Assembly (NCBI RefSeq): GCF_964199755.1
Contig: NC_133897.1
Span: 55,810,442-55,874,441, forward strand
Direction of reading: 5' to 3'
DNA from: Larus michahellis
Taxonomy: Eukaryota > Chordata > Aves > Charadriiformes > Laridae
DNA: 64,000 bases
The notes beneath the pieces are model-generated. The model had not been told where the DNA came from. It made no database searches and saw only the letters and a list, made by a program, of their open reading frames with translations. A program made the translations under genes and the position numbers. Below are positions 1 to 64,000 of the stretch, piece by piece; position 1 is the stretch's first letter; every line of letters starts with the position of its first letter.

Positions 1-459
1 CTCGGATGAGATGCAAACACTTCTTGGAAGGAAGGCTGGAAAACAAAAGGGAGCCCTGTGAGGGCTGCTGGCAGCAGCCATGGCAGAGGGGCATCTCGAT
101 GAGCGGGGCTGGTGCTGCGGGGTGCTCCCCTGTGACTGCGTCCTGGTTCGAGCGACACAGGATTAATTGCGCTTTCAGTAATTTTACTGAACTTGAGTAC
201 AACCAGGCCTTCATCTTAAGAGTCACGGTCAGTGTATTCACGCCAAAGTGACGGGGACTCTCCAGTTTCAGCACCTTACAGATAGGGGTGAGTATTGAAT
301 TGATACACTGACCGTAAACATCATCTCTTTAGCCATTGCCATGCTAAATTGCTATTTCTCTTATCCTGGTGCAGAAAATTGTCAGAGAGGGGTGCAATAA
401 GGAAGTATCGGCATTTTGGCAGATCAGCATTTTGAGCTTGCGGTTTAGAGTGCAAAAGT
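1..459. other. Spacer between V genes (D-to-A type), partial
   Basis: This is the 3' flank of gene A1 on the minus strand. It matches 7,652-8,111, 13,621-14,080 and 19,498-19,956 almost base for base. I see no V exon, leader or RSS in it. The plus-strand open frame at 6-251 is the tail of a longer frame seen complete in the other units. Confidence 0.6.
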
Positions 460-498
460 GCTTTTTGTACGGCTTATCTTTGCCCATCTAACGCTGTG
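460..498 (-). promoter_or_regulatory. 23-RSS of TRGV A1
   Basis: Read on the minus strand: heptamer CACAGCG (492-498), a 23-bp spacer (469-491) and nonamer ACAAAAAGC (460-468). The spacer length is that expected for V gamma segments, which join J segments carrying 12-bp spacers. The heptamer keeps the critical CAC. Confidence 0.93.
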
Positions 499-961
499 AT
501 GCCTTCATAGAACCAATAGGCACAGTAGTAGGTGCCAGAATCCCTCGGGGTTAAATATTGTATCGTGAGACCGTAGAGGGGCTCAGTAGGATGTTTCCAT
601 ACTTGAAATCTCCTTGTATCACTGCTGTCATCAAACACAGGTGACTGTCCCGACACGTACAGGATCCTCTTTGGCGGCTCTCCAGGAAGCTGCCTGTACC
701 AGTGCACGATGTTTTTGGCGCTCATTCGGCACGCCATGCTGGCAGAGCTGCCAGTCACCTGCCTCTGCAGCTCTGGGGTTTGCACCGGCGCTGCCTGTGC
801 GTCTCCACCTGGAAGGAGAAGCGGAGAAATTCTCTGAGGGGAAGAAACCACGGGATTTTGGAGCCAGGACTGCGCTCTCTGGAAATGGGAAGGAGAGGGG
901 AGAGGAAAAAGGGCTTACGGGACCACAGTGAAGTTGCAAGAAGGACTGGGAGCAGCAACAT
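499..961 (-). CDS. TRGV: TRGV segment, subgroup A copy 1 (A1)
   Basis: Germline variable segment of the T-cell receptor gamma chain; after V-J joining it forms the outer Ig domain of the gamma-delta receptor. Leader exon 919-961 starts ATG (MLLLPVLLATSLWS) and ends at donor CCC|GTAAGC. The V exon 499-808 starts after CTCCTTCCAG. The splice is phase 1 and gives the mature start near GDAQAAPVQ. The first Cys is in SMACRM, the Trp in HWYRQ, and the second Cys in GTYYCAYWFYEG. The frame is unbroken and an intact 23-RSS follows, so it looks functional. It differs from A2-A4 by Arg after HWY. Its promoter type (TTATAATG) differs from that of A2 and A4 and is shared with A3. Subgroup letters are mine. 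Confidence 0.93.
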
Positions 962-2603
962 GCTGCCTGTGTGGGTTAAACCTGGAAAGGAAATCAAGAG
1001 AGACAGGAACATTATAACGCCCTTCAGGCGGAGAAAGCATCAAATGACTGGGAGGCGGCTGTGACTCATGGGGCACATCCAATGGTCGCTCTTCAACCTG
1101 CTGCACGGAGGGGGTTAAATTTACTGACAAGCTAAACCACAGCTGCAAGAGAGCAGAAAGGACCCACAATACTTAACGTGAAACAATTTTTTTTCACCTG
1201 CGTATCCACTACATTCCTCTCTGACTTACTGCCGAGCACACCCATGAAACCTCACATTCATCAGTCCACCCTTCCCAAGGATGGTCTCCTTTGCTCAGAC
1301 ACCCCAAAGCTGTCCCAGAAGCACGTTTCACCAGCCTTTCCGAGAACATACTGCCTGCTGTGGGAGCACAAATGGGATAAGTCATAGTGAACTATCATCT
1401 CTTCCTTAAGACGGCTCCAATCCATCTGGTCAGCCTTATCCATCTCCCCCAGACAGGGTGCAGTGAAGCCAGGGCGAAGCATGCACGTCTCCCAGCCACC
1501 TCTTTCCTGCCCTCTGCTCTTTCCTGTCCTTTCCCTCATTTCAGAGCCCTCACAAGGTGCCCTGCAGAGACATGAAGGCAAATGGTCACTTGGGCAGCAG
1601 CCACCGCACACCGCGCTCTTCCCTGAGAAAGATTTCTCATTTTCTCACCCAAAAGAGACAATCCACTCTCGATCTTCTCGGCCCTTTGTCAATAGCAGCG
1701 TACACAACTAAGTCTCATCTCACAACTAGCACACAAAGGTCACATTCTGCTGTGGTCCTTGGCATTGATGCATGGAATTCTGACAGGTCCTGTAGTGTAG
1801 ACATCTACAGTGAAAGAACAACAAAACAAAACCCAGAAGCATGGAGTTTACCGACTTGAAGATTTTGTCTTTATTAATAGTCCTCTTAGGAGTGAAAGCC
1901 AGAGAGGAAGGTTTCTTCCAAGGCAAACCAAAGCTGCAAGAAGAACGTGCAGCAACGACGTTTTCAGAGAAGACGTCTGGGCCTGTAGGAATGCAGGGAA
2001 TGAACCTCAGATGGGGGACACATTACCACTGAGGAGAGGAAATGATGTGCTCAATTTGCATGAAATATTCACATGGATGTGGGGTGGGGACAGCACTGTC
2101 ACATTAAGTCACATTTCGCTGTGGCTCTGCTCCCACCCGTGTGCCTGAGCAATGCCGTGTCCCCATTTCCACGTGTTCCCTGCTTTAGGTTGCAGCTTTC
2201 TCTTGTAAACGGTTTTCACAATCTGTTCTTGGGGGCCGCCTTTTCAGGTGTTGCCCAGTGTTAGAGATCTTGCCTGTCACGAGGGGTCCTAAGTGGTATC
2301 GGTGTTACAAGCAGTCATCACCAACATCACCACTGAGACAGGAGTGACCAGTGAGGAGTACCTCTAGCGTGACCAGGGCTTGAAGTCTTCCATGCTAAAT
2401 CTTCAGTGCAAATAGTCTCCTGCTACGCTGTATTTGAGAAAGTATCTATAGCCATCAAAGACAATCTGTGTTACTGTATAGTTCGGGTGTAATACCACAC
2501 CCAGAGGAGTGCTCCTTTTCCCCAGCCCAGCCCATGATACCAGCTGAGTTGTAGAACACTGCAACGCTTTGTGGAAGGAGAGGGGAGAGGAAAAAGGGCT
2601 TAC
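962..2603. other. A1 upstream region with unit-specific segment
   Basis: The part next to the leader is the A1 promoter: TATA-like TTATAATG on the minus strand near 1,010-1,020, TGAGTCA (AP-1 type) near 1,065, and a CCAAT element on the plus strand near 1,078. From about 1,170 to 2,400 the sequence is absent from units 2 and 4 but nearly identical to 14,790-16,020. It holds a 63-codon plus-strand frame (1,841-2,032) with a signal-peptide-like start. The 2,400-2,580 part resembles the 3' flank of subgroup B genes. No V exon is present. Confidence 0.5.
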
Positions 2604-2646
2604 GGGACCACAATGAGGTTGCAAGAAGGACTGGGAGCAGCAACAT
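2604..2646 (-). pseudogene. Orphan TRGV leader exon (subgroup A type)
   Basis: An intact 43-bp leader exon (MLLLPVLLATSLWS) with donor GTAAGC and its own TATA-like element (TTTATAGT near 2,700). About 20-30 bp into its intron the sequence switches to the 3' flank of a subgroup B gene, so its V exon is gone. The nearest downstream acceptor in phase is that of A1 at 808. The same orphan leader recurs at 16,225-16,267. It is either a relic or an alternative first exon for A1. Confidence 0.8.
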
Positions 2647-3113
2647 GCCGCCTGTGTGGGTTAAACCTGGAAAGGAAATTAATAGAGACAGGAACACTAT
2701 AAAGGTGGAGAAAGCATCAAATGACTGGGAGGCGGCTGTGACTCGTTTGGAACATCCAATGGTCGTCCTTCAAACTGCTGCCTCCCCCTGTCCTCCCTCC
2801 CTTCCATCGCTTCATTGTTGTCAGCTCAGACTGTATTTGGGAAGGCATCTATATCCTCCAACGATGATCTGTGTCATTGTCTAAATTCAGCCGTCATTTC
2901 CATCACCCAGAGGAGTGGCCTTTTCCCCAGCCCAGCCCATGATACCAGCTGAGTTGTAGAACGCTGCAACTCTTTGTGGTATTGTGCTGCTCTCTTTGGC
3001 TGTTATTTATACTTCCATCCTCAGCAGAAACCTGTTGGGATGTTTCAGAGGCAGGAAGGTGCAATTGTGGTTCTCTGAATTCAACGGAAAGCCTCGTGCT
3101 CAGGGTACGGGCA
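2647..3113. other. Promoter of the orphan leader and 3' flank of B1
   Basis: It contains the conserved upstream block of subgroup A leaders (TATA-like CACTATAAAGG, CATCCAATGGTC) at about 2,690-2,780. The 3' flank common to all B genes follows from about 2,820 to 3,113. No other coding signal was seen. Copies of the same block lie at 8,614-9,086, 16,268-16,735, 17,609-18,052 and 20,459-20,925. Confidence 0.6.
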
Positions 3114-3152
3114 GCTTTCTGTACAGGCTGCCTGTGCTCTGCTAGTTCTGTG
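3114..3152 (-). promoter_or_regulatory. 23-RSS of TRGV B1
   Basis: Heptamer CACAGAA (3,146-3,152), 23-bp spacer, nonamer ACAGAAAGC (3,114-3,122). The last two heptamer bases and nonamer position 4 leave the consensus, so it may be a weaker signal than that of subgroup A. Confidence 0.9.
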
Positions 3153-3634
3153 GGACCGCCAGTAGGCACAGTAGTAGGTGCCTTCATCGCTGGGGTTGAC
3201 GTCATAGATGGAGAAAGTGCAGACATTTGTACCTTGCTTCCAAGAAGAGTACTTGTTCCTATAGGAATCATCATCATAAGTGACTGGTCCTGATCCGATT
3301 AACAGAATCCGTTGGGGAGCCCTGGGGGGTGTATGTCGGTACCAATGTATATACGCAGACTGGAAGCCAGATATGCCCTCGGCTACACAGTCAATCCGTG
3401 CAGTTTTCGTTTGCTCTCTGGTAACAGATGCTTGACTCTGCTTCAGAAGCACTTGTGCTCGTCCAGCTAGAAAGAAGGAGAGAAAAGAGAACAAACTCTC
3501 TCAGCCTGCTGTCCATTCCCACTGCCAAATACGGGGTGCCTCCTGCCACTGCCCCACACCGTGTCGTGCCGTGGTGACAAGGGGAACCTGCGAGACCAGG
3601 CTGCAGCCAGGCCCAGGAGCAGGAGCAGCAGCAT
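3153..3634 (-). CDS. TRGV: TRGV segment, subgroup B copy 1 (B1), GC splice donor
   Basis: Leader exon 3,592-3,634 (MLLLLLLGLAAAWS) and V exon 3,153-3,466, which follows TTTCTAG. Phase-1 splicing gives a mature start near GRAQVLLKQS. The first Cys is in RIDCVAEG, the Trp in HWYRH, and the second Cys in GTYYCAYWRS, just before the heptamer. The V exon is open. The leader donor reads TCTC|GCAGGT, where copies B2 and B5 have TCTC|GTAGGT. GC donors work only in a strong context and this one is weak, so leader splicing may be poor. A shift to the next GT would break the frame. Function is therefore less certain than for the other copies. Confidence 0.88.
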
Positions 3635-4536
3635 CCCGAGGGCTCTCGCTGGCGTCTGCCTCCGGGAGGAAGGTGACAGCTCTCCCGGCAGGGACGCAGG
3701 GCTGCGGCTGAGCAAAGGAAATGACTCACTGGGGCATCACACGGAGAGGCTTTCCCAGCGGCAAAAGCAGCAGGACTGAACCCTGCTAAAGGTTTACAGC
3801 CTGGTTGTAGCTTTTACACAAGCGGCACAAACTCACCTTCTCTCTCTCTCTCTCTCTCTCGTGCACACACACACAATTACTCTAACTGGTTTACAAAGTA
3901 CTCGTGTAGTATGTGGCAAATTTTCCCATTGCTTTTAGACTAGTTGAAGGCTGCTACACAATGCCAGGGGTCAGAGACTTTTCCGCAGGTCCACTCTCAG
4001 TCAAGTTAAAGAAAACAATCAGGACATGGAGCTTAATGAATGTGAGGGCTCTCAAATGACTGCCCGTCACACAGGTTGAATGGCAAAGGCCAGGAGAATA
4101 CACAGCAGCCATTTGGGAGCCCACAAGTAGCACTGCTTGTGACGGCGTCTTCTCACGGCTCAGGTGAGCTGCTGCACCCAGGCTGGCATCTCCAAATGCT
4201 GAGTATTATGCAAAGAAACACAAATGCTCTACAGCCCCCAAGGTTTAGTTTAAAATAAAGAGGGATAGGGCAAGCAAAATACAGAAAGTAGTCCGTACCA
4301 TTCAAAGCCATTCTTTGGAGGCAAGGTCCCTGCTGGTTCCTCTGGAAAGAGTGGAATAACAGCTCTGCTGCTGCTGGCTGTAGTTGCGCGTCTGCAAAGC
4401 GTGCACTAGCTCAGCAGCGTCTTTGGCGTCTGGCTGCCCGTACAGTGTGCCTGATTCACAGCTGGTGGGACAAGTTGGGTGGGGATGTTCCTGCGTGTTG
4501 TCAAACTCTTCAGGAGCTGGGTCAGAACGCAGAGCA
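3635..4536. other. B-to-C spacer with dinucleotide repeat
   Basis: It holds the B1 upstream region and the 3' flank of C1. A (TC)11 run at 3,839-3,860 is followed by (CA)6 at 3,864-3,875. The homologous runs are (TC)10 at 9,809-9,828 and (TC)9 at 21,651-21,668. No V remnant was seen. Homologous spacers are 9,605-10,505 and 21,447-22,345. Confidence 0.7.
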
Positions 4537-4575
4537 CGTCTTTGTGCACGTCCCCTATGGCTTCCTACTGCTGTG
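4537..4575 (-). promoter_or_regulatory. 23-RSS of TRGV C1
   Basis: Heptamer CACAGCA (4,569-4,575), 23-bp spacer, nonamer ACAAAGACG (4,537-4,545). Confidence 0.9.
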
Positions 4576-5028
4576 CATCCCACCTGGCACAGTAGTAGGT
4601 AGCCAAGTCCTGCAGAGTTACTTTGCTCACTCTCAGGGTGCAGACCGATTTGGCGGGGTCCTTCTCGATGCTAAACTTCCCCTCATCAGAGGGGTTTTCG
4701 AGGAAGAGCCTGGAGGACATGTAGGCAACGCGCCTGGGAGCTGCGTTGGGCCTCTTTCGGTACCAGTGAATGAAAACGTTGTTAAAGTCCGGATCGGAGA
4801 CGTGGCAGTTGATGAGCACCGTTTTGCTTTGTGGCTTGGTGATGGATACGGGGCTTTGCTGCAAGACCTGTGCAGAACCGCCTGTGTGAAAGAAAGAGAA
4901 AAATGAGAGGCATGAAGCTCAGATAAGACAACGTCCCCTTTGCCACTGGCGGACGTGCAGGCAGCGGGCTGAGCAGGGCACGGACAAGAAAACCCAGCTG
5001 CCAGGAGGAAAGTGCTCAGTAGCCACAT
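4576..5028 (-). CDS. TRGV: TRGV segment, subgroup C copy 1 (C1)
   Basis: Leader exon 4,986-5,028 (MWLLSTFLLAAGFS) with donor TTCTT|GTCCGT, weak at +3 and +4 but the same in all C copies. V exon 4,576-4,881 follows TTCACACAG, in phase 1, and gives a mature start near GSAQVLQQSP. The first Cys is in LINCHVSD, the Trp in HWYRKR, and the second Cys in TYYCARWD. At 306 bp it is the shortest V exon here. The start was set at the ATG; the GTG two codons upstream is not needed. C1 has Leu where C2 and C3 have Ser just before ATYYC. It looks functional. Confidence 0.92.
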
Positions 5029-6477
5029 TGTCACAGCGCTCCTTACGGCTTCCTTATGGGGACAGGGTCAGGGCCAGACTCAAGGTGGGGCAGAAGCAGA
5101 TCTGAGCACCACGAAACCGCCCAATGAGGCTCTGCCAGCCGCGGATGTGTTAAAGAACCATGCACAAGCCATTTCCTTTGATCAACACCTAGAGAGAAGG
5201 CAACCCCCACCCCCACCCCCCCCACACACACACTTGTGAGAAGAGAGCTCACTACTGAGGCAAACATGCATTTTTTTCTTTTTTCCCCTAAGGAATTTGC
5301 TTAGATGATAAGTAAAGAGTCACTGTTCTTTTTCTTTTATTTTTTTCCCCTCAACATAAGATTTATTTGTGCTCGCTTTTAAGGTCAGTTCTTCCTATCT
5401 GGATTTTCAAGGGACATCGACTATCGGAGGATGGAAGAGATGAGATGCCCCTCGAAAGCAGGCAAAATTGCTGCCCTACATCACTGAGATCAGGAAGCAT
5501 TTCTGGGAAATTGCTGCTGTGTGTTTGCTTGTACGGTCTCCTCTGGGCACCCGCTCTTGCCTGCTGCTGGAAGCAGAGCCCTGGGCTGCACCCGGCAAGG
5601 AGCCCTGTAGGGTTAAACTTTGGCTCTACCTCGCGCTGGTGGTGCAAGTCCCTTCTGCCTGTCCGTCCAGGTTAGTCACCTAAACAGCCAAGCAGCACTT
5701 GTCTGCTATTCTGCACAACTTGTCACCCTGGCGAGTTCCTGCAGGTGAGCCCCGCCTGGCAAGCAGCGCCCTGGGCTCAGGCCACGTTTCGGCAGGAGAG
5801 AGCCGGCGCCTAAAGAGGACAAATGAGTGACTTGAGTACCCATCACCCAGTGGCAGCTCCTCTAAATGCCTCGAGCTTTTTGGGGCCGCAAGAGATCTCC
5901 TTCATCCCCTGATGAAAGGTCCTGCAAGCGGTGGTAGCTTGCAAATGGATACCATCACCCACAGCAGCTCCCAAAACTAAGCCCTGGGTGAGCAGCTCCA
6001 CAGGTCTCCTTTTAACCATTGGTCCCGTTCTTTTGAACCACGAATGGCACATGGGAGTCTGTGACGCAGGTTCTACCTGAAATCGCAGTTCCTACGGTCA
6101 GTGTGTGAAGTTACTCAGAACTGCAAAGGAAGCTCCTTTGAAGAGCTCCAGCACAACTTGCTGACCTTTTTCCAGGAACAACAACGTGGAAATGGGCCCG
6201 CTTTGCGTCAAATAAATCCTTACAACCACATTGCTGACATGCCTGAGTGAAAAGGAGGAGAAGGTGGAACGGAGAGGATGGGTCAGCTATCGGAGCTTTG
6301 CACTGTGCCTTTGCTCAGCCGAAATCTCCAGCTTTTGGCAGCTGATGCTTCCACGGTGTCGGTCAGCCCCGAGCATGTCCTACTTCTCCAGAGCGTGCGC
6401 CTGAGGCCAGGCAGCTCATCCACACTGGGGGATGGGAGTCGGATCTTTCAAGTTGTTTGTGGTTGAGACGCTGAGGC
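5029..6477. other. C-to-D spacer
   Basis: It holds the C1 promoter side and the 3' flank of D1. A C-rich and CA-rich run lies at about 5,200-5,233. It is nearly identical to 10,998-12,445. Open frames here (for example plus 5,367-5,675) match no family I recognise and have no splice signals. No V gene remnant was found. Confidence 0.6.
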
Positions 6478-6516
6478 AGTATTTGTCTTGGTGATCTCAG
6501 AGCTCCTACCACAGTG
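6478..6516 (-). promoter_or_regulatory. 23-RSS of TRGV D1, heptamer CACTGTG
   Basis: Heptamer CACTGTG (6,510-6,516), 23-bp spacer, nonamer ACAAATACT (6,478-6,486). The heptamer is the reverse complement of the consensus CACAGTG, so a perfect heptamer faces the V exon on the other strand. Confidence 0.88.
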
Positions 6517-6995
6517 ATCGTACCAGTAGGCACAATAGTAGGTAGCGGTGTCGTCTGGAGTGACATCATTTATTGTAAGAATACACAGTTTCTGGCTAGA
6601 ATATTTTTCAACCCTGTACCTGCGTTCTTGGAAACCCTTATCTACTACTTTTGTCGTCCCTGATAAGTAGAGAATCCTCTCTGGAGCTTTATTCGCCTTC
6701 TGTTGATACCAGTGTATGACGGTGTCATCAAAATTTACAGAGACATCTTTAAAGTGACATTCCAGATACACACTTCCTTTAGACTTGGTGAGAGTGAGTG
6801 GTCTCTGCACGGGAATTTCTTGTGCAAATCCACCTAGGAAAAAAAAGAGGAGAAATGGTGTCATGAGCTGGAATTGAGGGCTTTGGGAAGATGCCTGCTA
6901 GCAGAGCCGTGTGTGCCTGTGAGGGAAGGTAAGAAAACAAGGAAGCACTTACAAGACCAAGCGGCTGTGGAGACAAGCGCTGCCAGCAGCAGCAT
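6517..6995 (-). CDS. TRGV: TRGV segment, subgroup D copy 1 (D1)
   Basis: Leader exon 6,953-6,995 (MLLLAALVSTAAWS) has a consensus donor TCTT|GTAAGT. V exon 6,517-6,833 follows a long pyrimidine tract and CCTAG. The splice is phase 1, with the mature start near GFAQEIPVQR. The first Cys is in YLECHFKD, the Trp in HWYQQK, and the second Cys in ATYYCAYWYD, followed at once by the heptamer. At 317 bp it is the longest V exon of the array. The frame is intact and it looks functional. D1 differs from D2 and D3 mainly near the second hypervariable loop (LSGTTKVVDK). Confidence 0.92.
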
Positions 6996-8111
6996 GTTTG
7001 CTGGTCACGCTCTGCTGTCGTTGAGAGTCAGAGGAGGGTGCAAGGCAGCGGAGACGGGGACTGGGCTGTGTGGGAGGAGCAGGTGACTCTCTTGAGCAGT
7101 CTTCAGCAACGGGTCTTCTGTGTGCAAGCAGATGGGCCACGTTTGCAGAAAACCCTCTCCAAGCTGGCACATGCCAAAATTGGTTAGGCAGTTGTGGTCC
7201 TGCCTGCTTTTCAGGTGAATACGAGAAACACTGGTAAATCCTAGGATTGTGGCCCTTGAAACCTTGAGGCAGAGCCACTGAGGAAGGAAGGGCTGTGAGT
7301 GAGATCAGCTCCAGCTGCGCGTGAGGGCATGAAGCTTTCAACCTGGAGGTCACCCCAGTGGGCGGTGAGCGTGTGCCGTCACCCGCAGGGGTGCTGAGAG
7401 GCGTACAGTGCCCGAGCGGGCAGGAGGCATTCCCCCATCCCGTTAGGGACCTCCTTTTGCTGCTTCAGCTCAGTCACCCAGCTGCAGCACGCCCAAGGGC
7501 CTGGGATGCCCCCGTGCTGGTGCTGCCCTCCACCGGAGCAGACGGCGGCCATCAGCCTGCAGCAACCGGGGCAGCTGCACCACGGGAACGTGCCTCCACT
7601 CTGGTTTCGGATGCGGGAGGAAATGCACAGCCGCAGGATTTTGGTTTTGAAGCTCGGATGAGATGCAAACACTTCTTGGAAGGAAGGCTGGAAAACAAAA
7701 GGGAGCCCTGTGAGGGCTGCTGGCAGCAGCCATGGCAGAGGGGCATCTCGATGAGCGGGGCTGGTGCTGCGGGGTGCTCCCCTGTGACTGCGTCCTGGTT
7801 CGAGCGACACAGGATTAATTGCGCTTTCAGTAATTTTACTGAACTTGAGTACAACCAGGCCTTCATCTTAAGAGTCACGGTCAGTGTATTCACGCCAAAG
7901 TGACGGGGACTCTCCAGTTTCAGCACCTTACAGATAGGGGTGAGTATTGAATTGATACACTGACCGTAAACATCATCTCTTTAGCCATTGCCATGCTAAA
8001 TTGCTATTTCTCTTATCCTGGTGCAGAAAATCGTCAGAGAGGGGTGCAATAAGGAAGTATCGGCATTTTGGCAGGTCAGCATTTTGAGCTTGCGGTTCAG
8101 AGTGCAAAAGT
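6996..8111. other. D-to-A spacer
   Basis: It holds the D1 upstream region (about 6,996-7,330) and the 3' flank of A2. The plus strand has a 181-codon open frame (7,358-7,903), also open at 13,326-13,871 and 19,203-19,748. It is GC-rich and has no recognisable domain. Because the copies are nearly identical, shared openness is weak evidence of coding. Homologous spacers are 12,964-14,080 and 18,841-19,956. Confidence 0.6.
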
Positions 8112-8150
8112 GCTTTTTGTACGGCTTATCTTTGCCCATCTAACGCTGTG
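8112..8150 (-). promoter_or_regulatory. 23-RSS of TRGV A2
   Basis: Heptamer CACAGCG (8,144-8,150), 23-bp spacer, nonamer ACAAAAAGC (8,112-8,120); same as A1. Confidence 0.93.
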
Positions 8151-8613
8151 ATGCCTTCATAGAACCAATAGGCACAGTAGTAGGTGCCAGAATCCCTCGG
8201 GGTTAAATATTGTATCGTGAGACTGTAGAGGGGCTCAGTAGGATGTATCCGAACTTGAAATCTCCTTGTATCACTGCTGTCATCAAACACAGGTGACTGT
8301 CCCGACACGTACAGGATCCTCTTTGGCGGCTCTCCGGGAAGCTGCTTGTACCAGTGCACGATGTTTTTGGCGCTCATTCGGCACGCCATGCTGGCAGAGC
8401 TGCCAGTCACCTGCCTCTGCAGCTCTGGGGTTTGCACTGGCGCTGCCTGTGCGTCTCCACCTGGAAGGAGAAGCGGAGAAATTCTCTGAGGGGAAGAAAC
8501 CACGGGATTTTGGAGCCAGGACTGCACTCTCTGGAAATGGGAAGGAGAGGGGAGAGGAAAAAGGGCTTACGGGACCACAGTGAAGTTGCAAGAAGGACTG
8601 GGAGCAGCAACAT
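8151..8613 (-). CDS. TRGV: TRGV segment, subgroup A copy 2 (A2)
   Basis: Leader exon 8,571-8,613 with donor GTAAGC, and V exon 8,151-8,460 (310 bp) in the same phase as A1. Both conserved Cys and the Trp are present (HWYKQ, GTYYCAYWFYEG). Its framework-3 region reads FQVRIHPTEPLYS, unlike the FQVWKHPTEPLYG of A1 and A4. The promoter is of the CACTATAAA type (TATAGTGTTC on the minus strand). It has no unit-specific upstream segment or orphan leader. It looks functional. Confidence 0.92.
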
Positions 8614-9086
8614 GCTGCCTGTGTGGGTTAAACCTGGAAATGAAATTCATAGAGACAGGAACACTATAAATGTGGAGAAAGCATCAAATGACTGGGAGGA
8701 GGCTGTGACTCACTTGGAACATCCAATGGTCGTCCTTCAAACTGCTGCCTCCCCCTGTCCTCCCTCCCTTCCATCCCTTCGTTGTTGTCAGCTCAGACTG
8801 TATTTGGGAAGGCATCTATATCCTCCAACGATGATCTGTGTCATTGTCTAAATTCAGCCGTCATTTCCATCACCCAGAGGAGTGCTCCTTTTCCCCAGCC
8901 CAGCCCAGCACATGATACCAGCTGAGTTGTAGAACGCTGCAACTCTTTGTAGCTTTGTGCTGCTCTCTTTGGCCATTATTTATACTTCCATCCTCAGCAG
9001 AAACCTGTTGGGATGTTTCAGAGGCAGGAAGGTGCAATTGTGGTTCTCTGAATTCAATGGAAAGCCTCGTGCTCAGGGTACGGGCA

Positions 9087-9125
9087 GCTTTCTGTACAGG
9101 CTGCCTGTGCTCTGCTAGTTCTGTG
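9087..9125 (-). promoter_or_regulatory. 23-RSS of TRGV B2
   Basis: Heptamer CACAGAA (9,119-9,125), 23-bp spacer, nonamer ACAGAAAGC (9,087-9,095). Confidence 0.9.
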
Positions 9126-9604
9126 GGACCGCCAGTAGGCACAGTAGTAGGTGCCTTCATCGCTGGGGTTGACGTCATAGATGAAGAAAGTGACATTTGT
9201 ACCTTGCTTCCAAGAAGAGTACTTGTTCCTATAGGAATCATCATCATAAGTGACTGGTCCTGATCCAATTAACAGAATCCGTTGGGGAGCTCTGGGGGGT
9301 GTATGTCGGTACCAATGTATATACGCAGACTGGAAGCCAGATATGCCCTCGGCTACACAGTCAATCCGTGCAGTTTTCGTTTGCTCTCTGGTAACAGATG
9401 CTTGACTCTGCTTCAGAAGCACTTGTGCTTGTCCAGCTAGAAAGAAGGAGAGAAAAGAGAACAAACACTCTCAGCCTGCTGTCCATTCCCACTGCCAAAT
9501 ACGGGGTGCCTCCTGCCACTGCCCCACACCGTGCCGTGCCGTGGTGACAAGGGGAACCTACGAGACCAGGCTGCAGCCAGGCCCAGGAGCAGGAGCAGCA
9601 GCAT
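9126..9604 (-). CDS. TRGV: TRGV segment, subgroup B copy 2 (B2)
   Basis: Leader exon 9,562-9,604 with a standard GT donor (TCTC|GTAGGT). V exon 9,126-9,436 is 311 bp, three bases shorter than other B copies. The missing codon turns TNVCTF into TNVTF in framework 3 and removes a non-canonical Cys. The frame is kept. First Cys, Trp and second Cys are all present (GTYYCAYWRS). It looks functional, with one fewer unpaired Cys than its sisters. Confidence 0.92.
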
Positions 9605-10505
9605 CCCGAGGGCTCTCGCTGGCGTCTGCCTCCGGGAGGAAGGTGACAGCTCTCCCGGCAGGGACGCAGGGCTGCGGCTGAGCAAAGGAAATGACTCACT
9701 GCGGCATCACGCGGAGAGGCTTTCCCAGCGGCAAAAGCAGCAGGACTGAACCCTGCTAAAGGTTTACAGCCTGGTTGTAGCTTTTACACAAGCGGCACAA
9801 ACTCACCTTCTCTCTCTCTCTCTCTCTCGTGCACACACACACAATTACTCTAACTGGTTTACAAAGTACTCGTGTAGTATGTGGCAAATTTTCCCATTGC
9901 TTGTAGACTAGTTGAAGGCTGCTACACAATGCCAGGGGTCAGAGACTTTTCCGCAGGTCCACTCTCAGTCAAGTTAAAGAAAACAATCAGGACATGGAGC
10001 TTAATGAATGTGAGGGCTCTCAAATGACTGCCCGTCACACAGGTTGAATGGCAAAGGCCAGGAGAATACACAGCAGCCATTTGGGAGCCCACAAGTAGCA
10101 CTGCTTGTGACGGCGTCTTCTCACGGCTAAGGTGAGATGCTGCACCCAGGCTGGCATCTCCAAATGCTGAGTATTATGCAAAGAAACACAAATGCTCTAC
10201 AGCCCCCCGAGGTTTAGTTTAAAATAAAGAGGGATAGGGCAAGCAAAATACAGAAAGTAGTCCGGACCATTCAAAGCCATTCTTTGGAGGCAAGGTCCCT
10301 GCTGGTTCCTCTGGGAAGAGTGGAATAACAGCTCTGCTGCTGCTGGCTGTAGTTGCGCGTCTGCAAAGCGTGCACTAGCTCAGCAGCGTCTTTGGCGTCT
10401 GGCTGCCCGTACAGTGTGCCTGATTCACAGCTGGTGGGAAAAGTTGGGTGGGGATGTTCCTGCGTGTTGTCAAACTCTTCAGGAGCTGGGTCAGAACGCA
10501 GAGCA
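9605..10505. other. B-to-C spacer, unit 2
   Basis: Homologous to 3,635-4,536, with (TC)10 at 9,809-9,828. Nothing else was recognised. Confidence 0.6.
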
Positions 10506-10544
10506 CGTCCTTGTGCACGTCCCCTATGGCTTCCTACTGCTGTG
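10506..10544 (-). promoter_or_regulatory. 23-RSS of TRGV C2, variant nonamer
   Basis: Heptamer CACAGCA (10,538-10,544), 23-bp spacer, nonamer ACAAGGACG (10,506-10,514). C1 and C3 have ACAAAGACG. The change breaks the central A run of the nonamer, so C2 may rearrange less well. Confidence 0.88.
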
Positions 10545-10997
10545 CATCCCACCTGGCACAGTAGTAGGTAGCCGAGTCCTGCAGAGTTACTTTGCTCACT
10601 CTCAGGGTGCAGACCGATTTGGCGGGGTCCTTCTCGATGCTAAACTTCCCCTCATCAGAGGGGTTTTCGAGGAAGAGCCTGGAGGACATGTAGGCAACGC
10701 GCCTGGGAGCTGCGTTGGGCCTCTTTCGGTACCAGTGAATGAAAACGTTGTTAAAGTCCGGATCGGAGACGTGGCAGTTGATGAGCACCGTTTTGCTTTG
10801 TGGCTTGGTGATGGATACGGGGCTTTGCTGCAAGACCTGTGCAGAACCGCCTGTGTGAAAGAAAGAGAAAAATGAGAGGCATGAAGCTCAGATAAGACAA
10901 CGTCCCCTTTGCCACTGGCGGACGTGCAGGCAGCGGGCTGAGCAGGGCACGGACAAGAAAACCCAGCTGCCAGGAGGAAAGTGCTCAGTAGCCACAT
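10545..10997 (-). CDS. TRGV: TRGV segment, subgroup C copy 2 (C2)
   Basis: Leader exon 10,955-10,997 and V exon 10,545-10,850 (306 bp), spliced as in C1. The predicted V protein equals that of C3 and differs from C1 at one residue (Ser for Leu before ATYYC). All conserved residues are present. It should be functional apart from its weaker nonamer. Confidence 0.92.
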
Positions 10998-12445
10998 TGT
11001 CACAGCGCTCCTTACGGCTTCCTTATGGGGACAGGGTCAGGGCCAGACTCAAGGTGGGGGAGAAGCAGATCTGAGCACCACGAAACCGCCCAATGAGGCT
11101 CTGCCAGCCGCGGATGTGTTAAAGAACCATGCACAAGCCATTTCCTTTGATCAACACCTAGAGAGAAGGCAACCCCCACCACCACCCCCCACACACACAC
11201 ACTTGTGAGGAGAGAGCTCACTACTGAGGCAAACATGCATTTTTTTCTTTTTTCCCCTAAGGAATTTCTTAGATGATAAGTAAAGAGTCACTGTTCTTTT
11301 TCTTTTATTTTTTTCCCCTCAACATAAGATTTATTTGTGCTCGCTTTTAAGGTCAGTTCTTCCTATCTGGATTTTCAAGGGACATCGACTATCGGAGGAT
11401 GGAAGAGATGAGATGCCCCTCCAAAGCAGGCAAAATTGCTGCCCTACATCACTGAGATCAGGAAGCATTTCTGGGAAATTGCTGCTGTGTGTTTGCTTGT
11501 ACGGTCTCCTCTGGGCACCCGCTCTTGCCTGCTGCTGGAAGCAGAGCCCTGGGCTGCACCCGGCAAGGAGCCCTGTAGGGTTAAACTTTGGCTCTACCTC
11601 GCGCTGGTGGTGCAAGTCCCTTCTGCCTGTCCGTCCAGGTTAGTCACCTAAACAGCCAAGCAGCACTTGTCTGCTATTCTGCACAACTTGTCACCCTGGC
11701 GAGTTCCTGCAGGTGAGCCCCGCCTGGCAAGCAGCGCCCTGGGCTCAGGCCACGTTTCGGCAGGAGAGAGCCGGCGCCTAAAGAGGACAAATGAGTGACT
11801 TGAGTACCCATCACCCAGTGGCAGCTCCTCTAAATGCCTCGAGCTTTTTGGGGCCGCAAGAGATCTCCTTCATCCCCTGATGAAAGGTCCTGCAAGCGGT
11901 GGTAGCTTGCAAATGGATACCATCACCCACAGCAGCTCCCAAAACTAAGCCCTGCGTGAGCAGCTCCACAGGTCTCCTTTTAACCATTGGTCCCATTCTT
12001 TTCAACCACGAATGGCACATGGGAGTCTGTGACGTAGGTTCTACCTGAAATCGCAGTTCCTGCGGTCAGTGTGTGAAGTTACTCAGAACTGCAAAGGAAG
12101 CTCCTTTGAAGAGCTCCAGCACAACTCGCTGACCTTTTTCCAGGAACAACAACGTGGAAATGGGCCCGCTTTGCGTCAAATAAATCCTTACAACCACATT
12201 GCTGACATGCCTGAGTGAAAAGGAGGAGAAGGTGGAATGGAGAGGATGGGTCAGCTATCGGAGCTTTGCACTGTGCCTTTGCTCAGCCGAAATCTCCAGC
12301 TTTTGGCAGCTGATGCTTCCACGGTGTCGGTCGGCCCCGAGCATGTCCTACTTCTCCAGAGCGTGCGCCTGAGGCCAGGCAGCTCATCCACGCTGGGGGA
12401 TGGGAGTCGGATCTTTCAAGTTGTTTGTGGTTGAGACACTGAGGC
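10998..12445. other. C-to-D spacer, unit 2
   Basis: Homologous to 5,029-6,477, with few substitutions and a shorter C-rich run near 11,175. No V remnant was seen. Confidence 0.6.
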
Positions 12446-12484
12446 AGTATTTGTCTCGGTGATCTCAGAGCTCCTACCACAGTG
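12446..12484 (-). promoter_or_regulatory. 23-RSS of TRGV D2
   Basis: Heptamer CACTGTG (12,478-12,484), 23-bp spacer, nonamer ACAAATACT (12,446-12,454). Confidence 0.88.
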
Positions 12485-12963
12485 ATCGTACCAGTAGGCG
12501 CAATAGTAGGTAGCGGTGTCGTCTGGAGTGACATTGTTTATTGTAAGAATACACACTTTCTGGCTAGAATCTTTTTCAACCCTGTACCTGCGTTCTTGGA
12601 AACCCTCATCTACTACTTTTCTCATCCCTGCTAAGTAGAGAATCCTCTCTGGAGCTTTATTCGCCTTCTGTTGATACCAGTGTATGACGGTGTCATCAAA
12701 ATTTACAGAGACATCTTTAAAGTGACATTCCAGATACACACTTCCTTTAGACTTGGTGAGAGAGAGTGGACTCTGCACGGGAATTCCTTGTGCAAATCCA
12801 CCTAGGAAAAAAAAGAGGAGAAATGGTGTCATGAGCTGGAATTCAGGGCTTTGGGAAGACGCCTGCTAGCAGAGCCGTGTGTGCCTGTGAGGGAAGGTAA
12901 GAAAACAAGGAAGCACTTACAAGACCAAGCGGCTGTGGTGACAAGCGCTGCCAGCAGCAGCAT
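12485..12963 (-). CDS. TRGV: TRGV segment, subgroup D copy 2 (D2)
   Basis: Leader exon 12,921-12,963 with donor GTAAGT, and V exon 12,485-12,801 (317 bp). Cys, Trp and Cys are conserved and the frame is open. It reads LAGMRKVVDE where D1 reads LSGTTKVVDK, in the loop that corresponds to CDR2. It looks functional. Confidence 0.92.
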
Positions 12964-14080
12964 GTTTGCTGGTCACGCTCTGCTGTCGTTGAGAGTCAGA
13001 GGAGGGTGCAAGGGAGCGGAGACGGGGACTGGGCTGTGTGGGAGGAGCAGGTGACTCTCTTGAGCAGTCTTCAGCAACGGGTCTTCTGTGTGCAAGCAGA
13101 TGGGCCACGTTTGCAGAAAACCCTCTCCAAGCTGGCACATGCTAAAATTGGTTAGGCAGTTGTGGTCCTGCCTGCTTTTCAGGTGAATACGAGAAACACT
13201 GGTAAATCCTAGGATTGTGGCCCTTGAAACCTTGAGGCAGAGCCACTGAGGAAGGAAGGGCTGTGAGTGAGATCAGCTCCAGCTGCGCGTGAGGGCATGA
13301 AGGTTTCAACCTGGAGGTCACCCCAGTGGGCGGTGAGCGTGTGCCGTCACCCGCAGGGGTGCTGAGAGGCGTACAGTGCCTGAGCGGGCAGGAGGCATTC
13401 CCCCACCCCGTTAGGGACCTCCTTTTGCTGCTTCAGCTCAGTCACCCAGCTGCAGCACGCCCAAGGGCCTGGGATGCCCCCGTGCTGGTGCTGCCCTCCA
13501 CCGGAGCAGACGGCGGCCATCAGCCTGCAGCAACCGGGGCAGCTGCACCACGGGGACGTGCCTCCACTCTGGTTTCGGATGCGGGAGGAAATGCACAGCC
13601 GCAGGATTTTGGGTTTGAAGCTCGGATGAGATGCAAACACTTCTTGGAAGGAAGGCTGGAAAACAAAAGGGAGCCCTGTGAGGGCTGCTGGCAGCAGCCA
13701 TGGCAGAGGGGCATCTCGATGAGCGGGGCTGGTGCTGCGGGGTGCTCCCCTGTGACTGGGTCCTGGTTCGAGCGACACAGGATTAATTGCGCTTTCAGTA
13801 ATTTTACTGAACCTGAGTACAACCAGGCCTTCATCTTAAGAGTCACGGTCAGTGTATTCACGCCAAAGTGACGGGGACTCTCCAGTTTCAGGACCTTACA
13901 GAGAGGGGTGAGTATTGAATTGATACACTGACCGTAAACATCATCTCTTTAGCCATTGCCATGCTAAATTGCTATTTCTCTTATCCTGTTGCAGAAAATC
14001 GTCAGAGAGGGGTGGAATAAGGAAGTATCGGCATTTTGGCAGATCAGCATTTTGAGCTTGCGGTTCAGAGTGCAAAAGTG
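12964..14080. other. D-to-A spacer, unit 2/3
   Basis: Homologous to 6,996-8,111. It contains the D2 promoter side and the 3' flank of A3. No extra gene was recognised. Confidence 0.6.
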
Positions 14081-14119
14081 CTTTTTTGTACGGCTTATCT
14101 TTGCCCATCTAACGCTGTG
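14081..14119 (-). promoter_or_regulatory. 23-RSS of TRGV A3
   Basis: Heptamer CACAGCG (14,113-14,119), 23-bp spacer, nonamer ACAAAAAAG (14,081-14,089). One extra T in the run lengthens the nonamer A tract compared with A1 and A2. Confidence 0.92.
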
Positions 14120-14582
14120 ATGCCTTCATAGAACCAATAGGCACAGTAGTAGGTGCCAGAATCCCTCGGGGTTAAATATTGTATCGTGAGACTGTAGAGG
14201 GGCTCAGTAGGATGTTTCCGAACTTGAAATCTCCTTGTATCACTGCTGTCATCAAACACAGGTGACTGTCCCGACACGTACAGGATCCTCTTTGGCGGCT
14301 CTCCGGGAAGCTGCTTGTACCAGTGCACGAAGGTTTTGGCGCTCATTCGGCACGCCATGCTGGCAGAGCTGCCAGTCACCTGCCTCTGCAGCTCTGGGGT
14401 TTGCACTGGCACTGCCTGTGCGTCTCCACCTGGAAGGAGAAGCAGAGAAATTCTCTGAGGGGAAGAAACCACGGGATTTTGGAGCCAGGACTGCGCTCTC
14501 TGGAAATGGGAAGGAAAGGGGAGAGGAAAAAGGGCTTACGGGACCACAGCGAAGTTGCAAGAAGGACTGGGAGCAGCAACAT
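14120..14582 (-). CDS. TRGV: TRGV segment, subgroup A copy 3 (A3)
   Basis: Leader exon 14,540-14,582 and V exon 14,120-14,429 (310 bp). It reads SAKTFVHWYK where the other copies read SAKNIVHWY, a change in the first hypervariable loop. It reads QAVPVQ at the mature start, as in A4. All conserved residues are present. The promoter is of the TTATAATG type, shared only with A1, and the unit-specific upstream segment follows. It looks functional. Confidence 0.92.
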
Positions 14583-16224
14583 GCTGCCTGTGTGGGTTAA
14601 ACCTGGAAAGGAAATCAAGAGAGACAGGAACATTATAACGCCCTTCAGGCGGAGAAAGCATCAAATGACTGGGAGGCGGCTGTGACTCATGGGGCACATC
14701 CAATGGTCGCTCTTCAACCTGCTGCACGGAGGGGGTTAAATGTACTGACAAGCTAAACCACAGCTGCAAGAGAGCAGAAAGGACCCACAATACTTAACGT
14801 GAAACAATTTTTTTTCACCTGCGTATCCACTACATTCCTCTCTGACTTACTGCCGAGCACACCCATGAAACCTCACATTCATCAGTCCACCCTTCCCAAG
14901 GATGGTCTCCTTTGCTCAGACACCCCAAAGCTGTCCCAGAAGCACGTTTCACCAGCCTTTCCGAGAACATACTGCCTGCTGTGGGAGCACAAATGGGATA
15001 AGTCATAGTGAACTATCATCTCTTCCTTAAGACGGCTCCAATCCATCTGGTCAGCCTTATCCATCTCCCCCAGACAGGGTGCAGTGAAGCCAGGGCGAAG
15101 CATGCACGTCTCCCAGCCACCTCTTTGCTGCCCTCTGCTCTTTCCTGTCCTTTCCCTCATTTCAGAGCCCTCACAAGGTGCCCTGCAGAGACATGAAGGC
15201 AAATGGTCACTTGGGCAGCAGCCACCGCACACCGCGCTCTTCCCTGAGAAAGATTTCTCATTTTCTCACCCAAAAGAGACAATCCACTCTCGATCTTCTC
15301 GGCCCTTTGTCAATAGCAGCGTACACAACTAAGTCTCATCTCACAACTAGTACACAAAGGTCACATTCTGCTGTGGTCCTTGGCATTGATGCATGGAATT
15401 CTGCCAGGTCCTGTAGTGTAGACATCTACAGTGAAAGAACAACAAAACAAAACCCATAAGCATGGAGTTTAACGACTTGAAGATTTTGTCTTTATTAATA
15501 GTCCTCTTAGGAGTGAAAGCCAGAGAGGAAGGTTTCTTCCAAGGCAAACCAAAGCTGCAAGAAGAACGTGCAGCAACGACGTTTTCAGAGAAGACGTCTG
15601 GGCCTGTAGGAATGCAGGGAATGAACCTCAGATGGGGGACACATTACCACTGAGGAGAGGAAATGATGTGCTCAATTTGCATGAAATATTCACATGGATG
15701 TGGGGTGGGGACAGCACTGTCACATTAAGTCACATTTCGCTGTGGCTCTGCTCCCACCCGTGTGCCTGAGCAATGCCGTGTCCCCATTTCCACGTGTTCC
15801 CTGCTTTAGGTTGCAGCTTTCTCTTGTAAACGGTTTTCACAATCTGTTCTTGGGGGCCGCCTTTTCAGGTGTTGCCCAGTGTTAGAGATCTTGCCTGTCA
15901 CGAGGGGTCCTAAGTGGTATCGGTGTTACAAGCAGTCATCACCAACATCACCACTGAGGCAGGAGTGACCAGTGAGGAGTACCTCTAGCGTGACCAGGGC
16001 TTGAAGTCTTCCATGCTAAATCTTCAGTGCAAATAGTCTCCTGCTACGCTGTATTTGAGAAAGCATCTATAGCCGTCAAAGACAATCTGTGTTACTGTAT
16101 AGTTCGGGTGTAATACCACACCCAGAGGAGTGCTCCTTTTCCCCAGCCCAGCCCATGATACCAGCTGAGTTGTAGAACGCTGCAACGCTTTGTGGAAGGA
16201 GAGGGGAGAGGAAAAAGGGCTTAC
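14583..16224. other. A3 upstream region with unit-specific segment
   Basis: Nearly identical to 962-2,603. It contains the A3 promoter and the segment absent from units 2 and 4, including the 63-codon plus-strand frame at 15,462-15,653. Confidence 0.5.
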
Positions 16225-16267
16225 GGGACCACAATGAGGTTGCAAGAAGGACTGGGAGCAGCAACAT
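16225..16267 (-). pseudogene. Second orphan TRGV leader exon
   Basis: Same structure as the orphan at 2,604-2,646: an intact leader and donor whose intron soon runs into subgroup B 3' flank. The next downstream acceptor in phase is that of A3 at 14,429. Confidence 0.8.
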
Positions 16268-16735
16268 GCTGCCTCTGTGGGTTAAACCTGGAAATGAAAT
16301 TAATAGAGACAGGAACACTATAAAGGTGGAGAAAGCATCAAATGACTGGGAGGAGGCTGTGACTCGTTTGGAACATCCAATGGTCGTCCTTTGAACTGCT
16401 ACCTCCCCCTGTCCTCCCTCCCTTCCATCGCTTCGTTGTTGTCAGCTCAGACTGTATTTGGGAAGGCATCTATATCCTCCAACGATGATCTGTGTCATTG
16501 TCTAAATTCAGCCGTCATTTCCATCACCCAGAGGAGTGCTCCTTTTCCCCAGCCCAGCCCATGATACCAGCTGAATTGTAGAACGCTGCAACTCTTTGTG
16601 GTATTGTGCTGCTCTCTTTGGCTGTTATTTATACTTCCATCCTCAGCAGAAACCTGTTGGGATGTTTCAGAGGCAGGAAGGTGCAATTGTGGTTCTCTGA
16701 ATTCAACGGAAAGCCTCGTGCTCAGGGTACGGGCA
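16268..16735. other. Promoter of the orphan leader and 3' flank of B3
   Basis: Homologous to 2,647-3,113. Nothing further was recognised. Confidence 0.55.
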
Positions 16736-16774
16736 GCTTTCTGTACAGGCTGCCTGTGGTCTGCTAGTTCTGTG
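16736..16774 (-). promoter_or_regulatory. 23-RSS of TRGV B3
   Basis: Heptamer CACAGAA (16,768-16,774), 23-bp spacer with one substitution, nonamer ACAGAAAGC (16,736-16,744). Confidence 0.9.
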
Positions 16775-17134
16775 GGACCGCCAGTAGGCACAGTAGTAGG
16801 TGCCTTCATCGCTGGGGTTGACGTCATAGATGGAGAAAGTGCAGACATTTGTACCTTGCTTCCAAGAAGAGTACTTGTTCCTATAGGAATCATCATCATA
16901 AGTGACTGGTCCTGATCCGATTAACAGAATCCGTTGGGGAGCTTTGGGGGGCATGTGTCGGTACCAATGTATATATGCAGACTGGAAGCCAGATATGCCC
17001 TCGGCTACACAGTCAATCCGTGCAGGTTCAGTTTTCCCTGTGGTAACAGATGCTTGACTCTGCTTCAGAAGCACTTGTGCTTGTCCAGCTAGAAAGAAGG
17101 AGAGAAACCAGAATAAACACTTATCTTTGCCCAT
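16775..17134 (-). CDS. TRGV: TRGV B3: V exon fused to intron, possible intronless leader
   Basis: V exon 16,775-17,088 (314 bp) is open, with Cys, Trp and second Cys (GTYYCAYWRS) and an intact RSS. Its leader exon and most of its leader intron are deleted. The remaining intron end joins the RSS spacer of the upstream element E at about 17,117. An ATG at 17,132-17,134, inside that spacer, opens a frame running straight through the old intron end and acceptor into the V exon. Its start, MGKDKCLFWFLSFFLAGQAQ, looks like a signal peptide: Lys residues, a hydrophobic core and a small-residue end. Alternatively the leader of E (17,566-17,608) could splice to the B3 acceptor, since both are phase 1. 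It could also be dead. The sequence shows the open frame; use is inference. Confidence 0.7.
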
Positions 17135-17145
17135 CTAACTCTGTG
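17107..17145 (-). promoter_or_regulatory. Broken RSS of element E
   Basis: Heptamer CACAGAG (17,139-17,145) is present. The last few bases of the 23-bp interval, and the nonamer position (TATTCTGGT, 17,107-17,115), are B3 intron sequence. The nonamer is lost, so rearrangement from here is unlikely. Confidence 0.85.
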
Positions 17146-17608
17146 ATGCCCTGATAAAATTGACAGGCAAAGTAGTAAGTGCCAGAATCCCTTGGCATTA
17201 AAGAATCTATGGTGAGACCATAGAGGGGCTCTGTTGGAGGCTTCTGAGCTTGAAATCTTCTTCTCTTGCCGCTGTCATCGAAAGCTGGAGACTGTTCTGA
17301 CATGTACAGAATCCTCTTCGGTGGCTCTCCAGGATGCTGCTTGTACCAGTGTATGGTGGCTTCAGAATTCATTTCGCACGCTGTGCTGGCAGACCTCCTT
17401 TTCACTTGCCTCTGCAGCTCTGGGGTTTGCACTGGCGCTGCCTGTGCATCTCCACCTGGAAGGAGAAGCAGAGAAATTCTCTGAGGGGAAGAAACTGGGA
17501 TTATGGAGCCAGGACTCTGCTCTCTCCATAAATGGGAAGGAGAGGGGAGAGGAAAAAGGGCTTACGGGACCACAATGAGGTTGCAAGAAGGACTGGGAGC
17601 AGCAACAT
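17146..17608 (-). pseudogene. TRGV: TRGV element E (divergent subgroup A), defective
   Basis: Leader exon 17,566-17,608 and V exon 17,146-17,455 (310 bp, frame open), related to subgroup A but well diverged (ACEMNSEATIHWYKQ; DDSGKRRRFQAQK). The second conserved Cys is replaced: the motif reads GTYYFACQFYQG, with a Cys two residues later. With the missing nonamer this makes a normal gamma chain unlikely. The promoter block and leader look intact. Its transcript could still serve B3, which starts about 12 bases beyond its V exon. It appears to be an older member of subgroup A rather than a recent copy. Confidence 0.85.
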
Positions 17609-18052
17609 GCTGCCTCTGTGGGATAAACCTGGAAATGAAATTAATAGAGACAGGAACACTATAAAGGTGGAGAAAGCACCAAATGACTGGGAGAAGGATG
17701 TGACTCGTTTGGAACATCCAATGGTTGTCCTTTGAATTGCTACCTCCCCCTGTCCTCCCTCCCTTCCATCGCTTCATTGTTGTCAGCTCAGACTGTATTT
17801 GGGAAGGCATCTATATCCTCCAACGATGATCTGTGTCACTGTCTAAATTCAGCCGTCATTTCCATCACCCAGAGGAGTGGCCTTTTCCCCAGCCCAGCCC
17901 AGTTGCAGCACCCTGCATTTCTGTGCCACTCTCTTTGGCCGTTATTTATACTTCCATCCTCAGCAGAAACCTGTTGGGATGTTTCAGAGGCAGGAAGGTG
18001 CAATTGTGGTTCTCTGAATTCAACGGAAAGCCTCGTGCTCAGGGTACGGGCA
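17609..18052. other. Promoter of E and 3' flank of the B4 stump
   Basis: It contains the TATA-like CACTATAAA and CATCCAATGG elements of E (about 17,655-17,725) and the conserved B-type 3' flank. No other gene was recognised. Confidence 0.55.
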
Positions 18053-18091
18053 GCTTTCTGTACAGGCTGCCTGTGCTCTGCTAGTTCTGTG
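18053..18091 (-). promoter_or_regulatory. Orphan 23-RSS of the B4 stump
   Basis: Heptamer CACAGAA (18,085-18,091), 23-bp spacer, nonamer ACAGAAAGC. It is attached only to a V exon stump and lies about 230 bp downstream of the D3 RSS in the direction of transcription. Confidence 0.88.
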
Positions 18092-18172
18092 GGACCGCCA
18101 GTAGGCACAGTAGTAGGTGCCTTCATCGCTGGGGTTGACGTCATAGATGAAGAAAGTGCAGACATTTGTTCC
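18092..18172 (-). pseudogene. TRGV: TRGV B4, 3' stump of a V exon
   Basis: Only the last 80 bp or so of a subgroup B V exon remain, from TNVCTFFIYD to GTYYCAYWRS. Upstream, at about 18,170-18,176, the sequence changes to the 3' flank of a D gene (AGCTTTTGGCAGCTGATGC, also at 6,328 and 12,298). The first Cys, Trp and leader are absent. Confidence 0.9.
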
Positions 18173-18322
18173 TAGCTTTTGGCAGCTGATGCTTCCACGG
18201 TGTCGGTCAGCCCCGAGCATGTCCTACTTCTCCAGAGCGTGCGCCTGAGGCCAGGCAGCTCATCCACGCTGGGGGATGGGAGTCGGGATCTTTCAAGTTG
18301 TTTGTGGTTGAGACGCTGAGGC

Positions 18323-18361
18323 AGTATTTGTCTCGGTGATCTCAGAGCTCCTACCACAGTG
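18323..18361 (-). promoter_or_regulatory. 23-RSS of TRGV D3
   Basis: Heptamer CACTGTG (18,355-18,361), 23-bp spacer, nonamer ACAAATACT (18,323-18,331). Confidence 0.88.
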
Positions 18362-18840
18362 ATCGTACCAGTAGGCGCAATAGTAGGTAGCGGTGTCGTC
18401 TGGAGTGACATCGTTTATTGTAAGAATACACAGTTTCTGGCTGGAATCTTTTTCAACCCTGTACCTGCGTTCTTGGAAACCCTCATCTACTACTTTTCTC
18501 GTCCCTGCTAAGTAGAGAATCCTCTCTGGAGCTTTATTCGCCTTCTGTTGATACCAGTGTATGTAGGTGCGATCAAAATTTACAGAGACATCTTTAAAGT
18601 GACATTCCAGATACACACTTCCTTTAGACTTGGTGAGAGAGAGTGGTCTCTGCACGGGAATTCCTTGTGCAAATCCACCTAGGAAAAAAAAGAGGAGAAA
18701 TGGTGTCATGAGCTGGAATTCAGGGCTTTGGGAAGACGCCTGCTAGCAGAGCCGTGTGTGCCTGTGAGGGAAGGTAAGAAAACAAGGAAGCACTTACAAG
18801 ACCAAGCGGCTGTGGAGACAAGCGCTGCCAGCAGCAGCAT
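18362..18840 (-). CDS. TRGV: TRGV segment, subgroup D copy 3 (D3)
   Basis: Leader exon 18,798-18,840 with donor GTAAGT, and V exon 18,362-18,678 (317 bp). It reads NFDRTYIHWYQQ where D1 and D2 read NFDDTVIHWYQQ, changes in the first hypervariable loop. Both Cys and the Trp are kept. The RSS is intact although the 3' flank is fused to the B4 stump shortly after. It looks functional. Confidence 0.92.
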
Positions 18841-19956
18841 GTTTGCTGGTCACGCTCTGCTGTCGTTGAGAGTCAGAGGAGGGTGCAAGGGAGCGGAGAC
18901 GGGGACTGGGCTGTGTGGGAGGAGCAGGTGACTCTCTTGAGCAGTCTTCAGCAACGGGTCTTCTGTGTGCAAGCAGATGGGGCACGTTTGCAGAAAACCC
19001 TCTCCAAGCTGGCACATGCTAAAATTGGTTAGGCAGTTGTGGTCCTGCCTGCTTTTCAGGTGAATACGAGAAACACTGGTAAATCCTAGGATTGTGGCCC
19101 TTGAAACCTTGAGGCAGAGCCACTGAGGAAGGAAGGGCTGTGAGTGAGATCCGCTCCAGCTGCGCGTGAGGGCATGAAGGTTTCAACCTGGAGGTCACCC
19201 CAGTGGGCGGTGAGCGTGTGCCGTCACCCGCAGGGGTGCTGAGAGGCGTACAGTGCCTGAGCGGGCAGGAGGCATTCCCCCACCCCGTTAGGGACCTCCT
19301 TTTGCTGCTTCAGCTCAGTCACCCAGCTGCAGCACGCCCAAGGGCCTGGGATGCCCCCGTGCTGGTGCTGCCCTCCACCGGAGCAGACGGCGGCCATCAG
19401 CCTGCAGCAACCGGGGCAGCTGCACCACGGGGACGTGCCTCCACTCTGGTTTCGGATGCGGGAGGAAATGCACAGCCGCAGGATTTTGGGTTTGAAGCTC
19501 GGATGAGATGCAAACACTTCTTGGAAGGAAGGCTGGAAAACAAAAGGGAGCCCTGTGAGGGCTGCTGGCAGCAGCCATGGCAGAGGGGCATCTCGATGAG
19601 CGGGGCTGGTGCTGCGGGGTGCTCCCCTGTGACTGGGTCCTGGTTCGAGCGACACAGGATTAATTGCGCTTTCAGTAATTTTACTGAACTTGAGTACAAC
19701 CAGGCCTTCATCTTAAGAGTCACGGTCAGTGTATTCACGCCAAAGTGACGGGGACTCTCCAGTTTCAGGACCTTACAGAGAGGGGTGAGTATTGAATTGA
19801 TACACTGACCGTAAACATCATCTCTTTAGCCATTGCCATGCTAAATTGCTATTTCTCTTATCCTGTTGCAGAAAATCGTCAGAGAGGGGTGGAATAAGGA
19901 AGTATCGGCATTTTGGCAGATCAGCATTTTGAGCTTGCGGTTCAGAGTGCAAAAGT
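18841..19956. other. D-to-A spacer, unit 3/4
   Basis: Homologous to 6,996-8,111. No extra gene was recognised. Confidence 0.6.
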
Positions 19957-19995
19957 GCTTTTTGTACGGCTTATCTTTGCCCATCTAACGCTGTG
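19957..19995 (-). promoter_or_regulatory. 23-RSS of TRGV A4
   Basis: Heptamer CACAGCG (19,989-19,995), 23-bp spacer, nonamer ACAAAAAGC (19,957-19,965). Confidence 0.93.
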
Positions 19996-20458
19996 ATGCC
20001 TTCATAGAACCAATAGGCACAGTAGTAGGTGCCAGAATCCCTCGGGGTTAAATATTGTATCGTGAGACCGTAGAGGGGCTCAGTAGGATGTTTCCATACT
20101 TGAAATCTCCTTGTATCACTGCTGTCATCAAACACAGGTGACTGTCCCGACACGTACAGGATCCTCTTTGGCGGCTCTCCAGGAAGCTGCTTGTACCAGT
20201 GCACGATGTTTTTGGCGCTCATTCGGCATGCCATGCTGGCAGAGCTGCCAGTCACCTGCCTCTGCAGCTCTGGGGTTTGCACCGGCACTGCCTGTGCATC
20301 TCCACCTGGAAGGAGAAGCAGAGAAATTCTTTGAGGGGAAGAAACCACGGGATTTTGGAGCCAGGACTGCGCTCTCTGGAAATGGGAAGGAGAGGGGAGA
20401 GGAAAAAGGGCTTACGGGACCACAGTGAAGTTGCAAGAAGGACTGGGAGCAGCAACAT
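19996..20458 (-). CDS. TRGV: TRGV segment, subgroup A copy 4 (A4), mosaic
   Basis: Leader exon 20,416-20,458 and V exon 19,996-20,305 (310 bp), all conserved residues present. The 5' part (QAVPVQ, HWYKQ) matches A3, whereas the 3' part (FQVWKHPTEPLYG) matches A1. This patchwork suggests gene conversion or unequal exchange. The promoter is of the CACTATAAA type. It looks functional. Confidence 0.92.
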
Positions 20459-20925
20459 GCTGCCTGTGTGGGTTAAACCTGGAAATGAAATTAATAGAGA
20501 CAGGAACACTATAAAGGTGGAGAAAGCATCAAATGACTGGGAGGAGGCTGTGACTCGTTTGGAACATCCAATGGTCGTCCTTTGAACTGCTACCTCCCCC
20601 TGTCCTCCCTCCCTTCCATCGCTTCGTTGTTGTCAGCTCAGACTGTATTTGGGAAGGCATCTATACCCTCCAAAGATGATCTGTGTCATTGTCTAAATTC
20701 AGCCGTCATTTCCATCACCCAGAGGAGTGGCCTTTTCCCCAGCCCAGCACATGATACCAGCTGAGTTGTAGAACGCTGCAACTCTTTGTGGTTTTGTGCT
20801 GCTCTCTTTGGCCGTTATTTATACTTCCATCCTCAGCAGAAACCTGTTGGGATGTTTCAGAGGCAGGAAGGTGCAATTGTGGTTCTCTGAATTCAACGGA
20901 AAGCCTCGTGCTCAGGGTACGGGCA
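20459..20925. other. A4 promoter and 3' flank of B5
   Basis: TATA-like TATAGTGTTC (minus strand) near 20,505-20,515 and a CCAAT element near 20,570, then B-type 3' flank. No coding signal was seen. Confidence 0.55.
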
Positions 20926-20964
20926 GCTTTCTGTACAGGCTGCCTGTGCTCTGCTAGTTCTGTG
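20926..20964 (-). promoter_or_regulatory. 23-RSS of TRGV B5
   Basis: Heptamer CACAGAA (20,958-20,964), 23-bp spacer, nonamer ACAGAAAGC (20,926-20,934). Confidence 0.9.
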
Positions 20965-21446
20965 GGACCACCAGTAGGCACAGTAGAAGGTGCCTTCATC
21001 GCTGGGGTTGACGTCATAGATGAAGAAAGCGCAGACATTTGTACCTTGCTTCCAAGAAGAGTACTTGTTCCTATAGGAATCATCATCATAAGTGACTGGT
21101 CCTGATCCGATTAACAGAATCCGTTGGGGAGCTCTGGGGGGCGTATGTCGGTACCAATGTATATACGCAGACTGGAAGCCAGATATGCCCTTGGCTACAC
21201 AGTCAATCCGTGCAGTTTTCGTTTGCTCTCTGGTAACAGATGCTTGACTCTGCTTCAGAAGCACTTGTGCTCGTCCAGCTAGAAAGAAGGAGAGAAAAGA
21301 GAACAAACACTCTCAGCCTGCTGTCCATTCCCACTGGCAAATACGGGGTGCCTCCTGCCACTGCCCCACACCGTGCCGTGCCGTGGTGACAAGGGGAACC
21401 TACGAGACCAGGCTGCAGCCAGGCCCAGGAGCAGGAGCAGCAGCAT
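20965..21446 (-). CDS. TRGV: TRGV segment, subgroup B copy 5 (B5)
   Basis: Leader exon 21,404-21,446 with donor GTAGGT, and V exon 20,965-21,278 (314 bp). The end of framework 3 reads GTFYCAYWWS, with Phe for the usual Tyr and Trp for Arg in the germline CDR3. First Cys reads RIDCVAKG. The frame is intact and it looks functional. Confidence 0.92.
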
Positions 21447-22345
21447 CCCGAGGGCTCTCGCTGGCGTCTGCCTCCGGGAGGAAGGTGACAGCTCTCCCGG
21501 CAGGGACGCAGGGCTGCGGCTGAGCAAAGGAAATGACTCACTGCGGCATCACGCGGAGAGGCTTTCCCAGCGGCAAAAGCAGCAGGACTGAACCCTGCTA
21601 AAGGTTTACAGCCTGGTTATAGCTTTTACACAAGCGGCACAAACTCACCTTCTCTCTCTCTCTCTCTCGTGCACACACACACAATTACTCTAACTGGTTT
21701 ACAAAGTACTCGTGTAGTATGTCACAAATTTTCCCATTGCTTGTAGACTAGTTGAAGGCTGCTACACAATGCCAGGGGTCAGAGACTTTTCCGCAGGTCC
21801 ACTCTCAGTCAAGTTAAAGAAAACAATCAGGACATGGAGCTTAATGAATGTGAGGGCTCTCAAATGACTGCCCGTCACACAGGTTGAATGGCAAAGGCCA
21901 GGAGAATACACAGCAGCCATTTGGGAGCCCACAAGTAGCACTGCTTGTGACGGCGTCTTCTCACGGCTAAGGTGAGATGCTGCACCCAGGCTGGCATCTC
22001 CAAATGCTGAGTATTATGCAAAGAAACACAAATGCTCTACAGCCCCCCGAGGTTTAGTTTAAAATAAAGAGGGATAGGGCAAGCAAAATACAGAAAGTAG
22101 TCCGGACCATTCAAAGCCATTCTTTGGAGGCAAGGTCCCTGCTGGTTCCTCTGGGAAGAGTGGAATAACAGCTCTGCTGCTGCTGGCTGTAGTTGCGCGT
22201 CTGCAAAGCGTGCACTAGCTCAGCAGCGTCTTTGGCGTCTGGCTGCCCGTACAGTGTGCCTGATTCACAGCTGGTGGGAAAAGTTGGGTGGGGATGTTCC
22301 TGCGTGTTGTCAAACTCTTCAGGAGCTGGGTCAGAACGCAGAGCA
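21447..22345. other. B-to-C spacer, unit 4
   Basis: Homologous to 3,635-4,536, with (TC)9 at 21,651-21,668. Nothing else was recognised. Confidence 0.6.
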
Positions 22346-22384
22346 CGTCTTTGTGCACGTCCCCTATGGCTTCCTACTGCTGTG
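22346..22384 (-). promoter_or_regulatory. 23-RSS of TRGV C3
   Basis: Heptamer CACAGCA (22,378-22,384), 23-bp spacer, nonamer ACAAAGACG (22,346-22,354). Confidence 0.9.
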
Positions 22385-22837
22385 CATCCCACCTGGCACA
22401 GTAGTAGGTAGCCGAGTCCTGCAGAGTTACTTTGCTCACTCTCAGGGTGCAGACCGATTTGGCGGGGTCCTTCTCGATGCTAAACTTCCCCTCATCAGAG
22501 GGGTTTTCGAGGAAGAGCCTGGAGGACATGTAGGCAACGCGCCTGGGAGCTGCGTTGGGCCTCTTTCGGTACCAGTGAATGAAAACGTTGTTAAAGTCCG
22601 GATCGGAGACGTGGCAGTTGATGAGCACCGTTTTGCTTTGTGGCTTGGTGATGGATACGGGGCTTTGCTGCAAGACCTGTGCAGAACCGCCTGTGTGAAA
22701 GAAAGAGAAAAATGAGAGGCATGAAGCTCAGATAAGACAACGTCCCCTTTGCCACTGGCAGACGTGCAGGCAGCGGGCTGAGCAGGGCACGGACAAGAAA
22801 ACCCAGCTGCCAGGAGGAAAGTGCTCAGTAGCCACAT
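22385..22837 (-). CDS. TRGV: TRGV segment, subgroup C copy 3 (C3), first V of the array
   Basis: Leader exon 22,795-22,837 and V exon 22,385-22,690 (306 bp), the same protein as C2. In the direction of transcription this is the most 5' V gene seen, thus the one farthest from J and C. Its upstream homology with other units ends about 170 bp beyond the leader. It looks functional. Confidence 0.92.
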
Positions 22838-23787
22838 TGTCACAGCGCTCCTTACGGCTTCCTTATGGGGACAGGGTCAGGGCCAGACTCAAGGTGGGGC
22901 AGAAGCAGATCTGAGCACCACGAAACCGCCCAATGAGGCTCTGCCAGCCGCGGATGTGTTAAATAATCATGCACAAGCCATTTCCTTTGATCAACACCGA
23001 GAGAGAAGGTAAAAACCTTCTGCTGTCTGACACGCTCTGCTGTCGTTGAGAGTCAGGAGAAGGAAACCAGCCCTGGTGCAGAGTGAGCAATGCCGCATAG
23101 GAGGAGGAGGGGACTCCCTTGGGTGGCAGCTGGTAACAGTGTGTCAAGCAAGAGAAAGGTGTCTCCTGAGGTCCTAAGGGGAGCAGTAGGGACGGAGGAG
23201 CAAGGGGGAATGGGAGAGGAGGGGAGGCTAAGGGAGAGGAAGCGAAGGGAAGAGAGGAGAGGAGAAAGAGAGGGGGAAGAGGAAGGGGAAGGATTGTGAA
23301 ACCAGTGTTTTTCCTGAAGCTTCATCTAAATAAATTGAACTTCAGCGGACTGGTTTCACAGGCTAATAAGGCTTACGGAAGAGCAAGGCGAAACATGCGC
23401 CCTTCTTAAAGAGCAATGTGTGAGGAACAGACAGAGGGAAACCTCAAGAAAATCAAGGTTCTTCATCCTGATGATAGATGTGCAGGTATGCACATACCAC
23501 CAGGGTATGTATTTTCAGTTCAGTTGACCCGGGCAGCAGAGCCTCAAATACAGAAGAATGTCACTATATTCCAGTAACTAAAAGTTTTTGTCTGTCACTG
23601 ACTCATGAGAACAGGGAACACAACCTCACAAGATGCACATCCTGTAGTTTATTTATCATTTGTAGAAATTTTTGAGAAAGCCCAGAGGGTTTTTTTTCCC
23701 CTAATTGCCTAGTTGAAGCCTTACTTTTCAATGATTATGTAACTTTTGATTTCAATTTCTCAATGAGAAAGATGCTTTGAATAATAG
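22838..23787. other. 5' border of the TRGV array
   Basis: Homology with the C-to-D spacer stops at about 23,008. A short block at about 23,033-23,058 (CACGCTCTGCTGTCGTTGAG) matches the D leader upstream region (for example 13,036 side of D2), a relic of an earlier D gene or of the recombination that closed the array. A purine-rich stretch (GGGGAGGAAG-like) covers about 23,195-23,296. The remainder, 23,300-23,787, shows nothing recognisable. Confidence 0.6.
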
Positions 23788-23990
23788 TCAATCAGTCATT
23801 TTAAGTCTGGTTTCCCACTGGCAGAACACAAGGAGGGCTGTTACTATCAAGCGCATCAGAGATAAAGGCTCTAGAGACTGAAGATGCTGTAAATGTCTGA
23901 AATGCTTCCATGTGCTACATTTAGAGAAGAACTGTACCATAGCAGTTGTTAATAGTTTTGTAACAGTTCCTGGTATTTTTTCTCTCTTGG
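23788..23990 (-). pseudogene. Frameshifted copy of a candidate exon
   Basis: The sequence from about 23,845 to 23,972 resembles the minus-strand candidate exon at 27,267-27,414. Both encode LQHLQSLEPLSLMRLI. Here one base is missing after the block ELLQNYxx, which shifts the frame, and the GT donor found in the other copy is lost. Similarity stops close to the exon limits of the other copy. It therefore looks like a dead copy of one exon. Family not recognised. Confidence 0.45.
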
Positions 23991-23996
23991 CTTTAG

Positions 23997-24821
23997 GAAG
24001 AGCGTCCCTTGCCACCTGCTAATGCCAACATTTCTGCTTTAGGCACCGCCGCTTTGCCTCCAACCGCCCCAGAGACCACCCGAGACTCCCCGGCACGCGC
24101 ACAAGAACTAAGGAGCCTTTCCCAGGAAAGAAGGTAAAAGGAGTCAGCTTTGCTTCAATCAAGACCTGATGAATGCAGTTGATCCTGCCTTTACCTATCT
24201 AATCCCACCGTGGCACGCAAAGGTTTCCAGGCTCCCTCCAGGAAACTGAAAACCGAAGAAAAAGGAAGAGAGAAGAGGCCTGGGATGAGGAGAGGGAATG
24301 CCGCCAAGAAGAGAAAAGAAGGAAGAGCACAAAAGACGGCGATGTTAGAACAGCAGGGAGAAGCCCAGGTGTGTCCCAGGCTCTGCTGCCCATCTTTCCC
24401 AGCTCAGAAAACTGCTCTAAAGGCAGTCCAAGGGGCTGGCAAGGGAGGGCGAGGGACGGTGCTGCCAGGCTTTGGAAAGAATTCCATGGCACATCCCCAG
24501 GGGTTCCCCGTGGAGCCCTGCTGTGTGGCACAGGGGCACTGCACATCCTTGGCAACGTACAGTCTCCAAGGGCATTTCCCAGGGGGATACGGCACCAGAG
24601 CCATCCCCTCCTCAGTGCCCGCAAGAGCTCTCTCTTCTGGGCTACAAACAACTCCTTCTCAACTCTGTTTCCCAAAGAAAGGGCAACCAAGTCCTGCCTC
24701 TTCCTGCCTTTGTGCGTTCATCAGTGCTTTCTGACTCTGTCGTTGTAGGTGCCGCTTTCCTGTCAGGAGCTGAAGCCCTGCCATTCCTGGGCTCCCACCC
24801 CTCACGTCTGTCCACAATAAA
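23997..24821 (+). other. Possible plus-strand transcript end with poly(A) signal
   Basis: After a pyrimidine tract and TTTAG, an open block at 23,997-24,133 (EERPLPPANANISALG at its start) ends at AAG|GTAAAA. A second block starting at 24,242 after CTCCAG continues in frame (RKLKTEEKGREKRPG). A third possible acceptor, TTGTAG, precedes 24,749. AATAAA at 24,816-24,821 is followed by T-rich and G-rich sequence, as in real 3' ends. No domain is recognised. It may be a short gene, a non-coding RNA or chance. Confidence 0.22.
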
Positions 24822-25549
24822 AGGCTGCCTTCTCCCACCTGACTGTGTCTGTCGTTGGCTATTCTGCAGTGAGAGCTCTTGTTTTGTGATGGTGCTTGTA
24901 AGCATCTGCTCTGCAACCGTTTCGAGCTAAAGACAATAAAATGCTGTTCCCACTTGTAACCCTTGTGCTGCTTGTCCTTCCAAGTGTTTTTGGAGATGAA
25001 AAATCCCTATCATTTCAGGCTCATCATGATTTGACTCATTGGGAAGGGGAAGGGAAGAAGAAGGGGAAGGAGAAGGGGAAAGAGAAGGGGAATGGGAAGA
25101 AGGGAAGGGAAGGGGAAAGAGAAGGGAAAAGGGGGAGGGGAGGGGAAGGCAGAGGGGAAGGGAAAAAGGAAGGGAAAAAGGAAGGGAAAAGGGGAAGGGA
25201 AAATCTGGTGTAGTTGTTTTGTGAGCACGAATAGCAATAAAGACATGCAGAGCAACAAACACAGCAAGCTTCTCGCTTTGTTCATCAACAAACTCAATCG
25301 TTAGGCACAGTCAGAAATGTTCAGCATCTACAGATCATGGGCCTAGGCTCAAAAAGCAACGTTTCTCCTCCACACGGACACAAACAGAGGAAATAACACT
25401 AGCGGTAATGGCGCTGAGAGGGAGAGAGATGACGAGAGGCAGTTCCAAAGGGAGCATGTTGCAGCTTGACCTGCCCAGGGACTACCCCTTTGCGTTAGAG
25501 AACGACATTTCAAAAGGAGCACTTGCCGGGCACTTTCACCATTAAAATG
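24822..25549. repeat. Purine-rich repeat and flanks
   Basis: About 25,037-25,202 is made of GGGAAGG and GGGAAAAGG-like units on the plus strand. The long open frames here come from its base composition. AATAAA also occurs near 24,936. The rest of the stretch shows nothing recognisable. Confidence 0.75.
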
Positions 25550-25845
25550 CTACATGCACATTAACAAAGGACTACATACATTTCCACCTCCCAGTTTTTT
25601 CCAGCAAGTTTCATGTTGGCACCATTTTAATGAGTGCAAAACAAGTTTTCCATAGAGCAGAGGAATCAAGAAACAAGTACTTCCTCCCACAGCAATCGCA
25701 AGCTTGCAGCCATCCTTAGTTAGTGAAACTCCGACCCAAGCACACTCGGACAAATCAGAAAAAACTTTCCTGATTTCACAAGGGCAAGGAAGCAGAATCA
25801 CTGCCATCTGAAAGGGATTCAAGGGCAATTTGTATCCATCGATGG
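25550..25845 (-). other. Candidate exon Z (terminal), unknown gene
   Basis: Open from the acceptor TGTGTAG|CC (25,846) to a TAG at 25,550. Joined in phase 1 to exon Y it would read AIDGYKLPLNPFQMAV onward. The pyrimidine tract before the acceptor is weak. No domain is recognised. The phase match with exons X and Y is the main support. Confidence 0.25.
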
Positions 25846-26695
25846 CTACACATACATTACACACCTTTTGTCACTTGGAGTTCAATGAAAAATTAAAACG
25901 GGATGGAAGCTGGCTTGCTTTCTAACATCTATAGGGATGGATGGAATGGAGCCTAGGGAGACAGGCAGTTGGGGCAAAGCAGTCTGCTCAGGGAATCCTC
26001 CCATTTTCACTTGGGCACAGCAAGGCTCTTGGACAAACACACAGACATCTGCCCCTTTGACAAGCCTCACTTTGCCCTAAGACACTGCACACAAACAAGA
26101 AACTGCACTCTTCAAACAGCTACAACAACCAGTTCCAAAACTCCTCCTCTCTCCTCACATCCTTCCCTGCCCCAGCAATTTGCCTTTTTCTCTTTGAGAG
26201 GCAACAAGAACCCTTACAGACACTTTGACGCAAACGTAGAAATGGCAAAAGCTGACAGAAACGTTGGAAACACGTGCTAAGGCAACCAAGAAATCTTGGA
26301 AACAAAGCCAAGGCTCCCAAGGGTTATGTTCTGGACTCATCCCAAGCAAGCGCAGCTGGCAAGTTGGAAACCTGCAATCCTCGTGCCCATGATTGCCTGA
26401 CAGAAGGCTCCACAACAAAAGTTTGCAGGGAACTCATACAAAACCCAGCACTTTTTGCGTGGCTGCCTGTCAAAGGCAAGTTTCTGGGGCAGAAGAAAAT
26501 ACAGGAGGCATCATGCAACACAAACCCAAACAAGAGCTGCAGGGCATCTCCACAGCTTAAAGGCATCTCTTGACAGAAGGCAGCTGTCAACAGCTGTCTG
26601 TTCCCTCTCCTTCCTGGCAAGAGGAGGAAAGGAAAGAGAGGAAAGAAGGAGGAGGGGGACAAGGAAGGAAAGAAGAGGAAGGAAATCAGGCTCAC
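25846..26695. other. Interval between candidate exons Z and Y
   Basis: Intron of the candidate gene if it is real. It contains one copy of a 30-bp direct repeat (26,148-26,177, TCTCTCCTCACATCCTTCCC at its start) whose other copy is at 28,290-28,319. A short purine-rich tract lies at 26,620-26,690. Nothing else was recognised. Confidence 0.4.
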
Positions 26696-26977
26696 CTGTT
26701 GCAAAGGTATAGCCATCGATGCCGAAGGGAGCACTCTGGCATTTGGGGAATACTTCCTTTCTGCTCCTTGGCTCTGGCATCATCCTGCCAGCTTGGCCCT
26801 TCAGCAGCAGCCTTGCGCTCCCCCCGCTGGAAGCAGAGCACTCCAGCTCACTCTTAGCTGACTCCATTTTCTGGGCTTTCACTGCCAGGCAGGACCAACG
26901 GAAATTGGGAGGCAGTTCTTGGGGCTGCACTTCACTGCCACGGAGAGCAATCCATGGATGTCCCACCTGGGGATCCT
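26696..26977 (-). other. Candidate exon Y, unknown gene
   Basis: A 282-bp block lies between a strong acceptor (TTTTTGTCTCAG) and a strong donor (ACAG|GTGAGC). Both ends are phase 1, so it could be skipped or duplicated without breaking the frame. It is open for 94 codons (EDPQVGHPWIALRGSEVQ at its start, FGIDGYTFAT at its end). I recognise no family. Together with exon X it gives a continuous reading frame. Confidence 0.33.
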
Positions 26978-27266
26978 CTGAGACAAAAAGCACAGTGGGA
27001 GTTGAAAAGAGTTACTAGGAGAGGAAGGAAACCAAGGATCCATCCAACCTGCCATCCTCCAACAGACGGGCTAGAGGAAGTGCTGTAAAAGCAGACATCC
27101 AGAACCAATAAATATGCAACACCCCCTTCCTATCCCTAGGCCCTCGCTTTCCGCCCTGCAGTGCAAAAAAGCACATTAGTTATCTCCATTTCTCTCAGCG
27201 AGACTGAAAGCTTTTCATTGCAGTTTCCACCCAACTCCTTGCCCTAGCATCAACTTTGAAAATCAC

Positions 27267-27414
27267 CTGGAGCAATCAAGCGCATCAGAGACAAAGGCTC
27301 CAGGGACTGGAGATGCTGTAAAGAGTTGTCTAGGAAATGCTTCAATGGATCACATTTACAGAAAACTTTTACCACAGCGGATGTCAAATACTTTTGGAAC
27401 AGTTCCCTGCCAAC
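27267..27414 (-). other. Candidate exon X, unknown gene
   Basis: A 148-bp block follows acceptor CCCTTTGCAG and ends at donor CCAG|GTGATT, phase 0 to phase 1. It is open (VGRELFQKYLTSAVVKVFCK at its start) and ends LQHLQSLEPLSLMRLIAP. Its phase-1 end fits exon Y. A diverged, frameshifted copy lies at 23.8-24.0 kb, which shows that this exon-sized piece was duplicated. An upstream open block at about 27,692-27,740 could be a further exon but its splice signals are poor. Confidence 0.33.
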
Positions 27415-29185
27415 CTGCAAAGGGTTTCAGATGTTCAGGTACCAACTGCCTTTCAATTCAAGAAAGCCCAGGCAAGGCAGCAGGCTTTCAGACATCCATT
27501 CCAGACATCTCCTACAGCTCAGGGGCCACCACTGCTCTGGGAACCACCTGCTGGGCAAGCACAGCTAAACGCGGGCCTCTGCACACACCCACCTGCCCAG
27601 CTCTCCTCCTGCCTTTCACAGCCATCTCTGCAGCACCAAAGAAGAAGAAGGAAGCAAGTAGATTCAAGATCTCCTTACACTCAAGGTGTACTTTGAAAAC
27701 ATTGGCCAGACGTTTTGCACAAGGCCACCGACCACAATCAAGGGAGCTCACGCTTTTTTCAGAGAAAGAGAGAGGGGTGGGGAGGGTGGGGTGAAGAGAT
27801 CAAGAAATGAGCAGACACAGAAATGAAACTATTTTCTCCTTTCTACACAATTGGTCCAGGCCAGGAACAGAGAGCGCTGCTGGGGGAGGAATCTGGGATG
27901 TTTCTCTTTCCAGGTGTGACTTGTGAAGAAGGATTGCTTTACAGCTGATGAAGAACATGATGGCAAGTTTCAAGCAACAACTTCTGGCAAGCGCAATGGG
28001 GGAAAAGAGGAACTGGGCTTTCCAGGCTACACGGCTACATCTGGCCTGCAATTCCGCCACCATGCTCTGCCCTTTTGCAAAAGGACAGAGTGCAAACGGC
28101 AGAAAATGGCCCTCCTGTGGCCACTGTCGCCTTGAGGGCAACCCAGGCCTGGCAGGAGGAGGGGGCTGGAGCCCAGGGCACATGAAGGCAGCTGGAGGAC
28201 AGTCCCGCTGGCCCAGGGACAGCCTTGCTCTCTGGCAAGAAAAAGGCGCCTTCAAGGGCCTGCTGAGCCACCCTCCCAGACACACCTCGTCTCTCCTCAC
28301 ATCCTTCCCTGCCCCAGCAGGGCATAAAACCCAATTATAAGCCCAAGAAAATAGCCAAGAAAACCAAATTTAAAAAAATAATTTTAAAATGCTTTCTGCT
28401 CTCTTAAGTTTAGATCTAGCCAAAGTTATTCTGTAGGAAGCCCTTGAAATTGACTACTTATGTTTCTACATAGAACATGTACAACATCAACAGAAAGAAT
28501 TAAATCAACCTGTGGATACCTGCTATGCCATACACTAATGAAAGACTATCTCTGGCAGTAAATTTGTGGTCCTTTCTCTCATATGATCACTCGCTGAATT
28601 CCCAATTCATAGCACATGGTAAGACTAACTCAAGAAATGAGAACATTTTTATCTAAGCCTATTTCTGTAGGCTCTAGTTCACACCTCACTCATAATTGTG
28701 GACTTCAGGAATACTTCTGCAGATGTCAACAAAGTACATAAAACTAATTTGAGAAAAAAAATCAGACAATTAGCATCTGAGGAAGATGTAATAAGTGCTG
28801 CTTTTTCTAATGACAAAAATACAGAAAGGAAACTTCTCAGTACAATCCACAGAAATATTCCCAGAAACATTGCTGTCAATAGAATAAAGGAATAGACTTT
28901 GACAGAGCTTCTCCAACAGCAAGAGAGTATGTTTATCTATCCAATAATTGCTTGTTCAACGAAAAATAATCCTTGTTAACAAAAGCATGCAAAATTATCA
29001 AGCTGTGGGGTTTTTTCCACTCTTATTTGCTAAATAGATGTCTACCTGAGAACGTGCTTTGTTTTCTCAGTAATTTGGCTTTGCCTTGATGTGAAAGCTA
29101 CAAGTTATTTGATAAACGGATCAAAATAGCCTCCCATCCTCCAGCCCCACAGGAGCTACCCGTGAAGTACCATTTACCCCTTGTA
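27415..29185. other. Non-coding stretch
   Basis: It holds the second copy of the 30-bp direct repeat (28,290-28,319). Minus-strand open frames at 27,800-28,334 have no recognisable domain. From about 28,330 to 29,180 the DNA is AT-rich and I see nothing in it. Confidence 0.5.
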
Positions 29186-30140
29186 CTAAATGCTGTTTGG
29201 GAATAATTTATTGGCACAAGGCAAGCTGGCGCCGGGCAATGCCTGCAGCAATCCAAAATGTTCCACCTGCAACGGAGGAAAAAAGGAGCTACGGAGAAGG
29301 CAAAACCCCGGGAAAGCAGACGCCGCCATTGCCGGGAGCAGCAGGCCCACCACAGCCGTGTTCCCTACGGAGAAAAGCCCGTCCCGCCATGTCCCGCCCC
29401 GGCCCCGACGCTCCCGCACCAGCTGCCCCAAGGGACGGCGCTGCCGGCGGCTCCGGGCCGGGCCGGGCCGGGCCGGGCGGGGCGGGGGGTGCCCGGGGTC
29501 CGCGTTCCCCCTTCGGCCTCGCAGCCCAGAGGCGGCGCCTTCCCCCACCTCTGGCCATGGCCGCCGCCGCGGGAGGGCGGGGCCCCCGCCGGCTGCCTGA
29601 GGGACGTCCGCTCCCCCGGCACCCTCGGGTGGTCCGGGCCTGCGGAGGGCCCGGCCGGCGGGCGGCTGGGCTCAGCCGAGGGGCGGTCGAGAGCCGGGGG
29701 GGCCGGCGCTCCCCGGCGGTGGCTGACAGGGGCGGGAAGCCGCCATCAACGGGCCCCTGAGGCTGCAGCCCCGACGGCCGCCCCAGGCGGCTGGTGGCCC
29801 CGCAAGCCCGCCCGGCAGCCCGCGGCCTCCGGAGAAGGAGCAGGGCTCGCTGGGCAGCGCTCTGGGCCTGGCGGAGAGCAGGCGAGGGCCGGGCTCGGCA
29901 GCGGCCTGGCCGAGGGCCCCCGCCCTGACGGGGCTTCGAGCGGGGAAGGCGCTGCCCGGGCGGGCGCTGCACAGGCCGCACCGCCCCTCCCGAGCCTCCG
30001 CCGGCCCCGGGTGGCGCCGGGGGGTCCCTCGGCAGCGTGTGGGGGAGCGGCGGGAAGGAGACAGAGGGGCAGTGGCAAGAATTTGTTTTCGAGGATTCCG
30101 GAAAAATTGCACGTGCGCTGCGTCCCAGTGGAGGCTGCTC
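29186..30140. promoter_or_regulatory. CpG island
   Basis: The GC content rises sharply at about 29,225 and falls at about 30,140. CpG is dense, with GC-box-like GGGCGGGG and a GGGCC pentamer run (CCGGGCCGGGCCGGGCCGGG) at about 29,457-29,480. Such islands usually mark promoters active in many tissues or early in development. No known gene start lies here: TRGV and AMPH both read leftward and begin elsewhere. Long open frames on both strands (up to 308 codons) follow from the lack of AT-rich stop codons and show no domain. Confidence 0.85.
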
Positions 30141-32659
30141 GTTCCCCGTCTGTGCTTCAACCCTCCTCTGTCTCCCAGGACTGATGCAAAGCCATTGTGC
30201 CTTAGACTGTAGTTGTGTGAAGCAAGATTCAGGAAGAAGACATGGGATTTAGAGGAAAAGTGAGAGGCCAGCACATCACTTTTGGGGATGCAGGTGACAA
30301 TCGCAGCTGTCACTGGGCCCAAACCCAAATCAGAATGACCTAAAGGTGCCTTTTGGAGAAAACCTTGATGAGGGTTGGGTGTGCAGAGACCCCAGCGCCT
30401 TTCATCCTCTTAGTCTGAGCACCATTCATCTCTCCGAAACATACCAAAATTAACCTTTTTTCTGAAGGCTACTCAGGATACAGTCAGAAAACACCTTCTG
30501 CATCGACTGTTTGAAAATATTTGCCACTTGCAGGGGAAGAAATGCATCTATTGAACCCTGCTTTTCCATTCTCATTAGCAGGCAGCATGTAATCCATCTG
30601 GCTTACTGGACCTCAGTGTTCCAAGGATAAAAACTGTATGTAAAAAAGAAAGAGGTGCCTGCCAGTGGGCTGGGGAGCTGCGTTTTCTAGGAAGTGACAC
30701 CAGCAGGATAGTGGCACTTCCAGGTGCTGCACAGGGCTGTGGAGGAGCCGGCACAAACACTTGCGCATCTCCAAGCATGGAAAAAGGACAGAAGGTCTTT
30801 GAGGGGCTGTTGGCAGAGGAGGGGAGAGCCCCAGATGATCTCCAGTGTCTGCCCATGTCCAAAGCTGGCTCTTTCTCCTTGCCAACCTGCTCAGCCTCCT
30901 CTCCCTCTCCTCCATTTTTGGTGTCCAACCCCCCTCGCTCCTCCTGCCAGTCCCAGCCTCTGCTGTGGCAGCCGAGGGCTCGGTCATGGCCATAACCATC
31001 TTTTTCCACTGGCCACGTGCAGAGGTCAAAGAAGGCCTTACCTCCAGACTCCTTGGCCCTCCATGGGTCATGGTCCTCATAATTTTCACCAGAACATAGG
31101 AAACCAAGGAAAACCCGGGAAAGTCTCCTGTGTTTCCTGGCCAGATGGAACCTGCTGCAGGACGGTGCCCACAGCTGTGGCTATACATGCAGCTCAGCCC
31201 TAGGAGCCAGCCTTGGCTTCATAAGTAGATCAGATGTTCAAGCCTGTTTGAAGCTCTAAAGTAGCCCTGGGCCAGACAGGAGCCTGTGCTGCCTGTGAGC
31301 ATCCTTGTTCTTTGGCATGTCAGCACGGGATGCACCACACACACCTTAATTTTTTTTTGTTCCTCCATCAATTCATGTGACTTTTGGAAATGATTCCGCT
31401 GTTGACCAGGCAATGGATCCCTTTCAGGCAGGTACAGTGTTTACAGCAGAGAGAGAGGAATATTTGAAAGTGGATTAAAACTGCAACTGGTCAATGTTGT
31501 GGGTACATGTAGACTCATGACGGATGCTACGGAAGATCTGGATCTGGGCATTTTCAGAAGGGCAGCTTATGATCCAGAGGAATGGTGTTACACCCAAAAG
31601 ATGGGCAGCTTTTGACAGTCGATTTTGTACTTCAGTATCTAAATGCACACCTTGAAATTGCAGTTTAGTCAATGAGGCAAACCTGTGGGACGTGTGGAAA
31701 ATTGTCACCCCTGCTTAACATCAGCCTCATGTTTTCACCCTGGTTTTTCTTTTTTGATTCTGAGCTGAAATGCTCGAGGATTCGGGAAAAATTGTATTCT
31801 CACATGTCTGTTAAAACTCTGTATGCCCCAGCAGAACCAGGAGTGGTAGTTTTGTAATTTTCGTGAATTTGACATTGTTGGTGTTGTATTCACAATTAAG
31901 GAAGCCAGTTTAATTACCTGAATAAGTGGAGATGATGTGAATAGTCTACTTACTTTGGTGTGGTACCCAGAGCACGAGGGATTTGGGGACAACTTACTAC
32001 TGTGTGCAGTTGGTAACTCCTTGCTTGAGAGTCACTTAGCTCGTGAATTTGACAGTTTTACCTGTGCCACTTCTCCTCACCTTTGTAGCTATTGGGTACA
32101 TCATTAGCCTTTCACTTGAAAAGCCGCTCCAGACGCTGTGGTGGGACCAAAGCGTCTTCCATTTTTCTCTGGTTTAGCTATAGAAAAGCAACGTGTTTGC
32201 TGAACTTTTTATTTTAGTTTGATGAAGTTGGTTCTTCACCCAGCTAAAGCAAGACGTGTGACTAAAGCGAAATCAAAGTGTGCTAACCTTTATATACATG
32301 AAACAGTTGAAGTTCTCTTTGATGCCAGATCTTTGGCAGCAGAGGCATGGCTTTCTCATGAAGGCCAGGGGTGTGTGTGTGCACAGAGCGCAGGAGTGGT
32401 GGGGCAGGGTGCCACTGCACTCAAGAGAAGTTGTAAAACATTTTGGTCCAGTCTCAGTGCGCATCTGCAATAGCTGGGAAAACGAGAGGAAACTGGGGAG
32501 GTTGGGAGGGAAGGAGAAGGGAAAGGTGAACAGAAGCGGAGGTGATGGGGAGGACGGTAAGGGGAGAGAGGAGAGGGAGAGGAGAGAACCATCAATCATG
32601 AGAACAGGAACGCAACCTCACAATACGTGAGGCAATATGCTTGCAGCCCTGAAAGCCAT
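30141..32659. other. Intergenic stretch
   Basis: Mostly unremarkable. The 20-mer at 30,090-30,109 (GAGGATTCCGGAAAAATTG core) recurs with one change at 31,775-31,794. A purine-rich tract lies at about 32,465-32,590. No exon with convincing splice signals was seen. Confidence 0.5.
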
Positions 32660-33266
32660 TCACATCCCAGGCTGCATCAAAAGCATGGCCAGGAGGTCAA
32701 GGGAGGAGATTATCCCCCTGTACTCTGCTCTCAGGAGATCTCACCCGGAGTACTGTGTCCAGCTCTAGGGCCCCCAACATAAGAAGGACTTGTTGGAGTG
32801 AGTCCAGAGGAGGGCCATGAAAATGATCAGAGGGCTGAAGCATCTCTCCTGTGAAGACAGGCTGAGGGAGTTGGTGTTGTTCAGCCTGGAGAAGAGAAGG
32901 CTTCAGGGAGACCTTATAGCGGCCTTCCAGTTCTTAAAAGGGGCCTACAGGAAGGATGGGGAGGGACTCTTTATCAGGGACTGTAGTGGTAGGATGAGGG
33001 GTAACGGTTTGAAACTGAAAGAGGGGAGATTTAGATTAGATATCAGGAAAAAATTCTTTACTATGAGGGTGGTGAGGCACTGGAACAGGTTGCCCAGAGA
33101 AGCTGTGGCTGCCCCATCCCTGGAAGTGTTCAAGGCCAGGCTGGATGGGGCTTTGAGCAGCCTGGGCTAGTGGGAGGTGTCCCTGCCCATGGCAGGGGGG
33201 TTGGAACTAGGTGACCTTTAAGGTCCCTTCCAACACTAACCATTCTATCATCCTGTGATTCTATGA
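32660..33266 (+). mobile_element. CR1 non-LTR retrotransposon, 5'-truncated copy
   Basis: The sequence follows the well-known avian CR1 3' end: the block CAGGCTGCATCAAAAGC, the phrase GAGGGCCATGAAAATGATCAG, then TTCAAGGCCAGGCTGGATGG, GGTCCCTTCCAAC and a tail CCTGTGATTCTATG. A remaining open frame of 117 codons (32,817-33,170) keeps the C-terminal part of the ORF2 protein (SLEKRRLQGDLIAAFQFLKG; HWNRLPREAV). The 5' part, including the polymerase core, is missing, so it cannot move by itself. Confidence 0.95.
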
Positions 33267-36200
33267 AAATATGTTTTGTTTGGTACAGGATTTTCCTTGC
33301 CCAGCCCATCCAGTGAATAATAGTCAAAGACATTAAGCTACTGCTTTGCTCCCCATTTTACAATTCCCATCAAAAAGAGCTTTCTTCCTTGACTGTAAGC
33401 AGCAACTGGATTGGAGCCAGGCTTACATTTCACCAACTTTCCACTCTACATATTCTCAGTGGGCAGATGTCTCTGGGTGGAAAATAGGCTGTGACCTGTC
33501 AAAGAGTTTTCAAAGCAAAAAGACTGTGCATTGCATTTCCTTGAAAGGCAGACAAGAAGCACACAAAGAGACCGCAATGTTCAAATCACTTCTGAGCCCC
33601 AACACTGCACTACTGGACTTTTGTATTTTCTCCTACTGACATACATTCCCAGCTTTAACTCACCTACATCTCATAGAGGAAACATTACGACGGTGAGAAC
33701 TCTGTGTGGGCTCTTCCTTATTCCAGGAAAAAGATGGGATGGGGGAAGCGATCACGGGGTAGGCAACTCCATTTGGCTACAGGCCCTGCATTGATCAGAT
33801 CTATCTAGAAAGCCTCATCTCACATTTCCTGGAAATACATTTTTTCCCCCCAGACCTCCCAGAAAAGGGCAAAAACAAAATGTAGGAAGACTATGAGTTT
33901 GTATGCTGTTTTACAGACCTAAACCGAGCAGACAGTACAGGAAAATAGTGGAATATTTTACTTACTGGTGTTACCCCTACGTGTCTCCAATCTCTACCTC
34001 CTTTACTGTTTCAAGGACTCCATTTAGGGGAGAGGTGGTTTGGGGCAGTATTTTTGTAGCCTCAAGAGCCAGTGTCAGGCAGCTGAGGACTGACTTCTCT
34101 GTAAGGGACTGGCTTGCTGGTTATGAGCACTCCAACATTGAAAGACTCCAAACATCCATTGATCAGCATTGATCCATCATCCAGCTGTTTTGGCTGGAAG
34201 TCAAATACTGCAGCACTCTGCTAACAGCTAAGTCGAGCAGGGTTTCAGTCACCTCAGTGCAACCAGGGCAAACCACGGGTAGGTGAACAGAGAGAGGCAG
34301 AAAGGAGGAGGCATGTAAGAAAATTACAAGAGAAACTGGATTTATAAGGTCAAAGTAGCGTGAAGGAGCTAGAAAATTAAGCTTGCTTGCTTGTTTGTTT
34401 CAAAATTTCCCCCCCTACTTAATAATTTAGCGATTTATTTAAACACAGGTAGGACTATAAAATTATTTTAAGCAGAGGTAGCATATAAAATTTTTTTATC
34501 TTCTTAACCCAACAATGTCTCTTTGAATTGAATCAGCTGAGCAACTTGTTACTTGGTGCAGATTTTCCATGAGTAGCCACTCTGGTTTGCTAAACAGCAC
34601 AAGTTTTAATATGTATAAGATGCAAGGGTACGTTGCTGCAATGACTTAATGTACTTTTCTATCCTCATTTGCCTGCAGGTTGAAGTACCCAGTTACTGCA
34701 TACATAAAACTGTTTTTTGCCTCTGTTATTGCACTGGATTTTCCCCGTGAGTCTGCAGGTATGAGCCAATGCCCGATAACGAGAGATACTAATGCAACAA
34801 ACTCATAGCTGAAGATTGATCCAAATGACAGCTCTAGTTTGGCAGATGTAAATTCTAGCATCTACCACCCTCTGCTGGACATAAAGGAGCAAAACCCTCA
34901 GAAGCCCTTTTTGTACAGCTGTGTGGATGCTATACAGCATCCATAGGCATGGGTGGACGCTGAGAATTACTACAGTACTCTGAAATTTTTAAGCAAAACA
35001 GTTGTGCATCGGTCACTTTTATTTTCATAAATACTTTTTAGGTGGACAACAGTGTGATGTTCTTTCTTGGGCTGGGAGATACCCAAAGATCCTCAGCATT
35101 TATACAGCCTCTCCTGTAAAATATCTTATAGCCTTAAAATACAGTATTTTTAATCCCTGCCAATGACTATGGACAATTTCCACTTTTGTTGGAAAGACAA
35201 GACCTTGGGAGTCACAGCACTGTGCCAGGTATGGTGTCTCTCAGGTTTTAGGCACTGAGAGGGAGACTTTTGTATGACCTTCTCATTTGGCAATTTTGTC
35301 TTAACCTGCACAGTTTATTCCTCAAGATTACGTTTTCTTCATTCACTGACACACAGACAGATTCTTCCTTCCATTGCAGCTCAATGTGTTTAAATTTTAA
35401 AACTTATATAGACAATTTGGCTTTCTTATGAATAATTACCTGAAATAAACAAAGTATAGGAAGCCTGGAGTACATTCGCCTTCTCCTTTGCAGCATGTAC
35501 CTTGGAAATGTAATAATTTACACATATAACTACTTACCTTTCCAGTGTTTTGATGTTCTTGGTCCAATTATAACTTGTACTACAAGCAGTATGTCTAGGC
35601 AAATATAGAGGCACTATTTGTGACCTGGGGTTAGCCTGGCTTGCACCAAAGCCTATGCTCTGATAGCACCAAAAGAGACCCCGGCCGGTTTTCTCCTTTG
35701 AAACCAGGTGGAGAACGTATAGGACTTTTGCATTTGTTGACCCTCTTCAGTAGATGTGGGTCCCTCTGTCTCCTGAAGACTCTATTTCTGGTGGCTGCGT
35801 GCTACTTCGTTATCCTCTGCATTGCATTGAGTGTCTGTGGCCAGACAGAAGTCCTGTAGACGCACAGAGTGGTACTTCTATTACTGAGTGGTACTTCTAT
35901 TACTGTCTGGGTATTTTCTTTCACTAAAGTTTCCTTTAAGTGCTATTAAGCACCTGAATATGCAGCACAATTCCCTTTGGGGTGATTTCAGCTTTGCCAA
36001 ATTAACATTAATTATGAGGTCTTCCTGTCAGTTGCAGGAGACGCCATTTGGAAAGTGCTGCAGTTTTACTCATACGATGCTTCTGTGCTGATTAAACAAG
36101 TCAGAGTGAAGACATCCACACAAGAGAAACACAGACCTGTTTGAAATGCTGCTGGAGAAACAGTACACGCAAAGATAGCATCAGAACTGAAGACCTAAGA

Positions 36201-39200
36201 GAGGAATCTTTGAAAAGTGACTATCTCATCATACGTCATCTATACCTCTAGAGATGCTGAGTCCAAAAACACAGCCCACTTCATATTCTCTAATTCTGAA
36301 CCTGCACTGATAACATGCCACTTCCTAAAATTCATCTTCCTAATCAAACAGCACTTCTTTACTCCAGAAAGAGCTGGAGTTTAAAAGAGAAGCAAAGTGG
36401 GTGTCGTAGCATCACCGACTCTCTTGCAAATCCATTGCGCTCCCCTCGTCTGCAGCAAACGTCTCGCCACCAGAGAGCACATCAGCGCCAACAGTGACAC
36501 TGCTGATTACAGCTGGCTGGAAAAACACCTTCACGCTCTTTTGAGCTGCTTTCAGAAATGTGACCTTGCCTAATTAATTGAACTAACTACTTTCTGTAAC
36601 CAGGGATTGGCTTATCAGGTGGTGTTTCATCAACTGTCACCTTAGCATTTTAAACACAAAAAAATCTTTTAAATCTGTTTTTAAAACTAACATAAAATCT
36701 GAGTTTGTCCTTCAAGCAACAAAGTTTCAGAGCATGAGCTTAATGAGACTATGATTTATTTCGTGTTGTTCTGGCATTAGGGCATCAGAGCATCCTGGAA
36801 TCAAATGCCACACAATTTGAGTAGGACCATAACCCCCAGCTTCCCCTCCCTCTTCTTGTGGCAGGGACAGATGCACCCAGCTGCGAGGTCTGCAAGAGGT
36901 GGAGTGAGGCGAGGAGAGGAGGAGGAGGAGGAGAAGAAAAGGGGACACAAGTGTCATTCTGCTTATGCATTTTTCATTATTCATGAAAGGCTGTAAACCA
37001 GATAGATGAGCTGCAAATACACAATTTATTTGTTGACTCACATGAGATGTTCCTCCATCTTTAGTTATTTTGTCCTAGTTCCAAGGCCACACCATGCATA
37101 ATCAGCCTGCGGGATCAGGAGATTGGGCCCCTAAATCTTTCAAGGGTTTATTTTATGCAGAATTAGAAATGATAGTTGCTGTACAAGGTGTGCACTGTCT
37201 TAAGGCATAAATAAGTCTTTAGAGAAACTAAGATACGATGGGTTATTGTTTTACAATCACTCCAAAAGCATGAAATTCAGTAATTTGCCAAGTCCAATGT
37301 GGTGTATTAATCAGAAAAAACCAAGAAAAGGGAGAAATAATTCTGGGCTAATCTAACTCCAGCAGGGGGGAGGGTATCACTGGTATGTAACAGCAATACA
37401 TGCTGGAAAAAATTTCCCTTGCTTGCCCTGGAATAAGCTTCTGTAGATCACAGAGAAATACACTTATTTTATACTATTCACCTCAGGAGCTGCAGACATA
37501 AAAGCGTCTGAGAGATAAGTCTGATTGTCTAATGAAACTAAAGTAAGAAGGAATTTAATACAAGAAACAGTTGTTAACCCAAAATGATAAATACATTTCT
37601 ATGAGTTAACTCCTTCTGTTAAAAGGGAAAATTAGGAGAATTATCATTCTGGCTAACTCATCAATTTCCTTCCTTTAACATCTATCGTGTTAGCATATGG
37701 AATAGCACAGGAACCTGCAGCACTTAAATGACACAGGCATCATGTGCAACAGCATGGGTTTTGGGAGATTGTCAGTACGTCTTCTTATTGACAGCAAATA
37801 ATGACAGTCCTTGCAGCGAGACGTGGACATTTGATGGTTTTTGAAATTATACTTTCCTTTATACTGAGGTGGAAAGAAATGAAGAGTAGAGTCAAGAATT
37901 ATTTCTGAAGACCATGTCAGAAGAAACCATGAAAGCTCTTTGCTGTAGGCCAGAGACCTTTCCTATCTACTACTCACATCTGCTGTAAACCCCTTATCAG
38001 TGGATATGCCACATTGACCAGTACCAGGGACATTAAAGGAATCAAGACCAAGGGTGTTGACTTTGACTGGGGTACTTTTAGCACTAAGAGGGCATAATGG
38101 TAACTGCACACAATCAGCACTGGGTAAAGAAATGCTTTTGGGTTGATCATAGTGTCCTCTGCTTCCTTAGAGTTACTGCTGTCAAGGCATGATGGTCTCA
38201 CCTGATTGTAGGCCCCAGTCAAAGAAGTGGTGACATGGCGTCCACAGGGAAACTGAGGCTCCATCATCCAGTGCTGGTCTGTTCCAGTGATCTGTAGAGC
38301 AGCTATTACTGAAATGCAAGTGTTGAGATGTAGTTAAGCAGGAAACTGTGGCCTGGAGGTCACCAGAGTCTCACCATAAATGAAGTGGAATAGGTTATTG
38401 TGACTACCTCAAAGTGGTGCACCGGAGTCTGGAATTTATTGTAACACACCAAAACCAAAAGAAAGTTGTTTCCCTGGTGAGATTCTTGGCCCTGGATCAT
38501 TACTGACCACACAAACCCATTCAAGGAATGAACAGAAACCTAAAGAGCTTTCCTGCAACCTCCTCAGACTCTGATTGCTCACTGTGGCATTTCAAAGCCA
38601 GAATCCCAGCTATTGCGGTTGAGCAATTCAGCTTCTTCAGAAAACACATCATTAGACTTGCTTTTGAAAGTTACTGTATTCTGAAAAACAGAAAGAAAAC
38701 AACTTTCCTCCTCCTCCAGAGTAACCAAAAAAATTTGTTTCTTCAACTGACATCTGACAAATTAGAGCGGGAACAGACACTATTTGCACACAAAAAGAGC
38801 CCCCAACCAAAATATCATAAAAAATAACTGAATTGCTGGGAAAATATAGATGTTCCTAAATATTTGCAGCTTCCACGCATCAGCAAACACAATATAGCAG
38901 ATTCATGGAGAACTTTCTTTCCACACAGGTGAGAAATGACTAAGAGGTAGCAATCTTCAGCTGAGTGAAGGTCAAGCATAGACAAGCTCCCTTGGTGCGT
39001 GTGGACAGATATTAGCTGGCAGTCAGTGTCTGGAACAGCGGGAGCAGCGAGGAGATGTGCTGAGCTGGGGTTCAGACGTTTTGGAGCTCCAGCCATGACT
39101 AGGGTTGAGAGCAAGCATTTAGATGGTGCACCTGTTATGTTGTGTTTCTTTGGAAAAAGAGAAATTAAGATTAGATTATCTAATACAACATATAAACTAT

Positions 39201-39264
39201 ATGAACTTCAGTGTTACAAAACTTCGAAAGCACCACAGATGAAACAGCTTCTTTGGATCAAAGG
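33267..39264. other. Intergenic stretch between CR1 and the AMPH 3' end
   Basis: About 6 kb of AT-rich sequence. Short open frames show no recognisable domain and no paired splice signals. A GA-rich tract lies at about 36,900-36,945. I found no RNA gene or further mobile element that I can support. Confidence 0.5.
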
Positions 39265-40322
39265 TTTATTTTTAATGACACAGCACTGGAAAACATAAGT
39301 TACAGATGACTTTTTGATACAGGATACATTATATATCTTATTTTAAAAGGACCTGTGAAGGTATGCTGCATAAATACATATAGTGAAAATATATTGTGTT
39401 TATTTCTTCTTCAGAGATTAGTTCTGTTTCTTTTTTTAAATTTATTCAGCCAATTAAATAAAAAAGTATAGATTAGCATCATAACAGCTCCCCATCCAGA
39501 TTATCTCATTGTAACTACTGCAGCTGGAAGAAGAGACCGAGCCATGCCTTCTCAGAGGTTTAGCAGCTTTGAACAAGATGTTATTCATCATCTCAGAATG
39601 AAAATTTCACATTACGAACACAGATACTGTATCATGTTTTGGCAATGGAGCAGCTAGTTTTGCTTTGGAACAAAACCGTTTCCTGTAATGCCAGACAGTG
39701 AAAGAGCAATGCATGTACTGATGGTACTACACAGTCAAAGAACTACGATGAAGTCGTGAAAATGCATATATATCCATATGCACTTATATATACACATGTA
39801 AGTTCTTGTGTGTATATATATTATGTATGTCCAAAAGTAACATTGAAAAACGTTGCAGCAGTTAATTATTTTTTTAAACACATGAAACTTATAATAGTTT
39901 GACCTCATTACTACAGGATAACTAATTAAATCTTCTGCAGTGCAACTCAATACAATACACTTAGTGCAGAGAAGTTAAGGTTTTGGTATTGAGGAGGCTA
40001 ATTTCAGATTTCATGGGGAAGGACCAAATACAGGATCACCACAGCTCTGACAAAGCACAAACAAACCTGTTGCCACATACGTGTGAACAAATAAGGACAT
40101 TTCTTTTTTATTTGATTTTTTTTTTCCACGTACTGCTTCAGAAATTGCTAGCTTTACTGTTTGCATTCATGCTCATTTTGATATGTTTCAACAAGCTTTG
40201 TCTGGCACCAGTCTGTAAACCATTAACAGCTTAAACTACAAAAAGGTGGGCTCCTGTGTTTCAAAGAGGTTAAAAACCTACTGACTGAGCTTCGTACCAC
40301 ATTCGCCTGCCTGAGTGGAGAA
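39265..40322 (-). other. AMPH: AMPH 3' untranslated region (probable)
   Basis: The stretch after the stop codon is AT-rich. Poly(A) signals AATAAA occur on the minus strand at 39,399-39,404 and at 39,265-39,270. The last is taken here as the end, but the true cleavage site is not known. A TA/CA-rich microsatellite lies at about 39,765-39,830. Confidence 0.5.
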
Positions 40323-43300
40323 CTACTCCAGATGGCGTGTGAAGTTCTCTGGGAAAAGTCCTTTATAACTGTTTGCATCTCTGTACTGAAGCCACTCGGA
40401 TTCCTTGATGCCTGTCAACCAACCAGCCTCCTGTAAGGAAAAAGACAGAGTCTCTTAAACTTCGGGTCTCCCCGCTTCCTTGCTACAAGCTTCAGACCTG
40501 CAGACCTTTCAGAGTCACATGGCTAAAAGATTTGGTCCTTTGGTTAAAAAGCAGCCTCTGATTTTGCACAGACTGTTTTCTCTGTTCTGCCAGACCACAA
40601 TTTTGTGAGACCGAGGGACTGTGAGCATATTGTATGGCTTTTAGCCCACCTAACCCCCAGCTGAACTCAAAACAGAATAATCAGTCTTCCAGGTCATCCA
40701 CTATTAAACCAGATCTGCACTTGTGAAAATCTCTGTTGAGACTTCTTCAAAGTCGCCACAATAATATTGGCACACTTGCATAGTAAGAGCATAGCAGTGG
40801 GCCAGAAACATTATAGAGTACCATAGATGGGTGAAAAAAATAGTTTTCAATCTGATTTTTTTCCCCTGAGAGTTCTTTTCTCTCATTCAGGTATAAACAG
40901 TCAGAAGGAATAATAGTTCTTGCAACCTCTGGAATTACTATATCTGGAAAGTCAAAGTTAGGTAAAATGCAATTATTTTTCCAAAAACCCCTGGAAACCT
41001 AAACCAGAACCTGGCGATGCAAAATTGCACACAAATCACCAGCAGTCCAAGCAATCAAAAGAAGGCTTTCTTATTGAAAAGGGCTGGGTTCTCTTAAGTG
41101 TGATCAGTTCTACCTGGAATAAAATCAATTCAGTATTTTTAAAAACTATCAACCTGTTCTCATCTCACTAACTCAGTAACTCTGTGCTTTCTTCCTTTTA
41201 AGACAAGGAGCCAGAGCAAAGCCATGGTGAACAGGGAATTTCTCATGCTGCCATATTATTATCGCACAGAGAATCCACAAAGAGATAGAGTAATTTGAAT
41301 GGATCTTCACGTACACCACCACTCTCTGCCCCAAAATAAGCATCGCTAAAGCAGATACAGCTTAAGTATGGCATTGGCTGGGTACATGTAACCGGGGGAC
41401 ACGTTTTTGAAGCATGTGGAATATCTGAGAGGAAAGAGGAGCTACAGCTTTCTAGCACAGGCAGAGTAGGCTGTACGAAGGAATGAGCAGTTTTACTGGA
41501 TAATAACTTCCACTCAAGACTAATGGGAAAATTGAAGCCCCTGGGCGGGACTGGTTTGCTTTGAGTGGGGAACATGGGCTGATGTTAGCAGCTATATTAG
41601 AATTATGGTTTTAGACAGACCAATTTTGAAGGAGAATAAAGAATAACAAAGATAAAAATACTCTATATAAATCAACAAAGTACCTGGCAAAAGATAAAAA
41701 GATTAAGCTTTATGGTGATGTTAAACATGAAGGGCAAATATGTACTGAGTAATAAAGATATGACCAGAATGATTTCAGAAACAGGAATACATAAAGGTTT
41801 ATTTTCTCCATCATTGCACACAATTTACTCTAATTAATGCTAATGGAATTTCGATGCACACCACGAGAAGAATATACTTCATTCATTCACCAAGTGAAGA
41901 TTAAGTATATTTAACACATAACATCCTAAGAAAAACAGACTGAAGACAGCAGATTTTGCTATCCTTTCAGCAGTGTCCTATTCTGCATATACTGATAACG
42001 AAATTACTTGAACTGCCCATGAGATACAATGCAGCATAATTTGAGTGAGGATAACAGAAACTATCGCCATAAAAAAAGCAAAGTGCCCTGTTGAAAGAAA
42101 AATCTTTTATTCTGAAATTAAAAAAAAAAAACCAAAACAACAAAAAAACCCCACAAAAAGCAATTACTTGTCTCTTGTATTAAAAGAAAGCTCAGCTGAG
42201 GTGATGAACACTGGTTATTACATATTTTTGGACAGCATCAACCATCGAAATAATTTCAAATACAGTCCCCAGCACTCCTAAGTGTTTAGGATGTTGATAT
42301 TTAGACTTATTTTAAGAAACAGTCTTCATTCAGGGCAGTGCTTTCAGCTGTCTCACTAGGCAGCATCCAGCCCCCCATCTCTCAACCCCTAAATCAACGG
42401 AAGACTTTTCACCACCATCACTGGCAGATGCCCATGGAGCGGCTAGTGCTAACAGTGTACAGTACGGTCTTCTCTTTTAAAGCAGCGGCCAAAAATCAAT
42501 TTACTTCGCTGCAATTCAATTTAAGACATGGAATGAAAGAATTCAAAAATTCACCTGAAACACATTGCTAAAACAAAAATGAAATGTCTTAAATGAAATT
42601 AAACCATTCTATAATTCAGGTTTAGGCTTCCAGAGGGCAGAGTTAGCTTTAGAGGCAGGCAGCGCACATAGCGGCACCTCCATACATTTCGGCTATGGAC
42701 AGCACAATTCGTGTGCAGTCTCAGTGCTCTCTGGGGGTGAATTTGTATTATTTCTCCAAATCCACATGTAAAAGCTCGGAACATCTAGGGACCATGTAAT
42801 CAATTCTACTGCAATATTAAGGCAAGATGATATACAGCAACATAATGTACAATTTGTAAGTCATCTTCCATATTAAGTCTTTGTGTGCATGTGTGCCTGT
42901 ACAAAATCCACTACAAAATAGCATAAAAAAGCCCTAGAAAATATGCTGAGGTTGAATCCTGCTAGTAGCATATATCTGGGACTTCAGCTGTAGCCAACCA
43001 TGCCATTTAGTCTCAAATGAAACCAAGTACTAAGACAAAATTAAAATTTTTGTGTTTTCTTACAGTAATGACATTTTAGATACACATTCCCATTAATTAT
43101 AATTTGTGAGAAAAAAAACTGAGACAAAGAAAAGTGTCAACAAAAGAAAGAGCCAGGTGTTTTTACCTGATCAGCCGTGGTCTCAGAAGGAATTACTAGT
43201 ACAATATCTCCTCGTTTTAAATTAAGCTCATCACTGTTAGCTGCCTCGAAATCGTGTAGAACTTCAACCTGAAGAAAATAACACCATACATGTAGACATG

Positions 43301-46300
43301 ATCTAAATGCAGACATTTTCACAACAAAATTCTCTGTTAAATCTTTATTGCAAATTAAAGAGTAATGCGCTGCCTTTATGCAAACATATGGCTATAGGAA
43401 GGTACATTCAAATCGTTAATGATGACACTGACACACGTCAAAGTTTTCTGTTCACATCCTTGGAAGCAGGAACAGCTTAAGTAAGTCTTCCTGAGACTAC
43501 CAAAGGAAACCTAAGATCCTTTCCCAAGGTCACAACATCTCAAGGACAGATGATACTGCAACACTCCACAAGTCCTGCCTCTCAGACAAGTCCTGCCGCC
43601 CTTATTCCTTCTGTGTAAGGAACTTGTTTTCATTCCACACTATCAATATTTCTAGATCTGAGAGAGGGGTGGCAGGATTTTGAAAACAGAATTGGAAAGA
43701 CTCACAAGAACTGGTATTTCAGACTCTCATTCTCTTGTTGTGGCCACTGGATATCATTCTTGCTGTAACCATCCACAGAAATTTGAATGGGACACAGAGC
43801 ACCCATTTCAACAGGTGATCAAAGAGGTGGGTAATGGGAACCCTACTTCATGTTTGCCCTGAAAAGAGCTCCCATGTACTGGCAGATGGGTATGCAAAAA
43901 ATATCTGTCTGTCAAAGGGGTGATTATTAAAACATTGTCAGGATCAGCATGTCATTGTGTACAGGCCATTTTAACTAAATGGTTCTACCTCCTTAAGAGA
44001 TATGCTATTCTAATTTCCTCAAGGCACAGCCAGTTCCGTGGTAACTCTGCAATAATGAAAGCAAATGGCATCAAGAACCAGATGGCAGGCATAGATTCTT
44101 CTTCTCCTTATTTATGCCTGACCCAAGAGAATGTGATGAAAAACAAGAGATGAACTATGTCAGCATGTTTGAGTCATAGCTGCGCAGTACTGTTCTCAAG
44201 GTTTGCGGAAAATATTGAGCAATAAGAATAGCCCAAGAAGAATGACATACTTATGGGGTGCTATGGGACTAATTAGTCTGAACTATGCAAATTATAATAG
44301 GAAGCACGTAAAGTTCATCCATCCTCAAGGAGCTTTTCTGCTGCTCAGTGATTCTGAAGTGAGAAGCATCATCAAAGAACCTTGTGAACCAGGAAACCCT
44401 ATGGGTCTTGCCAGCCAAGTAGAGAATTTCTCTTACGCCTCATTAAACTTTTCTGTTTGATTACCCTAACAGTTCGTAACTATAATATTACTAAAGTCAG
44501 AGAATGACATTTTAGCTTCATTAGCGTGAATTGTAGAAGTCCCATGGGTTTCAACAGAACCAAAACTCCCATTATAAATTTTCAGGCCAGAAAAATGCCA
44601 TTTTTTAATATTCATAGAATCATAGCATGGTTTGGGTTGGAAGGAACCTTGAAGATCAAATGTATTGTTGGTATATCAGATATATTGTTAGCATATATCA
44701 TACCGCATTGCTGACTAACTCTGTGGCAGTGCAGTTTTCCTCAATATGCTAATTTGCAGTAGTAATTTGGTGAGATGAAGGGGTTCTTGTGCTTCAGTGA
44801 GTCTTACAGCTACATAAGGATTCGCACAGCAACAACAGCATGCAGAAAACCTACCTTCTCAAGACTTCATGCATGAAGCAACAACAGAATGTTAAAGTTG
44901 TGTTTGTGTGTATGTGTGTAGCTGGCTGTTAAGCTAAGTAAGCATCGTTTGGCCTCCAGAAATCATCGCGCTACCTGACGGACAGACACATCCGCAGAAG
45001 CTAGATCTGAAAGGGTGTCTAAAAGAAGAATAAAGAAGCAGACCTTAAAGAGAAAGCCAGGTGGCATCGCAGAAGCTGTGTCTTCTGCTGGAACAGGCTG
45101 ATCTTGAGAAGGTGCAGCCTGGATTTCTTCAGCGGGTTTCTGCTCGCCTCCAACTTGGGAAGTTTCACTGGGAGAAGTGTCAGTGCCCTGAGTGCCCATC
45201 TCGGCTGCAGCATCTTTGGACTCGTTCATGACGACTTCATGTTCTTCTCCCTCCCCCTCATTGTTTGATGCTGGCTGTATTACTACTGAAGGGATGCTGC
45301 TGACCTTGTCCTGGGAAAAAAAAAAACAAACCACAAAACAACACAACAGCACCATGAGAGTATTTAGTGCTTTACTTCAAGCAGGAAAGCACAATTGTTT
45401 GTTCATTGCACAGGGCATATGTGCAATATGGGGATTGGGGAGAATGGGGATTGGGGATTTCTTTCTTCTCCATAGTGGATTCTTACATTAAGACAGAAAG
45501 CAGTACTTGTGCAAGAATGTGAAGGAGTAATCCCTTCCCTGTTTTCCCCATTCCCCTTAGTCCTCCTAAGTCTACTTTCTATATTACCACAAACCATTGC
45601 AGTAAATAATAAAAATGCTCTGCAGGTAGTTTGGGTTTCATTTTTAATGTGCATGAAAATTAACAGACCTTTCTCCTCCACCCTGCTCTTAACTTTGGGT
45701 GGGTTTGAGTAAAGCCACAACTTCCAGGAGTCACTGTCCTATTTTTCTTTGGGAGTTCAGGTCAGCAGGATAATGGTGACATAAAGGTGAAGAAAGAAGG
45801 AAACATGACCTATTTCTTTGACTGATTGAGGGGATTTATCCTGATTTACAGCAATGTAACTGGAAGTAGAGAAAGCAAAAAGGCTAAGTAGGTAGCATCT
45901 GACCAATAACAAAGCCTAGGACAAAAAGCATTTAATGAAGCTCATTGGAGCATCCACCCTGAAAAGAACATTTTCACTGATCCCCTGACAAACCATCCTG
46001 TTCTGGAGCACAGAAGAAGGACAATGTGCAATGACAGGAGGTGGCAACTGGCTGCCCAGCTGCAGGGTTTGCTCTAGTACCTGTTCCCCAGCTCCTCAGA
46101 GGCTGCAGAAGAAAAGGCAGCAGGCCAGATGCAGATGCATAGCTTGACCACCGTGGTTTACATAAAACAAATTAATGCTATTGGATAGGACATGGTGCCA
46201 TGATACAGGAAAAATGCAGTACTTTCTCTGCCTATTTCTCCAGAAAGCCCTGTTAGGTTCTATGATAAAGCTTGTCTCCACAGAGGAGCCCAGAGACAAC

Positions 46301-49300
46301 AGCAGGAGGGGGGGCCCAAACAACACCTGCCCATGCTGCTCCCTGGCCCATCACAGGAGCCATCTGCCCATCAAGTCCCATCTCCAGAAGCCCAAGGGAG
46401 CACAGGGGCACAAAGGCAGGCACAACCCAAACTAAGGACTCAGAAGAAGAGACACCCTGTGTGTCCCCCTCCCAGGGCTATCCCAGGATAGTCTCAGTCT
46501 TGCTACTGGTTGGACCTGGGAGCACGGAGCTGCAGCAGCCTTGCCTCTCTCAGGCTGCTGAATCTGTCCCAATTCCCCTAACCCATTCTCCTGTGCACCA
46601 ACGTGAGTTACCTGAGAAACATCAGCCTCCTTTTCTTCTCCCTGAGCTTTGCCAGCTTCAGCAACACCCTCCTGCTCAGTGGTAGCAGCGCGGTCACCAG
46701 CTCCTGCTGCCACAGCCGCACCATCTTCTGCTGCCGCAGCTGCCTCGGTGACAGGTACCACCTACAAACAACAGGAGGGAGGGACCTTTCAGGTTACGGG
46801 TTCTGGATATCTGCCAGAGAGACCATGGACCAGCCTCTGCTCTGCGACCTCCCTGGGTGGTGCCAACCCATGGCCTTGGTTTCATTGGGGTTTCTCCAGA
46901 TTTGCGGGTGAGAACAGCACCAGGGGCAAGCTTGTACAGGGAACCTGAGTAACAGGTGGGAGAAAGACATTCATAAAACCTCAGTAGGCACCGCTTAGTA
47001 GAGTCCTCAGGTGTTACTGGTGGAGTAACAGTTTGCCAAAGCTCTAGTATTTTTAACTCCTCTTGCATTCAAGCTGCATTGTGGAAGAAATTCACCACAG
47101 GTTTCTGCTGAGGAGGAGGAGCTTGCAAGCTGTTCAGGGGTCCACAGGACCCTGCTAGTGGAGTCTGTTCTCAGGAAGAGGCCCCAAGCCTTCTCCAGCT
47201 ACTGTCACCTACCTCTAGACCTGGGCTGGCTTCAAAAATATTGCCTTAATTACAGACTCCTTTCTAATAGAGAGAATGGCAAATTGGGCTATATCAGCAG
47301 AAACAAATATCCTACATATGGATAAAGGTCAGAAATCTTCAGATTCTATCTGTTATCAGAAAAAAATATAACCGTAAAGATCTATAGCTAGGTCAGTATA
47401 AAAAAAAGAAACATACATAAAAGCCCATTCAGCCTGGATAGGACTGAACTATTTGTGATCAGTCCATGCTGAAAAGTTAAGGCATGTTTTGTTCCAGTTC
47501 TTGAAAGGTGGATAGAAAAGTACCCGCCTATAGATCAATGTTGAATCTTTCATCCAGCAGAGACTGTTGTTGCAATTTATGTATCCCTCTGACATTCGTA
47601 TTGGTATATACTGGTATATGCTTACAGTAGCATATTGGGTATGTACTTACAGTGAATTTATCTTAAGGGTTGGAGGGTGGAAGGTAAACGACAAAACTCA
47701 TTCTGTTAATCCAATTAACTTCAACATGGAATTTTTAACGTATGGCAGACAGCACCAGGATAAAGTAAAAACACTGAAGAAAAAAATTGTTTTCTAGGTA
47801 CCGATGTCAAGCTGCAGTTAGCAGAGCTACCTCTGATCTCCAGGCTCTTTGTTTCCTCAGTTTGATCTTTCCTCCATGGATGAGGCTAATTCAACTACCT
47901 GAACTCAACTTGAACTACCTGCAATTGTTCATGGCCACTCTTCAGGCATTGTTTTTTAGCAATACCTAATATTCAACACTACTCCTATTCACTGCTATTA
48001 ACTGATGTGATAAAGAAATTCTTCTGGAGTCCTTGAAAGCAGAAAATACTATGGGATTTTGTAGAAATCACTGGAGAAACTTTAGTTTAAATTGAAAATC
48101 CTGCTGATGAAGGATGCCGTATCATTAAAACATCAAAAGACATGGACAGATGTTGACATCTTCTCCTGTGACTTGTAAAGCATGCAAGCCTGTCACTCAT
48201 AGTATTACAAATTTTAGCAGCCTTGACCCAAGAAGATATCCAAATAAATGATGAGTGTAAAAGCCCTGGAAGAGGCTAGTAGAAAAAGGGGGAACAGCGT
48301 GCATATCAGATTGATTTTACACCACGTGCTTCTAATGGCACACTGCAGAAATTGATCTTTTTGTCTGTTGTGATTAGGATCAACACGTCTATTCTCTTTA
48401 TTGGATTTGTATAGCCCATTTTATTTCACTAAGGAGGAGAATCCTAATTTACATGAATCGGCTCTCAAATGCCCTGCAGTGAAAGGGTGACGCTCTCTCA
48501 GCCTGTAGCCATGAGTCACTGAATGTATACCGCAGCTCACAATTGCATAACCATTCGTTCTGGTGTCTTAGAGTACAAAAACAATGTGAGCTAGATGATT
48601 AAAAAAAGCTTTTACAAAAACGCATGTGAGGTAGCACAGAATGAACCTCACTATCAGCCTCAGATATATTTAATTAATGAAGGAAAAAAAAAAAAAAAAA
48701 AGGGAGGCTCATCCCACTGGATTCATACCCAGCTATGGTGAACCACATACTTGCAGATATAGTTAGCCGTATTACCTTACTTCACACTGAAAATCAGTCC
48801 TACAAACCTCTTTTCCATAGGTCATCAATAATAATAGACAGTCTAATAGTATTCCAAATTAGCTCTCTCTTAGCAGTATTATTGAAACTCGGACAGTTGT
48901 CCCATTATACCAGCCACAGAGGGGACAAAGAAAGGGTCATCCAGTATAACGAGGGCTGTAATAGAAGAACCACTTGACTGTTTTAATTGCAGCAGAAGTG
49001 AATGCTTCTATACCCAGGATGCCGCCGATTCACACGGTTGCACTCTCCTCTCATTAACATGGCTGTCATAATGCCGCAGATTCGTCAGCAGCAAGAACGA
49101 GCCCAAGGAGAGGACAAGGAGGGCTACCAAGCCTGCTGCTGGGGGTCTGCCAGAGGAGCTCTCTGAGCCATGCCAGTTTTCCAGAGCTGAAGATCTGTCC
49201 CCATGGCTGGATTTAGAAAGGAACTGGGTAATTTTTATGACAGTTGGTTATAATTGCAGCTAAGCTAGCTAATATAATGTCAAGAGGAACTAATCATCGT

Positions 49301-52300
49301 GCTTTAGGGAATACATCAATTGCTTACGAAGTCTTGGAAGACTTTTGGGGTAGCACTGAAGAATTTGTTATGCAAGTTACAGTGTCAAAGGGACCACCCT
49401 CCCCTGGAGGCCAGATATCAGCTTAGCAAATAGCTTGATCTCTTATGGCATCTCTTCTGCATACAGTAGTACTGCTATTTTAAACAGAACACAGGGTCAA
49501 ACTCACCACGTAAGAGACCTCAACTTCATAAGGACAAGTAGCGTTAGAAAAAAGAGGAAAGATTTCAAAGACTTAGCCTTGGTGCTCACAGGATAGCGAG
49601 GAATTTCTTGCATGTTTCGTCTTGGACCAGACTTGCTGGGAGTGACCAGCCAACGCCAGAGAAGCAACGCAGCACTCTCTTGCACTGAGTCAGCACCAAG
49701 CTGGGCTTGATCTACCACTCCCATCCTGTACTTCCTTACTAGTGTAATTCCACTCATTTCTACGTGGATGTGGCAGCGCTGGTGAGGAGTCCAGCACCAT
49801 CGAGCCCCAAACTTGCTTCCCAGTGACACTGGGATACCCTGGAGCCACAGATATATCCTCGACTCTAGCAGAGCTAATGCTGTTTTACAGCAGGGTAACA
49901 ACCCAAGCTTGGACAGATGGACTTACCATCTTCGGAAACCAGAGTGAATGGAGACCAGTTCATGATATTTTTGTATACGTTGCGGCACCACAATGATAAC
50001 AAAGAAAAAAGGAGGTTGTCAGCACCTCGAGATACAAATCCTAAGTGATTAATAACTAGGATTAAAATCTCTTTCTCAGTCCCTACTTCTATCTCTGCAT
50101 TTAATAAGTAGCCATTCCTCTTGTGCTGCTCTCTGTGCATGTTTGAACCCATTATAGTTTCATGTTAGTATAGAAGGATTCAGGGTCAGTAGTTTTACCA
50201 CCTCTGAAGAAATATAAGCAAAATACAATCATTCAAGTCCACACATGCACAGCTTTAAGTATGTCATTGAGCTTTTCACAGTTGCTTTGTAATTTGATTT
50301 TAACTGTATCTAACTTGATGTTGGATTTGTGCTTTAGCAAACAAACTCGTAACATGATTATTCTCAAATATCTGTTTTAGTTCAGGGCATATCGTGCTAG
50401 GAAAAATAAATGTTTAATCGAAGTTTTTTTCTTTTTATAAAGATGTCCGGAGGAAGGCTAGGCAAACAAATTTACGGAAAGTGTAAATGCTACTGGGAAT
50501 CTATGCAATGTACTTCCAAATGTCAATAGAAACAGCATTATACCTCCTTCTACCATGGAGCTGCTTTGTTTGCTGCCCTGAGATATTTATCACTCTCTAC
50601 TGCTGCAACAGGCAGTCTCTAAGGCAGGTCCTGCATTGAATGGGAGGTGCTCTGGTGTTAGAATATATACCACAGATATAGATATATCTCTGCAGTGTTA
50701 GAATAGATACCGCAACTAGGTCACGGTTGCATCATATCAGCCTGCATATTGATGACATGCAAATGACAAATAGATTTTTTTTGCCATGATTCTCTTGAAG
50801 ACATTAAAGCACAACCGCACTCTTGAGGCTGTTCGTATGTACCTCGCTTTCTTTCTCAGCAACTCCAGTTGTCTCCTTATCTCCTGCCTCGACACTGTCC
50901 TGTATAAAGAGGAAATATGGTCATCACCTTACTCGTGCTGAGGCAATGGCTGCAGAGAAATCAGTATTAATCAAGCTTAATGGAAGCACGGCATGTATGG
51001 GATGCAATGAAACGAATGGCTGGAACTAAATGGGATTGTATATAGCAAGCAGAAAGATTCTTGCTGACACATATAATCTGAAATAAAAGTAGTTATAGGC
51101 TGAAAACCAACAAATAAAACCTTTTACATATGTCATCATCATCACACTGTAAGTGCTAAGGACAAATGTATTTACCTTTATTATCAGTATTCTCATAATA
51201 GCACCAACTTTGAAGGATTTTTTAGTAAGCAACAACCCACAACACTGCTGACCTTGTGGTTTCCAGCAAGCTCAAAATTCTCCCACCCAAGACGCAAACT
51301 GTTCCCATTATAACCTGCTGCTACCCCTGCAACTCACTAGAATTTCAAGATAAACTTTCTAAAACACTTTCTTCTTCCAGCCACGTTGGACTGCAACTCA
51401 TTTAAAGGGGCTGTTCAAAAGACGTGGGTCACAAAGTTTGTAATTTTTTTTGCAGAATCACCTTTCTCTAGGTCCATATTCAGTGGTACCTGCAGCAGGT
51501 GCCTGACTTTTAGAAAATTAGACACGTGTCAGTGGTTTTCTAAATCTGACACCCATTTAGGTGGTCAGGGGATCAAATGCACTGAACGGTAATGGGCTCC
51601 TCCCAAGAGTAGTTTTTATGGCACAGATGCTATCTAACACTAGGTCCTTTTCTACAGAAGGTCAACGGTCAAAATCGCTAAAATTCAGGCCTGATTTGGA
51701 ACAGTTGGAAGTGCTTTTTTTCTGTTCAAGTTTGGTTCCCTGAGGGGCTATTTCTAAAGACGCTCTGCTGAGGAAAAGCAAAGCAAAGCTCCACTACGGA
51801 AATCCACTTTGTGACTAAATTTTGAGGCTGCTTTGCAAACACAGCTAGGTCAGATTTTTCAACAGAGCTGTAAGGGTGAAGACGAGTTCTGCAAACCTCC
51901 ATGACGGCATGGTAGATTGGACTGCCTGCTTTAGCAATCAGAAATGAGGAGATCTCAAGTACTCAGGCTCCAGCTAACTGCCTTCACACGCCCACAACTG
52001 TCACTCCAAAATTTCTACAAGTTTCCGCTGAAAAGGCTGCATGTTTCTTTTTTAATAAAAAGATGCTGAGTTGTAGCCAAACTTCATATTACTCATGTTG
52101 TTTCTAATCTAATCTTCTAGTATTGCCTGCAGTCACCTCATAAGCCCCAAACATGTCCAGATGCCAAGGCAAGGCAGCTGCTGACAGTGATGTTACCATA
52201 GAAACTTCTCACAGCTTTATCCTGTTAAAATTACAGTGTTATATAACCTTTTTTTTTTTTATGATTAATTCTTCTTTTTTTTTTGAAGCTGCCAAGCTTC

Positions 52301-55300
52301 CGCCATGGAGTCCTCAATTTTATAGTAAGTTTGAGAATGTAGAGGGTCTTAAATAGAAAAAACAAACATCAATGGCAATATATAATTATTTCTTACTCTA
52401 CCGATGCACACAGGCACACAGCCACCCACAGAAATCTCACTTTCTTTTTTTTACAGAAGAGAGGTACACAAATGTTTCTATTGCCCATAAAAGCTTTATG
52501 TCCAACTGCAAGTCAGTAGATAGATGCCTTCCCTACTTTTACGATAAAAAATTGCTGAATTTTGCCATCAGCTGTATTTACAAGTCAGTTTGCCTTTAGA
52601 AATGGGCACCATCCTGCACTTTATAGTCAGGAACGCGCCAGCCTCTGCCCTTCTCCTAATAATACCCTGCTAATATTCTCCAGTAAGAATCCCATCAGCC
52701 CAGCTTTGGCCCTCTTTGCAGAAGAAACTAATATATACATAGACATATATTTAAATGAGGACTGTTTTCCAGACTAACTGAAAGCACAGTTTTGGTAAAA
52801 AAGGGGAAAGTAAGGAGAGCTCCTCTAGCTTCCCAAAGCTTGGGACTTCCCAAAGCTAATTTGACTATTGTGCACTAGTCAAATTAGCAGCATTTTGCTT
52901 TTGCTTTTTTGAATAGCTGGAAATTGGGATTTTGTGGATGGTGGGGTTTGAGAAGAGAGGCACAGCAGCATGAACCATCCCATTTTTAGGGCATGAAAGC
53001 CTAGTAAAAAAGATGACTGAAATAACATCTGAGCAAAGTAACGCTCTGGTTCCATAAACACAAAAAAATATGCTTTTGCAGACTTCAACAGCATGACACT
53101 ATTCTACATCAGTTCTCTCCTGTATACAAGAGCCATATATTTTTAATGGCCTCATGCTCCAACTTTGCACCTGCACGTAGCTGCGCACTCAGAATTTGGA
53201 CACATTTGACCGGTCTTCTGTATCTAACCATTGTATTGCTCTCCCAAATGACATGCTCTGACATTTGGGCGCCGAGAATTGTACCTACAGCAGAATTCAA
53301 CCATAATTAGATACCCTCAAAGCCGAAGGCTGTTTCCTGGCCTCTGCTGTACTTGCTCAGTGTCTGCAAAAAGCTTATCAGGAGGTGGTTTCATATACGC
53401 ATATACACAGCTTTGAAAACCACAGTATTTAGCTGAGTGCCTGACTGCTTTAATGGGAGAACATCAAGAGTCCAGGCAGGCATCAGACCCAAAGCACTGA
53501 AAAGCTCTTTTCAAACTAATGAGCGTAACGGAAGTCAAAAAGCTCTCTGAGCAGCGCTCTCAACTCCAAGCACTATGTCTCGCATGCAGGAGAAGAAGAA
53601 AGGGAATTAACATGATTTCATAAGTTTCACTTTATTACAATGCTCTCATGTCATCTTTGTTTGAATGTGAAAAATTGATGTGGTGAGAGGGGTAGTAAGT
53701 GTTATTTGAAAAAGAAAATAAATCAGCGGTTAATGCATTAAATCATTTAGCCTGTATCCCTTGGATTTTACAGCTGTCTTTGGGAATACTATGGAAATAG
53801 GGAAACAACTGTTTCGGTGTGCAGAAGTCCATGCAAGGACTTTTTACCATGGTTAACTTCACTTCTGTTGGTGCATATGGTCATTCTGTCCCTTTAACTA
53901 CCAAACATTTTATCCCCTCCCCAAAAAGGATCAACTGTTGACAGCTACTAATAAAAACTTTATTTGTTCTATGGCATTTGAGACCTGAAGGATCAAGACA
54001 AAAGTACGTAATGAGATCCCAGGCAGCAATTCTGACGAGCTCTTGTAATGAAGTCTTGGCGATCTTGTTCAGGCAGATGACAGAACAACAAGTAACTCAA
54101 TCCAAAACTCCCTGAGCGGCAAGTGGTACCCTGTCCCCTGGACCATTCTCTCCCTGATTTAAATGAAAACCCTACCAGAAAATCTACTGCAAAACTCTGA
54201 CAATGAAGAATGCATGCCATAAATTTTCTGGATTAAGGGGACGTGACAGGAAACTTAACACAGAAAAATCTAATTGATGAGCGGCTGTCACTCCAAACTG
54301 GAAGTTACTAAACTCGATAAAAGATTCCCAATAAGAAAGTATCTATCAATATTTTACAACTCCACTTTTAAAGTAAACTGTCACTCATAAAGCAAACGAA
54401 TGCAGAACTCCAGCTGAGAAATGACATGTTTTCATCTTTTGCAACTCAGTGTACTTCTCCTTAGCTTTGATCATATTTGTCATTAATCCTAATTTTAAAA
54501 ACTCTTCTTTGCAAGACCTGGAAAGCCCTTCCTGAAATAACAACCCCTTAGAGCCAAATGTAGAATGACTCCAATTTGGACATTTTTAAAATAAACACTT
54601 TTAGCTTATTTTCCCAAATTAGCAAGGATAACTTCATATTCAAAAAGCAACATAAACCCCAGCACAAACCTAATCAAAACTGTTTAACTTCTATTTAATG
54701 CCTATGATCTTCCTCACGGATTGCTCTTAAATTGCCTGGCTCTTCAGAGGGTTTCTCTCTGCCCCTCTCCCAAAAGCTCTGCAGTCGTGTGCCTTGGCTA
54801 GAGCAGCTGCCGACAGACTGTGGACCCAGAACTCCTCGTGGACAGTCAGGCAGCAAAATGGATCATCTGAAAAGGTCTCGCCAGCCGGTGACCGGATGCG
54901 TGGTGCTGCAGCCACAGGCTGTCATTTAATTAGCGCTTAAGACATGCAAGAGGCTTCAGAGCATTGGCTTTGCCTTAGTGCGAGGCAAAGAGGAGCTGGC
55001 TTCCTTTTAGAAAAATGGGGAGCTTCTTTTACAATGTTTTTTTCTTCATTAAATCCTTACAGATAATCAAAATAAAACCATCTAGAAACCTTTTCAGTTT
55101 CATTAATATCTGTCCTTCCACATTATTCCCTGCCCTTCACTCATGGGAAGAGGAGAGCTCCAGACCAATGACGGATTTTCCATCACTCCTCTCTCCGCCT
55201 TCCCTCCTTCTATATTCAAAACTACCAAATTTACTCCAACTAGGTGTGAGGCATTCTGGACAAGAGTTTGACAAAACAACGTGCCTCAGACAGGAAATTT

Positions 55301-58300
55301 CATTCTTTGCCTTACTATAGAGTTGACAAGTTATTACTGTGATTTTTATCAGCTGAAAAGAAACACAAAGGAGGGGGAGAGCCTGGTCTCCGCAGACCAT
55401 GGGGCTTTTCTTCATTCGCTTATGTCGTGGTTTTGGAAAAGGGATGATCCTGAAGTCACTCGCTCCAGTGTGTACATGGAACTGACCAAAAGTGAATTAA
55501 AAAAAAAAAGAAACAAATATTCAAAATTCATGCAACTGTAATCAGAATTAAACCCTAAACAGTTCTGGAGAACACACCAGGACTGCTTCCCTCCATAGCT
55601 GCAATGCTGCTAGGAGTCCACAGAGAACAGGAAGGGCTGGACGGAGACCGGCTTCACCTTGTTTCCCCCAGAGTCCTTCAGAACAGCCCACCCACCTCTG
55701 CTCCCCTTCCACAATAAATTATTTTTCCTCTCTTAGGAAGATGGGAGCAAGGGAAGAATGAATGAGGCAGGTGCTACAGCTAAAGTTCAGCCTGCCTCTT
55801 TGTATCATTTGGGCTGGATACCACTTTTTAATCCCACGGTACAGACAGCTGGAACCACCCAGGCAAACTCATCAATTCACCTTTAAGAAGGTCTTAAATA
55901 AATTACGGTTGTACTCCAGAGCCTTGCACACCAACACTGGTACTTCCTTCTTTCTGCTGAATACAGTTTGCTTAGTATCACCTGTGGCTTTTGCATGGGT
56001 CTAACACCACCAGCAGATAACTGGCCTGTCCTTGGCGGGTAGAGCTAGTGGGCCTAATGCTGTCCCCCTAAGTTAACGACAATACCCAACCGGGAGTCAT
56101 CGATAAATGTCACCATTAGGCTTGTAGTGTCTGAGCCACTTTTTAATAAAAATGTTAAACAAGATCATCTTCAGAGGCAGATCCACGAGACGCTACAGTG
56201 GCTGCGTATCTGGTAAGTCTTTTGTCCATGCTCTGTGCTGCCACATCTATAGGTGCCAGCTACTTCCACTTTCTTCAGCTAATTTGCATCTACATCACCT
56301 TACTATTGCTTCCCATGTGGCAGCGTATCAAATGCTTACTGAAAGCCACCTAATTTTATGATGAATTGGGTATCATCCTCCCTACTTAGCAGATGAAGAT
56401 ACACAGGGACTCACCCAAGGCCAAGAGCAGTTCAGCAAGCTGAACCTTGCTCTTCTGGGAACATTTAGGGCGCTTGATGGTCAAAAAGCGCAGCTATACA
56501 GCTTCCACTGGCTTCCGTGGCAGAGGAAACCAACCCACAAAAAAACGCCTTTTCCTGGCCATTTTTTCAGTAGTAATCTGCATATTCTAACAGTGACAAA
56601 CACTCACGAGAGACTTTGAACATGTTATTGTCTCGAGGAAAGCAGGAAAACTGCCAGCCTACAAAAAGAGATGCATTTTTCCTCCTGGGTTTCCTAGCCT
56701 GTGGGTGTCACCCTCTGCCAAGACCTTCCGAGAGTAGTATGTAGAAGAGGAACCTCAGTTGGTTAAAAAGGTACACTTTTTATAAGGGTATTCACCTGTT
56801 ATAAAAAGGGATGCTGGTCAGCAGAAAAACCCCACACCTAGCATCTCAGACCACCTCTTAGTTTTAGTGATATTGAGTGCCCTGCTTTGTTCTTCTTGCA
56901 GAGCTGTCATTTCTTCTCCTCCCACTGTTTCCTGAATGCTGACATGTAAAAATCTCCAAACTGGCACTTGGGAGTTCCCTCTTCAGCTCACAGTTGGCTT
57001 CTAAAACCACGAGACTTGTAGACATTACATACATGTGGCTATTACAATCACTTTTTTTCTGGTACTATCATGCTATAGCAAGGACCACACAAGATGTACA
57101 TTGGTTTAGTGCTCACAGCTCAGCTTGAAATGAAATGAGAAAACTGCTGATAAGGTAATTTAAAAATGGCATCAATTCTTTCCCCTTCTGAAGTTCATCT
57201 GGAATCAAACAACTTGTGAAACCGCAATCACTCAGCTGAACTTCAGTCTGAAATGCCAAACATAAGAGGAATGACATTTCAGGGCTGAAAGGGCGCGTGC
57301 TGGAGAGGCATGCTGTGACACAGCCAGGCGCTGGGGAAACCAGCCATGGATGGATGGTGACGATGGAAAGGATGGCTCAAATGCAGCAGGCACATTCACC
57401 GTGATGAAAGGTGGCTTGGATGAGGCCCAGGAGGTGGCATGGGGGACAGGTCACTCACCGCAGCCTGCTCTGCTGGCTCGGCAGGCTCAGCAGGGAAGGC
57501 CTCCTTTTCCACAACAGCAGCAGCAGGGGTTTCTTCGACCTTGGGTTCCCCAGGTGGAGCTTCTTCAGCCTCAGTCTTTCGTTTGATTGATTTTTAAGTA
57601 GACAGTGGAAAAATTGTTGAAGAGCACATGATAGTGGGGAGGGAAGAGGGGAATGTGACCCGTGCCTGGCACAGTGCTGCTGCAGGCTCAGTCTTGCCGG
57701 GGAGAGGACAGCAGTGCTTGGCCTTACAGCATCTAAACAGCATTTTCATCCTCGATGTTCTATACATAAACTGAGCCAGTCCTACATCCCTCCCTCCCAA
57801 GGAAAGAAAGCACCAGCTTCCTGAGTTACAGAAAGGGGCAATGGAAGTGGGAGGTGGGGGGAAGGCACTCAGTTCGCTCAGAAATGTTCCAGAAACTGAT
57901 GGTGAGGCCAGGAGTTGAAACCGGCACTTGTGTGTAACAACCCTGCGGTTCAAATGTGAGTTTTTAAAATTATCCCCTATTCCCTAGTCCCGTCTGTTCA
58001 TGTCAGTGAAGGTAAGAAGCAATTAGCAGAGACTCAAACAGTTTTTATATGCACAAGGGCAACCACTGACTGCTTGAATTCTGGCAGTGTGAAAATTATC
58101 CCTGATTTCTTATTAAAATGCATTCCCTCTCGAGCTCTCCATCACCTACAAGGCATCCATTTGTCAATGCACTAAAATTCTGGCCTAAGCTTGTTTTTTA
58201 GCAAGAGGATCTCACAAACATCACCAGCCCTGCAACATCTTCAGTCCTGTGGTAAAACAGCTCACAGCAAAAGTGTGATCTCCAATGGAGACATCACTTT

Positions 58301-61300
58301 GCAAATACAACGCGCATACAAGGGGAGAGCTGCAAGCTGTGCTCAGCATATTCCATTTATAAAGATGGCTGACTCAACCAGATAAAATAACCCCAGTAGA
58401 TTAATTTGTCATGAAAAAATTGCTCAGCATAATATGAAGCTCAAAAGCTGTTTAACTGCTTTGCAGTTGATAACAGGCAGCTGGCCAGAAGGTCTCCTGT
58501 GATGAAGAGACAGCTTCCGTGAAATTCTTAAAGATACCAAAATCTTCTCCTCCTTGACTCTATTCAGGAAAAAAACCCAGAACCTCTCACTTCTTTTCTC
58601 ACATATTCCTTAAGCAGACTGATTTTTAATGAGGTACAGAGAAGTCTGCCTAAGCAAGACCTTCAGGATTTGGCATAGCATAAAGAAACATTCATTATAT
58701 TATACCATGCTGTGCAGAAATCTCTCTGTGTAGTGTATTAATGCCAGCTCTAGGGAATTTCACAAAGACGAAAGAGGACTGAAATGAGAAACACAAAGCA
58801 GATTTATCCCAGGTAAGATGACTAATGAGGTTCCTGAGGTTTAATACTGGAAGAAACTTTCAGGCTTAAAATCACAGGTAGCACGTAACAATGTGGACTG
58901 CGTTGACGTGCTTCACGTCACTTGTGGACAAGCATTCTTCAGACTAGCTACCACGTTTCAACTACAATTAAAAATACTTGCAACCATATTCAGTAACCAT
59001 TCTGCACCAGAGGTATTGTACAAAAGCAACATTAAATAATATTCAGTATCACTTTGCTGCTATTAAGTAGCTCTAGCACTCACGCAGCAATGCCGCTGTT
59101 CCACATCCTCACTCCAGGCTAACCAAAGACTGTAAAAGAAACTAAGAAACTGCCCAGGTATGATCACTTCTGAAAAGATTCTCCACCCCTTAGAAGTAGA
59201 CTGTGCCTACTGTTAATATGCGGAGAGTGGATAAAACCAGAGCAATGTCGGAGATATTTAAACAGCCGTCATGTACAATCACCTGCTTGCTGTACACTGG
59301 ACCATAGTACTTTCCTGTCACTTCTTTACTGCAATAAATAAACAAACTGTTTGACTATACCTTTGAAAAGTAAATGTATCTTAGAACGTCCTGGTTTTCT
59401 TTTCTTTTCCTCTGTGCTATCCTTGTGAAAGACTGTTTCAGTGAGCAAAGATTTCCAACTACAATATCACTCACCAACTCTTCCAGGTTAAGGTTTTGTG
59501 AGTATGAGGGTAGAAAACACAAAAAAGGAGCAAATACCTTTGCACAAAGAAAAAAAAAAATTGTGCCATTTTTACAGGGCATTTAAAAAGGAAGCAAAAG
59601 CCACCACTTACCAAAGGCTCCGTCACATTCTCATTTGATGGCACTGTAAATGCAGAGGTATCCTAGGTATAGAAATGAAAAACAATGAGGCAAAAAATTG
59701 GAGACGGGGTGTTTGAGGGTGTCTATCAAACACCTGATTTTTTATGGATTCTTCAGGTAAAGTCAAAAGTAACTTCACATAGAATAACATGGCAAATAGA
59801 TCATCTAAATAGGTATTAATAATAATTATTAGTTAAGCACTATTCATACTAAAGACATTCCCTTTTCAATATATATATTCTATGCTTCTAAATTGTGCTA
59901 TGTTATTAAAGGCAGTGAAAAACTCATTAAATACATGTGAACTGCAAGGACTTTGCTTCAGGCCCAAGGCACTTCTAAGTTGTGAAATTCAGAATCCTTT
60001 TTGCAGACTACCCATGCCTGTGCCCGGGCAGTACACTAGCTCTAAGCTACTTTCACATCCTCTTGATTCTGGGATTTTATTTGAATAGTAGCTGTAGTAA
60101 TTACGAACACAAAATTTTACCTGCATTAAGAAGGTACAAAAGTGGAAAACAGGTTTTCCAATACCTTAGTCATTCAGAAACAATTAATTTGCAAAATATT
60201 GATGGGCCAAATCCTTTTCCTACTGCAGTGGGGGCATCAAATTTTATTTCCTTGGGGTAAACATTTTGCCTTAATGATTAGGGGTGGTAGCCTTGTGCTT
60301 TGCCCCTTCCTTCTGGATCCACTACTGATTAAAAAGGGCTGGAGTAAAATGAATAAGCACCAAAACACTCATTTTCAGCCTTGTATAAGCTCAGCTTTTG
60401 TGCATGCTTTTAAAAAATGGCGTACAGCGTGTGCTGTGGATGAGCTGGTCTCTAAAAGGATGTTGGAATTTAATGAGGCCCCAGATTATCCACCTTAATT
60501 TTGGGATGATGGCACAGCCTTGGAATTTGAAAGCATAAATGCGTTATCTTCATGTGCTGCATCTCTGTGATGCCTAACACAGAGTCTCACTACCAGCAGA
60601 GCAGTAAACAAATAATTTGGGTTTAACTTGCAGATTGAAATATATCTTATATGAAAATAAAGATACAGAAACAAATACAACTCATTTTATATGTACACAT
60701 AAAGTCACTGAAAGTATGTGAAGCTGAAGAAACCATGCTTTACAGGATTTGGAGCTTGTGAGAAAAATCCACAACAGAGCACAATAAAAAAGCTAAACCA
60801 GTCCTTTCAGAAGGAAAAAAAATCAGTCCTGCTAAAACAGTCAGATTTTCGCTATTAAATTAGGTCAGGCCAAGAGTACCAAGAGTATTAGCGTCATGCT
60901 AGTAATATTTAGGAATAATTTCTGAGAACAGCCAAGGTTTGGATTTGAGTCAGTATGACATTGTGGTGCAGTCTGTCTGTAGAACAGATTTTCTGAAATT
61001 GTACAGCCAGTCCTAATCCCTTCCTAACAGCGCAGAAAAAATACAATCTCAAAACATGTTTATTTCTTACCTGTGCAAATCCATTAAATGCTGTGCTGGA
61101 TGCCTAAGTAGAAGTGAAGATCAGAAAAAAATTATCATTTGTTTACTAAATCAGAACATGAGTCAAAACATTTTTATTTGCAAAATAAAAATAGGCCAGA
61201 CATTAAAAAAAAAAGAAAATATAACAAAATGACGGGTAAGGCAGCAAGAAATCTGACGACAGTGCTATTTGATAACAGGTATCACAGGCTTAAAGAAAAC

Positions 61301-64000
61301 ACCAAAAAAAAAAAAAAAAGGCAGGATAACTTCAGTATTTTTATAAAATAAAATAAAAAAAAAGACTAGGTGTATTTAAAGTTATGCATATAAAACACAA
61401 AACCTGTGAGACACAACGTGCCTTCACAGTTCAAAGCTTCATTCACCATTTTGAAATGCATTTTTGTCAGCCCGCTTCATTACACGGCTGAAGGGTACCA
61501 CACTATGAGCAGTTGCATGGCAATTTTTCAAAAAAAAAGAACAGCACGGGCTTAGGAGGGGCAGTGGGAAACACACAAATGGATTGTTTTTAAACGACAA
61601 GGTTATGCATGGCCTAAGGAACTCTTTGTCTAGACTAGGCTACACACTGGGGTAGGTACCTCTTCTTTATCAGCCTCAATTTCCTGGTACAACAATCCAT
61701 ATCTCCGGTTAGCAATTTCATCTTCAGATAAATCTGAGTTGTTGGTCTCATTGTCTTTAGGGCTAGTTGAACTCTCGGTGCTAGCATTTCTGGAATTTCC
61801 CATTTGAAACAGAGCCAAGGGTCTAGCTATCTCCTTGCTCGGTCCAGGATTGCTAAGGCCTGCCTGCTCCCCAGGCAAGCCTTGTTTTACTGGTGCTTCC
61901 TGACTTTTATTGCTTGTGCTCGCACCTACTTCTCCCCAGATGTTATCAGTCCCTCCTAGGTCTTGCGTAGACCATTTATCACTAATGCCTAACCAAGCAT
62001 TTTCCGTGTTACCTTCCTCTGAGTCTTGCTGCTTGGGGAAAAAGGGCCAATTATCCAGTCCATTGGGTTGGCCATCTGACAGATTAGAAAACCCCCAGGA
62101 ATCATTAGTAACTGTTGGGTCCCAGTTTGCCAGCCAGGGCTCGGTTTCCAAGGCTTCAGGAACACCACCGCTACTAGGATGCTCTTCAGCGACTGCTGCT
62201 GCCGCCCTACCTGTCACTTGGTCTTCTGCATTATCTAGGCAAGGACTACCACAGCTCGTGCTAGCAGCATCAGCTGTCTCGGGCAGCAATGCCCACTCCT
62301 TTTCAGCAGCAGCTTGACCTTCAGGAGCAGCACCACCATTTGGGACGAGGCTGATGCTATTGTCTTCAATTCCTTTACCAGGCTCTTCTGCGCTGAATAA
62401 TTCAGCATCACACAGAACATTTCCAGTATTTGTAGGGTCCTTTTCTGTGTGGCCAGTTGCCTCTACATCAACACATGCTGTCATGTTTACACACTCCATG
62501 GATGTACTCTCTCCGGTACCACTGTCAGTTTGGTCTAAGCCATCCTCAAATGTCCTTTCGTGGTCCTGATCCCAGATACCAAAGACTCTCTCAGCTTCAG
62601 CTCCAGTGTTTTCTATAGTTTCACAGTTGTCTACCACTATTTTGTCCCCACCTTCCAGCCCTGTGCTCAACAATGGTATTTCTCCATCTGCCTCCTCAAT
62701 AACATCAACCCCTTTGAATTCTTCTTCCCTAGGGTTTTCTTGCTTAGCACCACTAGCTCTCCCAGCATCCCCATCCTTATCTTCCAACTCATCTACGTTT
62801 TCTACCTCTGTGCTGACTAAAATGTCAAGATCTGATTTCTCTAAACCCTTTTGAAGTTCTGCCTCACTGTTTCCTTTGGTTTCGCAACCTCGCTCTTCCA
62901 GTTCCTCCATACCTTCTACCGCCTTGTAGTTAATAGCTCTGGTCTCTACCTTTTTACTTGGCTTGACACCTGCCCACTCTTCTTCCTCCCGCTCTTCCTC
63001 TGCTTTTTGCACATCACATGGGAGGGGTTCATCCAACAAGCTATCAGTTCCCAGGATGGGCGTCTCAAAACTGGGTATGTTCTCTAAAGGCTGATTGGTC
63101 ACCACATCTTCCCATGGGACATTTTTGGCATCCAACTGGTCCTGCAGTAAAGTCCTCTGGTTTTCGTTTACAGAAGCTGACCCTGGTGCAGCATCCTCCC
63201 GCTCACCTACAGCAGGCCAAACACTAGCAGGCAGAGTACCCGTGGATTCGCTTGAGGTTTGCTCTGCCCCAGGGGAAAGCAAAGAACCGCCTGCAGTAAT
63301 TTCCCGGCTGACACTGGGTGTGCTAACATCTAGGCCCCAGTTGAGTGAACCTAGGTCAGTTTGAGATCTGTTAATATCTTCTGATGACCCACTGTTTGGG
63401 GTTTCCTCCATGACCAGGTTACACAGGGAAAGACTTTTTGAAGAATCAGGCTTTAAGCAGACAGAAAAGCAAAGAAAAAACACAAGATGAAAAAGATAAA
63501 GGCGGACTTGATGAGAAAACACAAAATTTATATTTTACTACAGCAATTTTAATTTAAAGAATGAAAGTGACTAAACTAAGCCGTTTAAGGAAAAGCTATG
63601 TGGTTTGCAACATTTGGAGGCAATAGATTGCAATGTAAAAGAGCAGCACTGATAGACAAAACCAGAAAACTATGTATTACACCATGCTAATTAAAGCATG
63701 TCTCTAGAGTGGTTGCAATGTTGGAGGGAGGTTTGCTTACCGGCTGCACCAGCTCGCTGCTTGTCTGTATAGAAGAAAATCATACATTAAAAACACAGAA
63801 AATAAGAACATGACGTACTTTGTTACAGCAGTATTTCGTTAATCAGCAGTTCTCTAGCCAGCAGCAGTTACCAAATCGGTGTTGGGAAGGAGCGGCGGGT
63901 ACTCTCCTGCCATTCCAAGAAGACTAATCCCAGGCCCCTGAATTTAAGCCACGCTTCCAGCCTCTACATTGCATTATAAATGAAGTTCTATAGTACGTTG
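39265..64000 (-). CDS. AMPH: AMPH (amphiphysin), 3' half, gene-level entry
   Basis: Amphiphysin binds curved membrane, dynamin, clathrin and AP-2 in synaptic vesicle endocytosis. The window shows the linker after the clathrin/AP-2 region and the C-terminal SH3 domain. The N-terminal BAR exons lie to the right. Ten coding exons, all phase 0, can be joined: 63,741-63,764; 61,660-63,450; 61,071-61,103; 59,612-59,662; 57,459-57,575; 50,843-50,899; 46,612-46,761; 45,044-45,310; 43,167-43,268; 40,323-40,430. Apart from the second, they follow the mammalian protein segment by segment (LVQP, FNGF, DTS-FT, EAPPxEPK, PSVVIxPASN, PPGFLxK, LHDFEAANSDEL, GLFPENFTR). Its place 5' of the TRGV cluster, same strand, is the conserved amniote order. 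Exons missed in the large introns are possible. Confidence 0.93.
40323..40430 (-). CDS. AMPH: AMPH last coding exon (second half of SH3)
   Basis: It follows TTCCTTACAG, reads EAGWLTGIKESEWLQYRD and ends GLFPENFTRHLE and a stop TAG. It contains the SH3 Trp (GWL) and the ALYDF-type partner motif PENF. The SH3 domain binds proline-rich dynamin and synaptojanin. Confidence 0.96.
   Translation of the reverse strand, partial: EAGWLTGIKESEWLQYRDANSYKGLFPENFTRHLE
40431..43166 (-). other. AMPH intron within the SH3 domain
   Basis: About 2.7 kb, AT-rich. No exon, mobile element or RNA gene was recognised. Confidence 0.7.
43167..43268 (-). CDS. AMPH: AMPH exon, first half of SH3
   Basis: 34 codons between TTTTCTTCAG and CAG|GTAAAA. 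It contains the SH3 start VEVLHDFEAANSDELNLKRG, including the acidic RT loop. Confidence 0.96.
43269..45043 (-). other. AMPH intron with short CR1 tail
   Basis: At 44,613-44,660 lies a fragment (CATAGAATCATAGCATGG, then TTTGGGTTGGAAGGAACC) typical of the reverse-oriented 3' end of CR1 elements. Nothing else was seen. Confidence 0.6.
45044..45310 (-). CDS. AMPH: AMPH exon, acidic linker before SH3
   Basis: 89 codons between a poly-pyrimidine tract ending CCCAG and AAG|GTCTGC. It starts DKVSSIPSVVIQPASNNEGE, matching the conserved linker of mammalian amphiphysin, and ends MPPGFLFK directly before the SH3 domain. Rich in Glu, Ser and Pro. Confidence 0.95.
45311..46611 (-). other. AMPH intron
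   Basis: 1.3 kb. No further exon was recognised. Confidence 0.6.
46612..46761 (-). CDS. AMPH: AMPH exon, alanine-rich linker
   Basis: 50 codons between TTTGTAG and CAG|GTAACT. It reads VVPVTEAAAAAEDGAAVAAG and ends EKEADVSQ. It is low in complexity (Ala, Gly, Glu) and poorly conserved in sequence, but the phase and position fit the linker of amphiphysin. Confidence 0.88.
46762..50842 (-). other. AMPH intron
   Basis: 4.1 kb. An 18-base A run lies at 48,684-48,701. An open frame on the minus strand at 49,874-50,152 ends near a GTAAGT donor, but it resembles nothing in amphiphysin and lacks a clear acceptor. No exon is called. Confidence 0.5.
50843..50899 (-). CDS. AMPH: AMPH small linker exon (19 codons)
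   Basis: It lies between TTTATACAG and GAG|GTACAT and reads DSVEAGDKETTGVAEKESE, acidic like its neighbours. Phase 0 at both ends, so it can be skipped without breaking the frame. Confidence 0.85.
50900..57458 (-). other. AMPH intron, largest in the window
   Basis: 6.6 kb, AT-rich, with a T run near 52,247-52,260. Mammalian amphiphysin has more linker sequence between the flanking segments than is found here, so a small exon may hide in this intron; I could not locate one. Confidence 0.5.
57459..57575 (-). CDS. AMPH: AMPH exon, linker with atypical splice acceptor
   Basis: 39 codons, TEAEEAPPGEPKVEETPAAA to PAEPAEQAA, ending at GCG|GTGAGT. It matches the EQAPPTEPKAEEP segment of mammalian amphiphysin. 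The only AG that keeps the frame is in CAAACGAAAG|ACT. It has no adjacent pyrimidine tract; the nearest pyrimidine-rich run lies about 30-45 bases upstream. An in-frame stop just before rules out an earlier start. Confidence 0.85.
57576..59611 (-). other. AMPH intron
   Basis: 2.0 kb. Nothing recognised. Confidence 0.6.
59612..59662 (-). CDS. AMPH: AMPH small exon (17 codons)
   Basis: It lies between TATACCTAG and TTG|GTAAGT and reads DTSAFTVPSNENVTEPL. It matches the DTSLFT region of the mammalian protein. Confidence 0.92.
59663..61070 (-). other. AMPH intron
   Basis: 1.4 kb. Nothing recognised. Confidence 0.6.
61071..61103 (-). CDS. AMPH: AMPH small exon (11 codons)
   Basis: It lies between TCTACTTAG and CAG|GTAAGA and reads ASSTAFNGFAQ, matching ASGGSFNGFTQ of the mammalian protein. 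In that protein this segment follows LVQP directly, which shows that the large exon upstream is an insertion that can be skipped. Confidence 0.93.
61104..61659 (-). other. AMPH intron, A-rich
   Basis: Several A runs at about 61,205, 61,300-61,318 and 61,345-61,362. No exon was recognised. Confidence 0.6.
61660..63450 (-). CDS. AMPH: AMPH giant in-frame cassette exon (597 codons)
   Basis: It is open for 1,791 bp between acceptor TGCTTAAAG|CCT and donor GAAGAG|GTACCT, phase 0 at both ends. It sits between the exons coding LVQP and FNGF, so the standard brain form would skip it. A retinal amphiphysin isoform with a large insert at about this place is known in mammals, and this is probably its counterpart. 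The segment is acidic (long Glu/Asp stretches), without membrane or folded-domain signs. The C-terminal third has a Trp cluster: PWLANW near codon 436, SWGF, WPFF near 467, AWLGI, WGEV near 503. These resemble the WxxF-type and Trp-based short motifs by which endocytic proteins bind AP-2 and clathrin. The 24 open codons upstream are intron. Confidence 0.88.
63451..63740 (-). other. AMPH intron
   Basis: Short intron (290 bp) upstream of the giant exon. It has a moderate pyrimidine content before TTAAAG. Confidence 0.7.
63741..63764 (-). CDS. AMPH: AMPH micro-exon (8 codons)
   Basis: 24 bp between TTCTATACAG and CCG|GTAAGC, reading TSSELVQP. It matches TSTDLVQP just after the clathrin-binding PWDLW motif of mammalian amphiphysin. 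The exon with PWDLW should lie beyond the right end of the window; 63,765-64,000 shows no further exon. Confidence 0.92.

Follow-up and report, generated by a model that had tools for sequence, protein, structure and literature searches.

A duplicated head-to-tail fusion of two TCR gamma V genes in Larus michahellis

Two V genes of the TCR gamma locus of Larus michahellis, here called E′ and B3, are fused head to tail at a junction that itself exceeds chance. The original prediction had described a deletion, and the deletion is there as proposed: on the minus strand, the spacer of the E′ recombination signal (RSS) is joined directly to the end of a B-type leader intron, and B3 has lost its leader exon, the B leader exon being absent from 2/2 fused copies. 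It is also correct that an ATG in the old spacer opens a stop-free frame through the intron remnant and the acceptor into the B3 V exon. The further proposal that this frame is the signal peptide of the gene is unsupported: the frame is compatible with chance, D-family V genes carry frames like it, and the leader of E′ lies nearby. If B3 is expressed, we favour a hybrid leader supplied by E′; otherwise we favour no productive use, and both are likelier than a signal peptide derived from an RSS.

Locus organization

The window, meaning the whole 64,000-nucleotide stretch of DNA that was analysed (C2:55810442-55874441, where C2 is contig NC_133897.1), contains a tandem array of TRGV genes on the minus strand. 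The gene order, the V families and a neighbouring gene that we take to be amphiphysin-like identify the locus as bird TCR gamma, in minus-strand orientation. Exon-like frames with an SH3-like segment and a long acidic tract (43137-43391, 44963-45376 and 61630-63534, all on the minus strand) presumably belong to this amphiphysin-like gene, and a frame at 32802-33170 (+) resembles what we take to be the 3′-terminal part of a CR1 retrotransposon reverse transcriptase. Downstream of the V array lie five J-like segments (C2:55744683 to 55737844); a C-domain-like reading frame was recognised by eye near C2:55734000.

The V families were matched to those of chicken by N-terminal motifs, with the chicken motifs taken from PMC10972964 (in part). 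Family B resembles TRGV1 (QVLLKQ here and QVLLQQ in chicken, one residue apart), E resembles TRGV3 (QAAPVQ), D resembles TRGV2 (PVQS here, PIQS in chicken), and C resembles TRGV4 (LQQSP here, LWQSP in chicken). The repeat order C-B-E-D equals the chicken order TRGV4-TRGV1-TRGV3-TRGV2 (PMC8493715, in part), and, judged by N-terminal motif and gene order, B appears to correspond to chicken TRGV1. In both fused copies the upstream neighbour of B3 is E′, not C. The best 60 of 4903 matches in a PDB search were antibody fragments together with a small number of T-cell receptor V domains, and nothing specific was among them.

Structure of the junction

The breakpoint lies between 17120 and 17119 rather than at 17,117, where it had been predicted, and the junction (17119-17120, minus strand) is marked by a 2-nt microhomology (AG) common to both parents. 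What remains of the E′ RSS spacer, TTAGATGGGCAAAGATAAG (17120-17138, minus strand), is E-identical and equals the other aligned E ends, bar one with a substitution before the ATG (14 rows). Both fused copies keep the spacer as far as ATAAG and then pass into TGTTTATTCTGGTTTCTCTCCTTCTTTCTAG, with which the B leader intron ends. This remnant comprises the last 31 nt of the intron (17089-17119, minus strand), with the acceptor TAG, a branch-like TTTAT at -26 and a polypyrimidine tract. Ordinary E ends have the heptamer CACAGCG, the spacer TTAGATGGGCAAAGATAAGCCGT, and then a nonamer-like ACAAAAAGC or ACAAAAAAG. The heptamer of E′ is CACAGAG (17139-17145, minus strand), and its nonamer is gone in both copies.

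The spacer ATG (17132-17134, minus strand), which is in frame with B3 and has T at -3 and G at +4, is present in 14/14 aligned E ends (nine ordinary, three B-E hybrids and the two fused) and therefore predates the fusion. From 17134-17132 the frame reads MGKDKCLFWFLSFFLAGQAQVLLKQ..., with no stop up to the V exon, and the reading MGKDKCLFWFLSFFLAG[Q/R]AQVLLKQ is open in both fused copies. Other B copies had been predicted to have no ATG in this frame, and this holds for 10/10 unfused copies, where the frame is 12 codons long and bounded by a stop. The E′ reading frame ends at a TAA (17121-17123, minus strand) that begins 11 nt downstream of the first base of the spacer ATG and is in a different frame.

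The two fused genes

E′ retains a leader with the coding part MLLLPVLLATSLWS plus 1 nt (phase 1; 17566-17608, minus strand), its ATG at 17608 and the donor GTAAGC from 17565. Its V exon (17146-17455, minus strand) is a divergent TRGV3-like sequence that scores 36.9 bits against the Pfam V-set and is 79-86% identical to other E genes over the aligned length. The second Cys is changed to Phe in the window copy (YYFACQ) and kept in the second copy (YYCASR). A search with the motif ATGTTGCTGCTCC found a leader peptide as in E′ in 14/14 E-type leaders, four of which are remnants without a V exon. E′ leader remnants lie downstream of B genes at 2573-2678 and 16194-16299 (minus strand) and at two places outside the window; the one at 16194-16299 follows B3 and is 99% identical to the E′ leader region. 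E′ may once have had a regular place in the repeat, with its V exon surviving only in the two fusions.

The B3 V exon (16775-17088, minus strand) is TRGV1-like and has C23, W41 and C104 in place (RIDC, HWY, YYC). It scores 36.2 bits against the Pfam V-set, where the cut-off is 26, and thus combines the N-terminal motif QVLL.Q with the V-set domain of avian TRGV1; neither stop nor frameshift interrupts it in 2/2 fused copies. Its RSS, rightly predicted to be intact, is a 23-RSS of the form CACAGAA - 23 nt - ACAGAAAGC (16736-16774, minus strand), with one spacer difference from its siblings and with heptamer and nonamer as in the 7/7 unfused B copies whose 3′ end is still their own. The heptamer CACAGAA differs from CACAGTG in its last two bases (positions 6 and 7), as do those of the siblings. 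A functional V gene in the IMGT sense has an open V exon with conserved residues, a 23-RSS, and its own leader exon with a donor. B3 has the open V exon and the 23-RSS and lacks a leader exon with a donor of its own. The leader donor of the unfused B copies is GT after MLLLLLLGLAAAWS in 9/10 and GC in 1/10. The nine read GTAGGT, and the tenth, at about 3591 (minus strand), has TCTC followed by GCAGGT in the B copy with its V exon start at 3466. The cassette that holds E′ and B3 also contains, upstream of E′, a 3′ remnant of another B V exon (18057-18178, minus strand).

In the window fused copy only, changes cluster at 17024-17041 (minus strand) of the B3 V exon (codons 15-20, counting the first whole codon as 0) and turn REQTKT into TGKTEP, as though by conversion from a donor sequence. 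Relative to the unfused consensus, B3 has 9 nonsynonymous and 3 synonymous changes, which are non-independent events given this conversion-like cluster, and the second fused copy has 3 and 1. The ratio of nonsynonymous to synonymous changes is 12:4 in the fused copies and 12:9 in six unfused full-length copies (Fisher p = 0.31), which gives no evidence of constraint, a count that omits four unfused copies of other V exon length, one of 311 nt and three 322-nt B-E hybrids. These three hybrids lie outside the window at C2:55785321, C2:55780323 and C2:55775306, where B V exons switch to E in framework 3 and end in an E CDR3 stub and an E-type RSS (YYCAYWFYEG, CACAGCG-23-ACAAAAA); they are in-frame hybrid V genes with an altered recombination signal.

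Duplication of the fused cassette

A search of the bird's own genome (1.4 Gb) with window 17000-17300 as query found two full-length places among at least 24 matches, so that the junction occurs both in the window and at C2:55771970-55772270 (96% identity over 301/301 bases). The duplicated cassette extends further: window 16452-20049 (minus strand) is 97.05% identical to C2:55771429-55775004. The two cassettes are 3.6 kb long, lie 55 kb apart, and differ at ~3% of sites. Three substitutions in the intron remnant are common to both fused copies and occur in 0/10 unfused B copies. The junction, these substitutions and the open frame are shared by both copies, and the fusion is therefore older than the duplication.

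Possible expression through the E′ leader

We propose that a deletion or unequal exchange in the tandem TRGV array fused the two V genes head to tail. The event took out the E′ nonamer and all that followed it, sparing only the last 31 nt of the B leader intron. As a result E′ no longer has its recombination signal, and B3 lacks its leader exon and the part that preceded it while retaining the acceptor, the V exon and the RSS. Duplication of the fused cassette came afterwards. Because B3 is without the B leader exon and the upstream part, it presumably has no promoter of its own. After rearrangement of B3 to a J segment, the nearest leader exon before B3, and presumably the nearest promoter, would be those of E′. 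The E′ leader donor could then be spliced to the B3 acceptor (phase 1, 477 nt), so that the E′ V exon and the spacer ATG would become intron, with MLLLPVLLATSLWSPGQAQVLLKQ... as the hybrid product. Should this splice be inefficient, B3 would be an ORF or pseudogene. The junction, its duplication, the frames, the splice signals and the phases are seen in the sequence itself; the E′ promoter and its transcription, the exon skipping and any protein are steps that we infer. As far as sequence can tell, this course of events, a fusion by deletion and then a duplication, with B3 expressed through the E′ leader or else an ORF or pseudogene, comes close to an even prospect.

Several features of the sequence bear on the hybrid splice. 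First, joining the E′ donor at 17565 to the B3 exon start at 17088 gives MLLLPVLLATSLWSPG[Q/R]AQVLLKQ, which is open in 2/2 copies. The hybrid leader would be marked by MLLLPVLLATSLWSPGQAQ, as against MGKDKCLFWF for a start at the spacer ATG, and the alternative leader peptides of B3 would be MGKDKCLFWFLSFFLAGQAQVLLKQSQASVTTGK and MTPFLLFFFLGGFAQGIPVQSPL. Second, a 360-nt stretch round the E′ leader (including 250 nt upstream) is 91% identical between both fused copies, 85-95% identical to 7/12 other E-type leaders, and 62-63% identical to the other 5. Third, the B3 acceptor has a polypyrimidine fraction of 0.90, the same as at E, compared with 0.95-1.00 in unfused B copies. The fused copies have a yUnAy motif (TTTAT) at -26 with no AG from there to the acceptor. 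The motif is absent from the scanned stretch of 9/10 unfused B copies, the exception being TTCAC at -22, and it is in none of the 10 E acceptors listed.

Splicing of the E′ leader to the E′ acceptor would remove a 110-nt intron, make the exon 367 nt longer, and bring in the stop at 17123-17121. Exon definition favours the shorter exon, and pairing of the J donor with the B3 acceptor would mark out a V exon of ordinary size; for this reason we take splicing of the E′ leader to B3 to be the likeliest productive path. Counting against it, the E′ acceptor is the closer of the two, at 110 nt, and is followed by G at +1 where B3 has C, and the polypyrimidine tract of B3 falls slightly short of that in unfused B copies.

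B3 may instead be an inert relic that might still rearrange, but whose RNA, initiated at E′, uses the E′ acceptor, ends at the TAA and is degraded. We hold this to be possible, if doubtful. No B leader is left, the donor has the E′ acceptor at 110 nt and that of B3 at 477 nt, the E′ frame stops before B3, and the changes in the fused V exons follow a neutral-like pattern. Pseudogenes are frequent in avian TRG loci and make up 28% of chicken V gamma genes (PMC10972964, in part), and the leaderless duck Vdelta2.6 is classed as a pseudogene (PMC5278385, in part). On the other side, the B3 V exon has no stop or frameshift in either copy, its RSS is unharmed, and an in-phase E′ leader precedes it in each.

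The frame opened by the spacer ATG

According to the original prediction, translation starts at the spacer ATG, and the spacer, polypyrimidine tract and acceptor together encode the intronless signal peptide MGKDKCLFWFLSFFLAGQA. We consider this unlikely. The peptide has the appearance of a leader, with a basic start, a hydrophobic stretch, CLFWFLSFFLA, whose best 8 consecutive residues average 2.14 on the Kyte-Doolittle scale, and small side chains at -3 (G) and -1 (A). The frame is open in 2/2 copies, with 0 differences over the 46 nt from ATG to exon, although we estimate that at 3% divergence such identity would be seen in roughly a quarter of cases. There is no known promoter beside the ATG, RNA from the E′ promoter would reach the E′ leader ATG first, and T at -3 is a poor start context.

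The chance of obtaining such a frame was estimated from simulated joins, in which one E copy was broken at 19 positions (from inside the spacer ATG to the spacer end) and joined to every position of one B intron. An ATG frame into V arose in 211/2375 joins over the whole intron (8.9%), in 211/703 joins within the open stretch (30%), and, at 15-45 nt above the acceptor, in 126/570 joins (22%). When the breaks ranged across the entire spacer and intron positions -60 to -10, the frame arose in 178/1150 joins (15%). At such rates, 9-30% of the time, the open ATG frame, unlike the junction, is not surprising and may be due to chance.

The same kind of frame is found where no fusion has taken place. 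The hydrophobic core of the B3 frame is the polypyrimidine tract, and a stretch equal or close to ECLFSFLSFFLA is open above the acceptor in 10/10 unfused B copies, without an ATG. All D copies (11/11) have an in-frame ATG above the acceptor, reading MTPFLLFFFLGGFAQ[G/E]IPVQ, and are more hydrophobic than B3 (2.78 vs 2.14 per 8 residues). An in-frame ATG in the same exon, the mark of a single-exon leader, is thus present in B3 and equally in 11/11 D copies. Such frames are not universal, which speaks for the spacer ATG: within 45 residues above the acceptor, an in-frame ATG occurs in 0/10 C copies and in 1/11 E copies, and so is missing from 10/10 and 10/11, respectively. The ATG frames above all D acceptors and the chance rate in the simulated joins together weaken the signal-peptide claim.

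The in-frame ATGs of the TRGV2-like D genes lie at 18670, 12793 and 6825 in the window, with eight more down to C2:55746362, and the D-copy ATG overlaps the branch-site-like CTCATGAC. By eye, one D copy in the window (acceptor 18678) has an ordinary spliced leader near 18820-18860 with the donor GTAAGT. Judged from their reading frames, unspliced D RNA could be an alternative source of signal peptide. A signal-peptide-like reading of the acceptor region can thus be a by-product of splice signals, and it does not occur in every family.

Two further alternatives concern the assembly and the mode of translation. The array is strongly repetitive, and a 15-kb duplication in a chicken assembly of the TRG locus was contradicted by BAC sequence, PCR and digestion (PMC8493715, in part); even so, an assembly artefact is very improbable here, with the junction at two places 55 kb apart that are ~3% different and with three near-junction substitutions absent from every unfused B copy. 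Least credible of all is a bicistronic RNA in which E′ V is translated to the TAA at 17123-17121 and reinitiation at the ATG at 17134-17132 makes B3-J-C: start and stop do lie within 14 nt of each other, but the arrangement is compatible with chance, and vertebrate ribosomes rarely reinitiate once they have translated an ORF of this length, about 125 codons.

Comparison with known V gene leaders

The closest parallel is chicken TRGV1, which belongs to the same V family by motif and place in the repeat and in which, as in B3, leader and V can be read as one exon. Chicken Vgamma1 has no intron between leader and V and, as measured by 5′ RACE, provides 28.12% of the TCR gamma transcripts in thymus (PMC8456604, in part), which speaks for the spacer-ATG leader. 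Speaking against it, the single-exon leaders of most chicken TRGV1 genes have a low SignalP 6.0 rating, so that these genes are classed as ORFs, and TRGV1 is infrequent in chicken spleen (PMC10972964, in part). The main expressed TRGV1 gene is TRGV1.3, and TRGV1.2 was not detected (PMC8493715, in part). The single-exon leader in chicken is a property of the whole subgroup (PMC8456604, in part) or of most of it (PMC10972964, in part), whereas here an ordinary stop-bounded intron is present in 10/12 B copies, and a one-exon reading is possible for the two fused ones alone. Leader and V also share one exon in chicken TRAV1 (PMC10972964 and PMC8456604, both in part), as in the B3 frame, but at another locus.

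The novelty of B3 is reduced because chicken Vgamma1 has already been published without a leader-V intron. A start codon derived from an RSS spacer has no published match in our literature search, which was largely at title and abstract level, while an intronless leader in the B counterpart is already on record. Among titles and abstract starts, no precedent was found for a V exon being skipped by splicing from the leader of a V gene upstream. In human V gamma 10 and 11 the leader intron is reportedly not spliced, going by a title of Zhang et al. 1994; that case, a splicing failure by its title, and B3, with its leader exon lost, are both gamma V expression problems at the leader intron. The examined part of PMC5278385 holds nothing on duck gamma leaders. 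Like E′-B3, the avian TRG deletion pseudogenes TRGV1.4 and TRGV2.10 arose from deletions within V genes of a tandem array (PMC8493715, in part). Unlike them, the E′-B3 deletion leaves an open V exon and RSS behind the complete leader exon of another V gene.

Implications for V gene leaders

A more general idea, which we rate as improbable, is that acceptor tracts may serve as ready-made signal peptides: the tract reads as Phe, Leu and Ser, the exon start would act as the cleavage site, and an ATG would come from the branch-like CTCATGAC in D or from the RSS spacer of a neighbour in E′-B3. E′-B3 would then be a traceable case, and the leaders of chicken TRGV1 and TRAV1 may share an origin in an intron end.

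Without expression, B3 would be a fused pseudogene of the ordinary kind. If it is expressed with either leader, a leaderless V gene in a shuffled array would have been rescued at once, by the leader of its neighbour or by the end of its own intron, and this would bear on the origin of the intronless TRGV1 and TRAV1 leaders of birds.
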